DNA from: Mediterranea massiliensis
GTDB taxonomy: Bacteria > Bacteroidota > Bacteroidia > Bacteroidales > Bacteroidaceae
Reading direction: 5' to 3'
Assembly (NCBI GenBank): GCA_015060695.1
Contig: SUYA01000009.1
Coordinates: 31,893-95,892, forward strand
Length of the DNA stretch: 64,000 nt
Under the pieces are notes generated by a model. It searched no databases. It saw only the letters and a program-made list of their open reading frames with translations, and had not been told where the DNA came from. Made by a program: the position numbers and the translations under genes. Position 1 is the first letter of the stretch. Every line of letters begins with the position of its first letter. Of this stretch, positions 1-64,000 are shown in pieces.

Positions 1-440
1 TCAGAACGGCTTTGTTCATAGATTTGAGCAGTAGTCATGTTCATGATTTTGTGGTTTTTCAACACACCAGCCAAGAAACCTGCCAACATATTTTCGCGGC
101 TGATACTCATCGTTGAGTCGTTTCCGAAGAGTTGTTCGTTGATACCTTCAACCCATTGTTTGCTCACCATTTGTCCGATGCGCAGACCTTCCATATAAGC
201 CACATCGCTCTCTTTAATCTTAGCGGCACCTTCGTTGAATCCTTTCAAGAAGTCAACCAATTGAGTGCTGTCGATACCCATTTGAGCAAGATATTGTCCC
301 AATGTTTCAGTACGTGTCATACCCATGGCATAAGAGAGTGTATCAATTTCGTTCTTCAAGTTAGCCTTAGGGCTTTGTGCGGTGCATGATGCCAATGTAG
401 CCACCACCGCCAATGTTGCGATGAATGAGATTTTCTTCAT
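1..440 (-). CDS. FKBP-type peptidyl-prolyl isomerase lipoprotein, N-terminal part (runs off window)
   Basis: This reading frame is open from an ATG at 440 to the window edge, so the C-terminus is missing and the ORF track does not list it. It starts MKKISFIATLAVVATLASC, a lipoprotein signal peptide with the lipidated cysteine at residue 19, so the product should be anchored in the envelope. The visible part (DTLSYAMGMTRTETLGQYL and onwards) is the helical dimerisation domain found before the FKBP domain in Mip/FkpA-type proteins; the catalytic domain would lie outside the window. It is followed in the same orientation by, and probably co-transcribed from, the complete FKBP gene at 461-1069, 20 bp upstream. 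Confidence 0.8.
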   Translation of the reverse strand, partial: MKKISFIATLAVVATLASCTAQSPKANLKNEIDTLSYAMGMTRTETLGQYLAQMGIDSTQLVDFLKGFNEGAAKIKESDVAYMEGLRIGQMVSKQWVEGINEQLFGNDSTMSISRENMLAGFLAGVLKNHKIMNMTTAQIYEQSRS

Positions 441-460
441 ATTCTTCTTTCTATTTATTA

Positions 461-1069
461 TTATTTATTTATCACTTTCAGCAGTTCTACTTCAAAAATC
501 AAAGTGCTGTGAGGCGGAATCATTTCTCCGGCACCGTGAGCGCCATATCCCAAGTCACTGGGAATGTACAGTTTCCACTTGGCACCTTCAGGCATCAGTT
601 GCAATGCCTCCACCCATCCGGGTATTACTTGGTTTACGCCAAATGTAGCCGGTTGTCCGCGCTTGATGGAGCTATCGAACAGCGTTCCGTCAATCAGCGT
701 ACCTTCATAGTGACATTGCACTTGGTCGGTAGCCTTGGCACGCGGGCCTTCCACATTACCTTCGTTGATTACCTCATATTGCAGGCCGCTGGGCAAAGTA
801 ACAATGCCTGCTCGTTTTTTGTTCTCTTCCAAGAAGCGTTTGCCGGCTTCTATGTTGGCTGCATTCATTTTCTCTTCCAACTCTTGGAAGTACTTGTTCA
901 CAATGTCGCGTGCCTCGGTATGGCTCATTGCTGTTTGATTACCATCGAGTACGTCTTTAATAGCTTGGGCAAAATCTTCTACTGCGATGCCCTTGGCACC
1001 CATGCCCAACAAGTTTTGGCCAATACCCAGGCCGATAGCATAACTGAATTTATCCATGTCCTTTTCCAA
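461..1069 (-). CDS. FKBP-type peptidyl-prolyl cis-trans isomerase (FklB-like)
   Basis: A 202-residue protein with no signal peptide, hence probably cytoplasmic. Residues ~1-95 are the FKBP N-terminal helical domain (SYAIGLGIGQNL). Residues ~105-200 are the FKBP catalytic domain, with HYEGTLIDGTLFDSS, VIPGWVEALQLM and LGYGAHGAGEMIPPHSTLIF, the usual active-site segments. The length fits FklB. A second in-frame ATG at residue 5 (MDKFSYAIG) is an equally good start. The gene precedes the lipoprotein FKBP gene by 20 bp on the same strand, so the two isomerases form a pair. CAAAAGTA just upstream (1081-1088) reads as TACTTTTG on the coding strand, a likely -7 element. Confidence 0.9.
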   Translation of the reverse strand: MEKDMDKFSYAIGLGIGQNLLGMGAKGIAVEDFAQAIKDVLDGNQTAMSHTEARDIVNKYFQELEEKMNAANIEAGKRFLEENKKRAGIVTLPSGLQYEVINEGNVEGPRAKATDQVQCHYEGTLIDGTLFDSSIKRGQPATFGVNQVIPGWVEALQLMPEGAKWKLYIPSDLGYGAHGAGEMIPPHSTLIFEVELLKVINK

Positions 1070-1152
1070 TTAACGAGCCGCAAAAGTACGTCTTTTTATT
1101 GAATCATTTCACTTTTAGGTATTTAAATTTTCTAATATTGAACGAAACATGT

Positions 1153-1160
1153 TAAATTTG
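1153..1160 (+). promoter_or_regulatory. Candidate -7 element (TAAATTTG) of the Sir2 gene
   Basis: TAAATTTG fits TAnnTTTG and lies 33 bp before the ATG at 1194. No TTTG -33 box is seen at the right spacing. The gene also has AAGGAGGT about 6 bp before its ATG, an unusually strong Shine-Dalgarno for this group. Confidence 0.4.
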
Positions 1161-1193
1161 CGTTGCTTATTCTATTAATAAGGAGGTATTTAT

Positions 1194-1898
1194 ATGAAAA
1201 AGTTAGTCGTTTTATCAGGAGCCGGCATCAGTGCCGAGAGTGGAATCAGTACTTTTCGTGATGCAGGAGGATTGTGGGACAAGTATCCGGTAGAGCAAGT
1301 TGCTACCCCCGAAGGCTATGCCGCCAATCCCGAATTAGTCATTCGCTTTTACAACGAACGACGCAAGCAGTTGCCCGATGTAAAGCCCAACGGAGGGCAT
1401 CAAGGTGTAGCCGAGCTGGAAAAGTACTACGACGTAACCGTAGTGACACAAAATGTAGATAACCTGCACGAACGAGCCGGCAGCAGCAAGGTGATTCATT
1501 TACATGGCGAACTGACCAAAATGTGTAGCAGCCGCAACCCCAACGACCCACGCTATATCGTCGAACTGAAACCCGAAGAATATGAAACCCGTGTGGACGA
1601 CTTGGCCGGTGACGGCAGCCCGCTGCGCCCCTTCATCGTCTGGTTTGGCGAATCCGTTCCCCTAATAGAAAGCGCCATCCACTACATCAGCCAAGCCGAT
1701 GTATTAGTCATCATCGGTACCAGCCTCAACGTCTATCCGGCAGCCGGCTTGCTCCATTACGCCCCGTCCGATGCCCAAGTTTTTCTTATCGACCCCAAAC
1801 CGGTAGATGCTCACACCAATCGCCCCATCCGAGTCATCCAAAAAGGAGCTACCGAAGGGATGAAAGAATTACTGGAAGTTCTTGGTTGCCACCAGTAG
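1194..1898 (+). CDS. Sir2-family NAD-dependent protein deacylase
   Basis: A 234-residue sirtuin that removes acyl groups from lysines using NAD+. The NAD-binding fold is clear: GAGISAESGISTFRDAGGLW at the N-terminus, QNVDNLHERAG near residue 87, the catalytic histidine in HLHGE, and RPFIVWFGESVP followed by IIGTSLNVYPAAGL. The four zinc-ribbon cysteines expected between HLHGE and RPFIVWFGE are absent; only one cysteine (KMCSS) is present there, so the small domain must fold without the usual zinc site. AAGGAGGT upstream supports the start. The gene stands alone, converging on the glycosyltransferase at 1908. CobB-like would be a fair name, but the zinc-less form makes me leave the symbol empty. 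Confidence 0.9.
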   Translation: MKKLVVLSGAGISAESGISTFRDAGGLWDKYPVEQVATPEGYAANPELVIRFYNERRKQLPDVKPNGGHQGVAELEKYYDVTVVTQNVDNLHERAGSSKVIHLHGELTKMCSSRNPNDPRYIVELKPEEYETRVDDLAGDGSPLRPFIVWFGESVPLIESAIHYISQADVLVIIGTSLNVYPAAGLLHYAPSDAQVFLIDPKPVDAHTNRPIRVIQKGATEGMKELLEVLGCHQ

Positions 1899-1907
1899 TG
1901 GTTTCTG

Positions 1908-2636
1908 CTATCGTTTGATAACCGCCCTCACTACAAACCATAGGTGATGAAGCAATGTACTGCCCCAACCGTAATGCTTAGCCATGATGCGGAAACGCTC
2001 TTTCAGCGAAGCCTTTTGGTTGCGGGTAGTCAACCCTTCATCTAAGTAATTTACCAATATCAGGTGGGTATTGTGGATGTTCTTGGCCTTTTTAAGAATG
2101 CGAACACACCAATCGAAATCGGCCGAGAAACGATATTTCAAGTCGTAAGGTTCTACCAACGCACGCTTGGCAAAGAAAGCCTGGTGACATACCAACATGC
2201 CTTGACGGAAGCTACGCCACGTCAATCTCTCCGGTGCTTGCAAACGACGCATACGTACAAACTCCCCCTGGTCGTTCACCAGAGCCGTCTCGCCATACAA
2301 TACGTCGGGCAGTTCGCTTCCCTGCCATGTAGCCACCATTTTCGTAAGAGTATCGTTGCTATAAAACGTATCGCCTGCATTCAAGAAGCAGAGGTAATCG
2401 CCCGTAGCCAAACCAATCCCTTTGTTCATGGCATCATAAAGCCCCTTATCCGGTTCGCTCACCACTTTGGTTATCCCCTCTTTATACTTGTTTATAATAG
2501 CAAGCGTATCGTCTTTCGAAGCCCCGTCCACCACGATGTATTCAATGTCTGCATAGGTTTGCGAAAGCACGCTCTTTATAGTTCTTTCTATTGTTTCGGC
2601 TGCATTGTAGCAGATGGTTATGATGCTGAATGTCAT
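1908..2636 (-). CDS. Glycosyltransferase family 2
   Basis: A 242-residue GT-A glycosyltransferase without membrane segments. The N-terminus FSIITICYNAAETIERTIKS and YIVVDGASKDDTLAII are the nucleotide-binding core, LNAGD (in YLCFLNAGDTFYS) is the DXD-equivalent metal site, and FSADFDWCVRIL matches the acceptor-side motif of WcaA/WcaE-like enzymes. It overlaps the upstream GT4 gene by 4 bp (ATGA-type junction), so the two are translationally coupled. Base composition is ordinary for the genome, unlike the AT-rich glycosyltransferases further along. The sugar donor and acceptor cannot be told from sequence; a role in surface polysaccharide is inferred from its neighbours. Confidence 0.85.
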   Translation of the reverse strand: MTFSIITICYNAAETIERTIKSVLSQTYADIEYIVVDGASKDDTLAIINKYKEGITKVVSEPDKGLYDAMNKGIGLATGDYLCFLNAGDTFYSNDTLTKMVATWQGSELPDVLYGETALVNDQGEFVRMRRLQAPERLTWRSFRQGMLVCHQAFFAKRALVEPYDLKYRFSADFDWCVRILKKAKNIHNTHLILVNYLDEGLTTRNQKASLKERFRIMAKHYGWGSTLLHHLWFVVRAVIKR

Positions 2637-3898
2637 GGTTTATCAAGTATTTGTTTATATATATTAATAGTCTCTTTAGCTACAACGTCTGTACCAAAAC
2701 GCTCAGAAACTTCATTACGCAACTCCTCTCTCGATACAATTGTAGGTGCATCTTCTAAACTCCATCGTATTCCTTCAGCTAAATCTTCAACCGATAAATG
2801 CTTTGCCAAATAACCATTCTTTTTATGTTGGATAATGTCAGTTTGCCCACTATTATCAAACGAAACTGGTATGCATCCACACGCTTGTGCTTCGATAAGA
2901 GTTTGCCCAAATGTTTCATAATAAGACGCAGATATAGTGACATCTGCAGCAGAATACAGTTCTGCTAATGTTTTTGTAGAATTTATTTTTCCACAATATG
3001 TATAACTGACGGGAATTCGTGGGAAAAGTAAATCAGGTCGTTTTATTGCACCGAATAGAACCAAATGCAACTCATTGGGAGAGAAAATTGTTTTTTTTAG
3101 CAAAAGTTTAATTGCTTCAATAAGGAAATCTACTCCCTTTATATAGTCATCAATACGAGCCGCTCCAAAAAGAAGAAGATGTTTTTGTGGAAAGTGCCAG
3201 TTGTTACAAACTGTTTGTTTGTCAATCAATGGAAAATCATCAAGAGACAACGTATTAGGTATTACATATAACGGCATTTCTTTTAGCAAAACACTTTGCT
3301 CAACTTGTTGTGCTAACCAACGACTTACGCTGATAACATGAATTTTCTGATTCTTAAAAATATTTTTTTTTGCAATAAATACCCTATTAGATAAATCTTT
3401 CTTAGTAGGTATAGTTAAAAAGGGACAATTTTGACATTCGCTTTTAAAATGATGACAAGCATAAGCATAATGGCAAATCCCCGTACAAGGCCACATATCG
3501 TGCATGGTCCACACTACCGGCTTTCCCGATGCCAATATCTTTCGGATACCCTTCAGCGACAACATCCCCTGATTCACCCAATGCAGATGAATAATGTCTG
3601 CCTCCTTAAATGCCGGTAGCCTCGTAATGTCAATACCCACATTAGCTATATCCACCGCAAACAGATTCTTTCGGCTCAGTCGGTTGGCCACCCAAATGCA
3701 GAAACGCTCCCACACAAAACAGAACTTCATCCACCATTTATGCCCCACGGCAATCACCTGTGGATGATTAGTTTGCTTATCGCGCACCAACATTTTAGCC
3801 GTTACGCCCTCTTGCTTATTCAGTGCTTCCAACAACCGTCCGCAAGCCACGGCCGCCCCACCTGTTCGTTCTGCTGTATTGACTAATAGTATCTTCAT
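2633..3898 (-). CDS. Glycosyltransferase family 4 (GT-B fold)
   Basis: A 421-residue GT-B enzyme. The N-terminal acceptor domain begins MKILLVNTAERTGGAAVACG and contains IHLHWVNQGMLS and VVWTMHDMWPCTGICHYA. A cysteine-rich stretch follows (CHYAYACHHFKSECQNCPF), common in WcaC-like transferases. The donor-binding domain has the EX7E-like region SASYYETFGQTLIEAQACG. It is first in a two-gene operon with the GT2 at 1908, with a good promoter at 3940-3970. The gene looks mosaic: the first ~430 bp (3480-3898) are GC-balanced while the rest is AT-rich (about 53% versus 30% GC by hand count of one 60-base line on each side), which suggests recombination inside the gene. Confidence 0.85.
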   Translation of the reverse strand: MKILLVNTAERTGGAAVACGRLLEALNKQEGVTAKMLVRDKQTNHPQVIAVGHKWWMKFCFVWERFCIWVANRLSRKNLFAVDIANVGIDITRLPAFKEADIIHLHWVNQGMLSLKGIRKILASGKPVVWTMHDMWPCTGICHYAYACHHFKSECQNCPFLTIPTKKDLSNRVFIAKKNIFKNQKIHVISVSRWLAQQVEQSVLLKEMPLYVIPNTLSLDDFPLIDKQTVCNNWHFPQKHLLLFGAARIDDYIKGVDFLIEAIKLLLKKTIFSPNELHLVLFGAIKRPDLLFPRIPVSYTYCGKINSTKTLAELYSAADVTISASYYETFGQTLIEAQACGCIPVSFDNSGQTDIIQHKKNGYLAKHLSVEDLAEGIRWSLEDAPTIVSREELRNEVSERFGTDVVAKETINIYKQILDKP

Positions 3899-3939
3899 GT
3901 CGTAAACCGTTTCGTCTGATAGCTATTTACTCTTTACCG

Positions 3940-3970
3940 CAAAAGTACAATAAATCTATAACCCAACAAA
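3940..3970 (-). promoter_or_regulatory. Promoter of the GT4-GT2 operon
   Basis: On the minus strand this reads TTTG (3970-3967), exactly 19 bp, then TACTTTTG (3947-3940), matching the Bacteroidales consensus TTTG-N19-21-TAnnTTTG. It lies about 40 bp before the GT4 start at 3898. Confidence 0.7.
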
Positions 3971-4241
3971 GGCTAAAACGATTTATTCTATTAACCAAAG
4001 ATTTTGTGTACCCTGATATTATGCAACATTCGCTATTTTATTTTTTTCAATTTCTGCGCAATAGATCCCACCCTCATGCTAAGGAGACTCGGTATCTGAG
4101 TACCCATTTAGAAGAGGAAAAACTAAAATCTCCAAAAATAGTAACAGAATTAAGAAATTCTTTCTACTTTTGTCAAGCTCATTAACTCAGAAAGAGTTGT
4201 AAAATACATATTATTAAGTATTCAATTATAATTCTAATCTC
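3971..4241. other. Intergenic region between divergent glycosyltransferase and Stealth genes
   Basis: AT-rich spacer with no supportable ORF. TACTTTTG at 4165-4172 on the plus strand is a candidate -7 element for the Stealth gene, but it has no clear TTTG -33 box. A small inverted pair (ggtatctgagtaccc, about 4090-4104) is visible. Nothing else is recognisable. Confidence 0.5.
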
Positions 4242-5249
4242 ATGAACGATAAAATAGATTTTGTGATTATATGGGTAGATAACAACGACCCTTTATGGCA
4301 ACAAGAATATAATAAATATGCCAATAAAAGTGCCTCTACAGATGATAAAAGTACAGCACGTTATCGCGATTGGGACAACTTACGATATTGGTTCCGAGGA
4401 GTAGAAAAGTTTGCACCATGGGTTAATAAAATACATTTTGTGACTTGTGGACACTATCCTAAGTGGCTGAACCTTAAAGCTCCCAAACTTAATTTCGTAA
4501 AACACGAAGATTATATTCCTCATGAATACCTACCCGTTTTTAGCGCTAATCCCATTGAAATCCATTTGCACCGGATACCAGAGTTAGCAGAAAAATTTGT
4601 CTTTTTCAATGACGATCTTTTCCTTATAAATAATGTTTCTCCTGAACGTTTTTTCAAAAATGGGCTACCTTGTGACATGGCGGCATGCACAGTAGCAGGG
4701 ACACTCGATTTCACAATGTCCCATATTGCAACTAATAATATGTATTGCATAGAGAGTACATTTGATAAAAAAAAGGTCATTCTTAAACATTGGAATAAAT
4801 GGTTTCATTGGAAGTACGATATGGGAAGGTTATTAAAGACATTTTGCTTGTTACCATTCTCCCATTTTGCAACGATATTCGACCCTCATTTATCCAATGC
4901 ATTTTTAAAAGAAACATTTTATTCTGTATGGAGTCAATATGAAGAAAGCCTTGTAAGAACTTCACAATCTCGGTTCCGTTCTATTGCAGACAACAATCAA
5001 TATCTATTTAGGTATTGGCAATTGCTTACAGGAAATTTTGAACCTACAAATGTAACAAAAGACGGAAAGTATTATTCCATATCAGAAGAATCCATAGAAG
5101 AAATTGAAAGAGTTATTACATCTCAAAACTGCAATCTTTTGGTATTAAATGACAGCAATGAAATCAAATCTTTTGAAACAATTAAAAATAGAATAAATAA
5201 TGCTTTTGAAACAATTCTTCCTAATAAATCCGACTTTGAACTATTCTAA
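4242..5249 (+). CDS. Stealth-family polysaccharide phosphotransferase
   Basis: A 335-residue member of the Stealth family (hexose-1-phosphate transferases making phosphodiester-linked capsules, related to GlcNAc-1-phosphotransferase). Conserved region 1 is IDFVIIWVDNNDPLW at the N-terminus. Region 2 runs from ARYRDWDNLRYWFRGVEKF through IHFVTCGHYPKWL to FVFFNDDLFLI, holding the acidic catalytic residues. The C-terminal half has the region 3/4-like FDPHLSNAFLKETF and SRFRS. No signal peptide or membrane segment is seen. It is the only plus-strand gene among the polysaccharide genes and is AT-rich, consistent with acquisition as a single cassette. The linked sugar is unknown. Confidence 0.88.
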   Translation: MNDKIDFVIIWVDNNDPLWQQEYNKYANKSASTDDKSTARYRDWDNLRYWFRGVEKFAPWVNKIHFVTCGHYPKWLNLKAPKLNFVKHEDYIPHEYLPVFSANPIEIHLHRIPELAEKFVFFNDDLFLINNVSPERFFKNGLPCDMAACTVAGTLDFTMSHIATNNMYCIESTFDKKKVILKHWNKWFHWKYDMGRLLKTFCLLPFSHFATIFDPHLSNAFLKETFYSVWSQYEESLVRTSQSRFRSIADNNQYLFRYWQLLTGNFEPTNVTKDGKYYSISEESIEEIERVITSQNCNLLVLNDSNEIKSFETIKNRINNAFETILPNKSDFELF

Positions 5250-5288
5250 TCTAATGTAAAAAATAAACATTGGCAAAAAGACTATAGA

Positions 5289-6266
5289 CTACAATCCTAT
5301 AATACTACGTACTTTCCACATTACCTTAGAATATAAAATTGCCATCGGATAAGGGGAATAAAAATGAACCAGTAATAAAAAGTTACATACACTTATTTCT
5401 TGAAAATTCTCTTTTACAAATCGTTTTATATAAGATTGATATTGCCGGTAATATTTACGATGATTTTTGTTTCTCTTCCATGTTTTATTCCAATAATGAA
5501 GTGATGTGATGCAATATCTATTGATTTGCGCTATTTTTATATTTCTATCAGATGAAGTCTTGCCTATTATTTGCAAAACCCGCAGCAAACTATCGAAGTG
5601 CTTTTGTTTTATGTTATGAGTCATGCTATGCCTATTTATTCTGTAAAAATAGGTAATACTTGGCAATACTGCCATAGATGACAAATGGCCCGATATTGCA
5701 TGGCGAAATAATATGTCTTCAGCAAATTTTATATCTTTATCAAAATGCAACTGAAAATCAATTATAAATTTACGTTTTAATAAAATGTTCCATATACATG
5801 CAACTTCTAAACATTGCTTTATGCTATCATGACCTTTGAATATACTCTCTTTTGCACTATTATCAGACACTATAATAGGCTGAAAATATGTTCCTTTAAT
5901 AAACTTTCCTTCTACTAACTCTATCCCTCTATGTCTGATAGCTACATCTGCTAATAACTGAATAGCATTAGGCATAATAGCATCGTCACTATCTACGAAA
6001 TAAATATATTCACCCTTGGCAGCTTTCATACCACTATTGCGAGCTTCTGAAAGTCCCTTGTTATGTTCGTGGTCAATGATGGTAGTAGGACATCTGTCTT
6101 TATATTTAGCAATTATAGAATAGGCAATATCCATAGAATGATCCGAGCTACAATCGTTAACCAACACCACTTCAATATCTGAATAAGTTTGTTGATATAC
6201 TGACTCTAAACATTCTTCAATGTATAATTCAAGATTATATATAGGAATAATGATACTAACCAACAT
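5289..6266 (-). CDS. Glycosyltransferase family 2
   Basis: A 325-residue GT-A glycosyltransferase. LVSIIIPIYNLELYIEECLES and VVLVNDCSSDHSMDIA form the nucleotide-binding fold, IYFVDSDDAIMPNAI carries the DXD metal motif, and KFAEDILFRHAI is the typical acceptor-side ED motif. The basic, aromatic C-terminal tail (~60 residues, YSPYPMAILYSKVMWKVRSI) may lie on the inner membrane. Strongly AT-rich. It shares a 19-bp upstream sequence with the next GT2 gene (see repeats at 6297 and 7341), placed the same distance before both starts. Acts in synthesis of the surface glycan handled by the neighbouring flippase, by inference from context. Confidence 0.85.
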   Translation of the reverse strand: MLVSIIIPIYNLELYIEECLESVYQQTYSDIEVVLVNDCSSDHSMDIAYSIIAKYKDRCPTTIIDHEHNKGLSEARNSGMKAAKGEYIYFVDSDDAIMPNAIQLLADVAIRHRGIELVEGKFIKGTYFQPIIVSDNSAKESIFKGHDSIKQCLEVACIWNILLKRKFIIDFQLHFDKDIKFAEDILFRHAISGHLSSMAVLPSITYFYRINRHSMTHNIKQKHFDSLLRVLQIIGKTSSDRNIKIAQINRYCITSLHYWNKTWKRNKNHRKYYRQYQSYIKRFVKENFQEISVCNFLLLVHFYSPYPMAILYSKVMWKVRSIIGL

Positions 6267-6296
6267 GATACTCTGAATTATTTAAATCTGAAATCA

Positions 6297-6315
6297 CCAC
6301 GAAGATAATGCAATT
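6297..6315 (-). repeat. 19-bp repeat upstream of GT2 gene (copy 1)
   Basis: CCACGAAGATAATGCAATT is identical to 7341-7359 and begins 31 bp from the start codon at 6266. On the coding strand it reads TTGCATTATCTTCG, one base off a TAnnTTTG -7 element, so it may be a weak promoter; the metK promoter has the similar TTGCACTATCTTTG. Confidence 0.55.
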
Positions 6316-6327
6316 ATTAGTTATCAA

Positions 6328-7311
6328 TTATTTTATATGAAACCTGTAATACTCACTCAATGATATTGGGAAATAGATAGCACGCAATCTTCCTATCAAA
6401 GGATTTTGTTTCCGAGCGTAAAACAACTGTTTGTAGTGGCATACACAAAACCATTGCAAACGAATGAAATCAAGAAAAGAAGTGCTGATATATAATTGTA
6501 TCATCTGTTTTGCATCTTTCAAAATCTTTTCGTCCGAATCTATTTTATTCAAAAATCTCAAAGTAATACCTTGCCTTCTTCTGATTTCCGGCTTTATACT
6601 TTTATTGTATTTCCATTGCCGTACAATACTATTTACGATATTTCCAAATGTCTTTTGATTATTGATTGGTTTAGAATATGTTGCTGCCTCAACATATCTC
6701 CTTTGCTTAACTAAACTATGATTAAGATAGATTAGGCTATCGTAGGATAATGCAATAATTATTAAAATAGAATCATAGTATCTGATAGAAGCAAACTCCG
6801 AGATATCCGGAATCTTATCAAGCAATTTCCTTGATAATAACAATGTATGTCCGGCCATTGTGCCTATGAATAGTTGTCTAAGTAGGCTATAATTAATCTC
6901 TCTATTATCTACTCGTATAGCAGCATTGCTATCAGAAAAAGGAGTTGAACGACCACCGCACAGAAGATTATCTCCAATATGTTGCATTTGCAATTCCAGT
7001 TTATAATCTTCCCATATATCATCTTGGTCTGCAATAGCAATATAATCTCCGGTAGCTTTGTGGAGAGCATCGAAGAAATTAGGGTTGATTCCTTTGTTTT
7101 CTTGATTTCTATAGACTTTTATAATCGAGTGCTTTTCTTGATATTCGCACAATATATCGTATGTTTTATCTGTACTACAATCATCTTGTATGATAACCTC
7201 ATGGATAGGATATGTCTGCCTTAATATCGAATCGATTTGTTCTTTTACATATCGTTCTCCATTATAAGTACACATCACAACAGATATACTCTTATTCATA
7301 TTCATGTTCAA
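6328..7311 (-). CDS. Glycosyltransferase family 2
   Basis: A 327-residue GT-A glycosyltransferase of the rhamnosyltransferase-like group. SISVVMCTYNGERYVKEQIDS and VIIQDDCSTDKTYDILC are the nucleotide-binding core; IAIADQDDIWEDYKLE is the DXD region with the DQDD-W motif typical of this group. The middle region GTMAGHTLLLSRKLL and the downstream RYYDS are also characteristic. Two early ATGs (MNMNMNKS) make the exact start uncertain by up to 4 codons. AT-rich, on the minus strand between the flippase gene and a second GT2, and likely part of the same polysaccharide pathway. Confidence 0.85.
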   Translation of the reverse strand: MNMNMNKSISVVMCTYNGERYVKEQIDSILRQTYPIHEVIIQDDCSTDKTYDILCEYQEKHSIIKVYRNQENKGINPNFFDALHKATGDYIAIADQDDIWEDYKLELQMQHIGDNLLCGGRSTPFSDSNAAIRVDNREINYSLLRQLFIGTMAGHTLLLSRKLLDKIPDISEFASIRYYDSILIIIALSYDSLIYLNHSLVKQRRYVEAATYSKPINNQKTFGNIVNSIVRQWKYNKSIKPEIRRRQGITLRFLNKIDSDEKILKDAKQMIQLYISTSFLDFIRLQWFCVCHYKQLFYARKQNPLIGRLRAIYFPISLSEYYRFHIK

Positions 7312-7340
7312 TGATTGAAAACATTTGACTTTCTATTCAG

Positions 7341-7359
7341 CCACGAAGATAATGCAATT
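7341..7359 (-). repeat. 19-bp repeat upstream of GT2 gene (copy 2)
   Basis: Identical to 6297-6315 and placed 30 bp from the start codon at 7311. See copy 1 for the promoter-like reading. Confidence 0.55.
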
Positions 7360-7387
7360 TTATCAATTGACAAAGAATAGATTTATT

Positions 7388-8824
7388 TCACCTCTTCCGG
7401 AAATAGCCTATGCTTTCCTTGAATGTCTGTGCCCCACTTAGCCACATCAGCACAAGGTATAGCGATGCAGCAATGGCAATCTTTCCTACAAACAACAAAT
7501 AGATGTTAGTGATGGGGCGAGTGAGGTAGTAACAAGCCAGCATACTGAACAGAGCTATCAGCAAGAAGGGTACTATGTCCATCAACAAATGATGAAAGCG
7601 ATAGCCTATCTCCCGATGAACAAAATAATACCACACAAACAGCCAAGCAATGTTGATGCAGACATAGGTAACAATCATGGTGTGTATGCCATAGGGGTAG
7701 ATGAAACAGATAACCAATAGTTGCAGCAACCCTAAAGAGATGTTACACCACATGTGGATATTAGACTTCCCCTTGCTGACCACCAAATTGGAACATAACC
7801 CGCATATAGGGATAAAGGCACCGCTGATGCATAATAACCGAAGTATTTGGGCACTTGCTGCCCATTTATCAGTGATGGCAATGGCAATCAACTCAGGGGC
7901 TATAAGTGACAAGCCAAACATGGCGGGAAAGGAGACAAAAGCCGTAAAGCGCATCATCTTGCGAAAGATGCGTAATTGACGCTCTTTATCGTCAGACACT
8001 TGGGCCAATATGGGGTGGGCCACACTGTTTATCATCCCACTTATCAAAGAGTGCCCCATCCCATTCCATTTATTGGCTTGGTTGTAGAAACCCACATCCT
8101 TGCTTGAATAGAATTTACCTAAGATAACCGAGAAGATGTTGTTATTTATATGATTGAATATATTGGTTGCCAACATCTTGCAACTGAATGAAAACATCTC
8201 CCGAATGGGGCGGAAGTCAAAGGTAAAGGTGGGTCGCCAAGGGGAGAAGTACCAATAGAAACACATCGCCACACTGATATAGACAATATTTTGTGTCGCA
8301 ATGCCCCAATAGGAGAAGCCGTTGTAAGCCAATGTAACCCCCACCGTACCGGATACAATCAAGGCGCTAATGCTGGTTATGGCTCGCTGTTTCACCATCA
8401 GTTTCTTATGCAGATAGGCACTTTGAGCCACCCCGGTACTGGAAATGACAAAGCCCAAGAAGCTATAACGAGCCAAAGCAGTCAGTTCCGGTTGGTTAAA
8501 GAAACGGGCTATTAAAGGGGCGCAAAAGTAAAGGATGGTATATATACAGAGGCTTGCCGAGATACTGAACCAAAAAACAGCGTTATAGTCATCGTGCCTA
8601 ATCTCTTTCCTGTTAATCAAGGCTGCAATGAAGCCACTCTCTTGCAAAGAGCCTGCTATAAGCGAGAAGATGGTGAGCATACCCACCATACCATAATCGG
8701 CAGGGGTAAGCAATCGAGCCAGAAAGATGCCAAAGAAAAGATTGAGCAACTGCATGGAAACGTTGCTCAATCCGCCCCAAAAGAGGCCTTTTGCGGTTTT
8801 ATCTTTCAATGACTGTCCGGCCAT
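7388..8824 (-). CDS. Wzx-type polysaccharide flippase (MOP superfamily)
   Basis: A 478-residue, highly hydrophobic protein with about 12-14 predicted membrane segments. It has the LPS-biosynthesis/WzxC-like signature at its N-terminus (KTAKGLFWGGLSNVSMQLLNLF, then ARLLTPADYGMVGM) and the typical middle segment FYSSKDVGFYNQA. It should move lipid-linked oligosaccharide units across the inner membrane. It starts 10 bp after metG ends on the same strand, so it could be read through from metG. It is the only transporter in the block; no Wzy polymerase, initiating transferase or chain-length regulator is seen, so this is not a complete capsule locus. Confidence 0.9.
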   Translation of the reverse strand: MAGQSLKDKTAKGLFWGGLSNVSMQLLNLFFGIFLARLLTPADYGMVGMLTIFSLIAGSLQESGFIAALINRKEIRHDDYNAVFWFSISASLCIYTILYFCAPLIARFFNQPELTALARYSFLGFVISSTGVAQSAYLHKKLMVKQRAITSISALIVSGTVGVTLAYNGFSYWGIATQNIVYISVAMCFYWYFSPWRPTFTFDFRPIREMFSFSCKMLATNIFNHINNNIFSVILGKFYSSKDVGFYNQANKWNGMGHSLISGMINSVAHPILAQVSDDKERQLRIFRKMMRFTAFVSFPAMFGLSLIAPELIAIAITDKWAASAQILRLLCISGAFIPICGLCSNLVVSKGKSNIHMWCNISLGLLQLLVICFIYPYGIHTMIVTYVCINIAWLFVWYYFVHREIGYRFHHLLMDIVPFLLIALFSMLACYYLTRPITNIYLLFVGKIAIAASLYLVLMWLSGAQTFKESIGYFRKR

Positions 8825-8834
8825 TCTGCTTGCA

Positions 8835-10877
8835 TTACTTCACTTCACTACCCGGCTTCACCTCTTTCAACAGAGAGGTAACGGCCAGTGAGCCGTCGTA
8901 GTTTTCGGCACTGAGAATCATACCCTCGCTCACCAAGCCGTTCTTGAATTGGCGCGGAGCCAAGTTGGCAATAAACAGCACTTGCTTGCCTACCAACTCT
9001 TCAGGTTGATAGTGTTGGGCTATGCCACTGACAATGGTACGGTTCTCCAATCCATCGGCAATCTTGAATTGCAACAGTTTCTTCATCTTGGGCACAGCGG
9101 TACACTCAAGCACAGTACCTACCCGAATATCCAACTTTTCGAAATCTTCGAAACTGATGATGGGTTTAATGGGGTTAGCCTTATAGTTGGCTGCCTCGTT
9201 CAGCTTCTTGATATCTTCCAAACGTTGCATTTGAGCATCAATGGCACTGTCTTCTATCTTTTCGAAGAGCAGGGCAGGCTCACCCAACTGATGGCCGGCT
9301 TTCAACAAATCGGTGCTACCCAACTGATTCCATTCGAAACTTTCCATATTCAACATCTTGCGCAGTTTTTCACTACTGAAAGGCAAGAACGGTTCGAAGG
9401 CAATGGCCAGGTTAGCTACCAATTGAAGTGAGATGTGCAAGATGGTCTTCACCCGTTCAGGATCGGTCTTGATAACCTTCCACGGTTCGCAATCGGCCAA
9501 GTATTTGTTGCCGATACGTGCCAAATTCATGGCCTCTTTTTGTGCATCGCGGAATTTAAATACGTCGAGTAACTTTTCTACCTCTTGCTTCACGTCGGCA
9601 AACTCTTTCAACGTCTCCTTGTCATACTCTGTCAGTTCGCCACATGCCGGTACCACGCCATCGTAATACTTCTTGGTCAGTTGCAGGGCACGATTCACAA
9701 AGTTACCATATACGGCCACCAGTTCGTTGTTATTGCGTGCCTGAAAATCGCGCCAAGTAAAGTTGTTGTCTTTCGTTTCCGGAGCATTGGCGGTAAGTAC
9801 ATAACGCAATACGTCTTGCTTGCCGGGGAAATCTACTAAGTATTCGTGCAACCACACCGCCCAATTGCGGCTGGTAGAAATCTTATCGTCTTCCAGATTC
9901 AAGAATTCGTTGCTGGGCACATTGTCGGGCAAGATGTAACTGCCTTCGGCTTTCAACATGGCGGGGAATACGATGCAGTGGAACACGATGTTGTCTTTAC
10001 CAATGAAGTGTACCAAGCGTGTTTCGGGGTCTTTCCACCAAGTTTCCCACGTGTCGGGCAACAGTTCTTTCGTGTTACTGATGTAGCCGATGGGAGCATC
10101 AAACCATACGTAAAGCACTTTTCCCTCGGCACCCTCTACGGGCACAGGGATACCCCAATCGAGGTCACGACTTACGGCACGAGGTTGCAAGCCCATGTCG
10201 AGCCAACTCTTGCATTGGCCATATACGTTGGGACGCCACTCTTTGTGCTCTTCCAGAATCCATTGACGCAACCACTCTTCGTGTTGGTCAAGAGGCAGAT
10301 ACCAATGCTTGGTTTCTCTCATCACCGGCTGACTACCGCTAATGGCACTCTTCGGATTAATCAAATCGGTGGGACTGAGGCTGGTACCGCACTTCTCACA
10401 TTGGTCGCCGTATGCTCCTTCGGCATGGCAATGGGGACATTCACCGGTGATATAACGGTCGGCCAAGAACTGTTTGGCCTCTTCGTCGTAGTACTGCATG
10501 GAGGTTTTTTCCACAAATTTACCCTCGTCATACAGCTTGCGGAAGAAATTGCTGGCTACTTCGCGATGGGTGCTTGAAGTAGTACGGCTATATACATCGA
10601 ACGAGATGCCAAATTCCTTGAATGAATCCTTGATGAGATTATGGTAACGATCTACTACATCTTGCGGAGTAATGCCCTCTTTCTTGGCACGGATGGTGAT
10701 GGGCACACCGTGTTCATCACTACCCCCGATAAATAACACTTCTTCTTTCTTTAATCTCAAGTAGCGGACATAGATGTCAGCTGGCACATATACGCCGGCC
10801 AAGTGTCCGATGTGTACAGGACCGTTGGCATAGGGCAAGGCCGATGTCACGGTGGTACGTTTGAACTTTTTTTCCAT
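8835..10877 (-). CDS. metG: Methionine--tRNA ligase
   Basis: A 680-residue MetRS charging tRNA-Met. The class I HIGH motif is [13 protein letters not shown] near residue 16; the zinc knuckle [18 protein letters not shown] is near residue 150; the KMSKS equivalent is [10 protein letters not shown] near residue 335. The last ~110 residues ([20 protein letters not shown] to the end) are the EMAP-II-like tRNA-binding domain used for dimerisation and tRNA capture. Length and layout fit the long bacterial form. The gene lies downstream of aroQ and the O-methyltransferase on the same strand, but has its own promoter at 10909-10940. Confidence 0.98.
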
Positions 10878-10897
10878 ATTGTGTGATTGTTTTTCTA

Positions 10898-11545
10898 TTA
10901 ATAATGTGCAAAGGTAGTGTTTTTTCTGATAATCGTCAAACCGTCTCGCAGGGGAAGTATCACTTTTTCCACACGACTATCTTTAGCTACCCGGTCGTTG
11001 AATTCCTTGATGCGAATGGTTTGCAAGTCGTTGGGGTGCGGATGCTCTTCCAACACATGGCCATCCCATAGCGTATTGTCAGCAATTATGTACCCCCCTT
11101 CGTTCAGCAACGGAAGCACCAATTCGTAGTAGTCAATATACTTACGCTTGTCGGCATCCATGAAGACCAAGTCGAATCGTTGGTTGAGTTCCGGTATCAG
11201 TGTCAAGGCATCGCCTATGTAAAATTTTATCTTATCGGCATAAGGAGAGTTTTCCAACCAGGGACGTGTAAAGTCTTCTTGTTCATCATTTATTTCAATA
11301 GTATGTAACACACTTCCTTCCGGCAATCCTTCGGCCAAACAGAGTGCAGAGTATCCACTGTAAGTACCAATTTCCAGCACCTGCTTGGGGCGAATCATTT
11401 GTACAAACATTTTTAGCATTCTTCCCTGCAAGTGTCCCGACGCCATGCGGGGATATAGCAAGCGCAGATGAGTGTCCCGATAGAGGGCATTCAGGTAGTC
11501 GCCTTCCGGGTCGATGTGTTGCAGAATATACTCGTCTATTGTCAT
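10898..11545 (-). CDS. SAM-dependent O-methyltransferase (class I, CCoAMT/COMT-like)
   Basis: A 215-residue methyltransferase. I take the ATG at 11545 ([18 protein letters not shown]) rather than the 30-residue longer track start, because the extension would overlap aroQ. The SAM-binding motif is [20 protein letters not shown], followed by [11 protein letters not shown], and the metal/catalytic motif [18 protein letters not shown] with [12 protein letters not shown], all typical of cation-dependent catechol-type O-methyltransferases (YrrM-like). The natural substrate is unknown. It lies 11 bp after aroQ on the same strand and is very probably co-transcribed with it. Confidence 0.88.
10909..10940 (-). 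promoter_or_regulatory. Promoter of metG, inside the 3' end of the upstream gene
   Basis: On the minus strand TTTG (10940-10937), 20 bp, TACCTTTG (10916-10909) fits the consensus. It lies within the last codons of the O-methyltransferase gene and 32 bp before metG. Confidence 0.65.
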
Positions 11546-11556
11546 TATATTTCTTT

Positions 11557-11976
11557 TTATGCTCCTACCAATGCCTCTATGGCCAATCGGTACGAATGAA
11601 GTCCGAATCCCAGTATCACACCCCGACAAGCACAAGAAATCATGGACTTATGCCGAAACTCCTCGCGAGCATGAACGTTGGAAATGTGTACCTCGATGAC
11701 CGGAGCAGTAATGGCTCGGATGGCATCTTGCAAAGCAATGGAAGTGTGTGTGTAGGCACCGGCATTCAGCACAATGCCGTCGATGTCAAATCCCACCTCC
11801 TGTATCTTGTCAATCAACTCGCCTTCGATGTTCGATTGGAAGTAATCAATCTCTACATCGACATATTTCTTGCGTAGTTCGGCCAAATAATCTTCGAACG
11901 TCACACTGCCATAGATGGAGGGTTCACGCTTGCCCAACAGGTTTATGTTGGGGCCGTTGATAATCTGTATTTTCAT
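11557..11976 (-). CDS. aroQ: 3-dehydroquinate dehydratase, type II
   Basis: A 139-residue cytosolic shikimate-pathway enzyme converting 3-dehydroquinate to 3-dehydroshikimate. It has the type II signature: INGPNINLLGKREPSIYG at the N-terminus with the catalytic tyrosine, GIVLNAGAYTHTSIAL with the substrate-binding Asn, VIEVHISNVHAREEFRHKS with the catalytic histidine, and GVILGFGLHSYRLAIEAL at the C-terminus. The length is normal for the dodecameric form. It is the first gene of a minus-strand run aroQ - O-methyltransferase - metG, and is divergent from xerD across a palindromic repeat. Confidence 0.97.
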   Translation of the reverse strand: MKIQIINGPNINLLGKREPSIYGSVTFEDYLAELRKKYVDVEIDYFQSNIEGELIDKIQEVGFDIDGIVLNAGAYTHTSIALQDAIRAITAPVIEVHISNVHAREEFRHKSMISCACRGVILGFGLHSYRLAIEALVGA

Positions 11977-12104
11977 AATCGTTTCTTGTTTGAAGAAAAA
12001 TCATGCAATTTTCGGGAAAAAACTCGACATCTGCAAACATTCGGCCGATAAAATAGGGTCGTATGCCGTCATTCCCCCTTTCTGACGACCATTTGAGTCG
12101 TTTG

Positions 12105-12305
12105 TTCGCCGCTTCTCCGCACCTCGTTCGCTTTTGGGTCGCTTCTCGTTCGGAACTGCTTCGGTATTTGTTCGGTGTTTCTTCGGTGTTTCTTCGGTCG
12201 TTGTTCGGTCCTATAGAGAGCGAAGGATGACCGAAGAAACACCGAAGAACGACCGAACAGCGCGCGTACGCGTAGCGAGGATGGTACGACCCGAAAGCGA
12301 AGAAA
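12105..12305. repeat. Long palindromic repeat of 11-bp units around CTATAG (copy 1)
   Basis: A GC-rich inverted repeat in the aroQ-xerD spacer. The left arm is a run of 11-bp units such as TTCGGTATTTG, TTCGGTGTTTC, TTCGGTGTTTC, TTCGGTCGTTG; the right arm has the complementary CCGAAGAAACA, CCGAAGAACGA units. The centre is GGTCCTATAGAGAGCG (12207-12222). Outer arms CGCTTTTGGGTCGC (12129-12142) and GACCCGAAAGCG also pair. A homologous copy in the opposite orientation is at 45275-45465, sharing the 16-bp centre and a 22-bp right-arm segment exactly. The short ORFs drawn across it on both strands are by-products of the repeat. Confidence 0.8.
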
Positions 12306-12329
12306 GTAGCATCGTGTTGAAAAAAACAG

Positions 12330-12337
12330 TATCTTTG
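12330..12337 (+). promoter_or_regulatory. Candidate -7 element (TATCTTTG) of xerD
   Basis: TATCTTTG fits the consensus and lies 38 bp before the xerD ATG, just outside the palindromic repeat. No good -33 box was found. Confidence 0.45.
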
Positions 12338-12374
12338 CCCTGCGTTTACGAATTTGAGATTGGGATTTTGAAAA

Positions 12375-13304
12375 ATGGCAAACGAACGACAGAAACAGGT
12401 CATCAAGCGGTATCAGCAATACTTGCGGTTGGAGAAAGCACTTTCGGCCAACACGCTTGATGCTTATATGCGCGATTTGGAGAAATTACTTCGTTTCTTG
12501 GAGGCCGAAGGAATGAGTGTGTTCGATGTAACGCTGGACGACTTGCAACGATTTGCGGCCGGATTGCACGATGTAGGTATCCATCCCCGTTCGCAAGCCC
12601 GCATCATTTCGGGCATCCGCTCGTTTTTCCATTTCATGGTGCTGAGCGATGTGCAAGATGTCGATCCCAGCGAACTGCTTGAAGCTCCCAAGATAGGATT
12701 CAAGTTGCCGGAATACCTGACGGTGGAGGAAATTGACGCACTGATTGCCGCCATTGACTTGAGCAAGAACGAAGGGCATCGCAACCGGGCCATTCTGGAG
12801 ACGCTGTATAGTTGCGGCCTGCGGGTTTCAGAGCTATGCAACCTGAAGATTTCGAACCTGCACTTCAGACAAGGCTACATCAGAGTAGAGGGAAAGGGTA
12901 GCAAGCAACGGTTAGTACCCATTTCGAAGCGAGCCATACAAGAAATTGAAAAATGGTTTAAGGTGCGCCGCCACTGGAACATCAAGCCCGGCCATGAAGA
13001 TTTTGTTTTCTTAGCCCGTCGCGGAAATGCCATCGGCCGCATCATGGTTTTCCACCTCATCAAGGAGCTGTCCGAACAGGTAGGACTGAAAAAAAACATC
13101 AGCCCACACACCTTTCGCCACTCGTTTGCCACCCACCTGTTGGAAGGGGGTGCCAACCTACGAGCCATTCAAAGCATGCTGGGGCACGAAACCATTGCGG
13201 CAACCGAAATTTATGTCCATATTGACCGTAAACGGCTGCGTGAAGAGATATTAAACCACCATCCACGCAACATAAAGTACCGAAAAGAGCATGAATTTTA
13301 TTAA
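12375..13304 (+). CDS. xerD: Tyrosine recombinase XerD
   Basis: A 309-residue integrase-family recombinase, resolving chromosome dimers at dif together with a XerC partner. Residues ~8-95 are the SAM-like core-binding domain (YLRLEKALSANTLDAYMRDLEKLLRFL). The catalytic domain carries the Arg in YSCGLRVSELCNL, the Lys in VEGKGSKQRLVPIS, the HxxR box HTFRHSFATHLLEGGANL, and the nucleophilic Tyr in GHETIAATEIYVHID. The length fits a housekeeping Xer protein rather than a mobile-element integrase, and no attachment sites are seen. Bacteroidales carry several Xer-like proteins, so XerC is a less likely alternative. Confidence 0.9.
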   Translation: MANERQKQVIKRYQQYLRLEKALSANTLDAYMRDLEKLLRFLEAEGMSVFDVTLDDLQRFAAGLHDVGIHPRSQARIISGIRSFFHFMVLSDVQDVDPSELLEAPKIGFKLPEYLTVEEIDALIAAIDLSKNEGHRNRAILETLYSCGLRVSELCNLKISNLHFRQGYIRVEGKGSKQRLVPISKRAIQEIEKWFKVRRHWNIKPGHEDFVFLARRGNAIGRIMVFHLIKELSEQVGLKKNISPHTFRHSFATHLLEGGANLRAIQSMLGHETIAATEIYVHIDRKRLREEILNHHPRNIKYRKEHEFY

Positions 13305-13352
13305 TTTATAATAAATATTTGCTTTCCTATTGACACCGAGTGCAATTTTTTA

Positions 13353-13360
13353 TATCTTTG
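13353..13360 (+). promoter_or_regulatory. -7 element (TATCTTTG) of the TPR lipoprotein gene
   Basis: TATCTTTG with TTGA (13330-13333) 19 bp upstream, a near-consensus pair. It leaves an ~80-nt leader before the ATG at 13441. Confidence 0.55.
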
Positions 13361-13440
13361 TGCCTGCATTCTATACTCTGTAGTGAAGTGTGTTTTGAAA
13401 AAACAATAATTTTAGTATAAACTTTTAATTTCTAACAACA

Positions 13441-15132
13441 ATGATTAAAAAGCTGTATTTGCCTTTTGTATTGGCAATGGTTGCTGTTCTTACATCTTGT
13501 AGCAGCAAAATGGGTGAGTTGTCATCTGACTATTTTACAGTGACTCCTCAAGTGTTGGAAGCTGTTGGTGGCAAGGTTCCTGCTACTATCAACGGCAAAT
13601 TCCCCGAAAAGTATTTCAACAAGAAAGCTGTAGTTGAAGTAACTCCGGTATTGAAGTGGAATGGCGGTGAAGCAAAGAGCCAACCGGCTGTTTTCCAAGG
13701 TGAAAAGGTACAAGGCAACGACCAAACCATCTCTTACAAAATGGGTGGTAGCTACACTATGAAGGCTTCTTTCGACTATGTTCCCGAAATGGCTAAGTCT
13801 GAATTATTCTTGGAATTCAACGCCAAGATTGGTGACAAGGTAATCGAAATCCCCGCTGTTAAGATTGCCGACGGTGTTATCTCTACTTCTGAATTGGTAG
13901 AAGCTACCGTAGGTAGTGCAAACGTAGCTTTGAGCGAAGATGCTTTCCAACGCATCATCAAGGAAAAGCACGAAGCTAACATCATGTTCTTGATTCAACA
14001 AGCTAACGTTCGCTCAAGCGAATTGAAGACCGCTAAGGCTTTCCAAGCTGAAGTGAAGAACATTGGTGAAACTCCTAACCGCGAAATCACTAACATCGAA
14101 GTATCGGCTTACGCTTCTCCCGATGGTGCCCTCGACCTCAACCAAGGTTTGGCAGAAAAACGTCAAGATGCAGCTGCTAAGGTGGTTAACCGCAACTTGA
14201 AGAAAGACAAGATGGAAGCTACCGTTGATACCAAGTATACTGCTGAAGACTGGGAAGGCTTCCAAGAACTCGTATCTAAGTCTAACATCCAAGACAAAGA
14301 ACTTATCCTTCGTGTTCTCTCAATGTACAAAGAACCTGAACAACGCGAACAAGAAATCAAGAACATTTCTTCTGTTTACAGCACTTTGGCTGACGAAATC
14401 TTGCCGCAATTGCGTCGTTCTCGTTTGACTTTGAACTACAACGTTATCGGTAAGTCTGACGAAGAAATCGCTAACTTGGCTGCTACTGATGCTAAGCAAT
14501 TGAACATCGAAGAGTTGCTTTACGCTGCTACTTTGACTAACGATGCTGCCAAGAAGGAAGCTATCTACACCAAGGCTACTCAAATCTATCCGAACGACTT
14601 CCGCGCTTACAACAACCTCGGTAAGTTGGCTTACGAAGCCGGTAACCTTGACAAGGCTGAAGCATACTTCAAGAAGTCATTGTCAGTAAAAGAAAATGCC
14701 GATGCCAACATGAACCTCGGTTTGATTGCTTTGGCTAAGAGCGACGCTGCTGCTGCCGAAGCTGCTTTGGGTAAGGCTGCTGCTGCCGAAGAAATCAACG
14801 AAGCATTGGGTAACCTCTATATCGCACAAGGTCAATATGAAAGAGCTGTCAACGCATTTGGCGATGCTAAGACTAACAGTGCTGCTTTGGCTCAAATCTT
14901 GGCTAAGGACTACAACAAGGCTAAGACTACTTTGGCTAATGTAGAAAACAAGGATGCTTATACCGACTATCTGAATGCTGTTTTGGGCGCTCGCACCAAC
15001 AACTCTTCTATGGTAATGGACGGTTTGAAGGCTGCTATCGCTAAAGACGCTACTTTGGCTAAGAAGGCTGCTACCGACCTCGAATTTGCTAAGTATTTCA
15101 CTGACGCAACTTTCGCCGGTCTTGTTAAGTAA
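13441..15132 (+). CDS. Abundant envelope lipoprotein with OmpA-like segment and TPR repeats
   Basis: A 563-residue protein with a lipoprotein signal (MIKKLYLPFVLAMVAVLTSC, Cys at residue 20). Residues ~25-160 form a beta-rich region of unknown function. Residues ~205-250 (IEVSAYASPDGALDLNQGLAEKRQ) resemble the OmpA-type peptidoglycan-binding motif where a small residue pattern precedes N..L..R. From about residue 375, TPR-like helical pairs follow (YNNLGKLAYEAGNLDKAEAYF, NMNLGLIALAKSDAAAAE, ALGNLYIAQGQYERAVNAF). Codon use is strongly biased (GCT, AAC, GAA, CGT), a sign of very high expression. It has its own promoter and terminator. The exact function is unknown; an envelope scaffold is my inference. 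Confidence 0.7.
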   Translation: MIKKLYLPFVLAMVAVLTSCSSKMGELSSDYFTVTPQVLEAVGGKVPATINGKFPEKYFNKKAVVEVTPVLKWNGGEAKSQPAVFQGEKVQGNDQTISYKMGGSYTMKASFDYVPEMAKSELFLEFNAKIGDKVIEIPAVKIADGVISTSELVEATVGSANVALSEDAFQRIIKEKHEANIMFLIQQANVRSSELKTAKAFQAEVKNIGETPNREITNIEVSAYASPDGALDLNQGLAEKRQDAAAKVVNRNLKKDKMEATVDTKYTAEDWEGFQELVSKSNIQDKELILRVLSMYKEPEQREQEIKNISSVYSTLADEILPQLRRSRLTLNYNVIGKSDEEIANLAATDAKQLNIEELLYAATLTNDAAKKEAIYTKATQIYPNDFRAYNNLGKLAYEAGNLDKAEAYFKKSLSVKENADANMNLGLIALAKSDAAAAEAALGKAAAAEEINEALGNLYIAQGQYERAVNAFGDAKTNSAALAQILAKDYNKAKTTLANVENKDAYTDYLNAVLGARTNNSSMVMDGLKAAIAKDATLAKKAATDLEFAKYFTDATFAGLVK

Positions 15133-15163
15133 TCAACTTTTTCAAGAATAGCATAAACGTTAT

Positions 15164-15197
15164 GAGGGTACATCTACCGGATGTGCCCTCTTTTTTT
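15164..15197 (+). terminator. Rho-independent terminator after the TPR lipoprotein gene
   Basis: Stem GAGGGTACATC / GATGTGCCCTC followed by seven T residues, 31 bp after the stop codon. Confidence 0.85.
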
Positions 15198-15244
15198 ATA
15201 GAAACATGGTAGCTTAATCAAACTTTTGCATTATTTTTGCAAGC

Positions 15245-16312
15245 ATGAAAAGATATGCATGGATATATTTTATTCTCGCGCTTGTGTGGGCTGCCTGTAG
15301 CGAAGAGAAAAACAGTTCTACCCTTGTTCGCGGAGAGTTGAAAGGGTTGGGAAACGACACCTTATATATATATGGCATGGATAAACTACATGACCGTATG
15401 GATACTATAGCGGTTGTGGAAGACAAGTTTGAAGCCGAAGTGCAGGTAGATACCACGGTAGGTACTTGGCTCCTATTCAGTGATGGCTTTCAGTTCCCTC
15501 TCTTTTTAGGAAAGGGAGAGAAAATTACCTTAGAGGGAAATGCAACAGAGCCTGCTACCATGCAAGCAAAAGGGAATTTGCCTAACGAGGAGTTTATGCA
15601 GTTCCGAAAAGAAATAAATGCCCAAAATCTGACTTCAGAAAAAGCATTGTTGGCTAAAGCAGATTCATTTATTACCTCTCATCCTTTTTCACTGGTCAGC
15701 ATCTACTTGTTAGACAAATATTTCGTACAAGTGGAAAATCCTGACACCAAACAGATCAATCGGCTGATAGAAAGCATGAGTGGCGAACTGAAGGATAGGC
15801 CTTACATCAGAGAACTAAAAAGTGTATTAGAAGAGTTTAACAACGGTGCCATCGCAAAAATAGCCCCTTATTTCCGCCTTAAAAACGAGAAGGGAGAAGA
15901 GATAAGCCGTGCAACCTTTGCCGGTAAATACCTGCTAATAAACTTCTGGGCTTCATACGATGCCGAAAGTAGAAAATTCAACGAACTACTAAAACGCATT
16001 TACAAAGAGGAAAAGAAGAACGAAAAGTTTGCTTTGCTCAGCATCTCGTTGGACGATGATAAAGAAGCATGGAAATCGGCTGTGTCAAAAGACACGTTGC
16101 AATGGGAGCAAGTCCGCTGTCCGGAAAGTTGGAATGCCGAAGTAGTCAACCTGTTTGGCATACGTACACTTCCTTCCAGCTTCTTGTTGAATACAGCCGG
16201 ACGCATAGAACAACGCAATTTGGACGAAGCGTCCATCCGCAAGCTGTTAGAACGAATTGAGCGCGAAGAAAAAGAGAAGAAAGAGCGAGACAAAAAGAGT
16301 AAGAAGAGGTAA
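15245..16312 (+). CDS. Thioredoxin-fold lipoprotein with N-terminal DUF4369-like domain, lacking CXXC
   Basis: A 355-residue protein with a signal peptide ending ALVWAACSEE, a lipobox. Residues ~25-115 (GELKGLGNDTLYIYGMD...GEKITLEGNA) resemble the DUF4369 domain common before TlpA-like domains in Bacteroidetes. Residues ~205-335 are an AhpC/TlpA thioredoxin fold: GKYLLINFWASYDAESRKFN, LLSISLDDDKEAWKSAV, and the cis-Pro loop GIRTLPSSFLLN. At the position where TlpA has WCGPCR, this protein has SYDAESR, so both redox cysteines are gone and it cannot be a normal thiol oxidoreductase. The C-terminal ~20 residues are a run of Lys/Glu/Arg. TATTTTTG at 15232-15239 ends only 5 bp before the ATG, suggesting a very short or absent leader. 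Confidence 0.8.
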   Translation: MKRYAWIYFILALVWAACSEEKNSSTLVRGELKGLGNDTLYIYGMDKLHDRMDTIAVVEDKFEAEVQVDTTVGTWLLFSDGFQFPLFLGKGEKITLEGNATEPATMQAKGNLPNEEFMQFRKEINAQNLTSEKALLAKADSFITSHPFSLVSIYLLDKYFVQVENPDTKQINRLIESMSGELKDRPYIRELKSVLEEFNNGAIAKIAPYFRLKNEKGEEISRATFAGKYLLINFWASYDAESRKFNELLKRIYKEEKKNEKFALLSISLDDDKEAWKSAVSKDTLQWEQVRCPESWNAEVVNLFGIRTLPSSFLLNTAGRIEQRNLDEASIRKLLERIEREEKEKKERDKKSKKR

Positions 16313-16341
16313 ATCTATATATAGTGTAACAGGTTATCATT

Positions 16342-17880
16342 ATGTTGGCTAAGGTATATGGTGCTGCCGTACAAGGCATTGATGCAACGCTTATCACCAT
16401 CGAGGTAAACAACTCACGAGGCTGTATGTTCTACCTTGTGGGGCTACCCGACTCTGCCGTCAAGGAGAGCCAGCAACGCATTCGTTCGGCACTTCAGGTT
16501 TGTGGATACAAGCTACCAACCACTACGCTGACAATCAACATGGCTCCTGCCGACATTCGGAAAGAAGGCTCGGCATACGATTTGCCGTTGGCCATAGGCA
16601 TCCTCACGTCGTGTGAAATCATAGCACCTCAGAATCTTTCCGACTACATGATAATGGGTGAATTGAGCCTTGACGGCACACTGCAACCCGTTAAAGGTGC
16701 CCTGCCTATTGCCATTAAAGCACGCGAATTGGGATATAAAGGAATTATTGTCCCCCAACAGAATGCGCGCGAAGCAGCCGTAGTCAATAACTTAGAGGTA
16801 TATGGAGCTACCAACATAAAAGAGGTTATCGGCTTTTTTACGGGTGAACATCGCTTGGAGCAAGTCGTTGTAAATACCCGTGAAGAGTTTTATGCACGCC
16901 AATCAACTTTTGACCTTGATTTTGCCGACGTGAAAGGGCAAGAGAATGTAAAACGAGCTTTGGAAGTGGCTGCCGCCGGAGGTCATAACATCTTGCTGAT
17001 AGGTGCTCCCGGCAGTGGTAAATCGATGTTGGCAAAGCGGATTCCTTCCATTCTCCCCCCACTATCGTTAGGCGAAAGTCTGGAAACCACCAAAATACAC
17101 TCAGTAGCAGGTAAATTGGGGCGTGATGGCGGATTGATTTCTACCCGGCCTTTCCGTAGCCCGCACCACACCATCTCGTCGGTGGCAATGACCGGAGGAG
17201 GCAGTTTTCCGCAACCCGGAGAGATAAGTCTTGCACATAACGGGGTACTTTTCCTTGATGAATTTCCTGAATATCAACGAAATGTACTTGAGGTGTTGCG
17301 CCAACCGCTGGAAGACCGCAAAATATCTATTTCGCGCGTGAAGTGCAATGTAGAGTATCCAGCCAGCTTCATGTTGGTGGCCAGTATGAATCCTTGTCCA
17401 TGCGGCTATTACAACCATCCTACCAAAGCCTGTGTTTGCTCACCGGGGCAGGTACAGAAATACTTGAACCGCATCAGCGGCCCTTTGTTGGATAGGATAG
17501 ACCTGCATGTAGAAGTGATACCTGTGCCATTCGACAAAATGTCGGATGCTACTCCCGGCGAATCGAGCGATTTGATACGCCAACGTGTCATTCGCGCCCG
17601 ACAACTGCAAGAAGCACGCTATCGGGATGTTTCCGGCGTATATTGCAATGCGCAAATGACCAGTCGCCTATTGACACAATTTGCCCGACCCGATGAAAAG
17701 GGACTTTCTTTATTGAAAAATGCCATGAATCGCCTTAATCTTTCGGCACGTGCTTATGACCGTATCTTAAAGGTAGCCCGTACTATTGCCGACTTGGAAG
17801 GAAGTGAGATGATAACATCATCCCATCTGGGAGAGGCCATCGGCTATCGGAGTTTAGATCGTGAAGATTGGGCCGGATAA
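16342..17880 (+). CDS. YifB/ComM-family Mg-chelatase-like AAA+ ATPase
   Basis: A 512-residue cytoplasmic ATPase of the YifB/ComM family; ComM homologues are branch-migration helicases promoting integration of transforming DNA. The N-terminal ChlI domain (residues ~20-140) contains SRGCMFYLVGLPDSAVKESQ and NMAPADIRKEGSAYDLP. The AAA+ core has Walker A LIGAPGSGKSMLAKRIP and Walker B LAHNGVLFLDEFPEY. The cysteine cluster NPCPCGYYNHPTKACVCSP is typical of the family and may bind metal. The C-terminal Mg_chelatase_C domain ends AIGYRSLDREDW. It follows the thioredoxin-fold lipoprotein by 29 bp and may be co-transcribed. Confidence 0.92.
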   Translation: MLAKVYGAAVQGIDATLITIEVNNSRGCMFYLVGLPDSAVKESQQRIRSALQVCGYKLPTTTLTINMAPADIRKEGSAYDLPLAIGILTSCEIIAPQNLSDYMIMGELSLDGTLQPVKGALPIAIKARELGYKGIIVPQQNAREAAVVNNLEVYGATNIKEVIGFFTGEHRLEQVVVNTREEFYARQSTFDLDFADVKGQENVKRALEVAAAGGHNILLIGAPGSGKSMLAKRIPSILPPLSLGESLETTKIHSVAGKLGRDGGLISTRPFRSPHHTISSVAMTGGGSFPQPGEISLAHNGVLFLDEFPEYQRNVLEVLRQPLEDRKISISRVKCNVEYPASFMLVASMNPCPCGYYNHPTKACVCSPGQVQKYLNRISGPLLDRIDLHVEVIPVPFDKMSDATPGESSDLIRQRVIRARQLQEARYRDVSGVYCNAQMTSRLLTQFARPDEKGLSLLKNAMNRLNLSARAYDRILKVARTIADLEGSEMITSSHLGEAIGYRSLDREDWAG

Positions 17881-17976
17881 ATCATAAACCGTATCAGATA
17901 TAGTTACTTAAAGCCTAATGTGAATGTTTTTGTCTAAAAAGTGACTTTTAGAGACAAAAAAAGAGTTGGGTTTACT

Positions 17977-18008
17977 ATTTTCTCCCTGTTTTGTTCCATT
18001 TTCTCCCT
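17977..18008 (+). promoter_or_regulatory. Direct repeat ATTTTCTCCCT upstream of susC
   Basis: ATTTTCTCCCT occurs at 17977-17987 and again at 17998-18008, exactly 21 bp apart (two helical turns), directly upstream of the candidate -7 element of susC. The arrangement fits a site for a dimeric activator, but no regulator gene is nearby. Confidence 0.4.
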
Positions 18009-18027
18009 TTGAAAAATCCTGTTTCCT

Positions 18028-18035
18028 TAGTTTTG
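18028..18035 (+). promoter_or_regulatory. Candidate -7 element (TAGTTTTG) of the susCD operon
   Basis: TAGTTTTG fits TAnnTTTG, 40 bp before the susC ATG. The only TTTG upstream (18008-18011) is 16 bp away, short of the normal 19-21, as may be expected at an activator-dependent promoter. Confidence 0.45.
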
Positions 18036-18075
18036 CAAAAGTTTAATAACGAAAGTAACTTTAAATTTAATTATT

Positions 18076-21066
18076 ATGCTGAATGTACAATTAAAGAAAA
18101 TGGGAACTTTTGCGCTATTTGCGCTGTTCCTGCTAAGCAGTACCTTAGCATTTGCCCAAAATAGGGTAAGTGGTATCGTAACCGATAAGGCCGGCGAGCC
18201 ATTGATTGGTGTTAACGTGGTAGAAAAAGGTACTACAAACGGACAAATTACCGATATTGACGGTAAATATTCTATTGCCATTGAGAAAGGTAAATCACTG
18301 CTTTTCTCTTTTGTGGGTTTTTCTACACAAGAAGTGGTAGTTGACAAAAATGTAATCAATGTAACTTTGCAGGAAGACAATGCCATGTTGGACGAAGTGG
18401 TAGTAGTAGGTTATGGTAGCATGACTCGTAAAGACGTAACCAGTTCTATCACTACCGTAAGAGCAGATGACCTGAATGTAGGTACATATACGTCACCTGG
18501 CCAGTTGCTTCAAGGTAAAGTGCCGGGATTGACAATTACTCAAAGCAGTGACCCGAATGGAGGTACCGCATCTATTCAGTTGCGTGGTGCTTCTTCATTG
18601 CGTTCGGGTGCAGCCATGGAACCTTATTATGTAATTGACGGTGTACCCGGTGTATCGTTGGCATTGGTGGCTCCCGAAGATATTGAAAGTATTGACGTAC
18701 TTCGTGATGCTACGGCTACTGCCATCTATGGTTCGAAAGCAGCTAACGGTGTTATCATTGTTACAACCAAAAAGGGTAAGACCGGCAAGGCTTCGGTGAC
18801 ATACAACGGCTATGTAGCATTTGACAATGTGATGAAGAATCTGGACATGATGAGTGCAGCCGACATCCGCGCTTATGCCAAAGCTAATAACTTTACTATT
18901 GACAATGACTTTGGTGCAAACACCGATTGGCAAAAAGAAGTGCAACGCACAGCCGTTACCCATAATCACAATGTAGCCATCAGTGGCGGTAACGAACAAA
19001 CTTCTTATAATGCCAGCTTCACTTATATGGAGAAACAGGGTGTTATTAAAGGTACAGATATGGATCGTATGATTGGCCGTGCATTCTTGCAAACCAAGGC
19101 GTTGAATGACCGTTTGACCCTTTCGTTCAATTTGAATGCCAGCATTACTAACAATCACTCGGTAAATACAGGAACAGACGGTGCAAGTGTGTATGATGCG
19201 ATGAATTATTATTCGCCACTGGTACCGGTTCGTGATGAAAATGGTAACTGGAGCAATTATGTGGGTGTATCACAGAACTACAACCCGATGTCTATGATTT
19301 ATGAAGACCCATACGACCATGAGACCAAGAAGTTGCAAGGTACAGCAAAGGCTGCATTGCAGTTGTGGGATGGCTTGGTATGGAATGCTACCGTTTCTTA
19401 CCAAAATGAACAGTTTATTTGGGGTGACTATCATACCTCTAAAACCCAATTGACCGGCATTAAAGATAATGGTCAGGCTCATCGTCGCACTACTTCTGAC
19501 AATAAGAAAGTATTTGAAACTTACTTGAACTATGACAAGACATTCAATGAGGTTCATAAATTGGGCTTGATGGCAGGTTACTCGTGGGAAGAAACAAGTG
19601 TTGCCGATGGTTTTGGTTTGACAGTATCAGATTTTTATAATGATTTGTTAGGTTATAAGAATATGGGTATGGCCAATAAGATTGACATTAATGGTATTTG
19701 GTCATCGGCAGAATCTACACTTCGTATGATTTCGTTCTTTGGTCGTGCCAACTACTCATTCAATAGCAAATACTTAGTACAAGCTACTGTTCGTCGTGAT
19801 GGTTCTTCAGCTTTTGGTAAGAACAATCGTTGGGGTACATTCCCCTCAGCATCGCTTGCATGGCGTTTGAGTGAAGAAGATTTTGTAAAGAACTGGAATT
19901 TGTTTGATGACTTGAAGTTCCGCGTTGGTTATGGTATCAGTGGTAACTCATTAGGATTCGACCCCTATATCGCCAGACAAGTTTATGGCGCAACAGGTTG
20001 GTTTAACTATACTGATTCTAATGGTAACACTACACAATATCGCACATTGGGTGCTACCCGTAACTCAAATCCTGACTTGAAATGGGAAGAAACAGCCATG
20101 TTCAACATCGGTTTGGACTTTGCAGTGTGGGGCGGTCGTTTAAGCGGTACCGTTGAATATTACACAAAGAAGACTTCTGACTTGATTTTTGATTATCCGG
20201 TTTCTACCAATCGTTATCTCCATGGAAGTATGACTGCCAATGTAGGTGACATTACAAATAAGGGTATTGAAGTAACTATCAATGCAATACCGGTACAGAC
20301 AAAAGATTTCCAATGGTCAACTTCTTTGAACTTGTCGCATAACAAGAATACGGTTGACAAACTTTCGAACGAAACTTACTCTGTAGATTACATCAACCAG
20401 GCCAACCCGAATATCGGTGGTTTCTCGCAAGTAAATTCTATCCAACGCATTATGGAAGGTGAACCTATCGGTACATTCTATATGTGGGAATGGGCCGGAT
20501 ATAATGAAGATGGTGTTTCGGTATTCAACGAATATGATGAAAATGGCAAACTGATTGGCACAACTGCCAATCCGGGTGATAAAGACCGTCAGAAAGTAGG
20601 TTCTGCTCAGCCTAAGTTGAATTTGGGTTGGAACAACACATTGACTTGGAAAAACTGGTCGTTGAATGCATTCTTCCAAGGTGTATTCGGCAACAAGATT
20701 TTCAACGGTACCCGTGCACAATACAATAACGTGACAAACATCAAAGTGGGTAAGAATGGTTTGAAGGAAGTTCTTGAACAAAAGGCTACCGATACCAATG
20801 CACAAGCTCCCTCTGATCGTTATTTGGAAAATGGCAGCTATTTCCGTCTTTCTTCGTTGAGTTTGGGTTACAATTTCGGCAAGATTGGAAATTGGATTAA
20901 CAGTTTGAAACTGACCGCTACCTGCAACAATGTATTTACCATTACTGATTATAAAGGTACTGACCCCGAAGTTAGTTTGGGTGGTTTGACACCGGGTGTT
21001 GATTATCGTGAATCTTTCTATCCGAGAACTCGTACATTTATGTTCGGTCTTAATGTTAACTTCTAA
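18076..21066 (+). CDS. SusC/RagA-family TonB-dependent outer membrane transporter
   Basis: A 996-residue outer membrane protein importing oligosaccharides with TonB energy. A signal peptide (ending STLAFAQ) is followed by the carboxypeptidase-regulatory-like domain (residues ~30-110, VSGIVTDKAGEPLIGVNV), the TonB-box region LDEVVVVGYG, and the plug domain (LLQGKVPGLTI, SIQLRGASSL, PYYVIDGVPG, IESIDVLRDATATAIYGSKAANGVIIVTTKKGK, the SusC signature). The remainder is the beta-barrel, ending in FMFGLNVNF with the terminal aromatic residue. There is no N-terminal STN domain, so no anti-sigma-factor signalling is expected. The next gene is the partner SusD, directly after its stop codon. Confidence 0.97.
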   Translation: MLNVQLKKMGTFALFALFLLSSTLAFAQNRVSGIVTDKAGEPLIGVNVVEKGTTNGQITDIDGKYSIAIEKGKSLLFSFVGFSTQEVVVDKNVINVTLQEDNAMLDEVVVVGYGSMTRKDVTSSITTVRADDLNVGTYTSPGQLLQGKVPGLTITQSSDPNGGTASIQLRGASSLRSGAAMEPYYVIDGVPGVSLALVAPEDIESIDVLRDATATAIYGSKAANGVIIVTTKKGKTGKASVTYNGYVAFDNVMKNLDMMSAADIRAYAKANNFTIDNDFGANTDWQKEVQRTAVTHNHNVAISGGNEQTSYNASFTYMEKQGVIKGTDMDRMIGRAFLQTKALNDRLTLSFNLNASITNNHSVNTGTDGASVYDAMNYYSPLVPVRDENGNWSNYVGVSQNYNPMSMIYEDPYDHETKKLQGTAKAALQLWDGLVWNATVSYQNEQFIWGDYHTSKTQLTGIKDNGQAHRRTTSDNKKVFETYLNYDKTFNEVHKLGLMAGYSWEETSVADGFGLTVSDFYNDLLGYKNMGMANKIDINGIWSSAESTLRMISFFGRANYSFNSKYLVQATVRRDGSSAFGKNNRWGTFPSASLAWRLSEEDFVKNWNLFDDLKFRVGYGISGNSLGFDPYIARQVYGATGWFNYTDSNGNTTQYRTLGATRNSNPDLKWEETAMFNIGLDFAVWGGRLSGTVEYYTKKTSDLIFDYPVSTNRYLHGSMTANVGDITNKGIEVTINAIPVQTKDFQWSTSLNLSHNKNTVDKLSNETYSVDYINQANPNIGGFSQVNSIQRIMEGEPIGTFYMWEWAGYNEDGVSVFNEYDENGKLIGTTANPGDKDRQKVGSAQPKLNLGWNNTLTWKNWSLNAFFQGVFGNKIFNGTRAQYNNVTNIKVGKNGLKEVLEQKATDTNAQAPSDRYLENGSYFRLSSLSLGYNFGKIGNWINSLKLTATCNNVFTITDYKGTDPEVSLGGLTPGVDYRESFYPRTRTFMFGLNVNF

Positions 21067-21081
21067 TTGAAAAAAATGATT

Positions 21082-22683
21082 ATGAAAAGTAGAATCAAAT
21101 TATATTTGGCAGTTGGTTTGTTGACAGCAACAGCCGGCTGTACCGACTTGGATGTGGATATCAATTCACAATTGACAGAATTTCCTGATTCTGAAATTGC
21201 AGCAGAAGCAAAGCTTGCAGACATTTACTATTCGTTCCGCGGTGCATTGGGACGTCGTTATAGCGACGCCGTAACTTTCTCTTCCGACGAATTTACAGGT
21301 ATCTCATTTGATGGTGACTATTATAATAGTGGTGAGAACTCTCATCCTACACTCCACATGTTGACTCCTGATGATGTATCAATAGGCTATTGGCCGGAAG
21401 ATTTAACCGGAGGTATAACCCGTTGTAACCGAGCTATCATGGACTTGGGAGGCGAAGAGGAACCTGCTGCTGCTCCGGCTTTGGCTATGCGTGCTTTCTA
21501 TCATTTCATCCTCATGGACAGCTTTGGCGATATGCCTATTCTTGACCACTTGCTGGATGATGGTGAAGCCATTGACCGTTCACCGCGTGCAGAGGTAGCC
21601 GCATTCATTGAATCGGATTTGTTGAAGGCTCTTCCTAATCTGACTAAGACAGTAGATGCCAGCACCTATGGCAAGCCTAACTATTGGATGGCACAAGCAT
21701 TGTTAGCCAAATTATACATAAACTGGGCGGTTTATACTGCAGCAGATGTTGCCAAGTACGAGCCTACAAACAGCAATCCTAAGTTGAACGACTGCGTGAA
21801 GATTTGTGATGAAATCATTGCTTCGGGCATCTTTAATTTGAGCGACGGTTATCGTGAGAAGTTCTGGCCGGAAAATGGTCCCCACATCAAGGACTTCATT
21901 TATGCAATGCCTTACGACCGCATCACTGCACAAGGCATGACTTATGCTCGTTTCCGCACATGGCGTCAGATGAATAAGCTGGATCCGACGATGTATGGCT
22001 TCAAATTGAGTGCTTCGGTAGGTGGTAACTTTGCCGTAAACCCGAATGTAGTTGATCTTCTTACTCTTCCCGGCGACGAACGTAACCTTTCTATTGTAGG
22101 TGGTCCTATCTATTTCTTTGACGGAAACCGCAATTTGACAAATGAACCGGTTATCTATAACGGCGAACAGTTGAACTTTACCAAAGAGATTACGTTAAAA
22201 GTAGAAGGTATTGAACTGAATGTTGGTAAAGATGTAAATGGTTGGTCACAGGGTTATAAGTCTGTGAAATGGTTCCCCACTTACGATGATTATCTGAATG
22301 GTCGTAACCAAAGCAACGATGTGCCCATCTTCCGCTATGCAGACATTGTATTGACCAAGGCCGAGGCTATTCTGCGCGGTGCTTCTGCCACCGGTGGTGA
22401 CACTCCGGCATCGTTGATGAACGAGATTCGTGCTTATGTAGGTGCTCCCGATGTAGAAGGTACCCCTACTTTGCAAGACTTGCTGGATGAACGTGGCCGT
22501 GAATTCTTTGATGAAAACTGGCGTCGCAATGACTTGATTCGCTTCGGTATGTTTGAAGAAGATTGGGGATTGAAGCACAAGATTAATCCGGCTGCCAAGA
22601 CAGAGAAGTTCCGTCGCATATTCCCGTTGCACACAGACTGGTTGAACAAGAATACAAACTGGAAGCAAAATCCGGGATATTAA
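21082..22683 (+). CDS. SusD/RagB-family nutrient-binding outer membrane lipoprotein
   Basis: The surface glycan-binding lid partner of the SusC transporter. The track starts at a TTG fused to the SusC stop; I prefer the ATG at 21082 (MKSRIKLYLAVGLL), which gives 533 residues and a lipobox TATAGC with the Cys near residue 20. An ATG two codons earlier (21076) is also possible. SusD features are the N-terminal segment LAVGLLTATAGCTDLD, RAFYHFILMDSFGDMPIL (TPR helix region), DIVLTKAEAIL, and the C-terminal block RGREFFDENWRRNDLIRFGMFE and IFPLHTDWLNKNTNWKQNPGY, the normal ending. The downstream mannosidase suggests a mannose-rich ligand. Confidence 0.95.
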   Translation: MKSRIKLYLAVGLLTATAGCTDLDVDINSQLTEFPDSEIAAEAKLADIYYSFRGALGRRYSDAVTFSSDEFTGISFDGDYYNSGENSHPTLHMLTPDDVSIGYWPEDLTGGITRCNRAIMDLGGEEEPAAAPALAMRAFYHFILMDSFGDMPILDHLLDDGEAIDRSPRAEVAAFIESDLLKALPNLTKTVDASTYGKPNYWMAQALLAKLYINWAVYTAADVAKYEPTNSNPKLNDCVKICDEIIASGIFNLSDGYREKFWPENGPHIKDFIYAMPYDRITAQGMTYARFRTWRQMNKLDPTMYGFKLSASVGGNFAVNPNVVDLLTLPGDERNLSIVGGPIYFFDGNRNLTNEPVIYNGEQLNFTKEITLKVEGIELNVGKDVNGWSQGYKSVKWFPTYDDYLNGRNQSNDVPIFRYADIVLTKAEAILRGASATGGDTPASLMNEIRAYVGAPDVEGTPTLQDLLDERGREFFDENWRRNDLIRFGMFEEDWGLKHKINPAAKTEKFRRIFPLHTDWLNKNTNWKQNPGY

Positions 22684-22745
22684 TTAAGGATAACCAATAT
22701 TCCCCCTAAAGCCGTTGTTTTTATTTAGAGTTTAAAAACGGTTTT

Positions 22746-22804
22746 GCATTGCAGCCTTACCGGTGTGTTCGCCAAGCGCACCGGGGTTGCAATGCTTTTT
22801 TTTG
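22746..22804 (+). terminator. Strong Rho-independent terminator after susD
   Basis: Long stem GCATTGCA...CCGGTG / CACCGG...TGCAATGC followed by nine T residues, 21 bp before the next gene. It should separate, or partly attenuate, expression of the GH92 gene relative to susCD. Confidence 0.85.
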
Positions 22805-22825
22805 TATGCATTAATATTATAATTT

Positions 22826-25084
22826 ATGAAACGACTATTTATAAGTATCGGTGTATTATTAATGGCTGCCTGCCAAACGGTGTGGTCACAAGAACGGCTG
22901 ACCGATTATGTAGATCCGCGAATCGGCAGTGAAGGATTGGGACGAGTATTCATCGGCCCTTCTTACCCATATGGCATGGTGAAACCATCGCCGGACTGTA
23001 CCTGCAAGAATAACAGCGGATGGGCACCAATGCCCACTCAACTGGATGGTTTTGCACAAGTTCACGTCAGTGGCACGGGCGGAGGACCAAAGTATGGCAA
23101 CATCTTGGTGATGCCTTTTGGTGAGGGAATGAACCGTACGCAGCATATAGATTACAGGGAATACGAAGAGATACGCTTGGGATATTACGACACCCGATTG
23201 AAAAACAGTGGAATACGTGCTGAAGTAACTACAGCCGAACGTGCCTCGTTTTACCGCTTTACCTATCCCAAGGATTCGTTGAAGTCGATAGCTATTGATG
23301 CCGGCTTCTTCTTGGGTGAGAATCCGATACCCGACTCACGAGAGTGCCAACAGTTTGTGGGATCGGAGGTGCAGATTCTTTCGCCTACAGAAGTATGGGG
23401 ATATACACGCATTCGAGGCGGCTGGAATAACGGGCGTGCCTATACAGTCTATTTCTATGCCGAACTGGATAAACCGGCCGTGCAGACGGCAACCTGGAAA
23501 GGAGAACGGATAAGCGAAGAGAACGAACAATATGATTCGGGCGAGAAGACGGGAGCATTGCTACGTTTTGACAACGACGTGGAAAGAGTACAACTGAAGG
23601 TAGGCATTTCCTTCTTGAGTCAGCAGAAAGCACGGGTAAATGCCCATACCCAAATACCACATTGGAATTTTGAACAAGTGCATGATGAGTTGCTTGCAGC
23701 ATGGGATGTATTGCTACGCCGCATTGAGTTGCCCGACGACGCTCCGTTATCACACAAACGAATGTTCTACACCGGTTTGTATCACACCATGCTGATGCCC
23801 GTTGACCGGACAGGCGAGAATCCGTTGTGGACAGACCCCGGAGTGCCGTATTATGATGACTATTATGCCATTTGGGATACCTATCGCACCTCTACCCCAC
23901 TCATTACATTGATAGACCCTAAGCGAGAAGTGGACATTGTGAACGCCATGATTAATATTTATAAACGGGATGGCTACATGCCCGATGCCCGCAGTGGAAA
24001 TGCCAACGGCCGTACACAGGGAGGTTCGAATGGAGAAATTGTTTTGGCCGACGCCTTTGTAAAGAAGTTAGAAGGCATTGATTGGGAATTGGGATTGCAA
24101 GCCATGCTGAAAGATGCCACCGTACCACCGGGAGGTAACGAAGAAGCCGAAGGACGTGGCGGACTGATTCCTTACCTGGAGTTGGGATACATCCCTCACG
24201 GCATTGACCGCGCAGGAAACCGCACAGTGGAATATGCTTATTGCGACTATGCCATTGCCTTGGTAGCCAAGGGACTGGGTAAGGAAGATTTGTATGAAAA
24301 GTACCTGAAGCAATCGGAAAACTGGAAAAACTTGTGGCGCGACGACTATGAACACGAGGGCTTCAAAGGCTTTATTATGCCACGCGACCGGGAAGGTAAC
24401 TGGCTGGACAGCCTGACTTACGGGCATAGCAAACTGTGGAAACCCAAATACAAATATACACCCATGACCTTCGAGGGACCTTGGTACACCCCTTGGTGGA
24501 GTATGTTTTTCTACGAAGCCAGCTCGTGGGAGTATTCGCTCAGTATTCCTCATGATGTACCGGGACTGATAGCAAAATGTGGAGGTGCCGAGATATTCGA
24601 GAAGCGTTTGGATACTTTTTTTGAGCGCAATTTCTATAATGTAAACAACGAACCGTCGTTCCTAACCCCCTGCTTGTATCATTGGATAGGAAAACCGTGG
24701 CGCAGTAGCGATCGCATCCACACCATTATACGCAATCACTTCAACGATGGAGCCATAGGGTTACCGGGTAATGACGATTCGGGAGCCATGTCGTCGTGGT
24801 TGGCTTTCCACATGATGGGATTGTATCCTAACGCAGGACAGGATTACTACTTGATAAACACCCCGTTGTTGAAAGAGGTAACACTGCACGTGGGCAATGG
24901 AAAAACGTTTAAGATTGTAACGAAAGGATTGTCAACAAAGAACCGCTACATTGAAAAGGCGATGCTGAACGGAGTGGATTACCCTTATTCGACTATACGC
25001 CACCAAGAGATTGTGGAGGGAGGAGAATTGATTCTGAAGATGAGCAACCGCCCTTCGATGTGGGGACAAAAGATGTTTAAATGA
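22826..25084 (+). CDS. GH92 family alpha-mannosidase
   Basis: A 752-residue secreted glycoside hydrolase of family GH92, calcium-dependent exo-alpha-mannosidases acting on N-glycans and yeast mannan. A signal peptide (ending ACQTVWSQ, with a possible lipobox at MAACQ) precedes YVDPRIGSEGLGRVFIGPSYPYG, the usual N-terminal motif. Further hallmarks are HVSGTGGGPKYGNI, YAIWDTYRTSTPLITL, GGSNGEIVLADAFVKKL, and the catalytic-domain block GLPGNDDSGAMSSWLAFHMM with GLYPNAGQDYYL. The catalytic acid and base should lie in these blocks. Most family members are alpha-1,2-specific but linkage cannot be read here. It follows susCD and overlaps the next gene's track start by 4 bp. Confidence 0.95.
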   Translation: MKRLFISIGVLLMAACQTVWSQERLTDYVDPRIGSEGLGRVFIGPSYPYGMVKPSPDCTCKNNSGWAPMPTQLDGFAQVHVSGTGGGPKYGNILVMPFGEGMNRTQHIDYREYEEIRLGYYDTRLKNSGIRAEVTTAERASFYRFTYPKDSLKSIAIDAGFFLGENPIPDSRECQQFVGSEVQILSPTEVWGYTRIRGGWNNGRAYTVYFYAELDKPAVQTATWKGERISEENEQYDSGEKTGALLRFDNDVERVQLKVGISFLSQQKARVNAHTQIPHWNFEQVHDELLAAWDVLLRRIELPDDAPLSHKRMFYTGLYHTMLMPVDRTGENPLWTDPGVPYYDDYYAIWDTYRTSTPLITLIDPKREVDIVNAMINIYKRDGYMPDARSGNANGRTQGGSNGEIVLADAFVKKLEGIDWELGLQAMLKDATVPPGGNEEAEGRGGLIPYLELGYIPHGIDRAGNRTVEYAYCDYAIALVAKGLGKEDLYEKYLKQSENWKNLWRDDYEHEGFKGFIMPRDREGNWLDSLTYGHSKLWKPKYKYTPMTFEGPWYTPWWSMFFYEASSWEYSLSIPHDVPGLIAKCGGAEIFEKRLDTFFERNFYNVNNEPSFLTPCLYHWIGKPWRSSDRIHTIIRNHFNDGAIGLPGNDDSGAMSSWLAFHMMGLYPNAGQDYYLINTPLLKEVTLHVGNGKTFKIVTKGLSTKNRYIEKAMLNGVDYPYSTIRHQEIVEGGELILKMSNRPSMWGQKMFK

Positions 25085-25101
25085 ATTTCGGAGTTTTACA
25101 G

Positions 25102-25638
25102 ATGAAAAAGATATTATTATTATTCGTTTTATTGTGGCAAGGTTTCAGCCTATCGGCACAAGAAGTGCTACCCGATACGTTGCAGTTTACCTTCAAATTG
25201 CATGGACAGACCCGTCGTTTCAAAGTGTCGTTTACCGAAAATGAGAATACCCTTCGCATGGATTGGACCATCTTACGCAATCTGAAGTGGTGGGTAGGCA
25301 GTTATACCATGAGTCGGGCATCGCTTCAAGGAGCAACCGAACTCTGCTTCTTGATGCCCGAAGACGGCAATCATGTGACTGTTCCTGCACACCAAATCTG
25401 CTACATATTGCCTGCCGACGTTTATCGAGCATTGAAGGAGAAGGGTGAATTTGTATTCAACAGAACCCGCTATGCACTATCGGACAGCAAGGAAACAGCC
25501 TTCGGGGTGCCGTTACTGCATGTAAAGGACCAAATAGAAACAGGGGAAATGTGGATACTGGATAATCCTCACTTCCCCCTTATCTGTCGCATGGCCAATA
25601 ATCCGTTAGAGATAAATTGGCAGGTTGAGCGCTTGTAA
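25102..25638 (+). CDS. Secreted protein of unknown function, PUL-associated
   Basis: I choose the ATG at 25102 (MKKILLLFVLLWQGFSLSAQ), which gives a clean signal peptide and 178 residues; the track start adds seven residues before it. I do not recognise a named domain. The mature protein is predicted to be largely beta-stranded (LQFTFKLHGQTRRFKVSFTE, NTLRMDWTILRNLKWWVGSY). It ends in ICRMANNPLEINWQVERL. It lies 17 bp after the GH92 gene and is surely co-transcribed with it. A periplasmic accessory role in the mannoside locus is inference only. Confidence 0.65.
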   Translation: MKKILLLFVLLWQGFSLSAQEVLPDTLQFTFKLHGQTRRFKVSFTENENTLRMDWTILRNLKWWVGSYTMSRASLQGATELCFLMPEDGNHVTVPAHQICYILPADVYRALKEKGEFVFNRTRYALSDSKETAFGVPLLHVKDQIETGEMWILDNPHFPLICRMANNPLEINWQVERL

Positions 25639-25641
25639 ATT

Positions 25642-27972
25642 TTACTTATTGGGTGTTTCCCATTGCTTGGTGGCGGTACAAGTAATGTTCATTACTTGAT
25701 TGCCGACCTGTATGCGGAAGTCACCGGCCTCTATTATCCACTTGCCGTCGTAGCCTACAAATGCCAGGTCACTGGCTTTCAGCGTCAGTTCAACCGTTTT
25801 GGTTTCGCCCGGCTTCAGCTCAATCTTCTGGAAAGCACGAAGACGGCGATTGTCGGGAGTAAGGCTGGCTACCAAATCGCTACTGAACAACAATACACTC
25901 TCTTTGCCAAGGCGATTGCCGCTGTTGGTTACATCGACTGTAAAGGTCAGCAGGTCGGAGGCGGTAAAGTGGGTTTTGTCTGCCTTCAGGTTGCTGTAGG
26001 TAAATGTGGTATAGCTCTTTCCATAGCCGAAAGCCCACTGTACGGCCACTTGTGCGTCATAGTTATAGGCTCCTTCCATCTGGCGTCCGATGTGTTCACT
26101 GGGCTTATAGTCATAGGTAACAATGGAATTAATCTCTTTCGGATAGGTGTAAGGCATCTTTCCGCTGAAGTTGGCATCGCCCACCAACAGGTTGGCCAAT
26201 GCATCGCCTCCGTAATTGCCCGGCAGCATAATGTTTACTACGGCCTTAGCCAATGGTTCTATTTGGCTGACGATGCGCGGACGTCCTTCATTCAAGATTA
26301 ATACAATGGGTTTTCCGGTTTTAGCCAATGCTTTCACCAGATTGGTTTGATTTTCTGACAGGAAGAGGTTGGTCAGATTGCCCGGTGTCTCGCAATAAGA
26401 GTTTTCGCCAATGCAGGCAATGATGTAGTCGGCCTGCGAAGCGGCAGCTACTGCTTTCTGAATCTGTGGTTCGTTCTCTTCCCACCAGTTTCCGTCTTGT
26501 TTATAAGTGACTCCCGGTTCATAGATGACGTTCTGTTTGCCCAGCTTTTGCTGCATGGCCTCCAATATGGTGTTGTGTTCGGTGGCAAAGCGGTCGGCTA
26601 TGTGTCCTTGCCATGAGTAGGACCATCCACCGTTCAGGCAACGCATGGAGTTGGCGTTGGGTCCTGTTATCAGCACTTTTTTCCCTTTGCTCAGAGGGAG
26701 CAGATTGTCGTTGTTCTTGAGCAGAATCAGTGATTCTTCGGCCGATTTCAGTGCAGCGGCAGCATGTTGGGCCGAGGCAAAGTTGGGGTAATCGTTCAGG
26801 TCATATACAGGTTTTTCAAACAATCCCAAACGATATTTCAGGCGTAATACACGGCGAACAGCATCGTCTATACGGCTCATAGGTACTTCGCCCTCTTCTA
26901 CCAATTCCTTCAAGTAGGTGCAGAAGCTCCATTCATAGGGAACCATAGACATGTCTATGCCAGCATTGATGGCCAGCTTGATGGCTTCTTTCTTGCTTCC
27001 GGCAATGTGGTCGCGGGTATATAGGTTGTTGATGTCTGCCCAGTCGGTCACAATCATGCCGTCCCAGTTCAAGCCTTCCTTCAACCACTCTGTCAACAGT
27101 TCGTAGTTGGCGTGGAAAGGCATTCCGTTATTCATGGCAGAGTTGACCATGATGGTGAGTGCACCGGCTTTAATGGCTTCCATGAAGGGTGCGAAGTGCT
27201 TTTCGCGCATGTCTTGCTCGTTGATGGAAGAGGGGGTTCGGTCTTTGCCGCTGACGGGTACTCCGTATCCCATGTAGTGCTTCAGGCAGGCGGCAATGTG
27301 GTTGGGTCCTATGTGGTTGGGGTCTTCGCCTTGGAAGCCGAGGACAGCTGCACGACCCATTTCTGCGCTCAGGTATGGGTCTTCGCCATAGTTCTCCCAG
27401 TGGCGCGGCCAACGGGGGTCGCGAGCCAGGTCTAATACCGGGGCGTATGTCCAAGGAATGCTGCCAGCCTTGGTTTCGTAGGCCGAGATGGTGGCGCCTT
27501 CGCGCACCAGTTGGCGGTTGAAGGTGGCGGCCATGTTGATGCCTTGGGGGAAGAAGGTGCTGCCGGCCGTGTAGGTGGCGCCGTGTATTTGGTCAACCCC
27601 ATAGATGCAGGGGATTCCCATTACTTCCATCGATTTCTCTTGGATGCGGCCGATGACCTCTTGCCAAACGGCGGGTGTTTGTGCTTCTCCGCGGGGCACG
27701 TTCAGTATGGAGCCTACTTTGTATTTGCCTATTACGGTGTCCAACAGGGCTTCGTCTATCCGGAAGCCGTCGGCCTTGCGGTCTTGTATCACGTCGATGG
27801 TCAGTTCGCACATCTGCCCTATCTTCTCTTCCAGTGTCATTCGGGCAAGCAGTGCCTCTACTTTCTTTTCAATCTCCGGGTCTTGTGGAATGGCAGGCTC
27901 TACGTGGGTTTTGTTGCTGCAGGCGGTCAGTATACACAAGGCTGCCGCACATCCGATGAATAGGTTTTTCAT
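25642..27972 (-). CDS. GH3 family beta-glucosidase-like glycosidase (lipoprotein)
   Basis: A 776-residue enzyme from the ATG at 27972; the longer track start adds 43 unlikely residues. The signal [18 protein letters not shown] is a lipobox. The GH3 N-terminal barrel contains [27 protein letters not shown]-like [27 protein letters not shown], and the nucleophile aspartate in [14 protein letters not shown]. The C-terminal alpha/beta sandwich ([41 protein letters not shown]) and an Fn3-like domain ([22 protein letters not shown]) complete the BglX-like architecture. It probably removes beta-linked glucose or a related sugar from oligosaccharides. It converges on the susCD-GH92 operon with only 3 bp between stops. 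Confidence 0.93.
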
Positions 27973-28025
27973 ATCGTTTTCAGTTTTATAAGTTTCACAA
28001 AGCCGCTTTTTGCGGAAGTATTGCA

Positions 28026-28054
28026 CAAATATACAAGAAAAAGTTCTACATTTG
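28026..28054. promoter_or_regulatory. Divergent -7 elements between the GH3 gene and the 28093 gene
   Basis: CAAATATA (28026-28033) reads TATATTTG on the minus strand, 54 bp before the GH3 start. TACATTTG (28047-28054) on the plus strand is 39 bp before the ATG at 28093. The two elements lie only 13 bp apart and point outwards, so their promoters must overlap. Confidence 0.45.
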
Positions 28055-28092
28055 CATAAATGTTTCACTAAATTATAGTATCTGTTATCAAT

Positions 28093-28494
28093 ATGGCACA
28101 CCGATTGAATACTAACAAGCAGTTTATGATAGGCAACGGCATCATGGCTTTTGCCGTTATCTTTGTAGTAGTTATCTTTGTCTATCTGAGCCTGCGGGCC
28201 AATCGAGATAAGGATGAGAGCGAGCGTTACTACCGAGAGAGCTACACGGTGACGTTGGTAAAAGGCTTTATGGGCGACTCGGTTTCTATCTACATCAACG
28301 ACAGTTTGTTGCTGAATCAGACTATTCGCAAAGAGCCTTTCGCCATTGAAACCGACCGCTTTGCCGAGCAGAATGCATTGATGATAGTAGATAACCTAAC
28401 GGAAAAGCTCTCATTGTTTGAGCTGAGCGAGGAAGGGGGCAGTTATTTATTTGAAAAGAAAGAGGGCGAAGTGCGAAAGCTGGAGGCCGAATAA
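28093..28494 (+). CDS. Small single-pass membrane protein of unknown function
   Basis: A 133-residue protein I cannot assign to a family. Residues ~15-35 ([18 protein letters not shown]) form one membrane helix, followed by a charged linker ([15 protein letters not shown]) and a C-terminal domain of alternating beta strands ([35 protein letters not shown]). The topology suggests an inner-membrane anchor with a periplasmic domain. It is divergent from the GH3 gene and followed by a terminator. Codon use is ordinary, supporting a real gene. Confidence 0.65.
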
Positions 28495-28540
28495 AAGCCC
28501 AAGCAACGAGGATAGGCTTGCTGACAAAAAGTAACCGAAA

Positions 28541-28580
28541 GGGCGGTTTTGCCGAACAAAAACGGAAAAATCGCCCTTTT
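28541..28580 (+). terminator. Terminator after the 28093 gene
   Basis: Stem GGGCGGTTTTGCCG / CGGAAAAATCGCCC with a TTTT tail, 47 bp after the stop codon. A second hairpin (AGGCTCG / CCGAGCCT) follows at about 28606-28634. Confidence 0.6.
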
Positions 28581-28649
28581 CTGCTAACCGACACATCTGT
28601 AAAAAGGCTCGAAAAAAATCGAAATTCCGAGCCTTCCCGTTCGAAATAT

Positions 28650-28822
28650 GCGCTCCTACCGAGCAAACTGCGCACCTTTACCGAACAAACTCCGCACGTC
28701 AACCGTGTTTGTTGCGTACATTCCCGGCAGAAACAGTGCACCTTTCCGGCGGAAACATACTATCTTTTGCCCGAAAAGATACTAACTTCTGCCTCAAAAG
28801 TTGGTATCTTCCTCCGAAAAGG
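28650..28822. repeat. Degenerate 22-bp tandem repeat (about eight units)
   Basis: Units can be lined up by eye: gcgcacctttaccgaaca, ccgcacgtcaaccgtgtt, gcgtacattcccggcaga, gtgcacctttccggcgga, tactatcttttgcccgaa and tactaacttctgcctcaa all recur every 22 bp (unit starts near 28670, 28692, 28714, 28736, 28758, 28780, 28802), with a 20-bp first unit at 28650. The rough pattern is nnGCACCTTTnCCGnnnAAACn. Since 22 is not a multiple of 3, the ORF at 28518-28892 is unlikely to be a gene. Confidence 0.65.
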
Positions 28823-29151
28823 GGTGAAATCAACGAATATTTACACAGTTTTGCGTGTTAAAGAAGTGTTAAATCTCAACTTAGTTGCTTGATAGCAAAC
28901 AAGATAACTCATTTTTCGCTTTAAAATTTTCCACCGACCCCTACCTTGCTCCGAAATAAGCGATTCTCAGGCGGTTCGATTATCATTTTGTCAGCAGCTT
29001 ACACTTTGTCAAAAAAGGGCAATTGCTTTACTTCCCCGCTGTCTTGACACCTTTATAAGATTTTATAATCATTTTTTTCAACGTAATATATATTTTTTTA
29101 CCTTTGCCATACCATATGAATGAATACATAAAGACAAATAAACATAAAATT
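28823..29151. other. Non-coding spacer before the beta-propeller gene
   Basis: AT-rich with no ORF I trust. TATTTTTTTACCTTTG ends at about 29106, containing TACCTTTG (29099-29106), a good -7 element about 46 bp before the ATG at 29152. Confidence 0.5.
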
Positions 29152-30150
29152 ATGAATCGCAAAATCTTTTATTTCATCAGCATCCTGCTGTACTGCTCCT
29201 GCCAATCGGAGAAGAAAGAAGTAATCTACGAAACCATTCAACACCAACTGCTGAATGATGAGTTCATGACTCGCATGCCGGGTAATCTGTTGGTCAACGA
29301 GAAATACATTGTTTGGGAAGACCCCTTTGCTCGCGACACCTTTGTCAACGTACACGACCGCACCACCGGCCAACTGCTGGGAAAGATGGGAAAAGTGGGT
29401 GAAGGCCCCGGTGAATTTATCACCGGCAGCATGAGCGGATACAGCATCGACAACAAGGTATTTGCCATCGATGTAAACGGAACCACCAAAGGATACCTCT
29501 CTATTGACAGCCTGTTGGCCGGCAAGCAACCCCTGCAACTACTGACCGTAGAAGAGAAAGAGAGCCGTCCGGCACTGACGGAGATAGAAGCAGATGTTTT
29601 CTTCGGCACTACCGAAGACGGTGAAGAAGACTACTTCAAGGCTAACATCCACGGCAAAGAATCCACCTTTGGAGTCTATCCCGTCAAGGAGGTGAAACAA
29701 CACTTAGGCTGTGAATATGCCTACGATGCCCGCACCGGACACTTGGTGTGCAGCTCCTTCACCCTGCCCTATCTGGCACTGTACCAAAAGCAAGGAGAGA
29801 AGTTTGTCTTGAAATGGGAGCAAGCTCCTAAAGGTGGGTACAAAATGCAGAACGAACGGCTGGTGGCCGACAAAGGAGTGAGAGGCAGCATGGACGTTTC
29901 ACTGACAAAAGATTACATTGCTGTACTAGCACACGACGACAAGGAAGAACTGCGAGAAGCTGCACAAACCACAGGAAGACAAGAAAGTGCCCTGCCACAC
30001 ACACTGCTGCTCTACGACTATAACGGCAACCTGCTGAAAGTTATCGAATTGGGAATGCGTGTGCTACGCATCGCATCCGATTGTTCCGGCAATACCCTCT
30101 ATGCCATGGGACTGAATCCTGAATTTGCATTGGTGAAGTATGAACTGTAA
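29152..30150 (+). CDS. Lipoprotein with predicted 6-bladed beta-propeller (BF3164-like)
   Basis: I start at the ATG at 29152 (MNRKIFYFISILLYCSC), giving 332 residues and a lipobox with the Cys near residue 17; the track adds 16 residues lacking signal features. The mature part resembles the TolB-like six-bladed propeller proteins common in Bacteroidetes: NEKYIVWEDPFARDTFVNVHD, KMGKVGEGPGEFI (the recurrent GxGPGEF motif), FAIDVNGTTKGYLS, HTLLLYDYNGNLLKVIEL and ISDCSGNTLYAMGLNPEF-like repeats at the end. No enzyme motif is seen. Such proteins are surface or periplasmic and often of unknown role. A monocistronic unit with its own -7 element. Confidence 0.75.
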   Translation: MNRKIFYFISILLYCSCQSEKKEVIYETIQHQLLNDEFMTRMPGNLLVNEKYIVWEDPFARDTFVNVHDRTTGQLLGKMGKVGEGPGEFITGSMSGYSIDNKVFAIDVNGTTKGYLSIDSLLAGKQPLQLLTVEEKESRPALTEIEADVFFGTTEDGEEDYFKANIHGKESTFGVYPVKEVKQHLGCEYAYDARTGHLVCSSFTLPYLALYQKQGEKFVLKWEQAPKGGYKMQNERLVADKGVRGSMDVSLTKDYIAVLAHDDKEELREAAQTTGRQESALPHTLLLYDYNGNLLKVIELGMRVLRIASDCSGNTLYAMGLNPEFALVKYEL

Positions 30151-30216
30151 AACCATAAGATTGCTATGCTTCTATCAGAAATAAAAAGACTCATCAAGAG
30201 CGATAAGAAAAACAGT

Positions 30217-30256
30217 GACGGCACAAGATTGCAATCTACGCAAATCTTGTGCCGTC
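30217..30256 (-). terminator. Terminator shared by the convergent genes at 30150 and 30278
   Basis: Perfect 14-bp stem GACGGCACAAGATT / AATCTTGTGCCGTC. On the minus strand it is followed by ACTGTTTTT, so it best serves the 30278-31786 gene; on the plus strand the T-run is weak. Confidence 0.75.
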
Positions 30257-30277
30257 AGTATATCAAACTTAGTCTGC

Positions 30278-31786
30278 TTAATTCAATGCAAGCATCTCTT
30301 CTATGTGCTGACGAGTATTGCTTAATCGGGGCACTTTGTGTTGACCGCCCAATTTGCCTTTCTTCTCTAACCAGTCGTGGAAAAGATTTTTGCGTGCAAT
30401 GATTACTTCCAACGGTTGCAAAGCCAAGTCATTCTGACGTTTGGCTTCGTAGTCGGAATTAATCTCCTGCAACGTATCGTCTAACACTTTTGCAAACTTC
30501 TTCAGGTCGTCGGGCATAACAGCAAACTCTATCAACCACTGATGACGACACTTCGCATTGGCATCCATAAAGACAGGAGCAGCCGAATAGTCCAGTATTT
30601 GTGCGCCTGTTTCGGCACATGCCTTGGCCAATCCTTTCTCGGCATTATCAACAATCAACTCTTCGCCAAAAGCGTTGATGAAGTGCTTGGTGCGTCCGGT
30701 GATTACAAACTTATAGGGGTCTTTCTGTGTAAACTTAACGGTATCGCCTATGACATATCGCCACAAACCTGACGAAGTAGAGATGACCATGGCATAGTTC
30801 TTTCCTATTTCCACCTCTTCCAAGCAGTAGATGTGCGGATTCTCTTTCTCAAGTTCTTCCAACGGAATGAACTCATAGAACACGCCGTAGTCTATCATCA
30901 GCAACATAGCGGGGTCATTAGGGTCGTTCTGTATCCCAAAGAATCCCTCACTGGCATTGTAAGTCTCTACATAATGCATCTTGCTGCTGCGAATTATCTC
31001 TTTGTATTGTTCACGATAGGGAGTAAAGGCCACACCGCCGTGGAAGAATACTTCCAAGTTAGGCCACACCTCTTCCAACCCTTGCTTACCGGTCTTTTCC
31101 AATATGTGCTTAATGAGCACCAGCATCCACGAAGGCACACCGCTCAGGTTGCTGACGTTGGCACCAATGGTTTCATTGGCAATGGCTTTCATCTTAGGTT
31201 CAAATTCGCTCATCAATGCCGTTTGTTTGCAAGGCACACGCACCAAGTTGACAGCCGAAGGAATGTTCTCTATCAAGATGGCCGAGAGATCGCCCACCAA
31301 ACTGCGATTGGTATTAAGGTTAGGTGCATGACTACCACCTAATATCAATCCTTTGCCTGAGAAGAAACGGCTTTCCGGATTTTGATGCAAATAGATGGCC
31401 ACAGCATCTTGCCCACCTTTATAATGAGTATCTTTCAGTGCCTCCTTACTAACCGGTATGAATTTGCTCTTATCGTTGGTAGTACCCGACGATTTGGCAA
31501 ACCAACGAATTTCTGATGACCAAAGCAAATTCTGCTCACCGGCACGGATGCGTGATACATACGACTTTACTTCTTCGTAAGTCTGTATCGGAATATTTTT
31601 TTTGAAATCCTCGTAGGTTTCTATGGCAGAATAGCGATGCGCCTTCCCCCATTCAGTGTTGGCCGCCTTGCGTACCAAACGCTGCATGACCTGACGTTGC
31701 AATTCACCTGCACAGGTGTTGTAACGCTCAATCTTCTTATAGCGAGGGGCAAAATAGATCTTATTCAGTAGTTTGGTTAAATTCAT
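30278..31786 (-). CDS. GH3 auxin-responsive-promoter family protein (acyl-adenylating enzyme fold)
   Basis: A 502-residue cytoplasmic protein of the GH3 (auxin-responsive) family, not to be confused with glycoside hydrolase family 3. Plant members adenylate carboxylic acids and join them to amino acids; bacterial roles are largely unknown. The ATP/AMP-binding motif is IRWFAKSSGTTNDKSKFIPVS, a second motif is YVETYNASEGFFGIQ, and a third is YRYVIGDTVKFTQKDPYKF-like (RYVIGDTVKFT), then ITGRTKHFINAFGEELIV. The whole length matches the family. It is a single minus-strand gene with TAATTTTG (31821-31814) upstream. Confidence 0.88.
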   Translation of the reverse strand: MNLTKLLNKIYFAPRYKKIERYNTCAGELQRQVMQRLVRKAANTEWGKAHRYSAIETYEDFKKNIPIQTYEEVKSYVSRIRAGEQNLLWSSEIRWFAKSSGTTNDKSKFIPVSKEALKDTHYKGGQDAVAIYLHQNPESRFFSGKGLILGGSHAPNLNTNRSLVGDLSAILIENIPSAVNLVRVPCKQTALMSEFEPKMKAIANETIGANVSNLSGVPSWMLVLIKHILEKTGKQGLEEVWPNLEVFFHGGVAFTPYREQYKEIIRSSKMHYVETYNASEGFFGIQNDPNDPAMLLMIDYGVFYEFIPLEELEKENPHIYCLEEVEIGKNYAMVISTSSGLWRYVIGDTVKFTQKDPYKFVITGRTKHFINAFGEELIVDNAEKGLAKACAETGAQILDYSAAPVFMDANAKCRHQWLIEFAVMPDDLKKFAKVLDDTLQEINSDYEAKRQNDLALQPLEVIIARKNLFHDWLEKKGKLGGQHKVPRLSNTRQHIEEMLALN

Positions 31787-31969
31787 TCTTTTCGTCTAAA
31801 ATAAAATTTCGCGCAAAATTAATCTTATTTATCGGCATCGCTATCTTTTTTTCTCATTTTTTTCTACCTTTACAGCCTAATAGCGGTAGAAATAACAATT
31901 TTGTGTGTAAAAAGAACAATAATACCTCTACCGCATTCTATATAGTAGAACCAATAAAATGCTGTATAT

Positions 31970-32980
31970 ATGAGAATAGGAATCCTGACTTCAGGGGGTG
32001 ACTGCCCCGGCATCAATGCCACAATACGTGGCGTGTGTAAAACTGCCATCAACCATTACGGTATGGAAGTGGTGGGCATTCATAGTGGCTTCCAAGGATT
32101 ACTTACCAAAGAGGTAGAAGTATTTAACGAGAAGTCTTTGTCGGGATTGCTTAATTTAGGAGGAACCATTCTGGGGACTTCTCGCGAAAAGCCATTCAAG
32201 AAAGGTGGAGTGATAGCCGACGGTAATAAACCGGCATTGATAGAACGAAACGTCAAAGAATTAGGATTGGACTGCATCGTCTGTATTGGCGGAAACGGCA
32301 CACAAAAGACGGCGGCCAAATTGGCAGCTATGGGGCTGAACATTGTATCCGTCCCAAAGACCATAGACAATGACATCTGGGGTACCGATTTCTCGTTCGG
32401 ATTCGATTCTGCCATCAATATTGCGACCGATGCTATCGACCGCTTACACTCTACGGCCAGCTCTCACAAACGGGTAATGGTTATCGAAGTAATGGGGCAT
32501 AAGGCCGGATGGATAGCACTCTATTCGGGCATGGCCGGAGGAGGTGACGTGATACTGATTCCTGAAATCCCTTACGATATTCACCGCATTGGCGACACAA
32601 TTCTCAATCGCTTAAAAAAAGGAAAACCCTATTCTATTGTGGTAGTAGCCGAAGGAATAAAAACCGATGGCCGCAAACGAGCAGCCGAATACATTGCCGG
32701 AGAAATAGAGTATGAAACCGGTATCGAAACTCGTGAAACTGTGCTGGGATACATTCAGCGCGGAGGGTCACCCACACCGTTCGATCGCAATCTTTCTACC
32801 CGTATGGGCGGTCATGCAACCGAACTGATTGCCAACGGACAATTCGGACGCATGGTAGCTTTGAAAGGCAATAACATCTCATCCATCCCTCTGCATGAAG
32901 TGGCCGGCAAACTGAAACTGGTCAATGAAGACCACGACCTAATCAAACAGGGACGACGTATGGGTATCTGCTTCGGATAA
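31970..32980 (+). CDS. pfkA: 6-phosphofructokinase
   Basis: A 336-residue glycolytic enzyme phosphorylating fructose 6-phosphate. TSGGDCPGINATIRG is the nucleotide-binding start, VPKTIDNDIWGTDFSFGFDSA the substrate site with the catalytic Asp in TIDND, and EVMGHKAGWIALYSG the sugar-binding loop; QRGGSPTPFDR follows. At the phosphoryl-donor discriminator it has GGNGT, with glycine where PPi enzymes have aspartate, combined with lysine in PKTIDND where typical ATP enzymes have glycine. This mixed pattern is known from ATP-using enzymes of the actinobacterial type, so I favour ATP but am not certain. It converges on rnc with 1 bp between stops. Confidence 0.92.
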   Translation: MRIGILTSGGDCPGINATIRGVCKTAINHYGMEVVGIHSGFQGLLTKEVEVFNEKSLSGLLNLGGTILGTSREKPFKKGGVIADGNKPALIERNVKELGLDCIVCIGGNGTQKTAAKLAAMGLNIVSVPKTIDNDIWGTDFSFGFDSAINIATDAIDRLHSTASSHKRVMVIEVMGHKAGWIALYSGMAGGGDVILIPEIPYDIHRIGDTILNRLKKGKPYSIVVVAEGIKTDGRKRAAEYIAGEIEYETGIETRETVLGYIQRGGSPTPFDRNLSTRMGGHATELIANGQFGRMVALKGNNISSIPLHEVAGKLKLVNEDHDLIKQGRRMGICFG

Positions 32981-32981
32981 G

Positions 32982-33818
32982 CTATTCTTTCGGACTAATG
33001 GGAGGCAAAGGTGTTGTTTCCACTTCTGCGACACTTTCTTCACAATAGCGCTGTGCTTTGATTGCTTCAAGTTCTTTTTTGAACTCGGTTTGTTTCCTCA
33101 ACTTATTCATAGCCGCGTGCGAAGCATTCTGTTGCGATTCTTTTTTGGAATAGCCGGTACCCATACCGGCCGCTAATCCTTCAATCAACACTTCACTCTG
33201 AAAGATGGGATTATGGTGTTCGTCAAGATGCTGCTCTATCAGTTCAAAAGATACTTCATATTTATTCTTTTGACACCATTCTATGAGGCGTGACTTGAAA
33301 TTCACCTCCTTGCGCGACATCTTTTCAAGGTTAATGTGCTCTTTAAAGATTTTCTCTTCTACAAACTTCTTACATTTCTTATAACCTTGGTCAAGATATA
33401 TAGCACCAATAAATGCTTCAAAAGCATTGCCATACATATAATTATTATGTGTAGCAGTACGACTACCATATTTCACCAGTTTGTCCAAGCCTATTTCTAC
33501 AGCTAATTTATTGAGCGATTCGCGTTGCACAATCTTCGAACGAGTATTGGTCAAAAAACCTTCGCGATGCTTATCATATCGGTGATATAAGATGTCGGCT
33601 ACAATAGTGTCGAGCACAGCATCACCCAAAAATTCCAACCGCTCGTTGTTTATCAGGCGACCTTTTTTGCTGCGCACAATGGCCGATTTGTGTAACAATG
33701 CTTCTCGATATAGTTGAATATTTCGAGGATAAAATCCTAATATTTTATAAAAACAAAGATAAGACTCCTTATCCTTTCGGAAAAGCAGTCTTATCTTGTC
33801 TATTTGATTGCGTAACAC
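32982..33818 (-). CDS. rnc: Ribonuclease III
   Basis: A 278-residue double-stranded-RNA endonuclease processing rRNA precursors and structured mRNAs. The nuclease domain (residues ~20-160) has the signature NNERLEFLGDAVLDTIVADIL with the catalytic Glu and Asp, and the second acidic cluster in GNAFEAFIGAIYLDQGY. The dsRNA-binding domain follows (FKSRLIEWCQKNKYEVSFEL, EGLAAGMGTGYSKKESQQNASHAAM). The last ~25 residues are a charged, proline-rich tail. Last gene of the acpP-fabF-rnc operon, starting 6 bp after fabF. Confidence 0.97.
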   Translation of the reverse strand: MLRNQIDKIRLLFRKDKESYLCFYKILGFYPRNIQLYREALLHKSAIVRSKKGRLINNERLEFLGDAVLDTIVADILYHRYDKHREGFLTNTRSKIVQRESLNKLAVEIGLDKLVKYGSRTATHNNYMYGNAFEAFIGAIYLDQGYKKCKKFVEEKIFKEHINLEKMSRKEVNFKSRLIEWCQKNKYEVSFELIEQHLDEHHNPIFQSEVLIEGLAAGMGTGYSKKESQQNASHAAMNKLRKQTEFKKELEAIKAQRYCEESVAEVETTPLPPISPKE

Positions 33819-33824
33819 GACTTA

Positions 33825-35087
33825 TTACTCGGTGTATTTCTTAAAAATAACACATGCATTATGACCACCAAATCCGAAGGTATTGGAAAGGGCAGCATTG
33901 ATTTCACGTTCTTGAGCTTTATTGAACGTGAAGTTCAAGTTATAGTCGATGTTTTCATCGTTATCACCTTCTTCGTGATTGATGGTGGGAGGAACTACAC
34001 CATGCTTGATGGCAAGGATACTGGCAATGGCTTCTACGGCACCGGCTGCACCCAACAAGTGTCCGGTCATAGATTTGGTCGAACTGATGTTCAACTTATA
34101 AGCATGTTCACCGAATACGTCCTTGATGGCTTTGGCTTCTGAAATATCACCTACAGGGGTAGATGTACCGTGAACATTGATATAATCAATTTCTTCGGGT
34201 TTCATTTCAGCATCTTCCAAGGCATTCATCATAACCAACTTGGCACCCAATCCTTCGGGATGAGAAGCAGTTAAGTGGTGTGCATCGGCAGACATACCTA
34301 CACCAGCTAATTCAGCATAAATTTTAGCCCCGCGTGCTTTGGCGTGTTCCAACTCTTCCAAAATCAAGCAACCGCCGCCTTCGCCCATAATAAATCCGTC
34401 GCGACTGGCACTGAACGGACGTGAAGCCGTTTCAGGTGAGTCGTTGCGAGTAGATAATGCGTGCATGGCATTAAATCCACCAACCCCACCAGGGGTAAGG
34501 GCTGCTTCCGAACCACCGGTTACCATGACATTGGCTTTTCCCAATCGGATGAGATTGAAAGCATCGGCAATAGCATTGGTAGAGGTGGCACATGCCGAAC
34601 ATACGGCATAGTTAGGACCATGGAAACCGTACATAATGGAGATTTGTCCGGCAGCAATATCCGAAATCATCTTAGGGATGAAGAAGGGATTGAACTTGGG
34701 ACCCATTTCCTTACGGATGGCATAGCCTCCGATTTCATCTTCGAAGGTATGAATACCACCGATGCCGGCACCGAAGATAACACCAATCTTGGTGCGGTCT
34801 TCATTTTCCACGTCAAGACCGGAGTCTTTTACGGCTTGCATGGCTACAGCCACACCAAGCTGAGCATATCGGTCCATCTTACGAGCCTCTTTGCGGTCGA
34901 TATAATCGTTAGGATTGAAGTTTTTAACTTCACATGCGAATTGAGTCTTGAAGAGTGATGCGTCAAATTGAGTAAGAGGTCCCGCTCCACTAACCCCATT
35001 CATAAGACCTTCCCAAAATTCGGGTACAGTATTACCAATAGGAGTAATGGCGCCGAGACCTGTTACTACTACTCTTTTTAATTCCAT
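33825..35087 (-). CDS. fabF: 3-oxoacyl-[acyl-carrier-protein] synthase II
   Basis: A 420-residue condensing enzyme that elongates fatty acids by adding malonyl-ACP. RVVVTGLGAITPIGNTV is the N-terminal motif, the nucleophile cysteine lies in AVCSACATSTNAIADAF near residue 165, and the two catalytic histidines are in INVHGTSTPVGDISE and KSMTGHLLGAAGAVE. NTFGFGGHNACVIFKKY is the normal C-terminus. Length and motif order identify FabF rather than FabB or FabH. It is 25 bp downstream of acpP, its carrier partner. Confidence 0.97.
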   Translation of the reverse strand: MELKRVVVTGLGAITPIGNTVPEFWEGLMNGVSGAGPLTQFDASLFKTQFACEVKNFNPNDYIDRKEARKMDRYAQLGVAVAMQAVKDSGLDVENEDRTKIGVIFGAGIGGIHTFEDEIGGYAIRKEMGPKFNPFFIPKMISDIAAGQISIMYGFHGPNYAVCSACATSTNAIADAFNLIRLGKANVMVTGGSEAALTPGGVGGFNAMHALSTRNDSPETASRPFSASRDGFIMGEGGGCLILEELEHAKARGAKIYAELAGVGMSADAHHLTASHPEGLGAKLVMMNALEDAEMKPEEIDYINVHGTSTPVGDISEAKAIKDVFGEHAYKLNISSTKSMTGHLLGAAGAVEAIASILAIKHGVVPPTINHEEGDNDENIDYNLNFTFNKAQEREINAALSNTFGFGGHNACVIFKKYTE

Positions 35088-35112
35088 ATATACTATTCGT
35101 ATGGGATTTGGA

Positions 35113-35349
35113 TTATTTAGAGTGTTCTTCGATGTAAGCTACTGCATCGCCTACTGTACCAATCTTTTCAGCTTGGTCATCGGGGATTGAGATACCGAAT
35201 TCTTTTTCGAATTCCATGATCAATTCTACAGTGTCGAGAGAGTCTGCACCGAGGTCGTTAGTGAAGCTAGCTTCGTTAGTAACTTCTGATTCTTCAACGC
35301 CCAACTTATCGACGATAATAGCTTTTACTCTTGATGCAATTTCAGACAT
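35113..35349 (-). CDS. acpP: Acyl carrier protein
   Basis: A 78-residue acidic helical protein carrying acyl chains in fatty acid synthesis. The phosphopantetheine-accepting serine is Ser37 in the DSL motif [15 protein letters not shown]. The composition, size and second conserved motif ([23 protein letters not shown]) are typical. First gene of the acpP-fabF-rnc operon; its probable promoter lies at 35402-35433. Confidence 0.98.
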
Positions 35350-35401
35350 AACTTTAAGTTTTTAATTAATAAATAGTTTTTCTTTCTTTATATTTGCGAT
35401 G

Positions 35402-35433
35402 CAAAGGAATGAATATTTATTTTTCTAAGCAAA
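35402..35433 (-). promoter_or_regulatory. Promoter of the acpP-fabF-rnc operon
   Basis: On the minus strand TTTG (35433-35430), 20 bp, TTCCTTTG (35409-35402): the spacing is right and the -7 box differs from TAnnTTTG at one position. It leaves a leader of about 45 nt. Confidence 0.55.
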
Positions 35434-35519
35434 TATTTATCCAAATAAATCTACTTTTTTGCACATTATTTTACTTTTTGTGCACGAATACAAGAAAAAA
35501 TAGGTCATTAAGCGACTTT

Positions 35520-36560
35520 TTAAAGCATTATATTGTATGCCGTCCGCTCACGACGAAGGGGATAATTTCCCCGCAACTGTTCGAAATGTTCGGGGTGTTC
35601 CTTAAGAGATTGGCTATCTCTTCGAGGATCGTAGATTTGAAGAAACAAATCGGTAGCATCATTGCTTGGCACCAAAGGACTTGGAGGAGCAGGTGGATCT
35701 ATGAGATATTCAGCTTGAATATTGAAGTGACGACACAAGGCATCGAGCGACATACGGGTAGCATTGGCCTTACCATCGGCCGAATACCCGGCAATGTGTG
35801 GAGTAGCTATATATACCTTATTTAAAAGAGAATGATTAATATTAGGCTCATTTTCCCATACATCAATAATAGCATCGGCCACCACCCCTTTGTCTAAGGC
35901 TTGAAGCAATGCCTCTGTATCTACCACCTCACCACGTGCGGTGTTGATAAAATAGGGACGACGCTTTAATAAATGAAAGAAGTTTGTGTCGGCCAAATGA
36001 AAAGTGCGGTAAATACCCTCTTTATTTAAAGGAACATGGAAGGTAATGACATCGCACTGTTCGGCTATTTCTTCCAAACTGCTAAAGCCTTTATTCCCTT
36101 CGGCAGCTTCGCGCACAGGGTCGTTCAGCATTACCTTCATTCCCAATTCTTTGGCAACATCGGCCACTTTGCTTCCCACATTCCCTACTCCCACAATGCC
36201 TAAGGTGGCTTCTGCAAGCTTCAGGCCTTTCTCTCGTTGTAACAGTAACAGAGAAGAGTGCAGATATTGCGCCACCGAAGCAGAGTTGCATCCCGGTGCA
36301 TTTGTCCATTGGATTCCACTCCTACGGCAATACTCTATATCAATGTGGTCATATCCGATGGTAGCAGTGGCTATGAATTGTACACAACTACCATTCAGCA
36401 GATTATGGTCACAACGAGTACGAGTTCGAATAATAAGGGCATCGGCATCAGACACAGCCTCAGCACTAATCTCTTTACCGGGTAAGAATATCACCTCGTC
36501 GGCTATCCGACAGATGGCCTCTTTAATGTAAGGAATTTTATCATCTACTACAACTTTCAT
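35520..36560 (-). CDS. pdxB: Erythronate-4-phosphate dehydrogenase
   Basis: A 346-residue NAD-dependent dehydrogenase of the D-2-hydroxyacid family acting in pyridoxal 5'-phosphate synthesis. MKVVVDDKIPYIKEAI is a characteristic PdxB start. The NAD-binding Rossmann motif is LGIVGVGNVGSKVADVAKELG; the substrate and catalytic segments are ATIGYDHIDIEYC, INTARGEVVDTEALLQAL with the Arg, DVWENEPNINHSLL with the Glu, and ATPHIAGYSADGKANAT with the His. A short C-terminal dimerisation domain follows (DLFLQIYDPRRDSQSLK), seen in PdxB and separating it from SerA. TACTTTTG at 36595-36588 is its likely -7 element. Confidence 0.94.
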   Translation of the reverse strand: MKVVVDDKIPYIKEAICRIADEVIFLPGKEISAEAVSDADALIIRTRTRCDHNLLNGSCVQFIATATIGYDHIDIEYCRRSGIQWTNAPGCNSASVAQYLHSSLLLLQREKGLKLAEATLGIVGVGNVGSKVADVAKELGMKVMLNDPVREAAEGNKGFSSLEEIAEQCDVITFHVPLNKEGIYRTFHLADTNFFHLLKRRPYFINTARGEVVDTEALLQALDKGVVADAIIDVWENEPNINHSLLNKVYIATPHIAGYSADGKANATRMSLDALCRHFNIQAEYLIDPPAPPSPLVPSNDATDLFLQIYDPRRDSQSLKEHPEHFEQLRGNYPLRRERTAYNIML

Positions 36561-36681
36561 ACTTAATTGAATGATATATCACTTCCGCAAAAGTACAATT
36601 TTTCTCCTACTAAAGAAAAATATTTTTCAGGTAGAAAAAAAATATTTCCCTTACAGAGCGTAGAAAAACAAATATTCTAAC

Positions 36682-36689
36682 TATTTTTG
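36682..36689 (+). promoter_or_regulatory. Candidate -7 element (TATTTTTG) of parE operon
   Basis: TATTTTTG fits the consensus and is 39 bp before the parE start; no clear -33 box. Confidence 0.4.
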
Positions 36690-36728
36690 CCGAAAGTGCC
36701 TATTTGTATAGGTTTATGAACAAATATC

Positions 36729-38648
36729 ATGGAAGATAACAACAACATAATCCTGCCGCTGGAGGAAGCGGTAAACGTAAATAGTGTAGAATATACCGAT
36801 GAAAACATCCGGCATTTGGATGATATGGAACACATCCGAGTGCGGTCGGGTATGTACATAGGACGCTTGGGCGACGGACAGCAAAGCGACGATGGCATCT
36901 ATGTATTATTGAAGGAAGTGATGGATAACTCCATCGACGAATTCAAGATGGGTGCCGGAAAGAAGATTGAGGTCAGCATCGAAGATAATCTGAGGGTCAG
37001 CGTCCGCGATTATGGACGAGGCATTCCTCAAGGTAAATTGGTAGAAGCTGTCAGCAAACTAAATACCGGTGGAAAGTATGACTCCAAAGCTTTCAAGAAA
37101 AGCGTGGGCTTGAACGGAGTAGGCCTAAAGGCTGTCAATGCATTAAGCAGCCGCTTCGAAGTAGCCAGTTACCGCGATGGAAAGATGCGTCGAGCCGTCT
37201 TCGAACGCGGACAATTATTGAGCGACGTTACTACCGACTCCAACGAAGATACAGGCACCTACATCTTCTTCGAGCCAGACAATACATTGTTTGTCAATTA
37301 CAACTTCCAGGCACAATTCGTTGAAACCTTATTGCGCAACTATACTTATTTAAATACCGGACTTACATTCCTCTACAACGGTCAACGCATTGTTTCACGC
37401 CACGGCCTTGAAGACCTGTTGAAAGACAATATGACCGCCGAAGGACTTTATGACATTGTACACCTGAAAGGGGCAGACATTGAAATAGCCTTTACACACA
37501 CCAATCAATATGGCGAAGAGTACTACTCATTTGTCAACGGACAACATACTACCCAAGGGGGTACCCATCAAAGCGCACTGAAAGAACACATAGCACGCAC
37601 CATCAAGGAGTTTTTCAACAAGAATCAAGAGTTTGCCGACATACGCAACGGAATTGTGGCCGCCATTGCCCTCGACGTAGAAGAACCCATGTTTGAGAGT
37701 CAGACAAAAACAAAATTGGGAAGCAACAACATGTGGCCGGCCATTCCACAAGAAAACAAACCAGCAGGCCCCACCGTCAATAAGTTTGTAGGCGACTTCA
37801 TAAAAACAGAAGTCGATAACTACCTACACAAGCATCCATTGGTGGCCGAAGTAATGCTACAAAAAATACAAGAAAGTGAAAAAGAACGCAAAGCCATAGC
37901 CGGTGTTACCAAACTGGCTCGTGAGCGTGCCAAAAAAGCCAACTTACACAACCGTAAACTGCGCGATTGCCGCTATCATCTGAATGACGGTAAAGGCAAA
38001 GAACAAGAAACAGAAAGCTGCATCTTCATTACCGAAGGTGATTCGGCCAGCGGCTCCATCACAAAAAGTCGCGATGTCAGTACACAAGCCGTATTCTCCC
38101 TTCGTGGAAAACCCCTAAACACCTTCGGGCTAACCAAGAAAGTAGTGTATGAAAACGAAGAATTCAACCTGCTGCAAGCTGCACTTAACATAGAAGACGG
38201 AATAGAAGGCCTTCGCTACAACAAAGTAATTGTAGCCACCGATGCCGACGTTGATGGCATGCACATCCGCCTACTGATGCTCACCTTCTTCCTCCAATTC
38301 TTCCCCGATCTGATAAAGAAAGGACACGTCTATATCCTTCAAACACCACTTTTCCGGGTACGCAACAAGAAAAAAACCATCTATTGTTACACCGAAGAAG
38401 AACGCCTATCGGCCATCGAAGAACTCAGCCCCAATCCAGAGATAACCCGCTTCAAAGGTTTAGGAGAAATATCACCCGACGAATTCCGCCACTTCATCGG
38501 CAAAGACATCCGATTGGAACAAGTCAGCTTAAAGAAAACCGACTTGGTAAAAGAACTGCTTGAATTCTATATGGGAAAAAACACCATGGAGCGACAAAAC
38601 TTTATTATTCAAAACCTGGTTATAGAAGAAGACATTGCTAATGACTAA
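36729..38648 (+). CDS. parE: DNA topoisomerase IV subunit B
   Basis: A 639-residue ATPase subunit of a type IIA topoisomerase. The GHKL ATPase has [21 protein letters not shown] (the metal-binding Asn), [11 protein letters not shown] and [17 protein letters not shown]. The TOPRIM domain has [24 protein letters not shown] and [15 protein letters not shown], with the metal-binding acids. The C-terminus [18 protein letters not shown] is typical. At 639 residues and without the ~165-residue GyrB insertion it fits ParE better than GyrB; this assignment is by size, and no parC is in the window. The stop overlaps the coaD start by 8 bp. Confidence 0.9.
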
Positions 38649-39111
38649 AGCTATATTCCCCGGCACGTTCGACCCCTTTACCGTTGGACATGCATCCATT
38701 GTACGACGAGCACTGACATTTATCGACGAAATCATCATAGCCATAGGTGTCAATGAAAAAAAACACGCACACTTTGCCATTCAGCAACGCGAAGAGATAA
38801 TACGACGTTTCTATGCTGACGAACCACGAGTAAAAGTAATGTCATACCATAACTTGACGGTTGACTTTGCCCTGCAAGTAGAAGCCAATCTCATCATCCG
38901 AGGCATCCGAACAGTAAAAGATTTTGAGTATGAAGAAACCATTGCAGACATCAATCGCAAACTAACGGGCATCGAAACCATACTTCTCTTCACCGAACCA
39001 GAACAAACCTGCGTCAGCTCTACCATCGTGCGCGAACTAATGCGCTATGGTAAAGATGTTACCCAATTCTTACCCGAAGGAATGCAGATTACCGATAACC
39101 ATAAAAAATAA
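38641..39111 (+). CDS. coaD: Phosphopantetheine adenylyltransferase
   Basis: A 156-residue enzyme making dephospho-CoA from 4'-phosphopantetheine and ATP. I start at the ATG at 38641 rather than the TTG at 38635. The nucleotidyltransferase HXGH-type motif is [42 protein letters not shown] is the substrate site, and [23 protein letters not shown] is the ISSS-like ATP-binding motif. It overlaps the 3' end of parE by 8 bp, so translation is coupled. Confidence 0.96.
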
Positions 39112-39130
39112 CAAAAACAATACAACAACA

Positions 39131-40726
39131 ATGAAAAAAACTTTTCTATTGATAAGCCTGCTCACACTTTTTCTGTCAGTCTCTTCGCAAGACAAAAACA
39201 GTGCCTTGCGCAAATTACAAATGGCAGAATTTGCTATCAGTCGCCTATATGTAGATACTGTCGATGAACATAAATTGGTAGAAGAAGCCATCATTGAAAT
39301 GCTTGAACAACTTGACCCTCACTCCACCTATAACAATGCCAAAGAAGTAAAAGAAATGAACGAACCCTTACAAGGAGGATTTGAAGGCATCGGAGTTCAA
39401 TTTCAAATGATAGAAGATACCTTGCTTATCGTACAACCTGTAAGCAACGGCCCTTCAGAAAAAGTAGGTATCTTGGCCGGCGACCGCATTATAGCCGTTG
39501 ACGATACCATTATTGCCGGTGTGAAAATGAGTACCGACGAAATTATGTCACGCTTACGAGGCCCTAAAGATAGTAAAGTAAAACTGACCATTGTCCGTCG
39601 GGGAGTAAACGAACCCCTCTATTTTGAAGTGAAGCGCGACAAAATCCCCATATACAGCCTCGATGCCTCTTACATGATACGCCCCCAAGTAGGTTATATC
39701 CGCATCAATCGCTTTGCAGCTACTACCTCCGATGAATTTTTAGAGGCTCTAAACAAATTACAGGCACAAGGGATGAAAGACCTGATTCTCGATTTGCAAG
39801 GCAACGGAGGAGGCTACCTGAATGCCGCCATTGATTTAGCCAATGAATTCCTGCCCCAAAAAAGCCTGATAGTATATACCGAAGGACGCGCAGCCCGACG
39901 TAGCAATTTTTATGCCAAAGGAAACGGAAACTTCTTAAATGGCAAATTGATTGTATTGGTCGATGAATACTCGGCATCGGCCAGTGAAATTGTCAGCGGA
40001 GCCATACAAGATTGGGACAGAGGTATTGTAATAGGTCGCCGAACCTTTGGAAAAGGATTGGTGCAACGCCCCATCGAATTGCCAGACGGTTCCATGATTC
40101 GCCTTACCGTAGCCCGCTATTATACCCCTTCCGGACGCTGCATCCAAAAACCTTATGAAAAAGGAAGTGACGGCGATAAACAATATCACCTTGACCTCTT
40201 AAACCGTTACAATAACGGTGAACTAATGCATGCCGACAGTATCCACTTACCCGATTCCTTAAAATACAAAACCAAGCTCTTAGGACGCATTGTATATGGA
40301 GGCGGTGGCATTATGCCCGACTACTTCGTACCCATTGACACCACCCATTACAGCGATTATCATCGCGACTTAGTAGCAAAAGGAGTTATCATCAAAACCA
40401 CTTTAAACTACATTGAAAAGAATAGAGAAAAGCTGGTGAAGCGATATAAGTCATTCCATGAATTCAACGAAAAATTTTCAATAAAAGAAGACATACTCTC
40501 CCAATTACGCGAAGCCGGTGAAAAAGAAAAAATACCCTTCAATCAAGAAGAGTATGAACGTGCTCTACCGGCCATCATTTCACAACTGAAAGCATTAATA
40601 GCCCGCGATTTATGGGATATGAGCGAATACTTCCAAGTAATGAATGAAACCGATGAAGTAGTACTCAAAGCTTTAAAGATATTGGACGAGATGACTCGCT
40701 CTGAAGGAACATCAGTTACCAAATAA
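39131..40726 (+). CDS. S41-family C-terminal processing peptidase (periplasmic)
   Basis: A 531-residue protease with a signal peptide (MKKTFLLISLLTLFLSVSS); I take the ATG at 39131 rather than the longer track start. A PDZ domain spans residues ~80-160 (GIGVQFQMIEDTLLIVQPV, GPSEKVGILAGDRIIAVDD). The tail-specific protease domain follows (VGYIRINRFAATTSDEF), with the catalytic Ser in DEYSASASEIVSGAIQDW and the Lys in GRRTFGKGLVQRPI, giving a Ser/Lys dyad. It probably trims or degrades envelope proteins at their C-termini. Third gene of the parE-coaD-S41 run; its end overlaps the convergent PAP2 gene by 15 bp. Confidence 0.93.
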   Translation: MKKTFLLISLLTLFLSVSSQDKNSALRKLQMAEFAISRLYVDTVDEHKLVEEAIIEMLEQLDPHSTYNNAKEVKEMNEPLQGGFEGIGVQFQMIEDTLLIVQPVSNGPSEKVGILAGDRIIAVDDTIIAGVKMSTDEIMSRLRGPKDSKVKLTIVRRGVNEPLYFEVKRDKIPIYSLDASYMIRPQVGYIRINRFAATTSDEFLEALNKLQAQGMKDLILDLQGNGGGYLNAAIDLANEFLPQKSLIVYTEGRAARRSNFYAKGNGNFLNGKLIVLVDEYSASASEIVSGAIQDWDRGIVIGRRTFGKGLVQRPIELPDGSMIRLTVARYYTPSGRCIQKPYEKGSDGDKQYHLDLLNRYNNGELMHADSIHLPDSLKYKTKLLGRIVYGGGGIMPDYFVPIDTTHYSDYHRDLVAKGVIIKTTLNYIEKNREKLVKRYKSFHEFNEKFSIKEDILSQLREAGEKEKIPFNQEEYERALPAIISQLKALIARDLWDMSEYFQVMNETDEVVLKALKILDEMTRSEGTSVTK

Positions 40727-41314
40727 CCATTTATTCAGCCAACGGTTAACATAAATATTCGCAACAGAACATCCAATACCGATTGCTGCACCGGCCAATA
40801 CATCACTGGGATAGTGTACCCCTTCGTTCATGCGAGATATGCCCACCGAACAAGCCCAAAAAGCCGATGGAGCAATAACGTACCATTTGGGATATTTCAA
40901 ACTAAGGGAAGTGGCCAAAGCAAATGCCGTAGATGTATGCCCCGAAGGAAAAGAAGGCGAATCCTCACGGCTATACGGATGTATCTTATCGGGGTATTTG
41001 TCATAAGGTCGTTGTCGATCAAACAAATATTTCATACCGTATGTAACCGCAAAAGCACCGGCCACCGAAGTACCGATGTAAACGGCATCTTTTAACAAAG
41101 CATTGTCATCTTTGAGTAAAGCAGTAACAGCCATAGCCACCGGCACACCAACAGCTATGTAAGGTTCAGACTTTGATATAATCTTATTGTAGTTGCGAAT
41201 GAACTTGCCGTCCCAACTATTGATTTGATGCACGGTGTTAATGTCCCAATTCTGCGCAAATATGGCAGATACCATAGAAAACAGAAATCCCAAAGAGAGT
41301 AATGCTTTTTTCAT
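40712..41314 (-). CDS. PAP2-family phosphatase (membrane-associated, secreted side)
   Basis: An approximately 200-residue PAP2/acid-phosphatase family enzyme. The three motifs are KYLFDRQRPYDKYP, SFPSGHTSTAFALAT and SRMNEGVHYPSDVLAGAAIG, with the catalytic histidines. I start at 41314 (MKKALLSLGFLFSMVSAIFAQ, a signal peptide). The track's GTG start at 41335 lies inside the TATCTTTG promoter element (41342-41335), so it cannot be used from that promoter; ATG 41323 is possible. PAP2 proteins dephosphorylate lipid phosphates such as undecaprenyl or lipid A phosphates; the substrate here is unknown. Convergent overlap with the S41 protease gene by 15 bp. Confidence 0.88.
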   Translation of the reverse strand: MKKALLSLGFLFSMVSAIFAQNWDINTVHQINSWDGKFIRNYNKIISKSEPYIAVGVPVAMAVTALLKDDNALLKDAVYIGTSVAGAFAVTYGMKYLFDRQRPYDKYPDKIHPYSREDSPSFPSGHTSTAFALATSLSLKYPKWYVIAPSAFWACSVGISRMNEGVHYPSDVLAGAAIGIGCSVANIYVNRWLNKWLFGN

Positions 41315-41435
41315 AAAATCCATTTTATTTCCCACAAAGATAAGTCAAAAGAGTCAATGACGAATAAAAAAAAGAGTTTTTTACGCCATACAACACTTCT
41401 ATTGACCATTAATTACGGAATTATTTCTTTATTCG

Positions 41436-41467
41436 TTTGCTTTATCAAGGTATTTCTCCTATTTTTG
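41436..41467 (+). promoter_or_regulatory. Promoter of the frdCAB operon
   Basis: TTTG (41436-41439), 20 bp, TATTTTTG (41460-41467) matches the consensus, about 72 bp before the first gene. Confidence 0.7.
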
Positions 41468-41539
41468 CAACAATTAAACCGTATTCATTCTTTTAAAGAA
41501 ACTTTTTTATAACAATTAATAATTTTAATTCAATCATTT

Positions 41540-42232
41540 ATGTGGTTAAGTAATTCATCTGTAGGAAGGAAAGTAGTGATGAGCGTTACAGGCATCGCAC
41601 TTGTCCTGTTTCTGACGTTTCACATGGCCATGAATCTTGTTGCATTGGTTTCTGCCGAAGGCTACAACATGATTTGTGAGTTCTTGGGAGCTAATTGGTA
41701 TGCATTGGTAGCTACCGTAGGTCTGGCTGCCCTGTTCGTGATTCACATTATCTATGCATTCTGGTTGACCATGCAGAATCGCAAAGCTCGTGGTAGCGAA
41801 CGCTATGCTGTGGTAGAACGTCGCAAAGACAAAGTGGAATGGGCTTCTCAAAACATGCTCGTTCTGGGTATTATTGTTATTGTAGGCTTGGGCTTGCACT
41901 TGGCACACTTCTGGGCAAAGATGCAGTTACCCGAATTGATGCACAAGCTGGGTGCTCATGCCGATACTGAAACATTGCTTTATGCAGCCAACGGTGTACA
42001 TCACATCCAAGCTACATTCAGCTGTTGGATTAACGTAGTTCTCTACCTTGTATGGTTGGGTGCTTTGTGGTTCCACCTTACCCACGGTTTTTGGAGCTCT
42101 ATGCAAACTTTGGGTTGGAACAACCAAGTATGGTTGAAGCGTTGGCAATGCATCTCTAACATCTTCTCTACAATCATTGTATTGGGATTTGCTGCGGTAG
42201 TTGTTGCTTTCTACATTCAGTCTCTTCTCTAA
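41540..42232 (+). CDS. frdC: Succinate dehydrogenase/fumarate reductase cytochrome b subunit
   Basis: A 230-residue integral membrane protein with five predicted helices, anchoring the enzyme and carrying heme b. VGRKVVMSVTGIALVLFLTF is helix one, with histidines such as H in FHMAMNL, in VIHIIYAFWL, in GLHLAHFW and in WFHLTHGFWS available as heme ligands. Layout matches the Bacteroides-type (and Wolinella-type) single-subunit diheme anchor. First gene of a three-gene operon; in strict anaerobes of this group the complex mainly works as fumarate reductase. Confidence 0.92.
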   Translation: MWLSNSSVGRKVVMSVTGIALVLFLTFHMAMNLVALVSAEGYNMICEFLGANWYALVATVGLAALFVIHIIYAFWLTMQNRKARGSERYAVVERRKDKVEWASQNMLVLGIIVIVGLGLHLAHFWAKMQLPELMHKLGAHADTETLLYAANGVHHIQATFSCWINVVLYLVWLGALWFHLTHGFWSSMQTLGWNNQVWLKRWQCISNIFSTIIVLGFAAVVVAFYIQSLL

Positions 42233-42248
42233 TTGAAGGATTGGAAAT

Positions 42249-42272
42249 TCAAAAATCAAAAATCAAAAATCA
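42249..42272. repeat. 7-bp tandem repeat in the frdA leader
   Basis: TCAAAAATCAAAAATCAAAA continues to a third CAAAAAT unit, directly upstream of the frdA ATG at 42275, between frdC and frdA. There is no Shine-Dalgarno-like sequence in this stretch. Confidence 0.6.
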
Positions 42273-42274
42273 TT

Positions 42275-44221
42275 ATGACTAAGATAGATTCTAAAATACC
42301 GGCAGGACCGGTGGCTGAGAAATGGACCAACTATAAAGCTCACCAAAAACTCGTGAATCCTGCTAACAAGCGTCGCCTTGACATCATTGTGGTTGGTACA
42401 GGTCTGGCCGGTGCCAGTGCTGCTGCTTCACTCGGTGAAATGGGCTTCCGTGTATTCAACTTCTGTATTCAAGACTCTCCTCGTCGTGCACACTCTATCG
42501 CTGCACAAGGTGGTATCAATGCTGCCAAGAACTATCAAAACGACGGTGACTCGGTTTATCGCTTGTTCTATGATACAGTAAAAGGTGGTGACTACCGTGC
42601 CCGCGAAGCTAACGTTTATCGTTTGGCCGAAGTTTCTAACAATATCATCGACCAATGTGTTGCACAAGGTGTTCCTTTCGCACGCGAATATGGCGGTACA
42701 TTGGATAACCGTTCATTCGGTGGTGCCCAAGTATCACGTACTTTCTATGCAAAGGGCCAAACCGGTCAGCAATTGCTGTTGGGTGCTTACTCGGCATTAA
42801 GCCGTCAAGTAGGTGTAGGTACAGTAAAACTCTACACCCGCTACGAAATGGAAGACGTTGTGGTTGTAGATGGCCGTGCTCGCGGTATCATTGCCAAAAA
42901 CTTAGTAACCGGCCAGTTGGAACGCTTTGCAGCTCATGCTGTAGTAATCGCTACCGGTGGTTATGGTAACGCCTACTTCCTTTCAACCAATGCAATGGGC
43001 TGTAACTGCTCGGCTGCCATGGCTTGCTACCGCAAGGGAGCATGGTTTGCCAACCCTGCTTATGTACAGATTCACCCCACTTGTGTACCTGTACACGGCG
43101 ACAAGCAATCTAAACTGACATTGATGTCTGAATCATTGCGTAACGACGGTCGCATTTGGGTTCCCAAGAAATTGGAAGATGCCAAGAAGCTGCAAGAAGG
43201 TACATTGCAAGGAAAAGACATTCCCGATGAAGATCGTGACTTCTACTTGGAACGCCGCTATCCGGCATTCGGTAACCTCGTTCCGCGCGACGTAGCCAGC
43301 CGTGCCGCTAAGGAACGCTGCGATAAGGGCTATGGTGTAAACAATACCGGTTTGGCCGTATTCCTTGACTTCAAGTATGCCATCGACCGCTTGGGTAAGG
43401 ATGTTGTAGCAGCCCGTTACGGTAACCTCTTCGACATGTATGAAGAAATCACTGATGATAATCCGTACGAAACTCCGATGATGATTTATCCGGCCATCCA
43501 CTATACCATGGGTGGTATTTGGGTTGACTATGAATTGATGACCTCTATCAAGGGTCTCTTCGCTATCGGTGAATGTAACTTCTCTGACCACGGAGCCAAC
43601 CGCTTGGGTGCATCAGCCTTGATGCAAGGTTTGGCAGACGGTTACTTCGTATTGCCATACACCATCCAAAACTATTTGGCCGATCAAATTACAGTTCCTC
43701 GTTTCTCTACCGACCTGCCCGAATTTGCCGCTGCCGAAAAGGCCATCAACGACAAGATTGATTGGATGATGGGTATCCAAGGCAACCGCTCAGTAGATTC
43801 TATCCACAAGGAATTGGGTCACATCATGTGGGAATATGTAGGTATGGGTCGTACAGAAGCCGGCTTGAAGGAAGGCTTGGCCAAACTGAAAGAGTTGCGT
43901 AAAGTGTTCGAAAAAGACCTCTTTATTCCAGGAAGCAAGGACGGCATGAATGTAGAGCTTGACAAGGCCATCCGCTTGTGGGATTTCATCACCATGGGCG
44001 AATTGGTAGCATACGATGCATTGAACCGCAACGAGTCTTGTGGAGGCCACTTCCGCGAAGAATATCAGACAGAAGAAGGCGAAGCCAAGCGCGACGACGA
44101 AAACTTCTTCTATGTGGCTTGTTGGGAATATCAAGGCAGCGACGAAAAAGAACCTGTATTGCTCAAGGAACCATTGGTTTACGAAGCTATCAAGGTACAA
44201 ACTCGTAACTATAAGAGCTAA
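42275..44221 (+). CDS. frdA: Fumarate reductase/succinate dehydrogenase flavoprotein subunit
   Basis: A 648-residue FAD-containing catalytic subunit; I begin at the ATG at 42275 rather than the TTG fused to frdC. The FAD-binding motif is [21 protein letters not shown], the histidyl-FAD attachment is in [17 protein letters not shown], and the substrate-binding and proton-transfer residues are in [25 protein letters not shown] and [35 protein letters not shown] holds the conserved active-site His/Gly. The length agrees with non-classical SdhA (Wolinella-type). It is followed by the iron-sulfur subunit gene 33 bp downstream. Confidence 0.96.
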
Positions 44222-44254
44222 TAGGGAAGTCGAACATTTAAAGAATAAAAGAAA

Positions 44255-45010
44255 ATGGATAAAAATATATCATTTACATTGAAGGTATGGCGTCAAGCCG
44301 GTCCTAAAGCCAAGGGCGCTTTCGAAACATACCAGATGAAAGATATTCCGGGCGATACTTCATTCCTTGAAATGCTCGATATCTTGAACGAACAACTCAT
44401 TTCTGAGCGTAAAGAACCGATTGTATTCGACCACGACTGCCGCGAAGGTATCTGCGGTATGTGTTCGCTTTACATCAACGGTCATCCGCACGGTCCTGCT
44501 ACCGGTGCCACTACTTGCCAAATCTACATGCGCCGTTTCAAAGATGGCGATACCATCACCGTAGAACCTTGGCGTTCGGCTGGTTTCCCGGTAATCAAGG
44601 ACTTAATGGTTGACCGTACAGCCTACGACAAGATTATGCAAGCCGGTGGTTTTGTCAGCGTGCGTACCGGTGCTCCTCAAGATGCCAATGCCATCTTGAT
44701 ACCGAAGCAAATTGCCGATGAAGCCATGGATGCTGCCAGCTGTATCGGTTGTGGTGCTTGTGTAGCTGCTTGCAAGAACGGTTCGGCCATGTTGTTCGTT
44801 TCAGCTAAGGTTAGCCAATTGAACCTCTTGCCTCAAGGCAAGCCCGAAGCACTTCGCCGTGCTAAGGCCATGTTGAGCAAGATGGACGAGTTGGGCTTTG
44901 GTAACTGTACCAATACCCGTGCTTGCGAGGCAGAGTGTCCAAAGAATGTTTCTATCACTCACATAGCCCGCTTGAACCGCGATTTCATCAAGGCTAAACT
45001 GAAAGATTGA
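44255..45010 (+). CDS. frdB: Fumarate reductase/succinate dehydrogenase iron-sulfur subunit
   Basis: A 251-residue electron-transfer subunit with three iron-sulfur clusters. The N-terminal plant-type ferredoxin domain has the [2Fe-2S] ligands in [18 protein letters not shown] and ATTCQ. The C-terminal domain has [18 protein letters not shown] and [18 protein letters not shown] for the [4Fe-4S] and [3Fe-4S] clusters. It ends in [16 protein letters not shown]. It passes electrons from the flavoprotein to the diheme anchor and menaquinone. The operon ends with a terminator 23 bp later. Confidence 0.96.
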
Positions 45011-45033
45011 TACTTCATTGAGTATAAGTTGCA

Positions 45034-45063
45034 GAGGGTGTGCATTTTGCGCACCCTCTTTTG
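45034..45063 (+). terminator. Rho-independent terminator of frdCAB
   Basis: Stem GAGGGTGTGC / GCGCACCCTC with a TTTTGTTT tail. Confidence 0.85.
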
Positions 45064-45274
45064 TTTGGCACTATGAAGATGCCATGCAAACAAACACTGT
45101 TTAAAACACTGTATTTCAATCACACTACTCCTCTCCCCCTCTCCTACTTCAACCTGTTCAAAATGTCAAAGAGCTATTTGGTTTTAACGGGCCAGGACAG
45201 AACAACTGGGCTTGCCTCGTTTCGACTTAGTGGTCACCTGCTCAGTGCCTCTGCAGCAGCACTTGCCGGTGATT

Positions 45275-45465
45275 ACTTCGCTTCCGGTTCGCTTCTTGGT
45301 CGCTCCTCGCACGCTACGTGTACGCACGCTGTTCGGTCGTTCTTCGGTCGTTGTTCGGTGTTTGTTCGCTCTCTATAGGACCGAAGAACGACCGAAGAAA
45401 CACCGAACAAACACCGAAGCGAGAGCGAACCAGAAGCGAGCCAAGTACGGCCGAGAAGCGAAGCG
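45275..45465. repeat. Long palindromic repeat of 11-bp units around CTATAG (copy 2)
   Basis: Homologous to 12105-12305 but inverted. Left arm units TTCGGTCGTTC, TTCGGTCGTTG, TTCGGTGTTTG; centre CGCTCTCTATAGGACC (45367-45382), the exact reverse complement of the centre of copy 1; right arm units CCGAAGAACGA, CCGAAGAAACA, CCGAACAAACA, CCGAAGCGAGA. 45327-45348 is the exact reverse complement of 12241-12262. It lies between the frd terminator and the FISUMP gene. Short ORFs on both strands here (such as 45212-45550) are not genes. Confidence 0.8.
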
Positions 45466-45937
45466 GATGTCCGGTGGCCCCTTGAGGGTAGCGTGGCCTT
45501 TGCTCTCCTCGCGGGACGTGCAAATATATAACACCACCCTTCGGTTATAGGTACTCGAAAACCGAAGTTTTTTCAAAATTAACAGTTGATAACATCGTAA
45601 CAGACTGTTTTTCAACAAAGTAAAAAATGAAAAAATAGTGATTCCGCAAATTTGTCAAGATACAAGAAAATCGGTATGATTATTTTACAAATAATTCCTA
45701 TTTCATCGCCCCAATCAAACGTGTTCACAAAAGAAGTAAATACGTCAAAATGATAGTAATGAAAAAATAGATTTTTAAGATAAAACCCTGTATTTATTAG
45801 GAAACTATTGATGGGTTAACATTATTTAATAATTATCACTTTATTTCACTGCTTACATAGTTGCCTACTTATGTACTTTTAGTTACCTTTGTAAAAAGTA
45901 AAAGAACATTTACAAACAATCTCATTTATTTTAAGCC
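45466..45937. other. AT-rich spacer upstream of the FISUMP gene
   Basis: No supportable ORF or RNA is seen. TACCTTTG at 45884-45891 is a candidate -7 element for the gene at 45938, with no proper -33 box. Confidence 0.5.
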
Positions 45938-47374
45938 ATGAAGAAACAGTTTTTCATTATATTAGCCTTGTTCCTATCAGTGAACGTAGCAGATACTTCG
46001 GCACAAAGCTTTCTCAATAAGGTAAAGAAAAATATTAAGAAAGAAGTAGAAAACAGAGTAAATAAAGAGGTCAAAAAGCAAATAGATAGGAATTTTGACA
46101 AGGGTACAGAAACTGTATCGGAGAAGGACAAGCAACCGACGGAATCCAAACCTCAAGACTCAAAAAAACTGTCGCGTAAAGAAAGCCAAGATAGACACAT
46201 CCAAATTCTTGTGGAGAAGAAAATAGCCGTCAGAACGGTAATCCCAACGGAAAAACCCCAGAATACAGCCCCCACTACTGGTAAAACCAATGGACACGAA
46301 TGGGTAGATTTAGGGCTTCCTTCAGGTACCAGATGGGCTACTTGCAATGTGGGAGGTACCAAACCCGAACAACCAGGTGGACTTTATGCATGGGGAGAAC
46401 TGGCCACTAAAACAAATTATGTTCGTGAAAACAGCAAGACCCATGGTAAAGACTTGAATGACATATCGGGCAAAGCCACTCACGATGTAGCTGCTGCCAA
46501 ATGGGGAAAAGGATGGAGGATACCTACAAAAGCAGAATTCGATGAACTATTATTGCATTGCAACTACAAATACGTTCAAAGAGGTGACCTCTGGGGACAT
46601 GAATTTACCAACCCAACCAATAAACGTTCTATATTCTTGCCTGCCACTGGCTTTAAGGAAGGCTCATCTAAGCACGAATTAGCAAAGGTTAACGGAGCCT
46701 ATTGGACATCTTCTCCTCATCAAGACCAATTTAACAATGGTACTCACATATATATTTTTGGTAGCGCATTGGGCGAAATGAGTATTTTTGAACGTTCATC
46801 AGGAGCAGGTGTTCGTCCGGTAATAGACAATGACGCTATGATAACCGTTCCGGCCTCCGGTGAAACTAATGGGCATCAATGGGTAGACTTAGGATTGCCA
46901 TCGGGTTTGAAATGGGCAACTTGCAACTTAGGGGCTGCTACATCCGAACATTTTGGAGATACTTTTACATGGGGCGAAACCAAACCAACGCAAGATGAAA
47001 AAGTTGCTGATTCTAAATTGTACGGCAAAAATACGAATGATTTCAGTGGTAATTCTCAATATGATGCGGCAACGGCATTGTGGGGCAAGGAATGGAGAAT
47101 GCCTACCTCGGATGAATTCAAGGAGTTAATGCATAACTGCGTTTGGGAATGGACTTCATTGGGTAGAATAAACGGATGCAAAGTTATCAGTAAAACCAAT
47201 GGTAACTACATCTTCCTTCCGATTAAATTCTATTCTTCACATGAATCGTATTGGACTTCAACACCCGGCGTAAACAACACTTCCACAAACATAATTTCAT
47301 TATTAGAAACACACATCTCTGAAACAAATACAAATCGCAGAGGTGCATTACCCATCCGTCCGGTAACGAAATAA
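45938..47374 (+). CDS. Secreted protein with two FISUMP-like domains
   Basis: A 478-residue protein with a signal peptide (KKQFFIILALFLSVNVADTSAQ). Residues ~25-110 are highly charged and probably helical (KVKKNIKKEVENRVNKEVKK), possibly a coiled coil or wall-interacting segment. Two copies of the Fibrobacter succinogenes major paralogous domain follow: residues ~113-290 (GHEWVDLGLPSGTRWATCNV, YAWGELATKT, KWGKGWRIPTKAEFDELL) and ~308-478 (GHQWVDLGLPSGLKWATCNL, FTWGETKPT, LWGKEWRMPTSDEFKELM). The domain resembles C-type-lectin-like folds and appears in many surface proteins of this phylum; no binding partner can be inferred. It stands alone with its own -7 element. Confidence 0.75.
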   Translation: MKKQFFIILALFLSVNVADTSAQSFLNKVKKNIKKEVENRVNKEVKKQIDRNFDKGTETVSEKDKQPTESKPQDSKKLSRKESQDRHIQILVEKKIAVRTVIPTEKPQNTAPTTGKTNGHEWVDLGLPSGTRWATCNVGGTKPEQPGGLYAWGELATKTNYVRENSKTHGKDLNDISGKATHDVAAAKWGKGWRIPTKAEFDELLLHCNYKYVQRGDLWGHEFTNPTNKRSIFLPATGFKEGSSKHELAKVNGAYWTSSPHQDQFNNGTHIYIFGSALGEMSIFERSSGAGVRPVIDNDAMITVPASGETNGHQWVDLGLPSGLKWATCNLGAATSEHFGDTFTWGETKPTQDEKVADSKLYGKNTNDFSGNSQYDAATALWGKEWRMPTSDEFKELMHNCVWEWTSLGRINGCKVISKTNGNYIFLPIKFYSSHESYWTSTPGVNNTSTNIISLLETHISETNTNRRGALPIRPVTK

Positions 47375-47492
47375 ACAAACTTATGGAGATATTGTTTGAC
47401 AAATAATTTCTACAACAAAATTACAAAATATCATGGAAGCTTTAGCTATATAGCTAAAATGAAAGACAGATATCTTTATCTCTACCCCAAAA

Positions 47493-47540
47493 GAAAAACC
47501 CTCTTTCCCATTAAGTTCAATTCTTCAGGGAAAGAGGGTT
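47493..47540 (-). terminator. Terminator of the kduI-kduD-DUF4861 operon
   Basis: Perfect stem ACCCTCTTTCCC / GGGAAAGAGGGT; on the minus strand it ends in GGGTTTTTCTTTT. It lies 30 bp after the stop of the 47570 gene. Confidence 0.85.
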
Positions 47541-47569
47541 AAATGAAACTTATACAAAAAAGGAAAAAA

Positions 47570-48805
47570 TTACTGAATCTTGACCTTTAACGGAGTACGT
47601 ACTTTTTGTGCAAAATCTTTCATATAAGCATTCCAAGCATCGGCAGTAGGCATATCAGCACGGTCCCAACCGAATCCCCAATAATAGGTATAGGAAGCAC
47701 CGGGCTTATAGTTGCTATAAGCCAATACATGGCCGTCAGCATTGTTTCGCATACGTTTTTCTTCGGGTGAGAAAAGTACAGGTTTAGCCTCTTTTACTTT
47801 GGCTGGGAAGGCTGCACCCATAAATATCTTTCCGTTACCGGGACCTGTTGTAGGATCTACGTAGGTCATATAACCGTTTTCGGCATCTGCCACTACTTGA
47901 CCATCAGGTTCATGCAATACAATACCTGTCACAATGGGCATATCTTCTTTCAAATTGCTATAGCTCACTGAAGTTCTGTTCAGACGTGAACCGGTATCGA
48001 GCGTGATGATGCGTGTCTCTACAACCGAGGTGTCTCCTTGTACAGCCAACGGATGGAATATCAGCTTGGCAGTAAAACGCAAAGGACCGTTGTCTAAAAC
48101 CTCTGCTTCTTTGTAACACCAAGGATAGACAATTTTTTCGCCATCTACCAAAGCGCTGACACCGGCACCCAAAGTAGGTCCAACAGCATAGCAATCCATG
48201 CCATAACCATGATCGACATGATAGCTAAAACTCTGCTCGAACTCACGGGCTGCTTTGGGGTCTTTTTTGCGAATTTCGTTATACTGCTTCCAATTCTCTT
48301 CACTACACTGACCGGCATACATTTCTTCAACTACCGGATCGGTAGTTCCACGCTTGGTAAAGATGTCGTAGCCGAAACCACGTTCACCTCTACGTTGCAT
48401 AGTCGGACCATAAGCACGGCAAGCAATCAAGTCGTTTTCCCAAGCCAAGTCGTCCATACGTTCAGGATAGACGCGTCCGCAAGCTTTCACACCTACCGCT
48501 ATCGGTTGGCCAATTTTAATGGTGTAGAAAGATTTAGCATCAGGAGCAACAGTAGCAGGGAAAATGAGCAATCCGTCGTGAGTAATTTGGTAGGGCAATT
48601 GTTCCCCTTTCTCGTCGAGAACTATCAATTGAGCTGTATCGGGCATTGCCAATTCATCGGCAATCTCTTCCATAGAGAGTTCTATCATTTCGGCCGTGCG
48701 TTGTAGGGGAAGTTTGTTAGTAACTTGAACGGTCAATTCGCTTTTAGGCTGGCTGCATGCAGTGAAAAGCCCTGCAACCATCAGAAGAAAATAAAAAAAT
48801 CTCAT
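47570..48805 (-). CDS. DUF4861-family lipoprotein
   Basis: A 411-residue protein with a lipoprotein signal (MRFFYFLLMVAGLFTAC, Cys at residue 17). It resembles the DUF4861 family: an N-terminal Ig-like strand region (LTVQVTNKLPLQRTAEMIEL) and then a large beta-sandwich-like domain (GERGFGYDIFTKRG, FEQSFSYHVDHGYGMDCYAVGPTLG, NRTSVSYSNLKEDMPIVTGI, YTYYWGFGWDRADMP). Members sit in pectin and uronate loci of Bacteroidetes and are thought to act on or bind pectic oligosaccharides, which fits its place after kduI and kduD. Last gene of the operon. Confidence 0.72.
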   Translation of the reverse strand: MRFFYFLLMVAGLFTACSQPKSELTVQVTNKLPLQRTAEMIELSMEEIADELAMPDTAQLIVLDEKGEQLPYQITHDGLLIFPATVAPDAKSFYTIKIGQPIAVGVKACGRVYPERMDDLAWENDLIACRAYGPTMQRRGERGFGYDIFTKRGTTDPVVEEMYAGQCSEENWKQYNEIRKKDPKAAREFEQSFSYHVDHGYGMDCYAVGPTLGAGVSALVDGEKIVYPWCYKEAEVLDNGPLRFTAKLIFHPLAVQGDTSVVETRIITLDTGSRLNRTSVSYSNLKEDMPIVTGIVLHEPDGQVVADAENGYMTYVDPTTGPGNGKIFMGAAFPAKVKEAKPVLFSPEEKRMRNNADGHVLAYSNYKPGASYTYYWGFGWDRADMPTADAWNAYMKDFAQKVRTPLKVKIQ

Positions 48806-48890
48806 GAGAATATATATTAGTGGTAGCGGTTAGTGAACAGCAATTCGCAATTGCCGCTCGCTAACCGCCTACCAGTATTCATTATGTCAT

Positions 48891-49694
48891 TTATTTCGGT
48901 TGTTTACCGATATAAGCCAAGATACCACCATCTACATAAAGTACATGACCGTTTACGGCATCTGAAGCCTTCGAAGCGAGGAATACTGCAGGTCCACCCA
49001 ATTCTTCGGGATCGAGCCAACGTCCTGCAGGAGTCTTAGCGCAAATAAAGCTATCGAACGGATGACGGCTACCATCTGCTTGACGTTCACGAAGCGGAGC
49101 AGTTTGCGGAGTAGCAATGTAACCCGGACCGATGCCGTTACATTGGATGTTGTATTCACCGTATTCAGAGCAGATGTTACGTGTTAACATCTTCAAGCCA
49201 CCCTTAGCAGCAGCATAAGCCGATACAGTTTCACGACCCAATTCTGACATCATAGAGCAGATATTGATAATCTTACCTTCGCGACGTTCCATCATTTCGG
49301 GAATAACGGCGCTTGAGCAGATAAACGGACCTACGAGGTCGATGTCGATTACTTGTTGGAATTCTGAACGCTTCATTTCGTGCATGGGGATGCGCTTAAT
49401 GATACCAGCGTTGTTAACCAAGATATCAATCTGACCAACTTCAGCATGAATTTTCTCAACGAGTTCCTTTACAGCATCTTCGTTGGTAACGTCACATACA
49501 TAGCCGTGTACGTTTTCAATGCCTGCTTCCTTGTAGTTGGCCAAGCCTTTCTCCAAAGCAGCTTCGTTGATGTCATTGAAGATGATGTTTTTGATACCTG
49601 CCTGCACAAATGCTTTGGCAATGTTGAAACCGATACCATAAGATGCGCCTGTAATCCAAGCGTTCTTACCTTCTAATGAAAAGATGTTTGCCAT
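48891..49694 (-). CDS. kduD: SDR oxidoreductase, KduD / gluconate 5-dehydrogenase type
   Basis: A 267-residue short-chain dehydrogenase. The NAD(P)-binding motif is AWITGASYGIGFNIAKAF (TGxxxGIG), NNAG is in ILVNNAGIIKR, and the catalytic Ser, Tyr and Lys are in INICSMMSELG and VSAYAAAKGGLKML. VNGHVLYVDGGILAYIG is the C-terminal signature. Together with the downstream-acting isomerase KduI it should convert 2,5-diketo-3-deoxygluconate to 2-keto-3-deoxygluconate during breakdown of unsaturated uronates. Family members are often annotated gluconate 5-dehydrogenase; the KduI neighbour favours the KduD role. Confidence 0.85.
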   Translation of the reverse strand: MANIFSLEGKNAWITGASYGIGFNIAKAFVQAGIKNIIFNDINEAALEKGLANYKEAGIENVHGYVCDVTNEDAVKELVEKIHAEVGQIDILVNNAGIIKRIPMHEMKRSEFQQVIDIDLVGPFICSSAVIPEMMERREGKIINICSMMSELGRETVSAYAAAKGGLKMLTRNICSEYGEYNIQCNGIGPGYIATPQTAPLRERQADGSRHPFDSFICAKTPAGRWLDPEELGGPAVFLASKASDAVNGHVLYVDGGILAYIGKQPK

Positions 49695-49745
49695 TTAATT
49701 TAAATTTTTGAATGATTAAATATATGATTATAATACTACTTTCAA

Positions 49746-50588
49746 TTATTTCAAGTCTGTAATAAGTGAGAAGTCTTGATCACCATAATCCAGATTTTCG
49801 CCTCCCATTCCCCAAATGAAAGTATAGTTATGGGTGGCAGCGGCACTATGTATGCTCCACTCTGGTGACAATACGGCTTGCTCACCTTTCATCCAGAGGT
49901 GTCGTGTCTCCTGCGGTTCACCCATGAAATGGCAAACGGCATGTTCTTGTGGCACTTCAAAATAAAAGTAAGCTTCCATACGGCGGCTATGTACGTGTGC
50001 CGGCATGGTGTTCCAAACGCTTCCGGTAGCCAATTCGGTCATACCCATCTGAAGTTGGCAAGTGGGTAACACTTGATTGACAATCATCTTGTTGATGTTG
50101 CGTTCATTACTTCCTTCTAAACTTCCCATCTGAGCTACAATGGCATCGGCTTTGGTCACCTTTTTATCAGGATAGTTATGATGAGCCGTAGTAGAGTTGA
50201 AATAGAACTTGGCCGGTGATTGAGGATCGATGCTTTCAAAAGTAACTTTACGGTCGCCACATCCTAAATAGAGTGCTTCTTTATAGTCCAATTCAAAGGC
50301 TTGTCCATCTACCTTTATACATCCTTTTCCACCGACATTGAAAATACCTATTTCACGACGTGTCAAGAAATAGGGAGCTTTCAGTGGATCGATAGTTTCT
50401 AACAACAGTGTTTCAGCAACAGGCATGGCTCCACCTACCACCATGCGGTCGTACATAGAATATACCATATTTACTTCATCGGGAGTAAAGATGGTTTCTA
50501 TTAAAAAATCACGACGGATACGAGCTGTATCATAATGACGCGCATCTTGAGGATGGGCTGCATAGCGTATTTCGAAATTAGTTTTCAT
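49746..50588 (-). CDS. kduI: 5-dehydro-4-deoxy-D-glucuronate isomerase
   Basis: A 280-residue cupin enzyme isomerising 4-deoxy-L-threo-5-hexosulose uronate to 2,5-diketo-3-deoxygluconate. The start at 50588 (MKTNFEIRYAAHPQDARHYD) is the conserved KduI N-terminus; the 49-residue upstream extension in the track would begin inside the metK terminator region. Metal-binding cupin residues lie in NTMPAHVHSRRMEAYFYFEV, and HLWMKGEQAVLSPEWSIHSAAATHNYTFIW is the conserved C-terminal block. First gene of the kduI-kduD-DUF4861 operon. No polysaccharide lyase is in the window, so the uronate source is encoded elsewhere. Confidence 0.95.
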   Translation of the reverse strand: MKTNFEIRYAAHPQDARHYDTARIRRDFLIETIFTPDEVNMVYSMYDRMVVGGAMPVAETLLLETIDPLKAPYFLTRREIGIFNVGGKGCIKVDGQAFELDYKEALYLGCGDRKVTFESIDPQSPAKFYFNSTTAHHNYPDKKVTKADAIVAQMGSLEGSNERNINKMIVNQVLPTCQLQMGMTELATGSVWNTMPAHVHSRRMEAYFYFEVPQEHAVCHFMGEPQETRHLWMKGEQAVLSPEWSIHSAAATHNYTFIWGMGGENLDYGDQDFSLITDLK

Positions 50589-50636
50589 ACTTAAAATATT
50601 AAAATAATTAATGTGTCCCGTTTTCGCACACGGATG

Positions 50637-50667
50637 CAAATATAAGGTATTCTCCATGTAAAACAAA
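50637..50667 (-). promoter_or_regulatory. Promoter of the kduI operon
   Basis: On the minus strand TTTG (50667-50664), 19 bp, TATATTTG (50644-50637), a full consensus match, leaving a leader of about 45 nt. Confidence 0.7.
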
Positions 50668-50688
50668 AAAAGTACTATTAATTTTGTA

Positions 50689-50719
50689 CAAAAACGGCCG
50701 ACGTTTGTACGTCGGCCGT
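50689..50719 (-). terminator. Rho-independent terminator of metK
   Basis: Perfect 10-bp stem ACGGCCGACG / CGTCGGCCGT followed on the minus strand by TTTTTG, immediately after the metK stop. Confidence 0.85.
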
Positions 50720-50724
50720 CATTT

Positions 50725-52017
50725 TTATAATCCAAAAGCCTCTTTTATCTTATCTACATAATCTAATTTTTCCCAAGTAAAGAGTTCTACTTCCATATCT
50801 TTATCTCCTTCGTATCGACTACGGAAGCGTTTAGTCACCACTTGTGGTTCACGTCCCATGTGTCCGTAAGCAGCTGTTTCTTGATAAATGGGATTGCGCA
50901 ATTTCAGTCTATCTTCTATGGCTTTGGGACGCATATCAAAGAGTTCGTCCACTTTTCGGGCAATTTCGCCATCGGTCAGTTGTACATGACTACGCCCGTA
51001 TGTATTGACATAAATATTGATGGGTCGTGCTACACCAATGGCATAGCTCACTTGTACCAATATCTCATCGGCTACTCCTGCAGCAACCAAGTTTTTAGCT
51101 ATATGGCGAGCAGCATATGCTGCCGAGCGGTCTACCTTCGAGGGGTCTTTACCTGAAAAAGCACCGCCGCCATGTGCCCCCTTACCACCGTATGTATCAA
51201 CAATAATTTTACGTCCAGTCAAGCCGGTATCACCATGTGGACCACCAATCACAAACTTACCGGTAGGATTTACATGGTATGTAATGTTATCATTGAACAA
51301 TGCCAATACTTTTGGTGCATGGATAGAGGCAATGACACGTGGCATCAATATTTCTATTACATCACGACGAATGATGGCTAACATTTCTTCATCAGCTTTC
51401 AATTGAGCAGCTACACTATCGTCGGTTGGAGAGATGAAATCATCATGTTGGGTAGATACTACGATGGTGTCAATACGCACAGGAGTACCATTGTCATCGT
51501 ATTCGATAGTTACCTGACTTTTGGAATCGGGACGTAGGTAAGTCATCTGTTTACCTTCGCGACGTATGTCGGCCAACACCTGCAATATGCGGTGTGAAAG
51601 ATCGAGTGACAGAGGCATATAGTTTTCTGTCTCATTGGTAGCATACCCAAACATCATACCTTGGTCGCCGGCTCCCTGTTCCATAGGATCTTGACGCTCT
51701 ACGCCTCGATTGATGTCGGGACTTTGCTCGTGAATAGCACTAAGTACACCACACGAATTGCTTTCGAACATGTACTCGCCTTTGGTATAGCCTATTTTCT
51801 TGATTACTTCTCTTGAAATAAGTTGTAAATCGACGTAGGCCTTTGTTTTAATCTCACCGGCTACAACTACTTGCCCGGTGGTAACCAAGGTTTCGCAAGC
51901 TACCTTTGAATTGGGGTCGTAAGCTAATATCTTATCAAGTACAGCGTCCGATATTTGGTCGGCCACTTTATCGGGGTGTCCTTCAGACACTGATTCGGAT
52001 GTAAATAAGTATCCCAT
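50725..52017 (-). CDS. metK: S-adenosylmethionine synthetase
   Basis: A 430-residue enzyme making SAM from methionine and [24 protein letters not shown] carries the ATP-binding His, [12 protein letters not shown] and [21 protein letters not shown] are the two Prosite signatures, and [21 protein letters not shown] is the phosphate-binding block. The protein is slightly longer than the E. coli form (384) because of insertions usual in this phylum, including the loop after [12 protein letters not shown]. It has a full promoter at 52154-52184 and its own terminator; no SAM riboswitch was recognised in the ~140-nt leader. Confidence 0.98.
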
Positions 52018-52153
52018 TCTAAATTAGAAATTAAGAATTAAAATTAAGACAACGGGAAAGAGGATGAGTATAGATTTCAGAAAAGGATATGTTTTTAGCA
52101 TTTTTTTCCGTGGTTGCAAGCTACTCAAATCTTTCCACCTTTGTTTTGCGCTG

Positions 52154-52184
52154 CAAAGATAGTGCAAGCCATCAGTAGAACAAA
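52154..52184 (-). promoter_or_regulatory. Promoter of metK, similar to the mobile ~75-bp repeat
   Basis: On the minus strand TTTG (52184-52181), 19 bp, TATCTTTG (52161-52154). The flanks ATTTATTTTGTTCT...TTGCACTATCTTTGC match the repeats at 59068 and 60777 closely. Confidence 0.75.
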
Positions 52185-52394
52185 ATAAATTCATCTGTTT
52201 TTTGTTTCAGATAACACTATTTATAGTAGGCCTAATTTCTGAAAAAACAGAATTTACGACATCAAAATAAGAAAAAGTAAATGCATAAAGTAATAAAAAT
52301 GCATTTGTTATTCAAAACAAGCAATCAAAATATTAATAAGTGTTATAAAGTACACTTATTTTTTTCTTTTGCTTGCAGATTCCAAAAAAGTGCG

Positions 52395-52471
52395 TACCTT
52401 TGCATCGTGTTTTTCATAGTATTAGATTTAAGGTTAACAAAAGGTTGGAGTACGGCGGTACTCCTTTTTTT
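52395..52471 (+). ncRNA. Candidate small RNA with its own promoter and terminator
   Basis: TACCTTTG (52395-52402) is a good -7 element. About 6 nt later begins a stretch ending in the perfect terminator hairpin GGAGTAC-GGCG-GTACTCC (52447-52464) with seven T residues. The body TTTCATAGTATTAGATTTAA followed by GGTTAAC matches, as far as I remember, a sequence seen repeatedly between genes in Bacteroidales. The next plus-strand gene is 1 kb away, and the adjacent 52512 gene points the other way, so the ~60-nt transcript would be free-standing. The family name is not known to me. Confidence 0.55.
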
Positions 52472-52511
52472 ATTTCCTCGCTTCTAATTTATCTTAATTT
52501 TTTATCAATTA

Positions 52512-53333
52512 TCACTTCAGTTGTAAAAATGGAAGTGTATTTCCACTGGTAGAAAGAGGTAATTTTCCGTCCCACTTTTCTACAGCTTTCAACTGAATCA
52601 ATTCGGGAGTAATGCTTTGTTGCAAAATACGGTTAGCATCGGCTTTACCTTTGGCAGCCGCTACCATCTTTTCGGCTTCGGCAATAGCTGCTTTCTTCTC
52701 GTTTTCTACTTTCAACGCATTTTGTACAGCTGTATTTTTGGCATCGATGGCTGCTTGCAACACTTCGTTCGGTTTTACGGATGATTGGATATTACTGAAG
52801 GTAAATCCTCGTTGACTGAGTCGTTCTTTCAACAAGGCTTCTACCTCTTTTTCAAAAGCCGGACGATTGTTAATAAGCGAATCGGTGTCATATAATCCGG
52901 CTATGTCTTTATAGGCATTCTTCACTTCGGTAAGAATAACACTTTGTTCCAATTCTTTGGTTGTTTTACGATAGCGTAAGAAGACTACTTTAGCATCTTC
53001 GCGCTCAATGTAATATTCAATAGTAGGGTCGGTTTGGAAAATGGTACCTTTCTTATCTTGAATGTCAAACGGTTCATAATCTACTATTTGTGCAAAAGCA
53101 GGGTACTCAAAAAGTTGCTTTACAAATCGGTTGTAAATCACCCATCCTGTTTCTACTTTAGCATCATCTACACCTCGCTCACTACCTGCTAAATTGACAA
53201 TAATACCTGTCTGTCCTGAATCAATGCGCTCGATGGAATACATAGTCATAAATAGTATTACTATTCCAATCACTACAATACCTGCGGCACTAAATTGTAC
53301 GGTTTTCTTTTTTGTTGTTACCATAGAATTCAT
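52512..53333 (-). CDS. SPFH/Band 7 (prohibitin-like) membrane protein
   Basis: A 273-residue protein with an N-terminal membrane segment (AAGIVVIGIVILFMTMYS), an SPFH/Band 7 domain (VKVVFLRYRKTTKELEQSV region, residues ~35-195), and a C-terminal helical segment rich in Ala, Glu and Lys (ALKVENEKKAAIAEAEKMVAAAKGKADANR), the flotillin-type coiled coil. Such proteins form large oligomeric cages on the membrane and protect or organise membrane proteases such as FtsH. A second start at 53324 is possible. It stands alone, divergent from leuS. Confidence 0.88.
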   Translation of the reverse strand: MNSMVTTKKKTVQFSAAGIVVIGIVILFMTMYSIERIDSGQTGIIVNLAGSERGVDDAKVETGWVIYNRFVKQLFEYPAFAQIVDYEPFDIQDKKGTIFQTDPTIEYYIEREDAKVVFLRYRKTTKELEQSVILTEVKNAYKDIAGLYDTDSLINNRPAFEKEVEALLKERLSQRGFTFSNIQSSVKPNEVLQAAIDAKNTAVQNALKVENEKKAAIAEAEKMVAAAKGKADANRILQQSITPELIQLKAVEKWDGKLPLSTSGNTLPFLQLK

Positions 53334-53396
53334 TTTTTATGTTAGACTTCTTCTAATTTTGTAGCAAAGGTAAACAGTTTTTTTCAAATAAAGCCT

Positions 53397-53404
53397 TACC
53401 TTTG
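53397..53404 (+). promoter_or_regulatory. Candidate -7 element (TACCTTTG) of leuS
   Basis: TACCTTTG fits the consensus, 82 bp before the leuS ATG; the -33 region is weak. CAAAGGTA at 53365-53372 may be the divergent -7 element of the SPFH gene. Confidence 0.45.
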
Positions 53405-53485
53405 TGGCGATATTAATAATGTGTGAATACACATTAACATGTTTTATTAATAATAAAATAACAATATATAAACAATACATACGTT

Positions 53486-56323
53486 ATGGAATACAATTTC
53501 AGGGAAATTGAAAAGAAATGGCAACAACGATGGGTGGAACAGAAAACCTATCAAGTAACTGAAGATGAGAATAAAAAGAAATTTTATGTTTTGAATATGT
53601 TCCCCTACCCCAGTGGTGCCGGACTTCATGTGGGACATCCGTTGGGATATATTGCTTCAGATATTTATGCCCGCTATAAGCGTCTGCAAGGTTTTAATGT
53701 ACTGAATCCTATGGGTTATGATGCTTACGGACTTCCTGCCGAACAATATGCCATTCAAACAGGTCAACACCCTGAAATAACTACTAAAGCCAATATAAAC
53801 CGTTACCGTGAACAGTTGGATAAAATAGGTTTTTGCTTCGACTGGGACAGAGAAGTACGCACTTGCGAACCGGGTTACTATCATTGGACACAATGGGCTT
53901 TCCAAAAGATGTTTGAAAGCTACTACTGCAATTTGGCACAAAAGGCACGTCCCATCAGCGAATTGGTGAAGCACTTCGAAACGAAAGGTAGCGAAGGCAT
54001 TGATGCAGCTTGCAACGAAGAAATGACTTTCACCGCTGAAGAGTGGAATGCCAAGAGCGAGAAAGAGCAACAGGAGTTGTTGATGAACTATCGCATTGCT
54101 TACTTGGGCGAAACCATGGTAAACTGGTGTCCGGCATTGGGTACCGTACTTGCCAACGACGAGGTAGTGGATGGTGTGAGCGAACGTGGCGGACACCCCG
54201 TAGTGCAAAAGAAGATGCGCCAATGGTGCTTGCGCGTTTCGGCTTACGCTCAACGCTTGCTCGACGGATTGGACAACATTGATTGGACAGAATCGTTGAA
54301 GGAGACTCAAAAGAACTGGATTGGTCGCTCGGAAGGTGCCGAAGTGCAATTCAAGGTGAAAGATAGCGACCTGGAATTTACCATCTTTACCACACGTGCC
54401 GACACCATGTTTGGTGTAACCTTCATGGTATTGGCTCCTGAAAGCGAACTGGTAGCTCAACTCACTACTGCCGAACAAAAAGCAGAGGTGGAAGCCTACT
54501 TGGATAGAACCAAGAAGCGCACCGAACGCGAACGCATCAGCGACCGCAAGGTGACAGGTGTGTTCAGTGGTTCGTATGCCATCAACCCATTCACCGGCGA
54601 AGCAGTGCCCATCTGGATTAGCGACTATGTATTGGCCGGATATGGTACAGGTGCCATCATGGCCGTTCCTGCTCACGATAGTCGTGACTATGCTTTTGCC
54701 AAGCACTTCGGACTGGAGATTCGTCCGTTGGTAGAGGGTTGCGACGTGAGTGAAGAGAGCTTCGATGCCAAGGAAGGCATTGTGTGCAACTCGCCTAAAG
54801 AGGGTGCCGAACCTTATTGCGACCTTTCACTGAATGGTTTGAGTATCAAAGAGGCTATTGCCGCTACCAAACTATACGTCAGAGAACATAACCTGGGACG
54901 TGTGAAGGTGAACTACCGCTTGCGCGATGCCATCTTCAGCCGTCAACGCTATTGGGGCGAACCATTCCCCGTTTACTACAAGGATGGTATGCCGTATATG
55001 ATTCCTGCCGAATGTTTGCCACTCGAATTGCCCGAAGTGAGCAAATTCCTCCCAACAGAATCGGGAGAACCACCGTTGGGCAACGCCACTTGCTGGGCAT
55101 GGGACACCGTGAACAATTGCGTGGTAGATAACGACAAGATTGATAACCAGACTATCTTCCCATTGGAGTTGAACACCATGCCGGGCTTTGCAGGCTCAAG
55201 CGCATACTACTTGCGTTACATGGATCCTAACAATACCGAAGCATTGGTTTCAGAAAAGGCAGATAACTACTGGCAAAACGTTGACCTCTACGTAGGTGGT
55301 ACCGAACATGCTACCGGTCACCTTATCTATTCGCGCTTCTGGAACAAATTCCTGTTCGACCTTGGCGTGAGCGTGAAGGAAGAGCCGTTCCAAAAACTGG
55401 TGAACCAAGGTATGATTCAAGGCCGAAGCAACTTTGTATATCGCATCAAGGATACCAATACATTTGTATCACTGAACTTGAAAGATCAATACGACACTAC
55501 ACCACTGCACGTGGATGTAAATATCGTATCGAACGATGTGCTCGATGTAGAAGCATTCAAAGCCTGGCGCCCTGAATACAACAATGCCGAGTTCATCCTC
55601 GAAGATGGCAAGTACATTTGCGGATGGGCGGTAGAAAAGATGTCGAAGTCAATGTTCAACGTGGTAAATCCCGATATGATTGTTGAAAAGTATGGTGCCG
55701 ATACCTTGCGCATGTACGAAATGTTCCTCGGCCCGGTAGAACAATCCAAACCATGGGATACAAACGGTATTGATGGTGTACACCGCTTCCTGAAGAAATT
55801 CTGGAGCCTCTTCTACGACCGCAACGGACAATACTTAGTGAACGACGATACGGCTACCAAAGAAGAGCTGAAATCATTGCACAAGCTTATCAAGAAAGTA
55901 AGTGGTGATATCGAAACCTTCTCATACAACACTTCTATCTCGGCCTTCATGATTTGTGTAAACGAACTTTTCACCTTGAAGTGCAGCAAGAAAGAGATTT
56001 TGAAAGAGCTCATCATCACCCTGGCACCTTTTGCACCTCACGTTTGCGAAGAGTTGTGGGAAACTATTGGATGCGAAGGAAGTGTTTGCGATGCACAATG
56101 GCCTGAATACAACGAAGCCTACTTGGTAGAAGATTCAGTAAACTACACCATCTCATTCAATGGTAAGGCTCGTTTCAACATGGAATTCCCGGCCGATGCC
56201 GATGCAAAGAGCATCGAAGCAGCTGCTTTGGCCGATGAACGTTCATTGAAATGGATGGAAGGCAAGAGCATTGTGAAGGTAATTGTAGTGCCGAAGAAAA
56301 TTGTGAATATTGTTATCAAGTAA
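53486..56323 (+). CDS. leuS: Leucine--tRNA ligase
   Basis: A 945-residue class I synthetase. The HIGH motif is in [20 protein letters not shown], the CP1 editing domain occupies roughly residues 230-440 ([16 protein letters not shown] and [19 protein letters not shown], with the conserved Thr-rich and Asp-containing editing motifs), and the KMSKS loop is [35 protein letters not shown] and the anticodon-binding domain complete the enzyme. The ~60-residue excess over E. coli LeuRS comes from insertions such as [20 protein letters not shown], which I take as phylum-specific. Co-directional with a YitT-type gene and rdgB. Confidence 0.98.
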
Positions 56324-56331
56324 TTGTCAAT

Positions 56332-57261
56332 ATGCAACTCAACCTAACCAAAGAAAAGCTGATACTTGAAATCAGAGATTACATTTTTATCAGCATTGGA
56401 GTATTAATTTATGCCGGAGCATGGGTAGCTTTCTTGCTTCCCTATGAAATTACTACCGGTGGTACTACCGGTCTCAGTGCCATTGTATATTATGCTACGG
56501 GATTTCCGGTACAATACACCTATTTTATAATCAACTTATTCCTAATATTGGTTGCCTTCAAGGTATTAGGAGGTAAATTTACCATAAAGACAACTTTTGC
56601 CATATTCTTGTTGACAGGTGCTTTGGAATTCTTCCAATGGGCAGCAAAAGACGATGTAACCGGTAAACTACCTCAGATATTAGGTCCGGGACAAGACTTT
56701 ATGGCTTGTCTGATTGGAGCAGCCATGTGTGGTATAGGATTAGGTATAGTATTCAATAACAATGGAAGCACCGGTGGTACTGATATAGTAGCTGCAGTAA
56801 TCAATAAATATAAAGACATGTCTTTAGGACGATTGGTTATGTTGAGCGATATAGTAATTATCAGTTCTTGTTACTTTGTATTTCACGATTGGCGTCGCGT
56901 TATATTTGGCTTTGTTACACTTTTCATTGTAGGATATGCATTAGATTATGTGGTAAATAAAGCACGTTCTTCTGTTCAATTCCTTATATTTTCAAAGAAA
57001 TATGATGAAATAGCCGACCGTATCATTAAGGAAACACACCGTGGTGTAACTGTTTTAGATGGTACCGGATGGTATAGCAAGAATAATGTAAAGGTACTGG
57101 TTGTATTGGCTTATAAACGACAATCGAAACAAATATTCCAATTAGTAAAGGATACAGACCCCAGTGCATTCATATCACAAAGTTCGGTTATCGGTGTATA
57201 TGGTGAAGGATTTGACAGACTGAAAATAAAATCTAAATCAGAAAAGAAGAAGAATGAATAA
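56332..57261 (+). CDS. YitT-family membrane protein (DUF161/DUF2179)
   Basis: A 309-residue inner membrane protein; I use the ATG at 56332 ([20 protein letters not shown]), since the track's earlier start lies within leuS. Five or so membrane helices occupy residues ~20-220, with the YitT motif [27 protein letters not shown] and the earlier [17 protein letters not shown]. The C-terminal ~90 residues ([32 protein letters not shown]) are the cytoplasmic DUF2179 domain. The transported substrate, if any, is unknown. It starts 8 bp after leuS and overlaps rdgB by 8 bp, so the three genes form an operon. Confidence 0.9.
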
Positions 57262-57835
57262 GAAGTTTGTATTTGCCACTAACAATGTTCACAAGCTGAA
57301 GGAGGTAAAAGCCATGTTAGGTGATAAGATAGAACTGCTCAGCTTGAAAGAAATAGGTTGTTATGACGAGATTCCTGAAACGGCCGATACATTGGAAGGA
57401 AATGCACTACAGAAAGTACACTACATCTATGAGCGATATGGAGTAGATTGCTTTGCCGATGACACAGGACTGGAAGTAGAGGCTCTGAATGGTGCTCCGG
57501 GAGTTTATTCGGCCCGCTATGCCGGAGGTGAAGGACACGATTCGGAAGCCAATATGCGTAAACTATTAAAGGAATTGGAAGGGGTAGAAAACAGGAAAGC
57601 ACAATTCCGAACGGCTTTTGCGGTAATCATCAATGGCAAGGAACACCTGTTCGAAGGTATTGTGACAGGAAAAATCATCAGAACACGCAAAGGAAACGCC
57701 GGATTTGGTTACGACCCTATCTTTGTACCCGAAGGATATACTGAGACATTTGCTGAATTGGGCGATGAGGTAAAGAATAAAATCAGTCATCGGGCCATAG
57801 CTACTCAAAAGCTTTGCCGATTTTTATTAAAATAG
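57254..57835 (+). CDS. rdgB: XTP/dITP diphosphatase (RdgB/HAM1 family)
   Basis: A 193-residue nucleotide-pool cleaning enzyme hydrolysing dITP, XTP and ITP to the monophosphates, preventing their use in [23 protein letters not shown] is the N-terminal substrate-binding motif (T/SxNxxK), [25 protein letters not shown] contains the catalytic acids, and [33 protein letters not shown] is the C-terminal signature with the SHR. Overlaps the YitT-type gene by 8 bp and is followed by a terminator. Confidence 0.97.
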
Positions 57836-57855
57836 AATATTTAATCATATAGAAG

Positions 57856-57897
57856 AATTCCCCTACTTGAAAGTTTTATTTTTCAGGCAGGGGAATT
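57856..57897 (+). terminator. Terminator after rdgB (works in both directions)
   Basis: Stem TTCCCCTACTTGAAA / TTTCAGGCAGGGGAA with loop and TTTTT tail. It marks the right edge of the housekeeping part and the left edge of the Rhs-type toxin array. Confidence 0.75.
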
Positions 57898-58010
57898 TTT
57901 CTATAAGGATGATTGCAGTTATAAGTTGAATCTATTGATGATTGTATTCCTATCTTATGCTTTCTTTTATAAAACGGAAACTATCTCTACGATTAACATA
58001 TCAATATTAT

Positions 58011-58361
58011 CTATAACAATTGAAAAATGTCAGTTTTATCAATCCGAATATATTCAGATCCTATAGGTGCTGTAAGATAGGGAATAATAGTTTTATCATA
58101 ATTGGCAATAGTATTTACGTCAAATATTTGAATATTATTAACATCGTCAATATAATCTTGATTTTCTGTACCAGAAAAGAAACGCCAACCACTATCATTA
58201 CTATCATCAGGCATTTCTTTGTACATGTATCCAACTTTTAAACCCTCTATTGTTATTTTGTTTGTTGCAAAACAATAACCCATATTGGGAGCAAGTTGTT
58301 GCAAATTATCTGAGTTTAATCTGAATTGATTTAATTCTTTATTTATTCCATTTTTCTTCAT
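58011..58361 (-). CDS. Candidate immunity protein, DUF2185/Imm33-like
   Basis: A 116-residue protein; I start at 58361 (MKKNGINKELNQFRLN), since the track's extra 22 residues are the out-of-frame end of the toxin. The core resembles the DUF2185 domain found in Imm33-type immunity proteins: YCFATNKITIEGLKVGYMYK, SGWRFFSGTENQDYIDDVNN, NIQIFDVNTIANYD and LTAPIGSEYIRI. The start codon lies 23 nt inside the downstream end of the GH-E-type toxin, so the two genes overlap and would be co-translated if the toxin were intact. Family assignment is from memory of the motif pattern. Confidence 0.72.
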   Translation of the reverse strand: MKKNGINKELNQFRLNSDNLQQLAPNMGYCFATNKITIEGLKVGYMYKEMPDDSNDSGWRFFSGTENQDYIDDVNNIQIFDVNTIANYDKTIIPYLTAPIGSEYIRIDKTDIFQLL

Positions 58362-59018
58362 ATTTATGAGATGCATTAGACTTTTTGTCTTCAATTTGAT
58401 ATATATTAGGATTATTTTGATCTTCAATCACTTCTTTTCTTGTTTTATTCTGATTAGAAGTTTCTTTTTTATATTTCCCCCATTCTTTTCCTGTTTTATG
58501 ACCAAAAACTTCTTGGCCCTTTTCTATTGGTAAATTAGTATTCGGATCAAAAACAATCCTTCATTTGTTTTTGGAGCAACTTCTTTAATAGCTTCTTTAG
58601 TTCCTTTACGTAATTTTACACGATTTTTCATCACATTATTAGTTGTGGCTTTTGCAGCATCAACTACATCATCGGCATATTTAAGTTTGGTAACTCCTGC
58701 TGGTACAAAAGGAACTGCCATTGCCAAAGCATCTGCACCGGCATCTTCCCAATGGCTTTGAGCTTGTTCATGATTTCCTATGATATGATTATGAACCGCA
58801 GCTACTACATCATAAAGAATATTAGCTAAATCCAAAACAGTATCCAAAATCTTACCATCACGGTCTATGCGAATTATAGGATTGTTTCCACAATAATTAT
58901 ACGGTGCATTTAAATAATCCTTCTCCGCTAACGGGTCAACTGTAGTGAATCTTCCCAACACTGCATCATAATGCCTTGCTCCGTAGTCATACCAGTTCAA
59001 GCCTTTCTTGGTGTCGAG
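58339..59018 (-). pseudogene. Orphan Rhs C-terminal cassette with frameshifted GH-E-type nuclease toxin
   Basis: The conserved Rhs core [20 protein letters not shown] begins right after a stop at 59019-59021, so there is no translation start or N-terminal half. It continues through [15 protein letters not shown] and [16 protein letters not shown], then a variable linker ([20 protein letters not shown]). At about 58555, a run of T residues (GGATTGTTTTTGATCC) seems one base short: the frame ends in [10 protein letters not shown], but the next frame continues [30 protein letters not shown] and SNASHKYEEKWNK, ending at 58339. GH..G.EW and the later S..SH fit the GH-E branch of HNH/EndoVII toxins. 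Non-functional as it stands. Confidence 0.7.
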
Positions 59019-59067
59019 TTATTGCCGTTATCATAGAACACATTCCCACATAAAAAATGTAGTGTGG

Positions 59068-59143
59068 CAAAGATAGTGCAAGGTGAGAGGAGAACAAAAT
59101 AAATTCATTTATTTTTTATCCCGAACCGCAGCCTATTTTATCT
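59068..59143 (-). repeat. ~75-bp promoter-bearing repeat (copy A), with a partial second unit
   Basis: CAAAGATAGTGCAAGGTGAG...GCAGCCTATTTTATCT, then AAAGATAGTGCAAGGTGAG repeats at about 59144-59162. On the minus strand it holds TTTG-N19-TATCTTTG. It differs from copy B (60777) at only three positions by eye. Confidence 0.75.
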
Positions 59144-59191
59144 AAAGATAGTGCAAGGTGAGGGAAATAACTAAAATCTGACATAACAGAA

Positions 59192-59218
59192 AACTCCTTG
59201 ACATTTTGCCAAGGAGTT
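59192..59218 (-). terminator. Terminator after the DUF3997-like gene
   Basis: Stem AACTCCTTG / CAAGGAGTT; on the minus strand it is followed by TTCTGTT. It marks the end of the second toxin/immunity module. Confidence 0.65.
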
Positions 59219-59256
59219 TCTTCTATAAGGATAATTATATTTAAAAGCTGAATCTA

Positions 59257-59649
59257 CTATTGTAAAATATTTATTATTGCTATATCAGAAATACTTAATT
59301 CTTCGACAAGAGATTGTATTTTTTTATAGCTTAAAGGACCATAAACTATATTATTATTCTTTATAATAAGCCAATAGAATATAGAATCATTTCCATAATT
59401 ATAGTCTTTTGAATATGCATCTCTAGGTAATTTAGGACGTTGCTTTGCAATGATATATTTATCATTATATGAATATGACAAAATGGTTGGGGGTATTTCT
59501 CCCTTGGAAGATTTATGAAAAATTTCTTTCAAATCTCCACCTTCATCTCTATAAACATATCCCTTGCCCAAATTACGAAAACAATCATTTGTACAAGAAT
59601 ATAATGATGTGCATATAAGAAACAAAAAACATCTTATTATTTTACCCAT
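59257..59649 (-). CDS. Candidate immunity lipoprotein, DUF3997-like
   Basis: A 130-residue lipoprotein (MGKIIRCFLFLICTSLYSC, Cys at residue 19). The mature part CFRNLGKGYVYRDEGGDLKEI, DKYIIAKQRPKLP and FYWLIIKNNNIVYGPLSYKK matches my recollection of DUF3997 proteins, a family found near polymorphic toxins. It overlaps the upstream Rhs cassette by 13 bp, as toxin and immunity genes often do. The envelope location suggests that it protects in the periplasm, but this is inference. Confidence 0.68.
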   Translation of the reverse strand: MGKIIRCFLFLICTSLYSCTNDCFRNLGKGYVYRDEGGDLKEIFHKSSKGEIPPTILSYSYNDKYIIAKQRPKLPRDAYSKDYNYGNDSIFYWLIIKNNNIVYGPLSYKKIQSLVEELSISDIAIINILQ

Positions 59650-60806
59650 GGCAATATCGGTTCAATTTTTTTACTTCCATATATATTAATTTCATAACCA
59701 ATCCCTTTTCCTGCATATAATCGACCTATTAATGTTTCTATATTTCGCCCCCAATTTAAGGGGTTATACCAACTATGCATTTCAAAATCATAATTATCAG
59801 AATAAGCTCTAACTTGATGATTAGGATAACGCTTTAAAGTAATTTGACCATATACCAATCCATCATTGATTGATGATGAATGTAATAATAGATTAAAGTG
59901 ATCTTGAACGCCTACATAATTTTCTCCTAATGAAAGGATTCCATCTAAATTGATATTTATTAAATCTACAAACAATGGTTGCCCTTTCCCATTTCTATAC
60001 CAATCATTAGCTTCTTTAAGAGTAAGTTTACCATCCCAGTCTGGTCCATCTTTCAAAGACTCATACGATTTCTTGAATTTCTGTTTAGCACGGCTATTTA
60101 CAAAAGCATCTGTACCTTTATCCTTTTCTATGGCTTCGGAGTGAGACATACCTTGTTTAAAATCATTCTTATTCATTATAATTGCTTTGCCTTGTAATCC
60201 TTCATCGTCGGTTCCTAAAAGATTTCCTTCTTCGTCATAAATAGGACTAGCCAGCATGCCTGTAGGATCTATTCTAATCACCGGATTGTTTCCACAATAA
60301 TTATACGGTGCATTTAAATAATCCTTCTCCGCTAACGGGTCAACTGTAGTGAATCTTCCCAACACTGCATCATAATACCTTGCTCCGTAGTCATACCAAT
60401 TCAAGCCCTTCTTGGTGTCGAGTTCTTTGCCGTTGTATTTGTATGGCTGCACATTGGTGCTTGTAGAGAACAGACTGCCGAACGGGTAGTAGTGATTTAC
60501 CTCTACTGCATCCCCTCCATTAGCATTAATAACCACTCGGTTATTGCCTTGATGGTCTTTCAAGTAGTAGTAATAAGTTGGTGTAGCGGTGGTTAAATCC
60601 ACATACCCCTCATCCGTCAACAACTTCTTGGGTGTAGTACCTTCATAGATCACATTTCCGCAGTAGTCCGTCGTGGTGGTGGTTCCATTAATTACATGCG
60701 TTGTTCTTAGCTTTCTGCCGTCAGCCGTGTACAGGTAAGTAATGGTACTGCCGTCACTGAACGTAACTACCGATGGCAAAGATAGTGCAAGGTGAGAGGA
60801 GAACAA
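59637..60806 (-). CDS. Rhs C-terminal cassette with unassigned toxin-like domain
   Basis: A 389-residue ORF. Its first ~10 residues (MFSSHLALSL) are translated from the inserted ~75-bp repeat and are not native. Residues ~13-185 are Rhs/YD-type core ([83 protein letters not shown]). After this comes a unique ~200-residue tip starting SPIYDEEGNLLGTDDEGLQG, with KGTDAFVNSRAKQKFKKSYE, DGILSLGENYVGVQDHFNLL and DFEMHSWYNPLNWGRNIETL. I recognise no enzyme family in it. It overlaps the candidate immunity lipoprotein by 13 bp. The start codon is uncertain: no in-frame ATG follows until well into the core. Confidence 0.72.
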   Translation of the reverse strand: MFSSHLALSLPSVVTFSDGSTITYLYTADGRKLRTTHVINGTTTTTDYCGNVIYEGTTPKKLLTDEGYVDLTTATPTYYYYLKDHQGNNRVVINANGGDAVEVNHYYPFGSLFSTSTNVQPYKYNGKELDTKKGLNWYDYGARYYDAVLGRFTTVDPLAEKDYLNAPYNYCGNNPVIRIDPTGMLASPIYDEEGNLLGTDDEGLQGKAIIMNKNDFKQGMSHSEAIEKDKGTDAFVNSRAKQKFKKSYESLKDGPDWDGKLTLKEANDWYRNGKGQPLFVDLININLDGILSLGENYVGVQDHFNLLLHSSSINDGLVYGQITLKRYPNHQVRAYSDNYDFEMHSWYNPLNWGRNIETLIGRLYAGKGIGYEINIYGSKKIEPILPWVK

Positions 60807-60852
60807 AATAAATTTATTTATTTTTTATCCCGAACCGCAGCCTATCTTATCG
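60777..60852 (-). repeat. ~75-bp promoter-bearing repeat (copy B) inserted in an Rhs core
   Basis: Compared with the uninterrupted core at about 62436-62445 (GGCAAATTTAGCG), the sequence here is GGCAAA-GATAGTGCAAGG...CTATCTTATCGAAA-TTTAATG, an insertion of about 75 bp, with AAA at both borders and imperfect ends GATAG / CTATC in inverted order. Minus strand: TTTG (60807-60804), 19 bp, TATCTTTG (60784-60777), matching the promoter consensus and the metK promoter. It reads into the 59637 cassette. Confidence 0.75.
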
Positions 60853-60958
60853 AAATTTAATGAATTATAGCTGATACTTGCAATACCTTTATTGCTATCT
60901 TTTGTTAAATTACCGTTTGCATCGTAGGTATATTCATTACTTGTACTTGCTCCGTTAC
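60853..60958 (-). pseudogene. Rhs core fragment, cut off by the inserted repeat
   Basis: In minus-strand translation this gives SNGASTSNEYTYDANGNLTK then IASISYNSLNF, the same YD-repeat-like core as the 61286-62836 gene just before its FSDGSTITY segment. It ends upstream at about 60958, where homology stops abruptly, and downstream at the ~75-bp repeat, inside which the frame meets a stop. It is the 5' remainder of the 59637 cassette. Confidence 0.7.
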
Positions 60959-60982
60959 TAAATAAAACTTTGTATCATATAT

Positions 60983-61026
60983 ATAAAAAACGCCTTGGTT
61001 GTTTTAAATCAACCAAAGGCGTTTTT
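60983..61026 (-). terminator. Terminator after the small membrane protein gene
   Basis: Stem AACGCCTTGGTTG / CAACCAAAGGCGTT with A/T runs on both sides; on the minus strand it ends in TTTTTTAT. Serves the 61053 gene. Confidence 0.8.
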
Positions 61027-61052
61027 ATTGATTGCACAACGTTATAAATCTC

Positions 61053-61283
61053 TTATTTTACCCACTTAATCCATTCTTTAGGAATTCCAATAAAATGATC
61101 ATAACCACTTCTATCTTGACTAATTATAATTTTATAAAGCATATAAATAACAGTTATCATTACTAAAATAAACCATTTCCATGAAAATGTTTCATCCTTT
61201 TCATTAATTATCATTTTCTTTTTTCGTTGAATATGAGTATTCTTTGTTGTCCAATGGTTCTTTTTTCTTTTTCTTTTTGCCAT
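61053..61283 (-). CDS. Very small basic membrane protein, candidate immunity gene
   Basis: A 76-residue protein starting 2 bp after the stop of the Rhs cassette at 61286. The N-terminal ~24 residues are strongly basic (MAKRKRKKNHWTTKNTHIQR), followed by one membrane helix (WFILVMITVIYMLYKIII) and a short tail (GYDHFIGIPKEWIKWVK). No family is recognised. An internal ATG at 61214 would give a shorter form without the basic part. Its place right behind a variable Rhs tip is where immunity genes lie in the neighbouring modules; a membrane-located immunity protein would suggest a membrane-acting toxin, but that is speculation. Confidence 0.6.
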   Translation of the reverse strand: MAKRKRKKNHWTTKNTHIQRKKKMIINEKDETFSWKWFILVMITVIYMLYKIIISQDRSGYDHFIGIPKEWIKWVK

Positions 61284-61285
61284 AA

Positions 61286-62836
61286 TTAATATCCTTGTCT
61301 AAATTCTGGTAATATAAAAGAATGGGTTGATTGAACATGGAAATCCCCTCCATTAAACATAAGTTCATTCATTATTAATTCTTTTGGTGATAAACCAATT
61401 TGATTTGTAATCAAAGCCCTACGCTCATCAAATAGTTGAAGAATTTCCATTAAATTTTTTCCTTTTATATCAATTTCGCCCAAACTTTCATTAAGCCTTC
61501 TATAAGCAGCATCATAATTTGCTTGCATCACAGACAAAATCTGGTCATTAAATATAATGTCTGTTTCAACCATTATCTGTCCATCATCTGAATATCGTTT
61601 AGTACTAACAAAATTAAATGAAGGACCGTCTGGAATAGCATTCCAAGCATCTATAAGTTCAGCAAATCCAGTAGAATATAAAAGTGATTTATTATGAGAA
61701 TTTGACTGAATTTTATTTCCTCCAAAAGTTGTTACTGTAGATAAATAATTTTGTTCACCTAAAGCCATCCTTTTTCTTAACATTCCACCACGATATCTAT
61801 ACGTTGTAACAGTTTGGGTTGATTGAGGCTTAGGCAGATTAAAGAATCCATATATATTGGTCGGTCTTCCACCATTTCTTAATCCTCTTCTAATAGGTCT
61901 TTGAGTCGGTCTTCCTCTCTTTCCATCAGGGTCAATGAACATCATCGGATTATCATAACAATATCCATACGGACTCCAAATCGCCATATCCTCTGCCAGC
62001 GGGTCAACCGTAGTGAATCTTCCCAACACTGCATCATAATGCCTTGCTCCGTAGTCATACCAGTTCAAGCCCTTCTTGGTGTCTAACTCCTTGCCGTTGT
62101 ATTTGTATGGCTGAACATTGGTGCTTGTGGAGAACAGACTGCCAAACGGGTAGTAGTGATTTACCTCTACTGCATCCCCTCCATCAGCATTGATAACCAC
62201 TCGGTTATTGCCTTGATGGTCTTTCAAGTAGTAGTAATAGGTGTTGGTGGTTAAATCCACATACCCCTCATCCGTCAACAACTTCTTGGGTGTAGTACCT
62301 TCATAGATCACATTTCCGCAGTAGTCCGTTGTGGTGGTGGTTCCATTAATTACATGCGTTGTTCTTAGCTTTCTGCCGTCAGCCGTGTACAGGTAAGTAA
62401 TGGTACTGCCGTCACTAAACGTAACTACTTGGGGCAAATTTAGCGAATTATAGCTGATATTTGCAATACCTTTATTGCTATCTTTTGTTAAATTACCGTT
62501 TGCATCGTAGGTATATTCGTTACTTGTACTTGCTCCGTTGGAAAATCCGGCTGCATTCCCCGTAGCATCCTCCACTTTCGTCAGCTGATTTCCGTTCAAC
62601 GTATAAGTCAGGTTGTCAATCAATCCGTTTCCATAACGTTGCAAGGCCGTGATGTTTCCGTTCTTGTCATACCCCGTCACCTTCTCTGTGAAAGCACCCG
62701 TTCCGTGTGTAGCATCCGTCATACGGTTCACCCCGTCGTAAGCAAAGCTGTAACTGTGACTCTGATTGCCGGCCGTCCAGCTCATTGCCGTAATGTTGCC
62801 GTTGAAGCCCGTAGTGCCGTTGTTGTAGGTGCGCAC
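61286..62836 (-). CDS. Rhs/YD-repeat C-terminal cassette with unassigned tip domain (5' truncated)
   Basis: A 516-residue ORF starting at a GTG inside Rhs core. Residues ~1-280 are YD/RHS repeats (YSFAYDGVNRMTDATHGTGA, NEYTYDANGNLTKDSNKG, ITYLYTADGRKLRT, YYYLKDHQGNNRVVINADGG) closing with [20 protein letters not shown]. The tip (residues ~305-516) begins GKRGRPTQRPIRRGLRNGGR and contains YLSTVTTFGGNKIQSNSHNK, FAELIDAWNAIPDGPSFNFV and KNLMEILQLFDERRALITNQ; I recognise no family. Upstream, 62844-62928 carries more core (NYTAEEVGMGGIRVSKITDR) in another frame, so a one-base frameshift near 62843 has cut off the 5' part. Function as a toxin is inferred from layout. Confidence 0.78.
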   Translation of the reverse strand: MRTYNNGTTGFNGNITAMSWTAGNQSHSYSFAYDGVNRMTDATHGTGAFTEKVTGYDKNGNITALQRYGNGLIDNLTYTLNGNQLTKVEDATGNAAGFSNGASTSNEYTYDANGNLTKDSNKGIANISYNSLNLPQVVTFSDGSTITYLYTADGRKLRTTHVINGTTTTTDYCGNVIYEGTTPKKLLTDEGYVDLTTNTYYYYLKDHQGNNRVVINADGGDAVEVNHYYPFGSLFSTSTNVQPYKYNGKELDTKKGLNWYDYGARHYDAVLGRFTTVDPLAEDMAIWSPYGYCYDNPMMFIDPDGKRGRPTQRPIRRGLRNGGRPTNIYGFFNLPKPQSTQTVTTYRYRGGMLRKRMALGEQNYLSTVTTFGGNKIQSNSHNKSLLYSTGFAELIDAWNAIPDGPSFNFVSTKRYSDDGQIMVETDIIFNDQILSVMQANYDAAYRRLNESLGEIDIKGKNLMEILQLFDERRALITNQIGLSPKELIMNELMFNGGDFHVQSTHSFILPEFRQGY

Positions 62837-62843
62837 CCGTGTG

Positions 62844-62928
62844 TTTCCAATGCATCGCGGTCGGTAATCTTACTGACTCGTATGCCACCCATTCCGACCT
62901 CTTCGGCCGTGTAGTTCACGTCATCGCC
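62844..62928 (-). pseudogene. Out-of-frame Rhs core remnant upstream of the 61286 cassette
   Basis: Translates to GDDVNYTAEEVGMGGIRVSK then ITDRDALET before the frame shifts into THGCAPTTT instead of the expected TRVRTYNNG. Homology ends at about 62928, beyond which AT-rich, non-coding DNA begins. It shows that the cassette was once part of a longer Rhs gene. Confidence 0.65.
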
Positions 62929-63311
62929 TTAGATTATTTGCAAATCACTCTACAACCATTGATGGGAAATATCGCTGGAAACATAAAAATATCGATTAAT
63001 AATATTTAAAAAGTTTGCCAGACACAATATTAGCGATATAAATCAAGAAATAAAATGAAAAAATGAGGCTGATGAAAATTAATTATAAAATTTTCATCAG
63101 CCTGTTTAAAGAGATAATTAAATACTACTACCAAATGTAGTTAACAAAAAAGGACGGCTTTTATTATCACTAAATGCATCAATGTGAACTCAATATAATT
63201 TAAATTAACATATTGAATATAAGCATAATAATGGTAATTTTATTGTTTTTATATTGCCCAATTATAACATTTAAACCATTAGCGCTATATTCTCCGAGGA
63301 TAAGCAAATAG
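62929..63311. other. Non-coding AT-rich spacer between toxin modules
   Basis: No supportable ORF. The only clear structure is the hairpin at 63066-63103 (see terminator). Confidence 0.5.
63066..63103 (-). terminator. Terminator after the Imm32-like gene
   Basis: Stem AGGCTGATGAAAATT / AATTTTCATCAGCCT; on the minus strand followed by CATTTTTTCATTTTA. About 210 bp after the stop of the 63312 gene. Confidence 0.65.
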
Positions 63312-63566
63312 TTATTCTTTTTCAATTATAAAACTTATAGATTCATTTTCTAAACAGTTATAATCATCATAATGCAAATGAAATCCTGCTGAAATATTCT
63401 CTTGTGATAGTTGTAATAATTGTTTTCCTAGTGATTCTAAGCCCTCTTTATTTGCTTTAATTTTAAATATATTATCTTCAAAAGATGTCGAAATTTTGAA
63501 ATTTTTACACCAAACATAACGAAATGGTATATTAGAAACGTTTTTTATTTGATCTTCCATATTCAT
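63312..63566 (-). CDS. Candidate immunity protein (Imm32-like)
   Basis: An 84-residue acidic protein beginning 2 bp after the stop of the partial toxin at 63569. The C-terminal half FKIKANKEGLESLGKQLLQL and AGFHLHYDDYNCLENESISF resembles the Imm32 family of immunity proteins (GL.SL...L..L followed by HLHYD), recalled from memory. No signal or membrane segment is seen, suggesting protection in the cytoplasm. Start codons at 63566 (MNMEDQ) and 63560 are equally possible. Confidence 0.6.
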   Translation of the reverse strand: MNMEDQIKNVSNIPFRYVWCKNFKISTSFEDNIFKIKANKEGLESLGKQLLQLSQENISAGFHLHYDDYNCLENESISFIIEKE

Positions 63567-63568
63567 AA

Positions 63569-64000
63569 TTAATCTTTTATATATACATGAATATTTTCAA
63601 TAATTCTCATTTTTTCGGGTTTATCAGGATTAGTTTCTAATATTTCTAAATTTACATGAGAACCACCAGCATGTTTCCCCTCAATATCATTATTTCCCAT
63701 TCTAAATACTCGCGTACCATCTTTAGAAACATATCTTCCTGTTCCCTCACCGACTTCTTTATACCCTTTACCTAAAAAATCTTCTGCAGTATCAAGAATA
63801 TCACTAGAAGTCATCGTCATCCCATTTTTTAATCCAATGTCCGAAAAAGATTTTATTCTCTTCTTTCCAACATCTACTGCATCATCAATAATTCCTAACG
63901 ATTTAGAAGCGTCTTTAACTTCACCTCCAAAACCTGTTAGCAAATCAATACCAGCAAAAATCTTATCAGTAGTTGATGCTTCATCGTCAAATAAGGTCTG
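63569..64000 (-). CDS. C-terminal end of a polymorphic toxin (runs off window)
   Basis: The track ORF starts at 63943, but the frame stays open to the window edge (upstream residues LFDDEASTTDKIFAGIDLLT), so this is the 3' end of a longer gene. The final ~100 residues are the presumed toxin: EDFLGKGYKEVGEGTGRYVS, KDGTRVFRMGNNDIEGKHAG, GSHVNLEILETNPDKPE and IENIHVYIKD. Conserved-looking D, R, H and H residues suggest a small nuclease-like fold, but I cannot name the family. Whether the missing N-terminal part is the Rhs protein shared with the other cassettes cannot be seen. The next gene is a candidate immunity gene 2 bp downstream. Confidence 0.65.
   Translation of the reverse strand, partial: QTLFDDEASTTDKIFAGIDLLTGFGGEVKDASKSLGIIDDAVDVGKKRIKSFSDIGLKNGMTMTSSDILDTAEDFLGKGYKEVGEGTGRYVSKDGTRVFRMGNNDIEGKHAGGSHVNLEILETNPDKPEKMRIIENIHVYIKD

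Follow-up and report, generated by a model that had tools for sequence, protein, structure and literature searches.

Within a 64,000-nucleotide stretch of the Mediterranea massiliensis genome (contig SUYA01000009.1; hereafter the window), a degenerate 22-bp tandem repeat at positions 28650–28822 forms part of a short, non-coding, intergenic element that is dispersed in multiple copies, and in the core of which helical phase rather than sequence appears to have been selected. What is retained among copies is the helical register of the core with both ends of the element, and this pattern suggests that selection in the core has acted on the shape of the DNA and not on its letters.

An earlier note on this DNA, which took the segment alone and missed the larger dispersed element around it, described seven tandem units of exactly 22 bp. 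The repeat itself is real: self-identity within 28650–28822 is 60% at lag 22, falling to 47% at lag 44, the lag-22 background across the whole window is 26% on average (sd 5%), and in the autocorrelation against shuffled controls that the note had called for, the 22-bp peak stood far higher, at a level that none of 5000 dinucleotide-preserving shuffles attained at any of the lags 5 to 60. TRF reports the segment as two separate halves, each of period 22. The 22-bp spacing is thus correct and the unit number is not, as the register spans about nine rows, from 28638 to 28835. The note also held that the period itself matters, which is borne out: the period is helical, the A/T phase is fixed to the ends of the element, and lengths differ by whole turns. 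The proposed comparison with relatives points the same way, in that indels do not freely break the phase: copies differ in length by entire turns of the helix, and those of 68 unrelated clusters share an A/T phase locked to the ends. In-phase A/T tracts with predicted curvature are a demonstrated feature of the array family, and the note's reading of the segment as a phased protein-binding array is possible.

Searching the same genome with a 281-bp query around the array, and aligning the resulting copies in one orientation, gave eight full-length copies, the other seven matching the window copy at 85–92% identity. In pairwise comparison over about 410 aligned positions, the copies are 86–91% identical, and the sole indel is one base in one copy. 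The features of the window copy are the following:

28522..29011, + strand: whole dispersed element, about 490 bp, delimited by the 85–92% identical copies, with similarity ending on both sides
28522..28534, + strand: left outer motif TGACAAAAAGTAA, from the copy alignment; weakly conserved, boundary approximate
28538..28579, + strand: copy-specific hairpin AAAGGGCG..CGCCCTTT, its loop containing CAAAAA and T's coming after it, read from the sequence; strong hairpins in some copies only
28557..28618, + strand: conserved left end, CAAAAnG ... TTTTnGCTnAC ... TTTTnnnAAAA, from the left-end profile of 31 species
28634..28850, + strand: helically phased A/T-tract core of about 20 turns, predicted to be intrinsically curved (A/T periodicity, wedge model)
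28638..28835, + strand: 22-bp register of nine rows (28638 + 22n), including the segment 28650–28822, from self-identity analysis and row layout
28853..28998, + strand: conserved right end, the basis of the sequence model R1
28946..28993, + strand: best-conserved right-end motif TTGCTCCGAAATAAGCGATTCTCAGGCGGTTCGATTATCATTTTGTCA, from the right-end model and end profiles
28999..29011, + strand: right outer motif TTACACTTTGTCA, from the eight-copy alignment

A coding repeat was rejected, since 22 is not divisible by 3 and the elements contain no transposase-sized open frame (longest 447 bp). At the left ends of L001, L005, L039, L137, L156, L270, and L284, the conserved loop motif is enclosed by a near-perfect hairpin that is peculiar to the copy and has T's behind it, and copies without a left hairpin exist even within genomes that have hairpin copies. 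The hairpin was discarded as a general feature, being strong in some copies only and having a mean z no better than that of the core. Elsewhere in the window's genome, a right end that matches well stands alone directly behind a gene (G000:C9 near 6853; L342), without a core or full left end; an autonomous parent was sought at this site and none was found.

Searches beyond this genome depend on the right end, to which BLAST matches of the whole element in other species are mostly confined. Loci for comparison were picked by model R1, which leaves the core outside the model and misses copies lacking a right end. The right end was found in 70 of 160 genomes of a genus that named relatives indicate to be Bacteroides, and was absent or undetected in the other 90, many of the genomes compared being incomplete metagenome bins; in the family, it was found in 33 of 201 genomes and 8 of 30 genera, many of these matches being weak. 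Copy number reaches a maximum of 52 (in G161), presence is patchy, and copies are more similar within species. The comparison set comprises 193 copies, 162 of them with both ends and drawn from 31 species, and these copies are related by descent, a kinship that clustering lessens but does not remove. A scan of named genomes via the neighboring beta-glucosidase added, from 80 loci, a single copy in Bacteroides stercorirosoris (L352), whose spacing (368) and lag-22 identity (0.53) are in line with the rest; scans of phages, plasmids, viral contigs, and a first set of genome contigs gave no matches. All 41 copies with long flanks that we examined, from many species, are intergenic, with element ends close to the 3' ends of genes, at a median of 42 bp, and far from 5' ends, at 188 bp, and they show no preferred orientation relative to the flanking genes. 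In two related genomes with large contigs (G065:C1 and G124:C1), over half of the listed copies lie within about 1.2 Mb, at about 1.2–2.4 Mb.

Across the genus, the letters of the core are replaced while its period is kept. Of 25 genomes, 21 have their top autocorrelation upstream of the right end at a lag of exactly 22 bp, the exceptions being G020, G096 (top lag 44), G097 (21), and G110 (33), and the species means are 0.437 at lag 22 and 0.395 at lag 44, with other lags near 0.25. Among loci from other genera of the family, lag 22 ranks first or second in L114–L118 and does not in L112, L113, and L119. Aligned core identity between species has a median of 0.44, compared with 0.425 for shuffled sequences. 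The unit words differ: ACCGAACAAACT in the window copy, AATCACGCGTGATT in G064 and G099, words like CACTTAAGTGTTTC in G135, G156, and G159, CCCAGGCGGGTAGC in G157, and GTATGTTTTCTGTCATC in G007 and G075; different units can even occur in copies of one genome (G136).

To compare unrelated cores, we grouped them by single linkage at 60% core identity, giving 68 clusters. Across these, A/T content has a period of 10.75 bp, at a power of 1.59 compared with about 0.2, and its phase is common to the clusters, with R = 0.62 relative to the right end and R = 0.69 relative to the left end, on a scale where R = 0.32 is equivalent to p = 0.001; in flanks outside the element, R is 0.06–0.22 at the same periods. 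The averaged A/T peaks lie 9–12 bp apart from -318 to -94, over about 21 intervals. A-minus-T skew, by contrast, is periodic at 22 bp, with a phase that bears no fixed relation to the right end (R = 0.05, compared with 0.37 for the left end), meaning that A-tracts and T-tracts alternate every turn in an order that is free. Because common descent would have kept both properties, a kept A/T phase combined with a free A-versus-T parity distinguishes selection on phase from residual homology. The core DNA should also be curved: under a dinucleotide wedge model, with parameters after the published table, the predicted net bend of the cores has a median of 131 degrees, compared with 51 for shuffled cores and 53–58 for flanks, and the window copy is predicted to bend by 213 degrees at 10.9 bp per turn. 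Functional non-coding DNA is mostly recognized through conserved letters; with core letters near random between species and the helical phase strongly kept, ordinary sequence comparison would miss this core.

Length, too, is quantized in helical turns. The left-end motif TTTTnGCTnAC lies 330–414 bp ahead of the right-end motif, and within-species differences in this length are mostly 0–3, 9–13, 19–23, or 31–33 bp and are scarce at 4–8, 14–18, and 24–30 bp; the same steps appear when the left end is located by a simple text pattern. With one representative for each of the 68 clusters, the Rayleigh R comes to 0.51 at 10.5 bp, a value reached by none of 5000 smoothed nulls, and 0.26 at 22 bp. Such one-turn steps are not expected from slippage, since the 22-bp unit lacks 11-bp self-similarity. 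Exact gains or losses of 22 bp do occur between similar copies (L242/L244 and L174/L176). The element amounts to a helical-twist experiment performed by nature across a bacterial genus, and it allows a direct test of whether an element can be selected for the shape of its DNA alone.

These observations could be accounted for by a pre-bent hinge. Alternating A- and T-tracts, one per helical turn over about 20 turns and all on one face of the helix, would give a curved core; that core, either naked or wrapped by protein, would fold the element and bring both conserved ends together on a common face of the helix. The ends would then be joined in one nucleoprotein complex, and copies of out-of-phase length would not be retained. 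Most likely, though this is a weak step of the scheme, the complex would be a mobilization or recombination synapse supplied in trans. The pattern points to a Bacteroides complex needing two DNA ends on one face some 30–40 turns apart. Counting against the scheme, helical-phase effects on looping are strongest at lengths below the 440–520 bp of the element. On balance, we lean toward the bent-core reading as a whole, with a mobilization synapse as its tentative context. With more reserve, we entertain a stronger version in which the core is selected for three-dimensional DNA shape alone, such that some 20 turns of phased A/T tracts with free letters and a turn-quantized length would serve a sequence-independent synaptic or nucleosome-like complex with the conserved ends; to our knowledge, no bacterial element of this kind has been known.

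We favor mobilization as the context because copies are more alike within species, because presence is patchy, and because of a syntenic gap that is filled in G169 only, the element being absent there in G065, G124, and G045. This gap is not a clean empty site, as G169 carries about 170 bp of further extra sequence, and for the window copy no empty site could be defined, the relatives of the neighboring gene in other species not lying in the same gene order. Mobilization is also the weakest step of the argument, since the searches turned up neither inverted repeats nor a target duplication, and neither a parent enzyme nor a clean empty site. The left and right ends of a given copy resemble each other no more than ends taken from different copies do, and the consensus ends are asymmetric; no pair of flank offsets shows an excess of direct repeats over shuffled pairs, although with boundaries uncertain by some bases a variable or degenerate duplication could escape this comparison. 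We found no transposase inside or linked to the elements. A Y1 transposase (PF01797) was detected neither in the window's genome (87% complete) nor in most of the element-rich genomes, and as a partner, whether of the IS200/IS605 type or RAYT, it was rejected, occurring in 14 of 70 carriers and 19 of 90 non-carriers with no association.

The element is short, non-coding, multicopy, and intergenic, as MITEs are, but, with no terminal inverted repeats or target duplication found, it is not a MITE by the strict definition. It nevertheless resembles BrickBuilt, a MITE described in Porphyromonas gingivalis (Klein et al. 2015, PMC4596501), which is also a dispersed, intergenic, non-coding Bacteroidales element with a tandem array between two conserved ends. 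BrickBuilt has a conserved 23-bp unit of freely expanding copy number, element lengths of 84–991 bp, and IS5-type terminal inverted repeats, GAGACCTTTGCA (PMC4596501), whereas the present element keeps a 22-bp register with replaced letters and a near-constant, whole-turn length. Membership in BrickBuilt was therefore rejected on unit length (22, not 23), on the conserved unit, and on the IS5-type repeats: the repeat GAGACCTTTGCA / TGCAAAGGTCTC compared with our element ends gives a median of 5 mismatches of 12 at both ends, and 2–3 in the best single copy. A parallel for length is offered by the internal eliminated sequences (IESs) of Paramecium, whose sizes show a periodicity of about 10 bp that the authors ascribe to loop formation in a transpososome-like complex, citing helical-twist work on IS50 (PMC3464196). 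There, too, length is quantized with the helical repeat and explained by two ends being brought together, but IESs are eukaryotic, mostly below 150 bp, and unique-copy, with a Tc1/mariner-like end consensus (PMC3464196), whereas here a repeated element holds 330–414 bp and a phased A/T core between its end motifs. We found no prior description of the element family in the open-access literature; one may exist elsewhere.

The main rival to the hinge is a wrap that serves the host, in which the phased core, lying close to the 3' ends of genes, is wrapped by DNA gyrase or a nucleoid protein, much as gyrase wraps BIME-2 and the Mu strong site in E. coli, and the conserved ends bind other parts of the complex. 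E. coli gyrase sites, the strong gyrase site of Mu, which helps to align the prophage ends, and BIME-2, itself intergenic, likewise carry a long, degenerate, helically phased A/T–G/C pattern (PMC6379681), and the 10.7 bp per turn with which the phased G/C of the E. coli motif was modeled is close to the 10.75 bp seen here. The proximity of our elements to gene 3' ends fits such a wrap, but would be equally expected if promoter insertions were selected against. The known gyrase motif spans 130 bp, with two periodic arms of 47 bp about an aperiodic 36-bp center, whereas the element runs through about 20 unbroken turns without such a center; BIME-2, for its part, is made of REP palindromes, and neither shows end-to-end length quantization. 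Wrapping alone would leave two conserved ends at a quantized distance unexplained, and it fits poorly with the patchy presence of the element across the 160 genomes. We regard this alternative as unlikely.

Further down in plausibility, and in our view improbable, is an operator-like array bound by one protein dimer every two turns, with the DNA-binding protein coevolving with the sequence of the units. Units are indeed partly palindromic in several species (AATCACGCGTGATT, AAAAGTTTAAAACTT), and G/C letters repeat at lag 22 as well (0.67); dyad scores exceed those of shuffles slightly (0.64 versus 0.60), but those of the flanks are little lower (0.62). Total replacement of units between species would demand fast coevolution of the protein, and units can differ between copies of a single genome, as in G136. 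A shade less probable again is a transcribed or regulatory element, such as a promoter, terminator, or small RNA between genes, which the strong, terminator-like left hairpins of some copies and the bidirectional promoter activity of BrickBuilt (PMC4596501) might suggest; the right end has 0 consensus pairs over 29 sequences, no Rfam family falls at the locus, there is no orientation preference relative to flanking genes, and the phase-locked A/T tracts would go unexplained. A neutral minisatellite, its period persisting solely through whole-unit changes such as the 22-bp gains and losses above, is very improbable, given length classes one turn apart in an array lacking 11-bp self-similarity, a quantization stronger at 10.5 than at 22 bp, and sequence-unrelated cores that share A/T phase and not A-versus-T parity.

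Several other features of this genome deserve mention. The window contains two long palindromes of 11-bp units (ACCGAAGAAAC, ACCGAACAAAC) with a short center, at 12148–12257 and 45278–45419, whose words resemble the element core of this genome, and partial core matches occur elsewhere in the genome. The earlier note took the array period to be twice this 11-bp unit, which the data do not support: self-identity at lag 11 in 28650–28822 is 0.26 (p = 0.44), no higher than background, and the element, having conserved ends of its own, forms a separate family. Its observation of palindrome-like words in the array is right for ACCGAACAAAC, common to the palindromes of this genome, but does not extend to most other species, where core words are unrelated. 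A short palindrome, ACCGAACAAACTCCGTACACGAACCGAGTTTGTTCGGT, that nearly matches core units lies without element ends at G000:C24 near 152596 (L343, about 4580–4650). Finally, the window carries a SAM-II riboswitch at 52085–52144 (- strand) and a Bacteroidetes FopS small RNA at 52407–52474 (+ strand), both above the Rfam cut-off.
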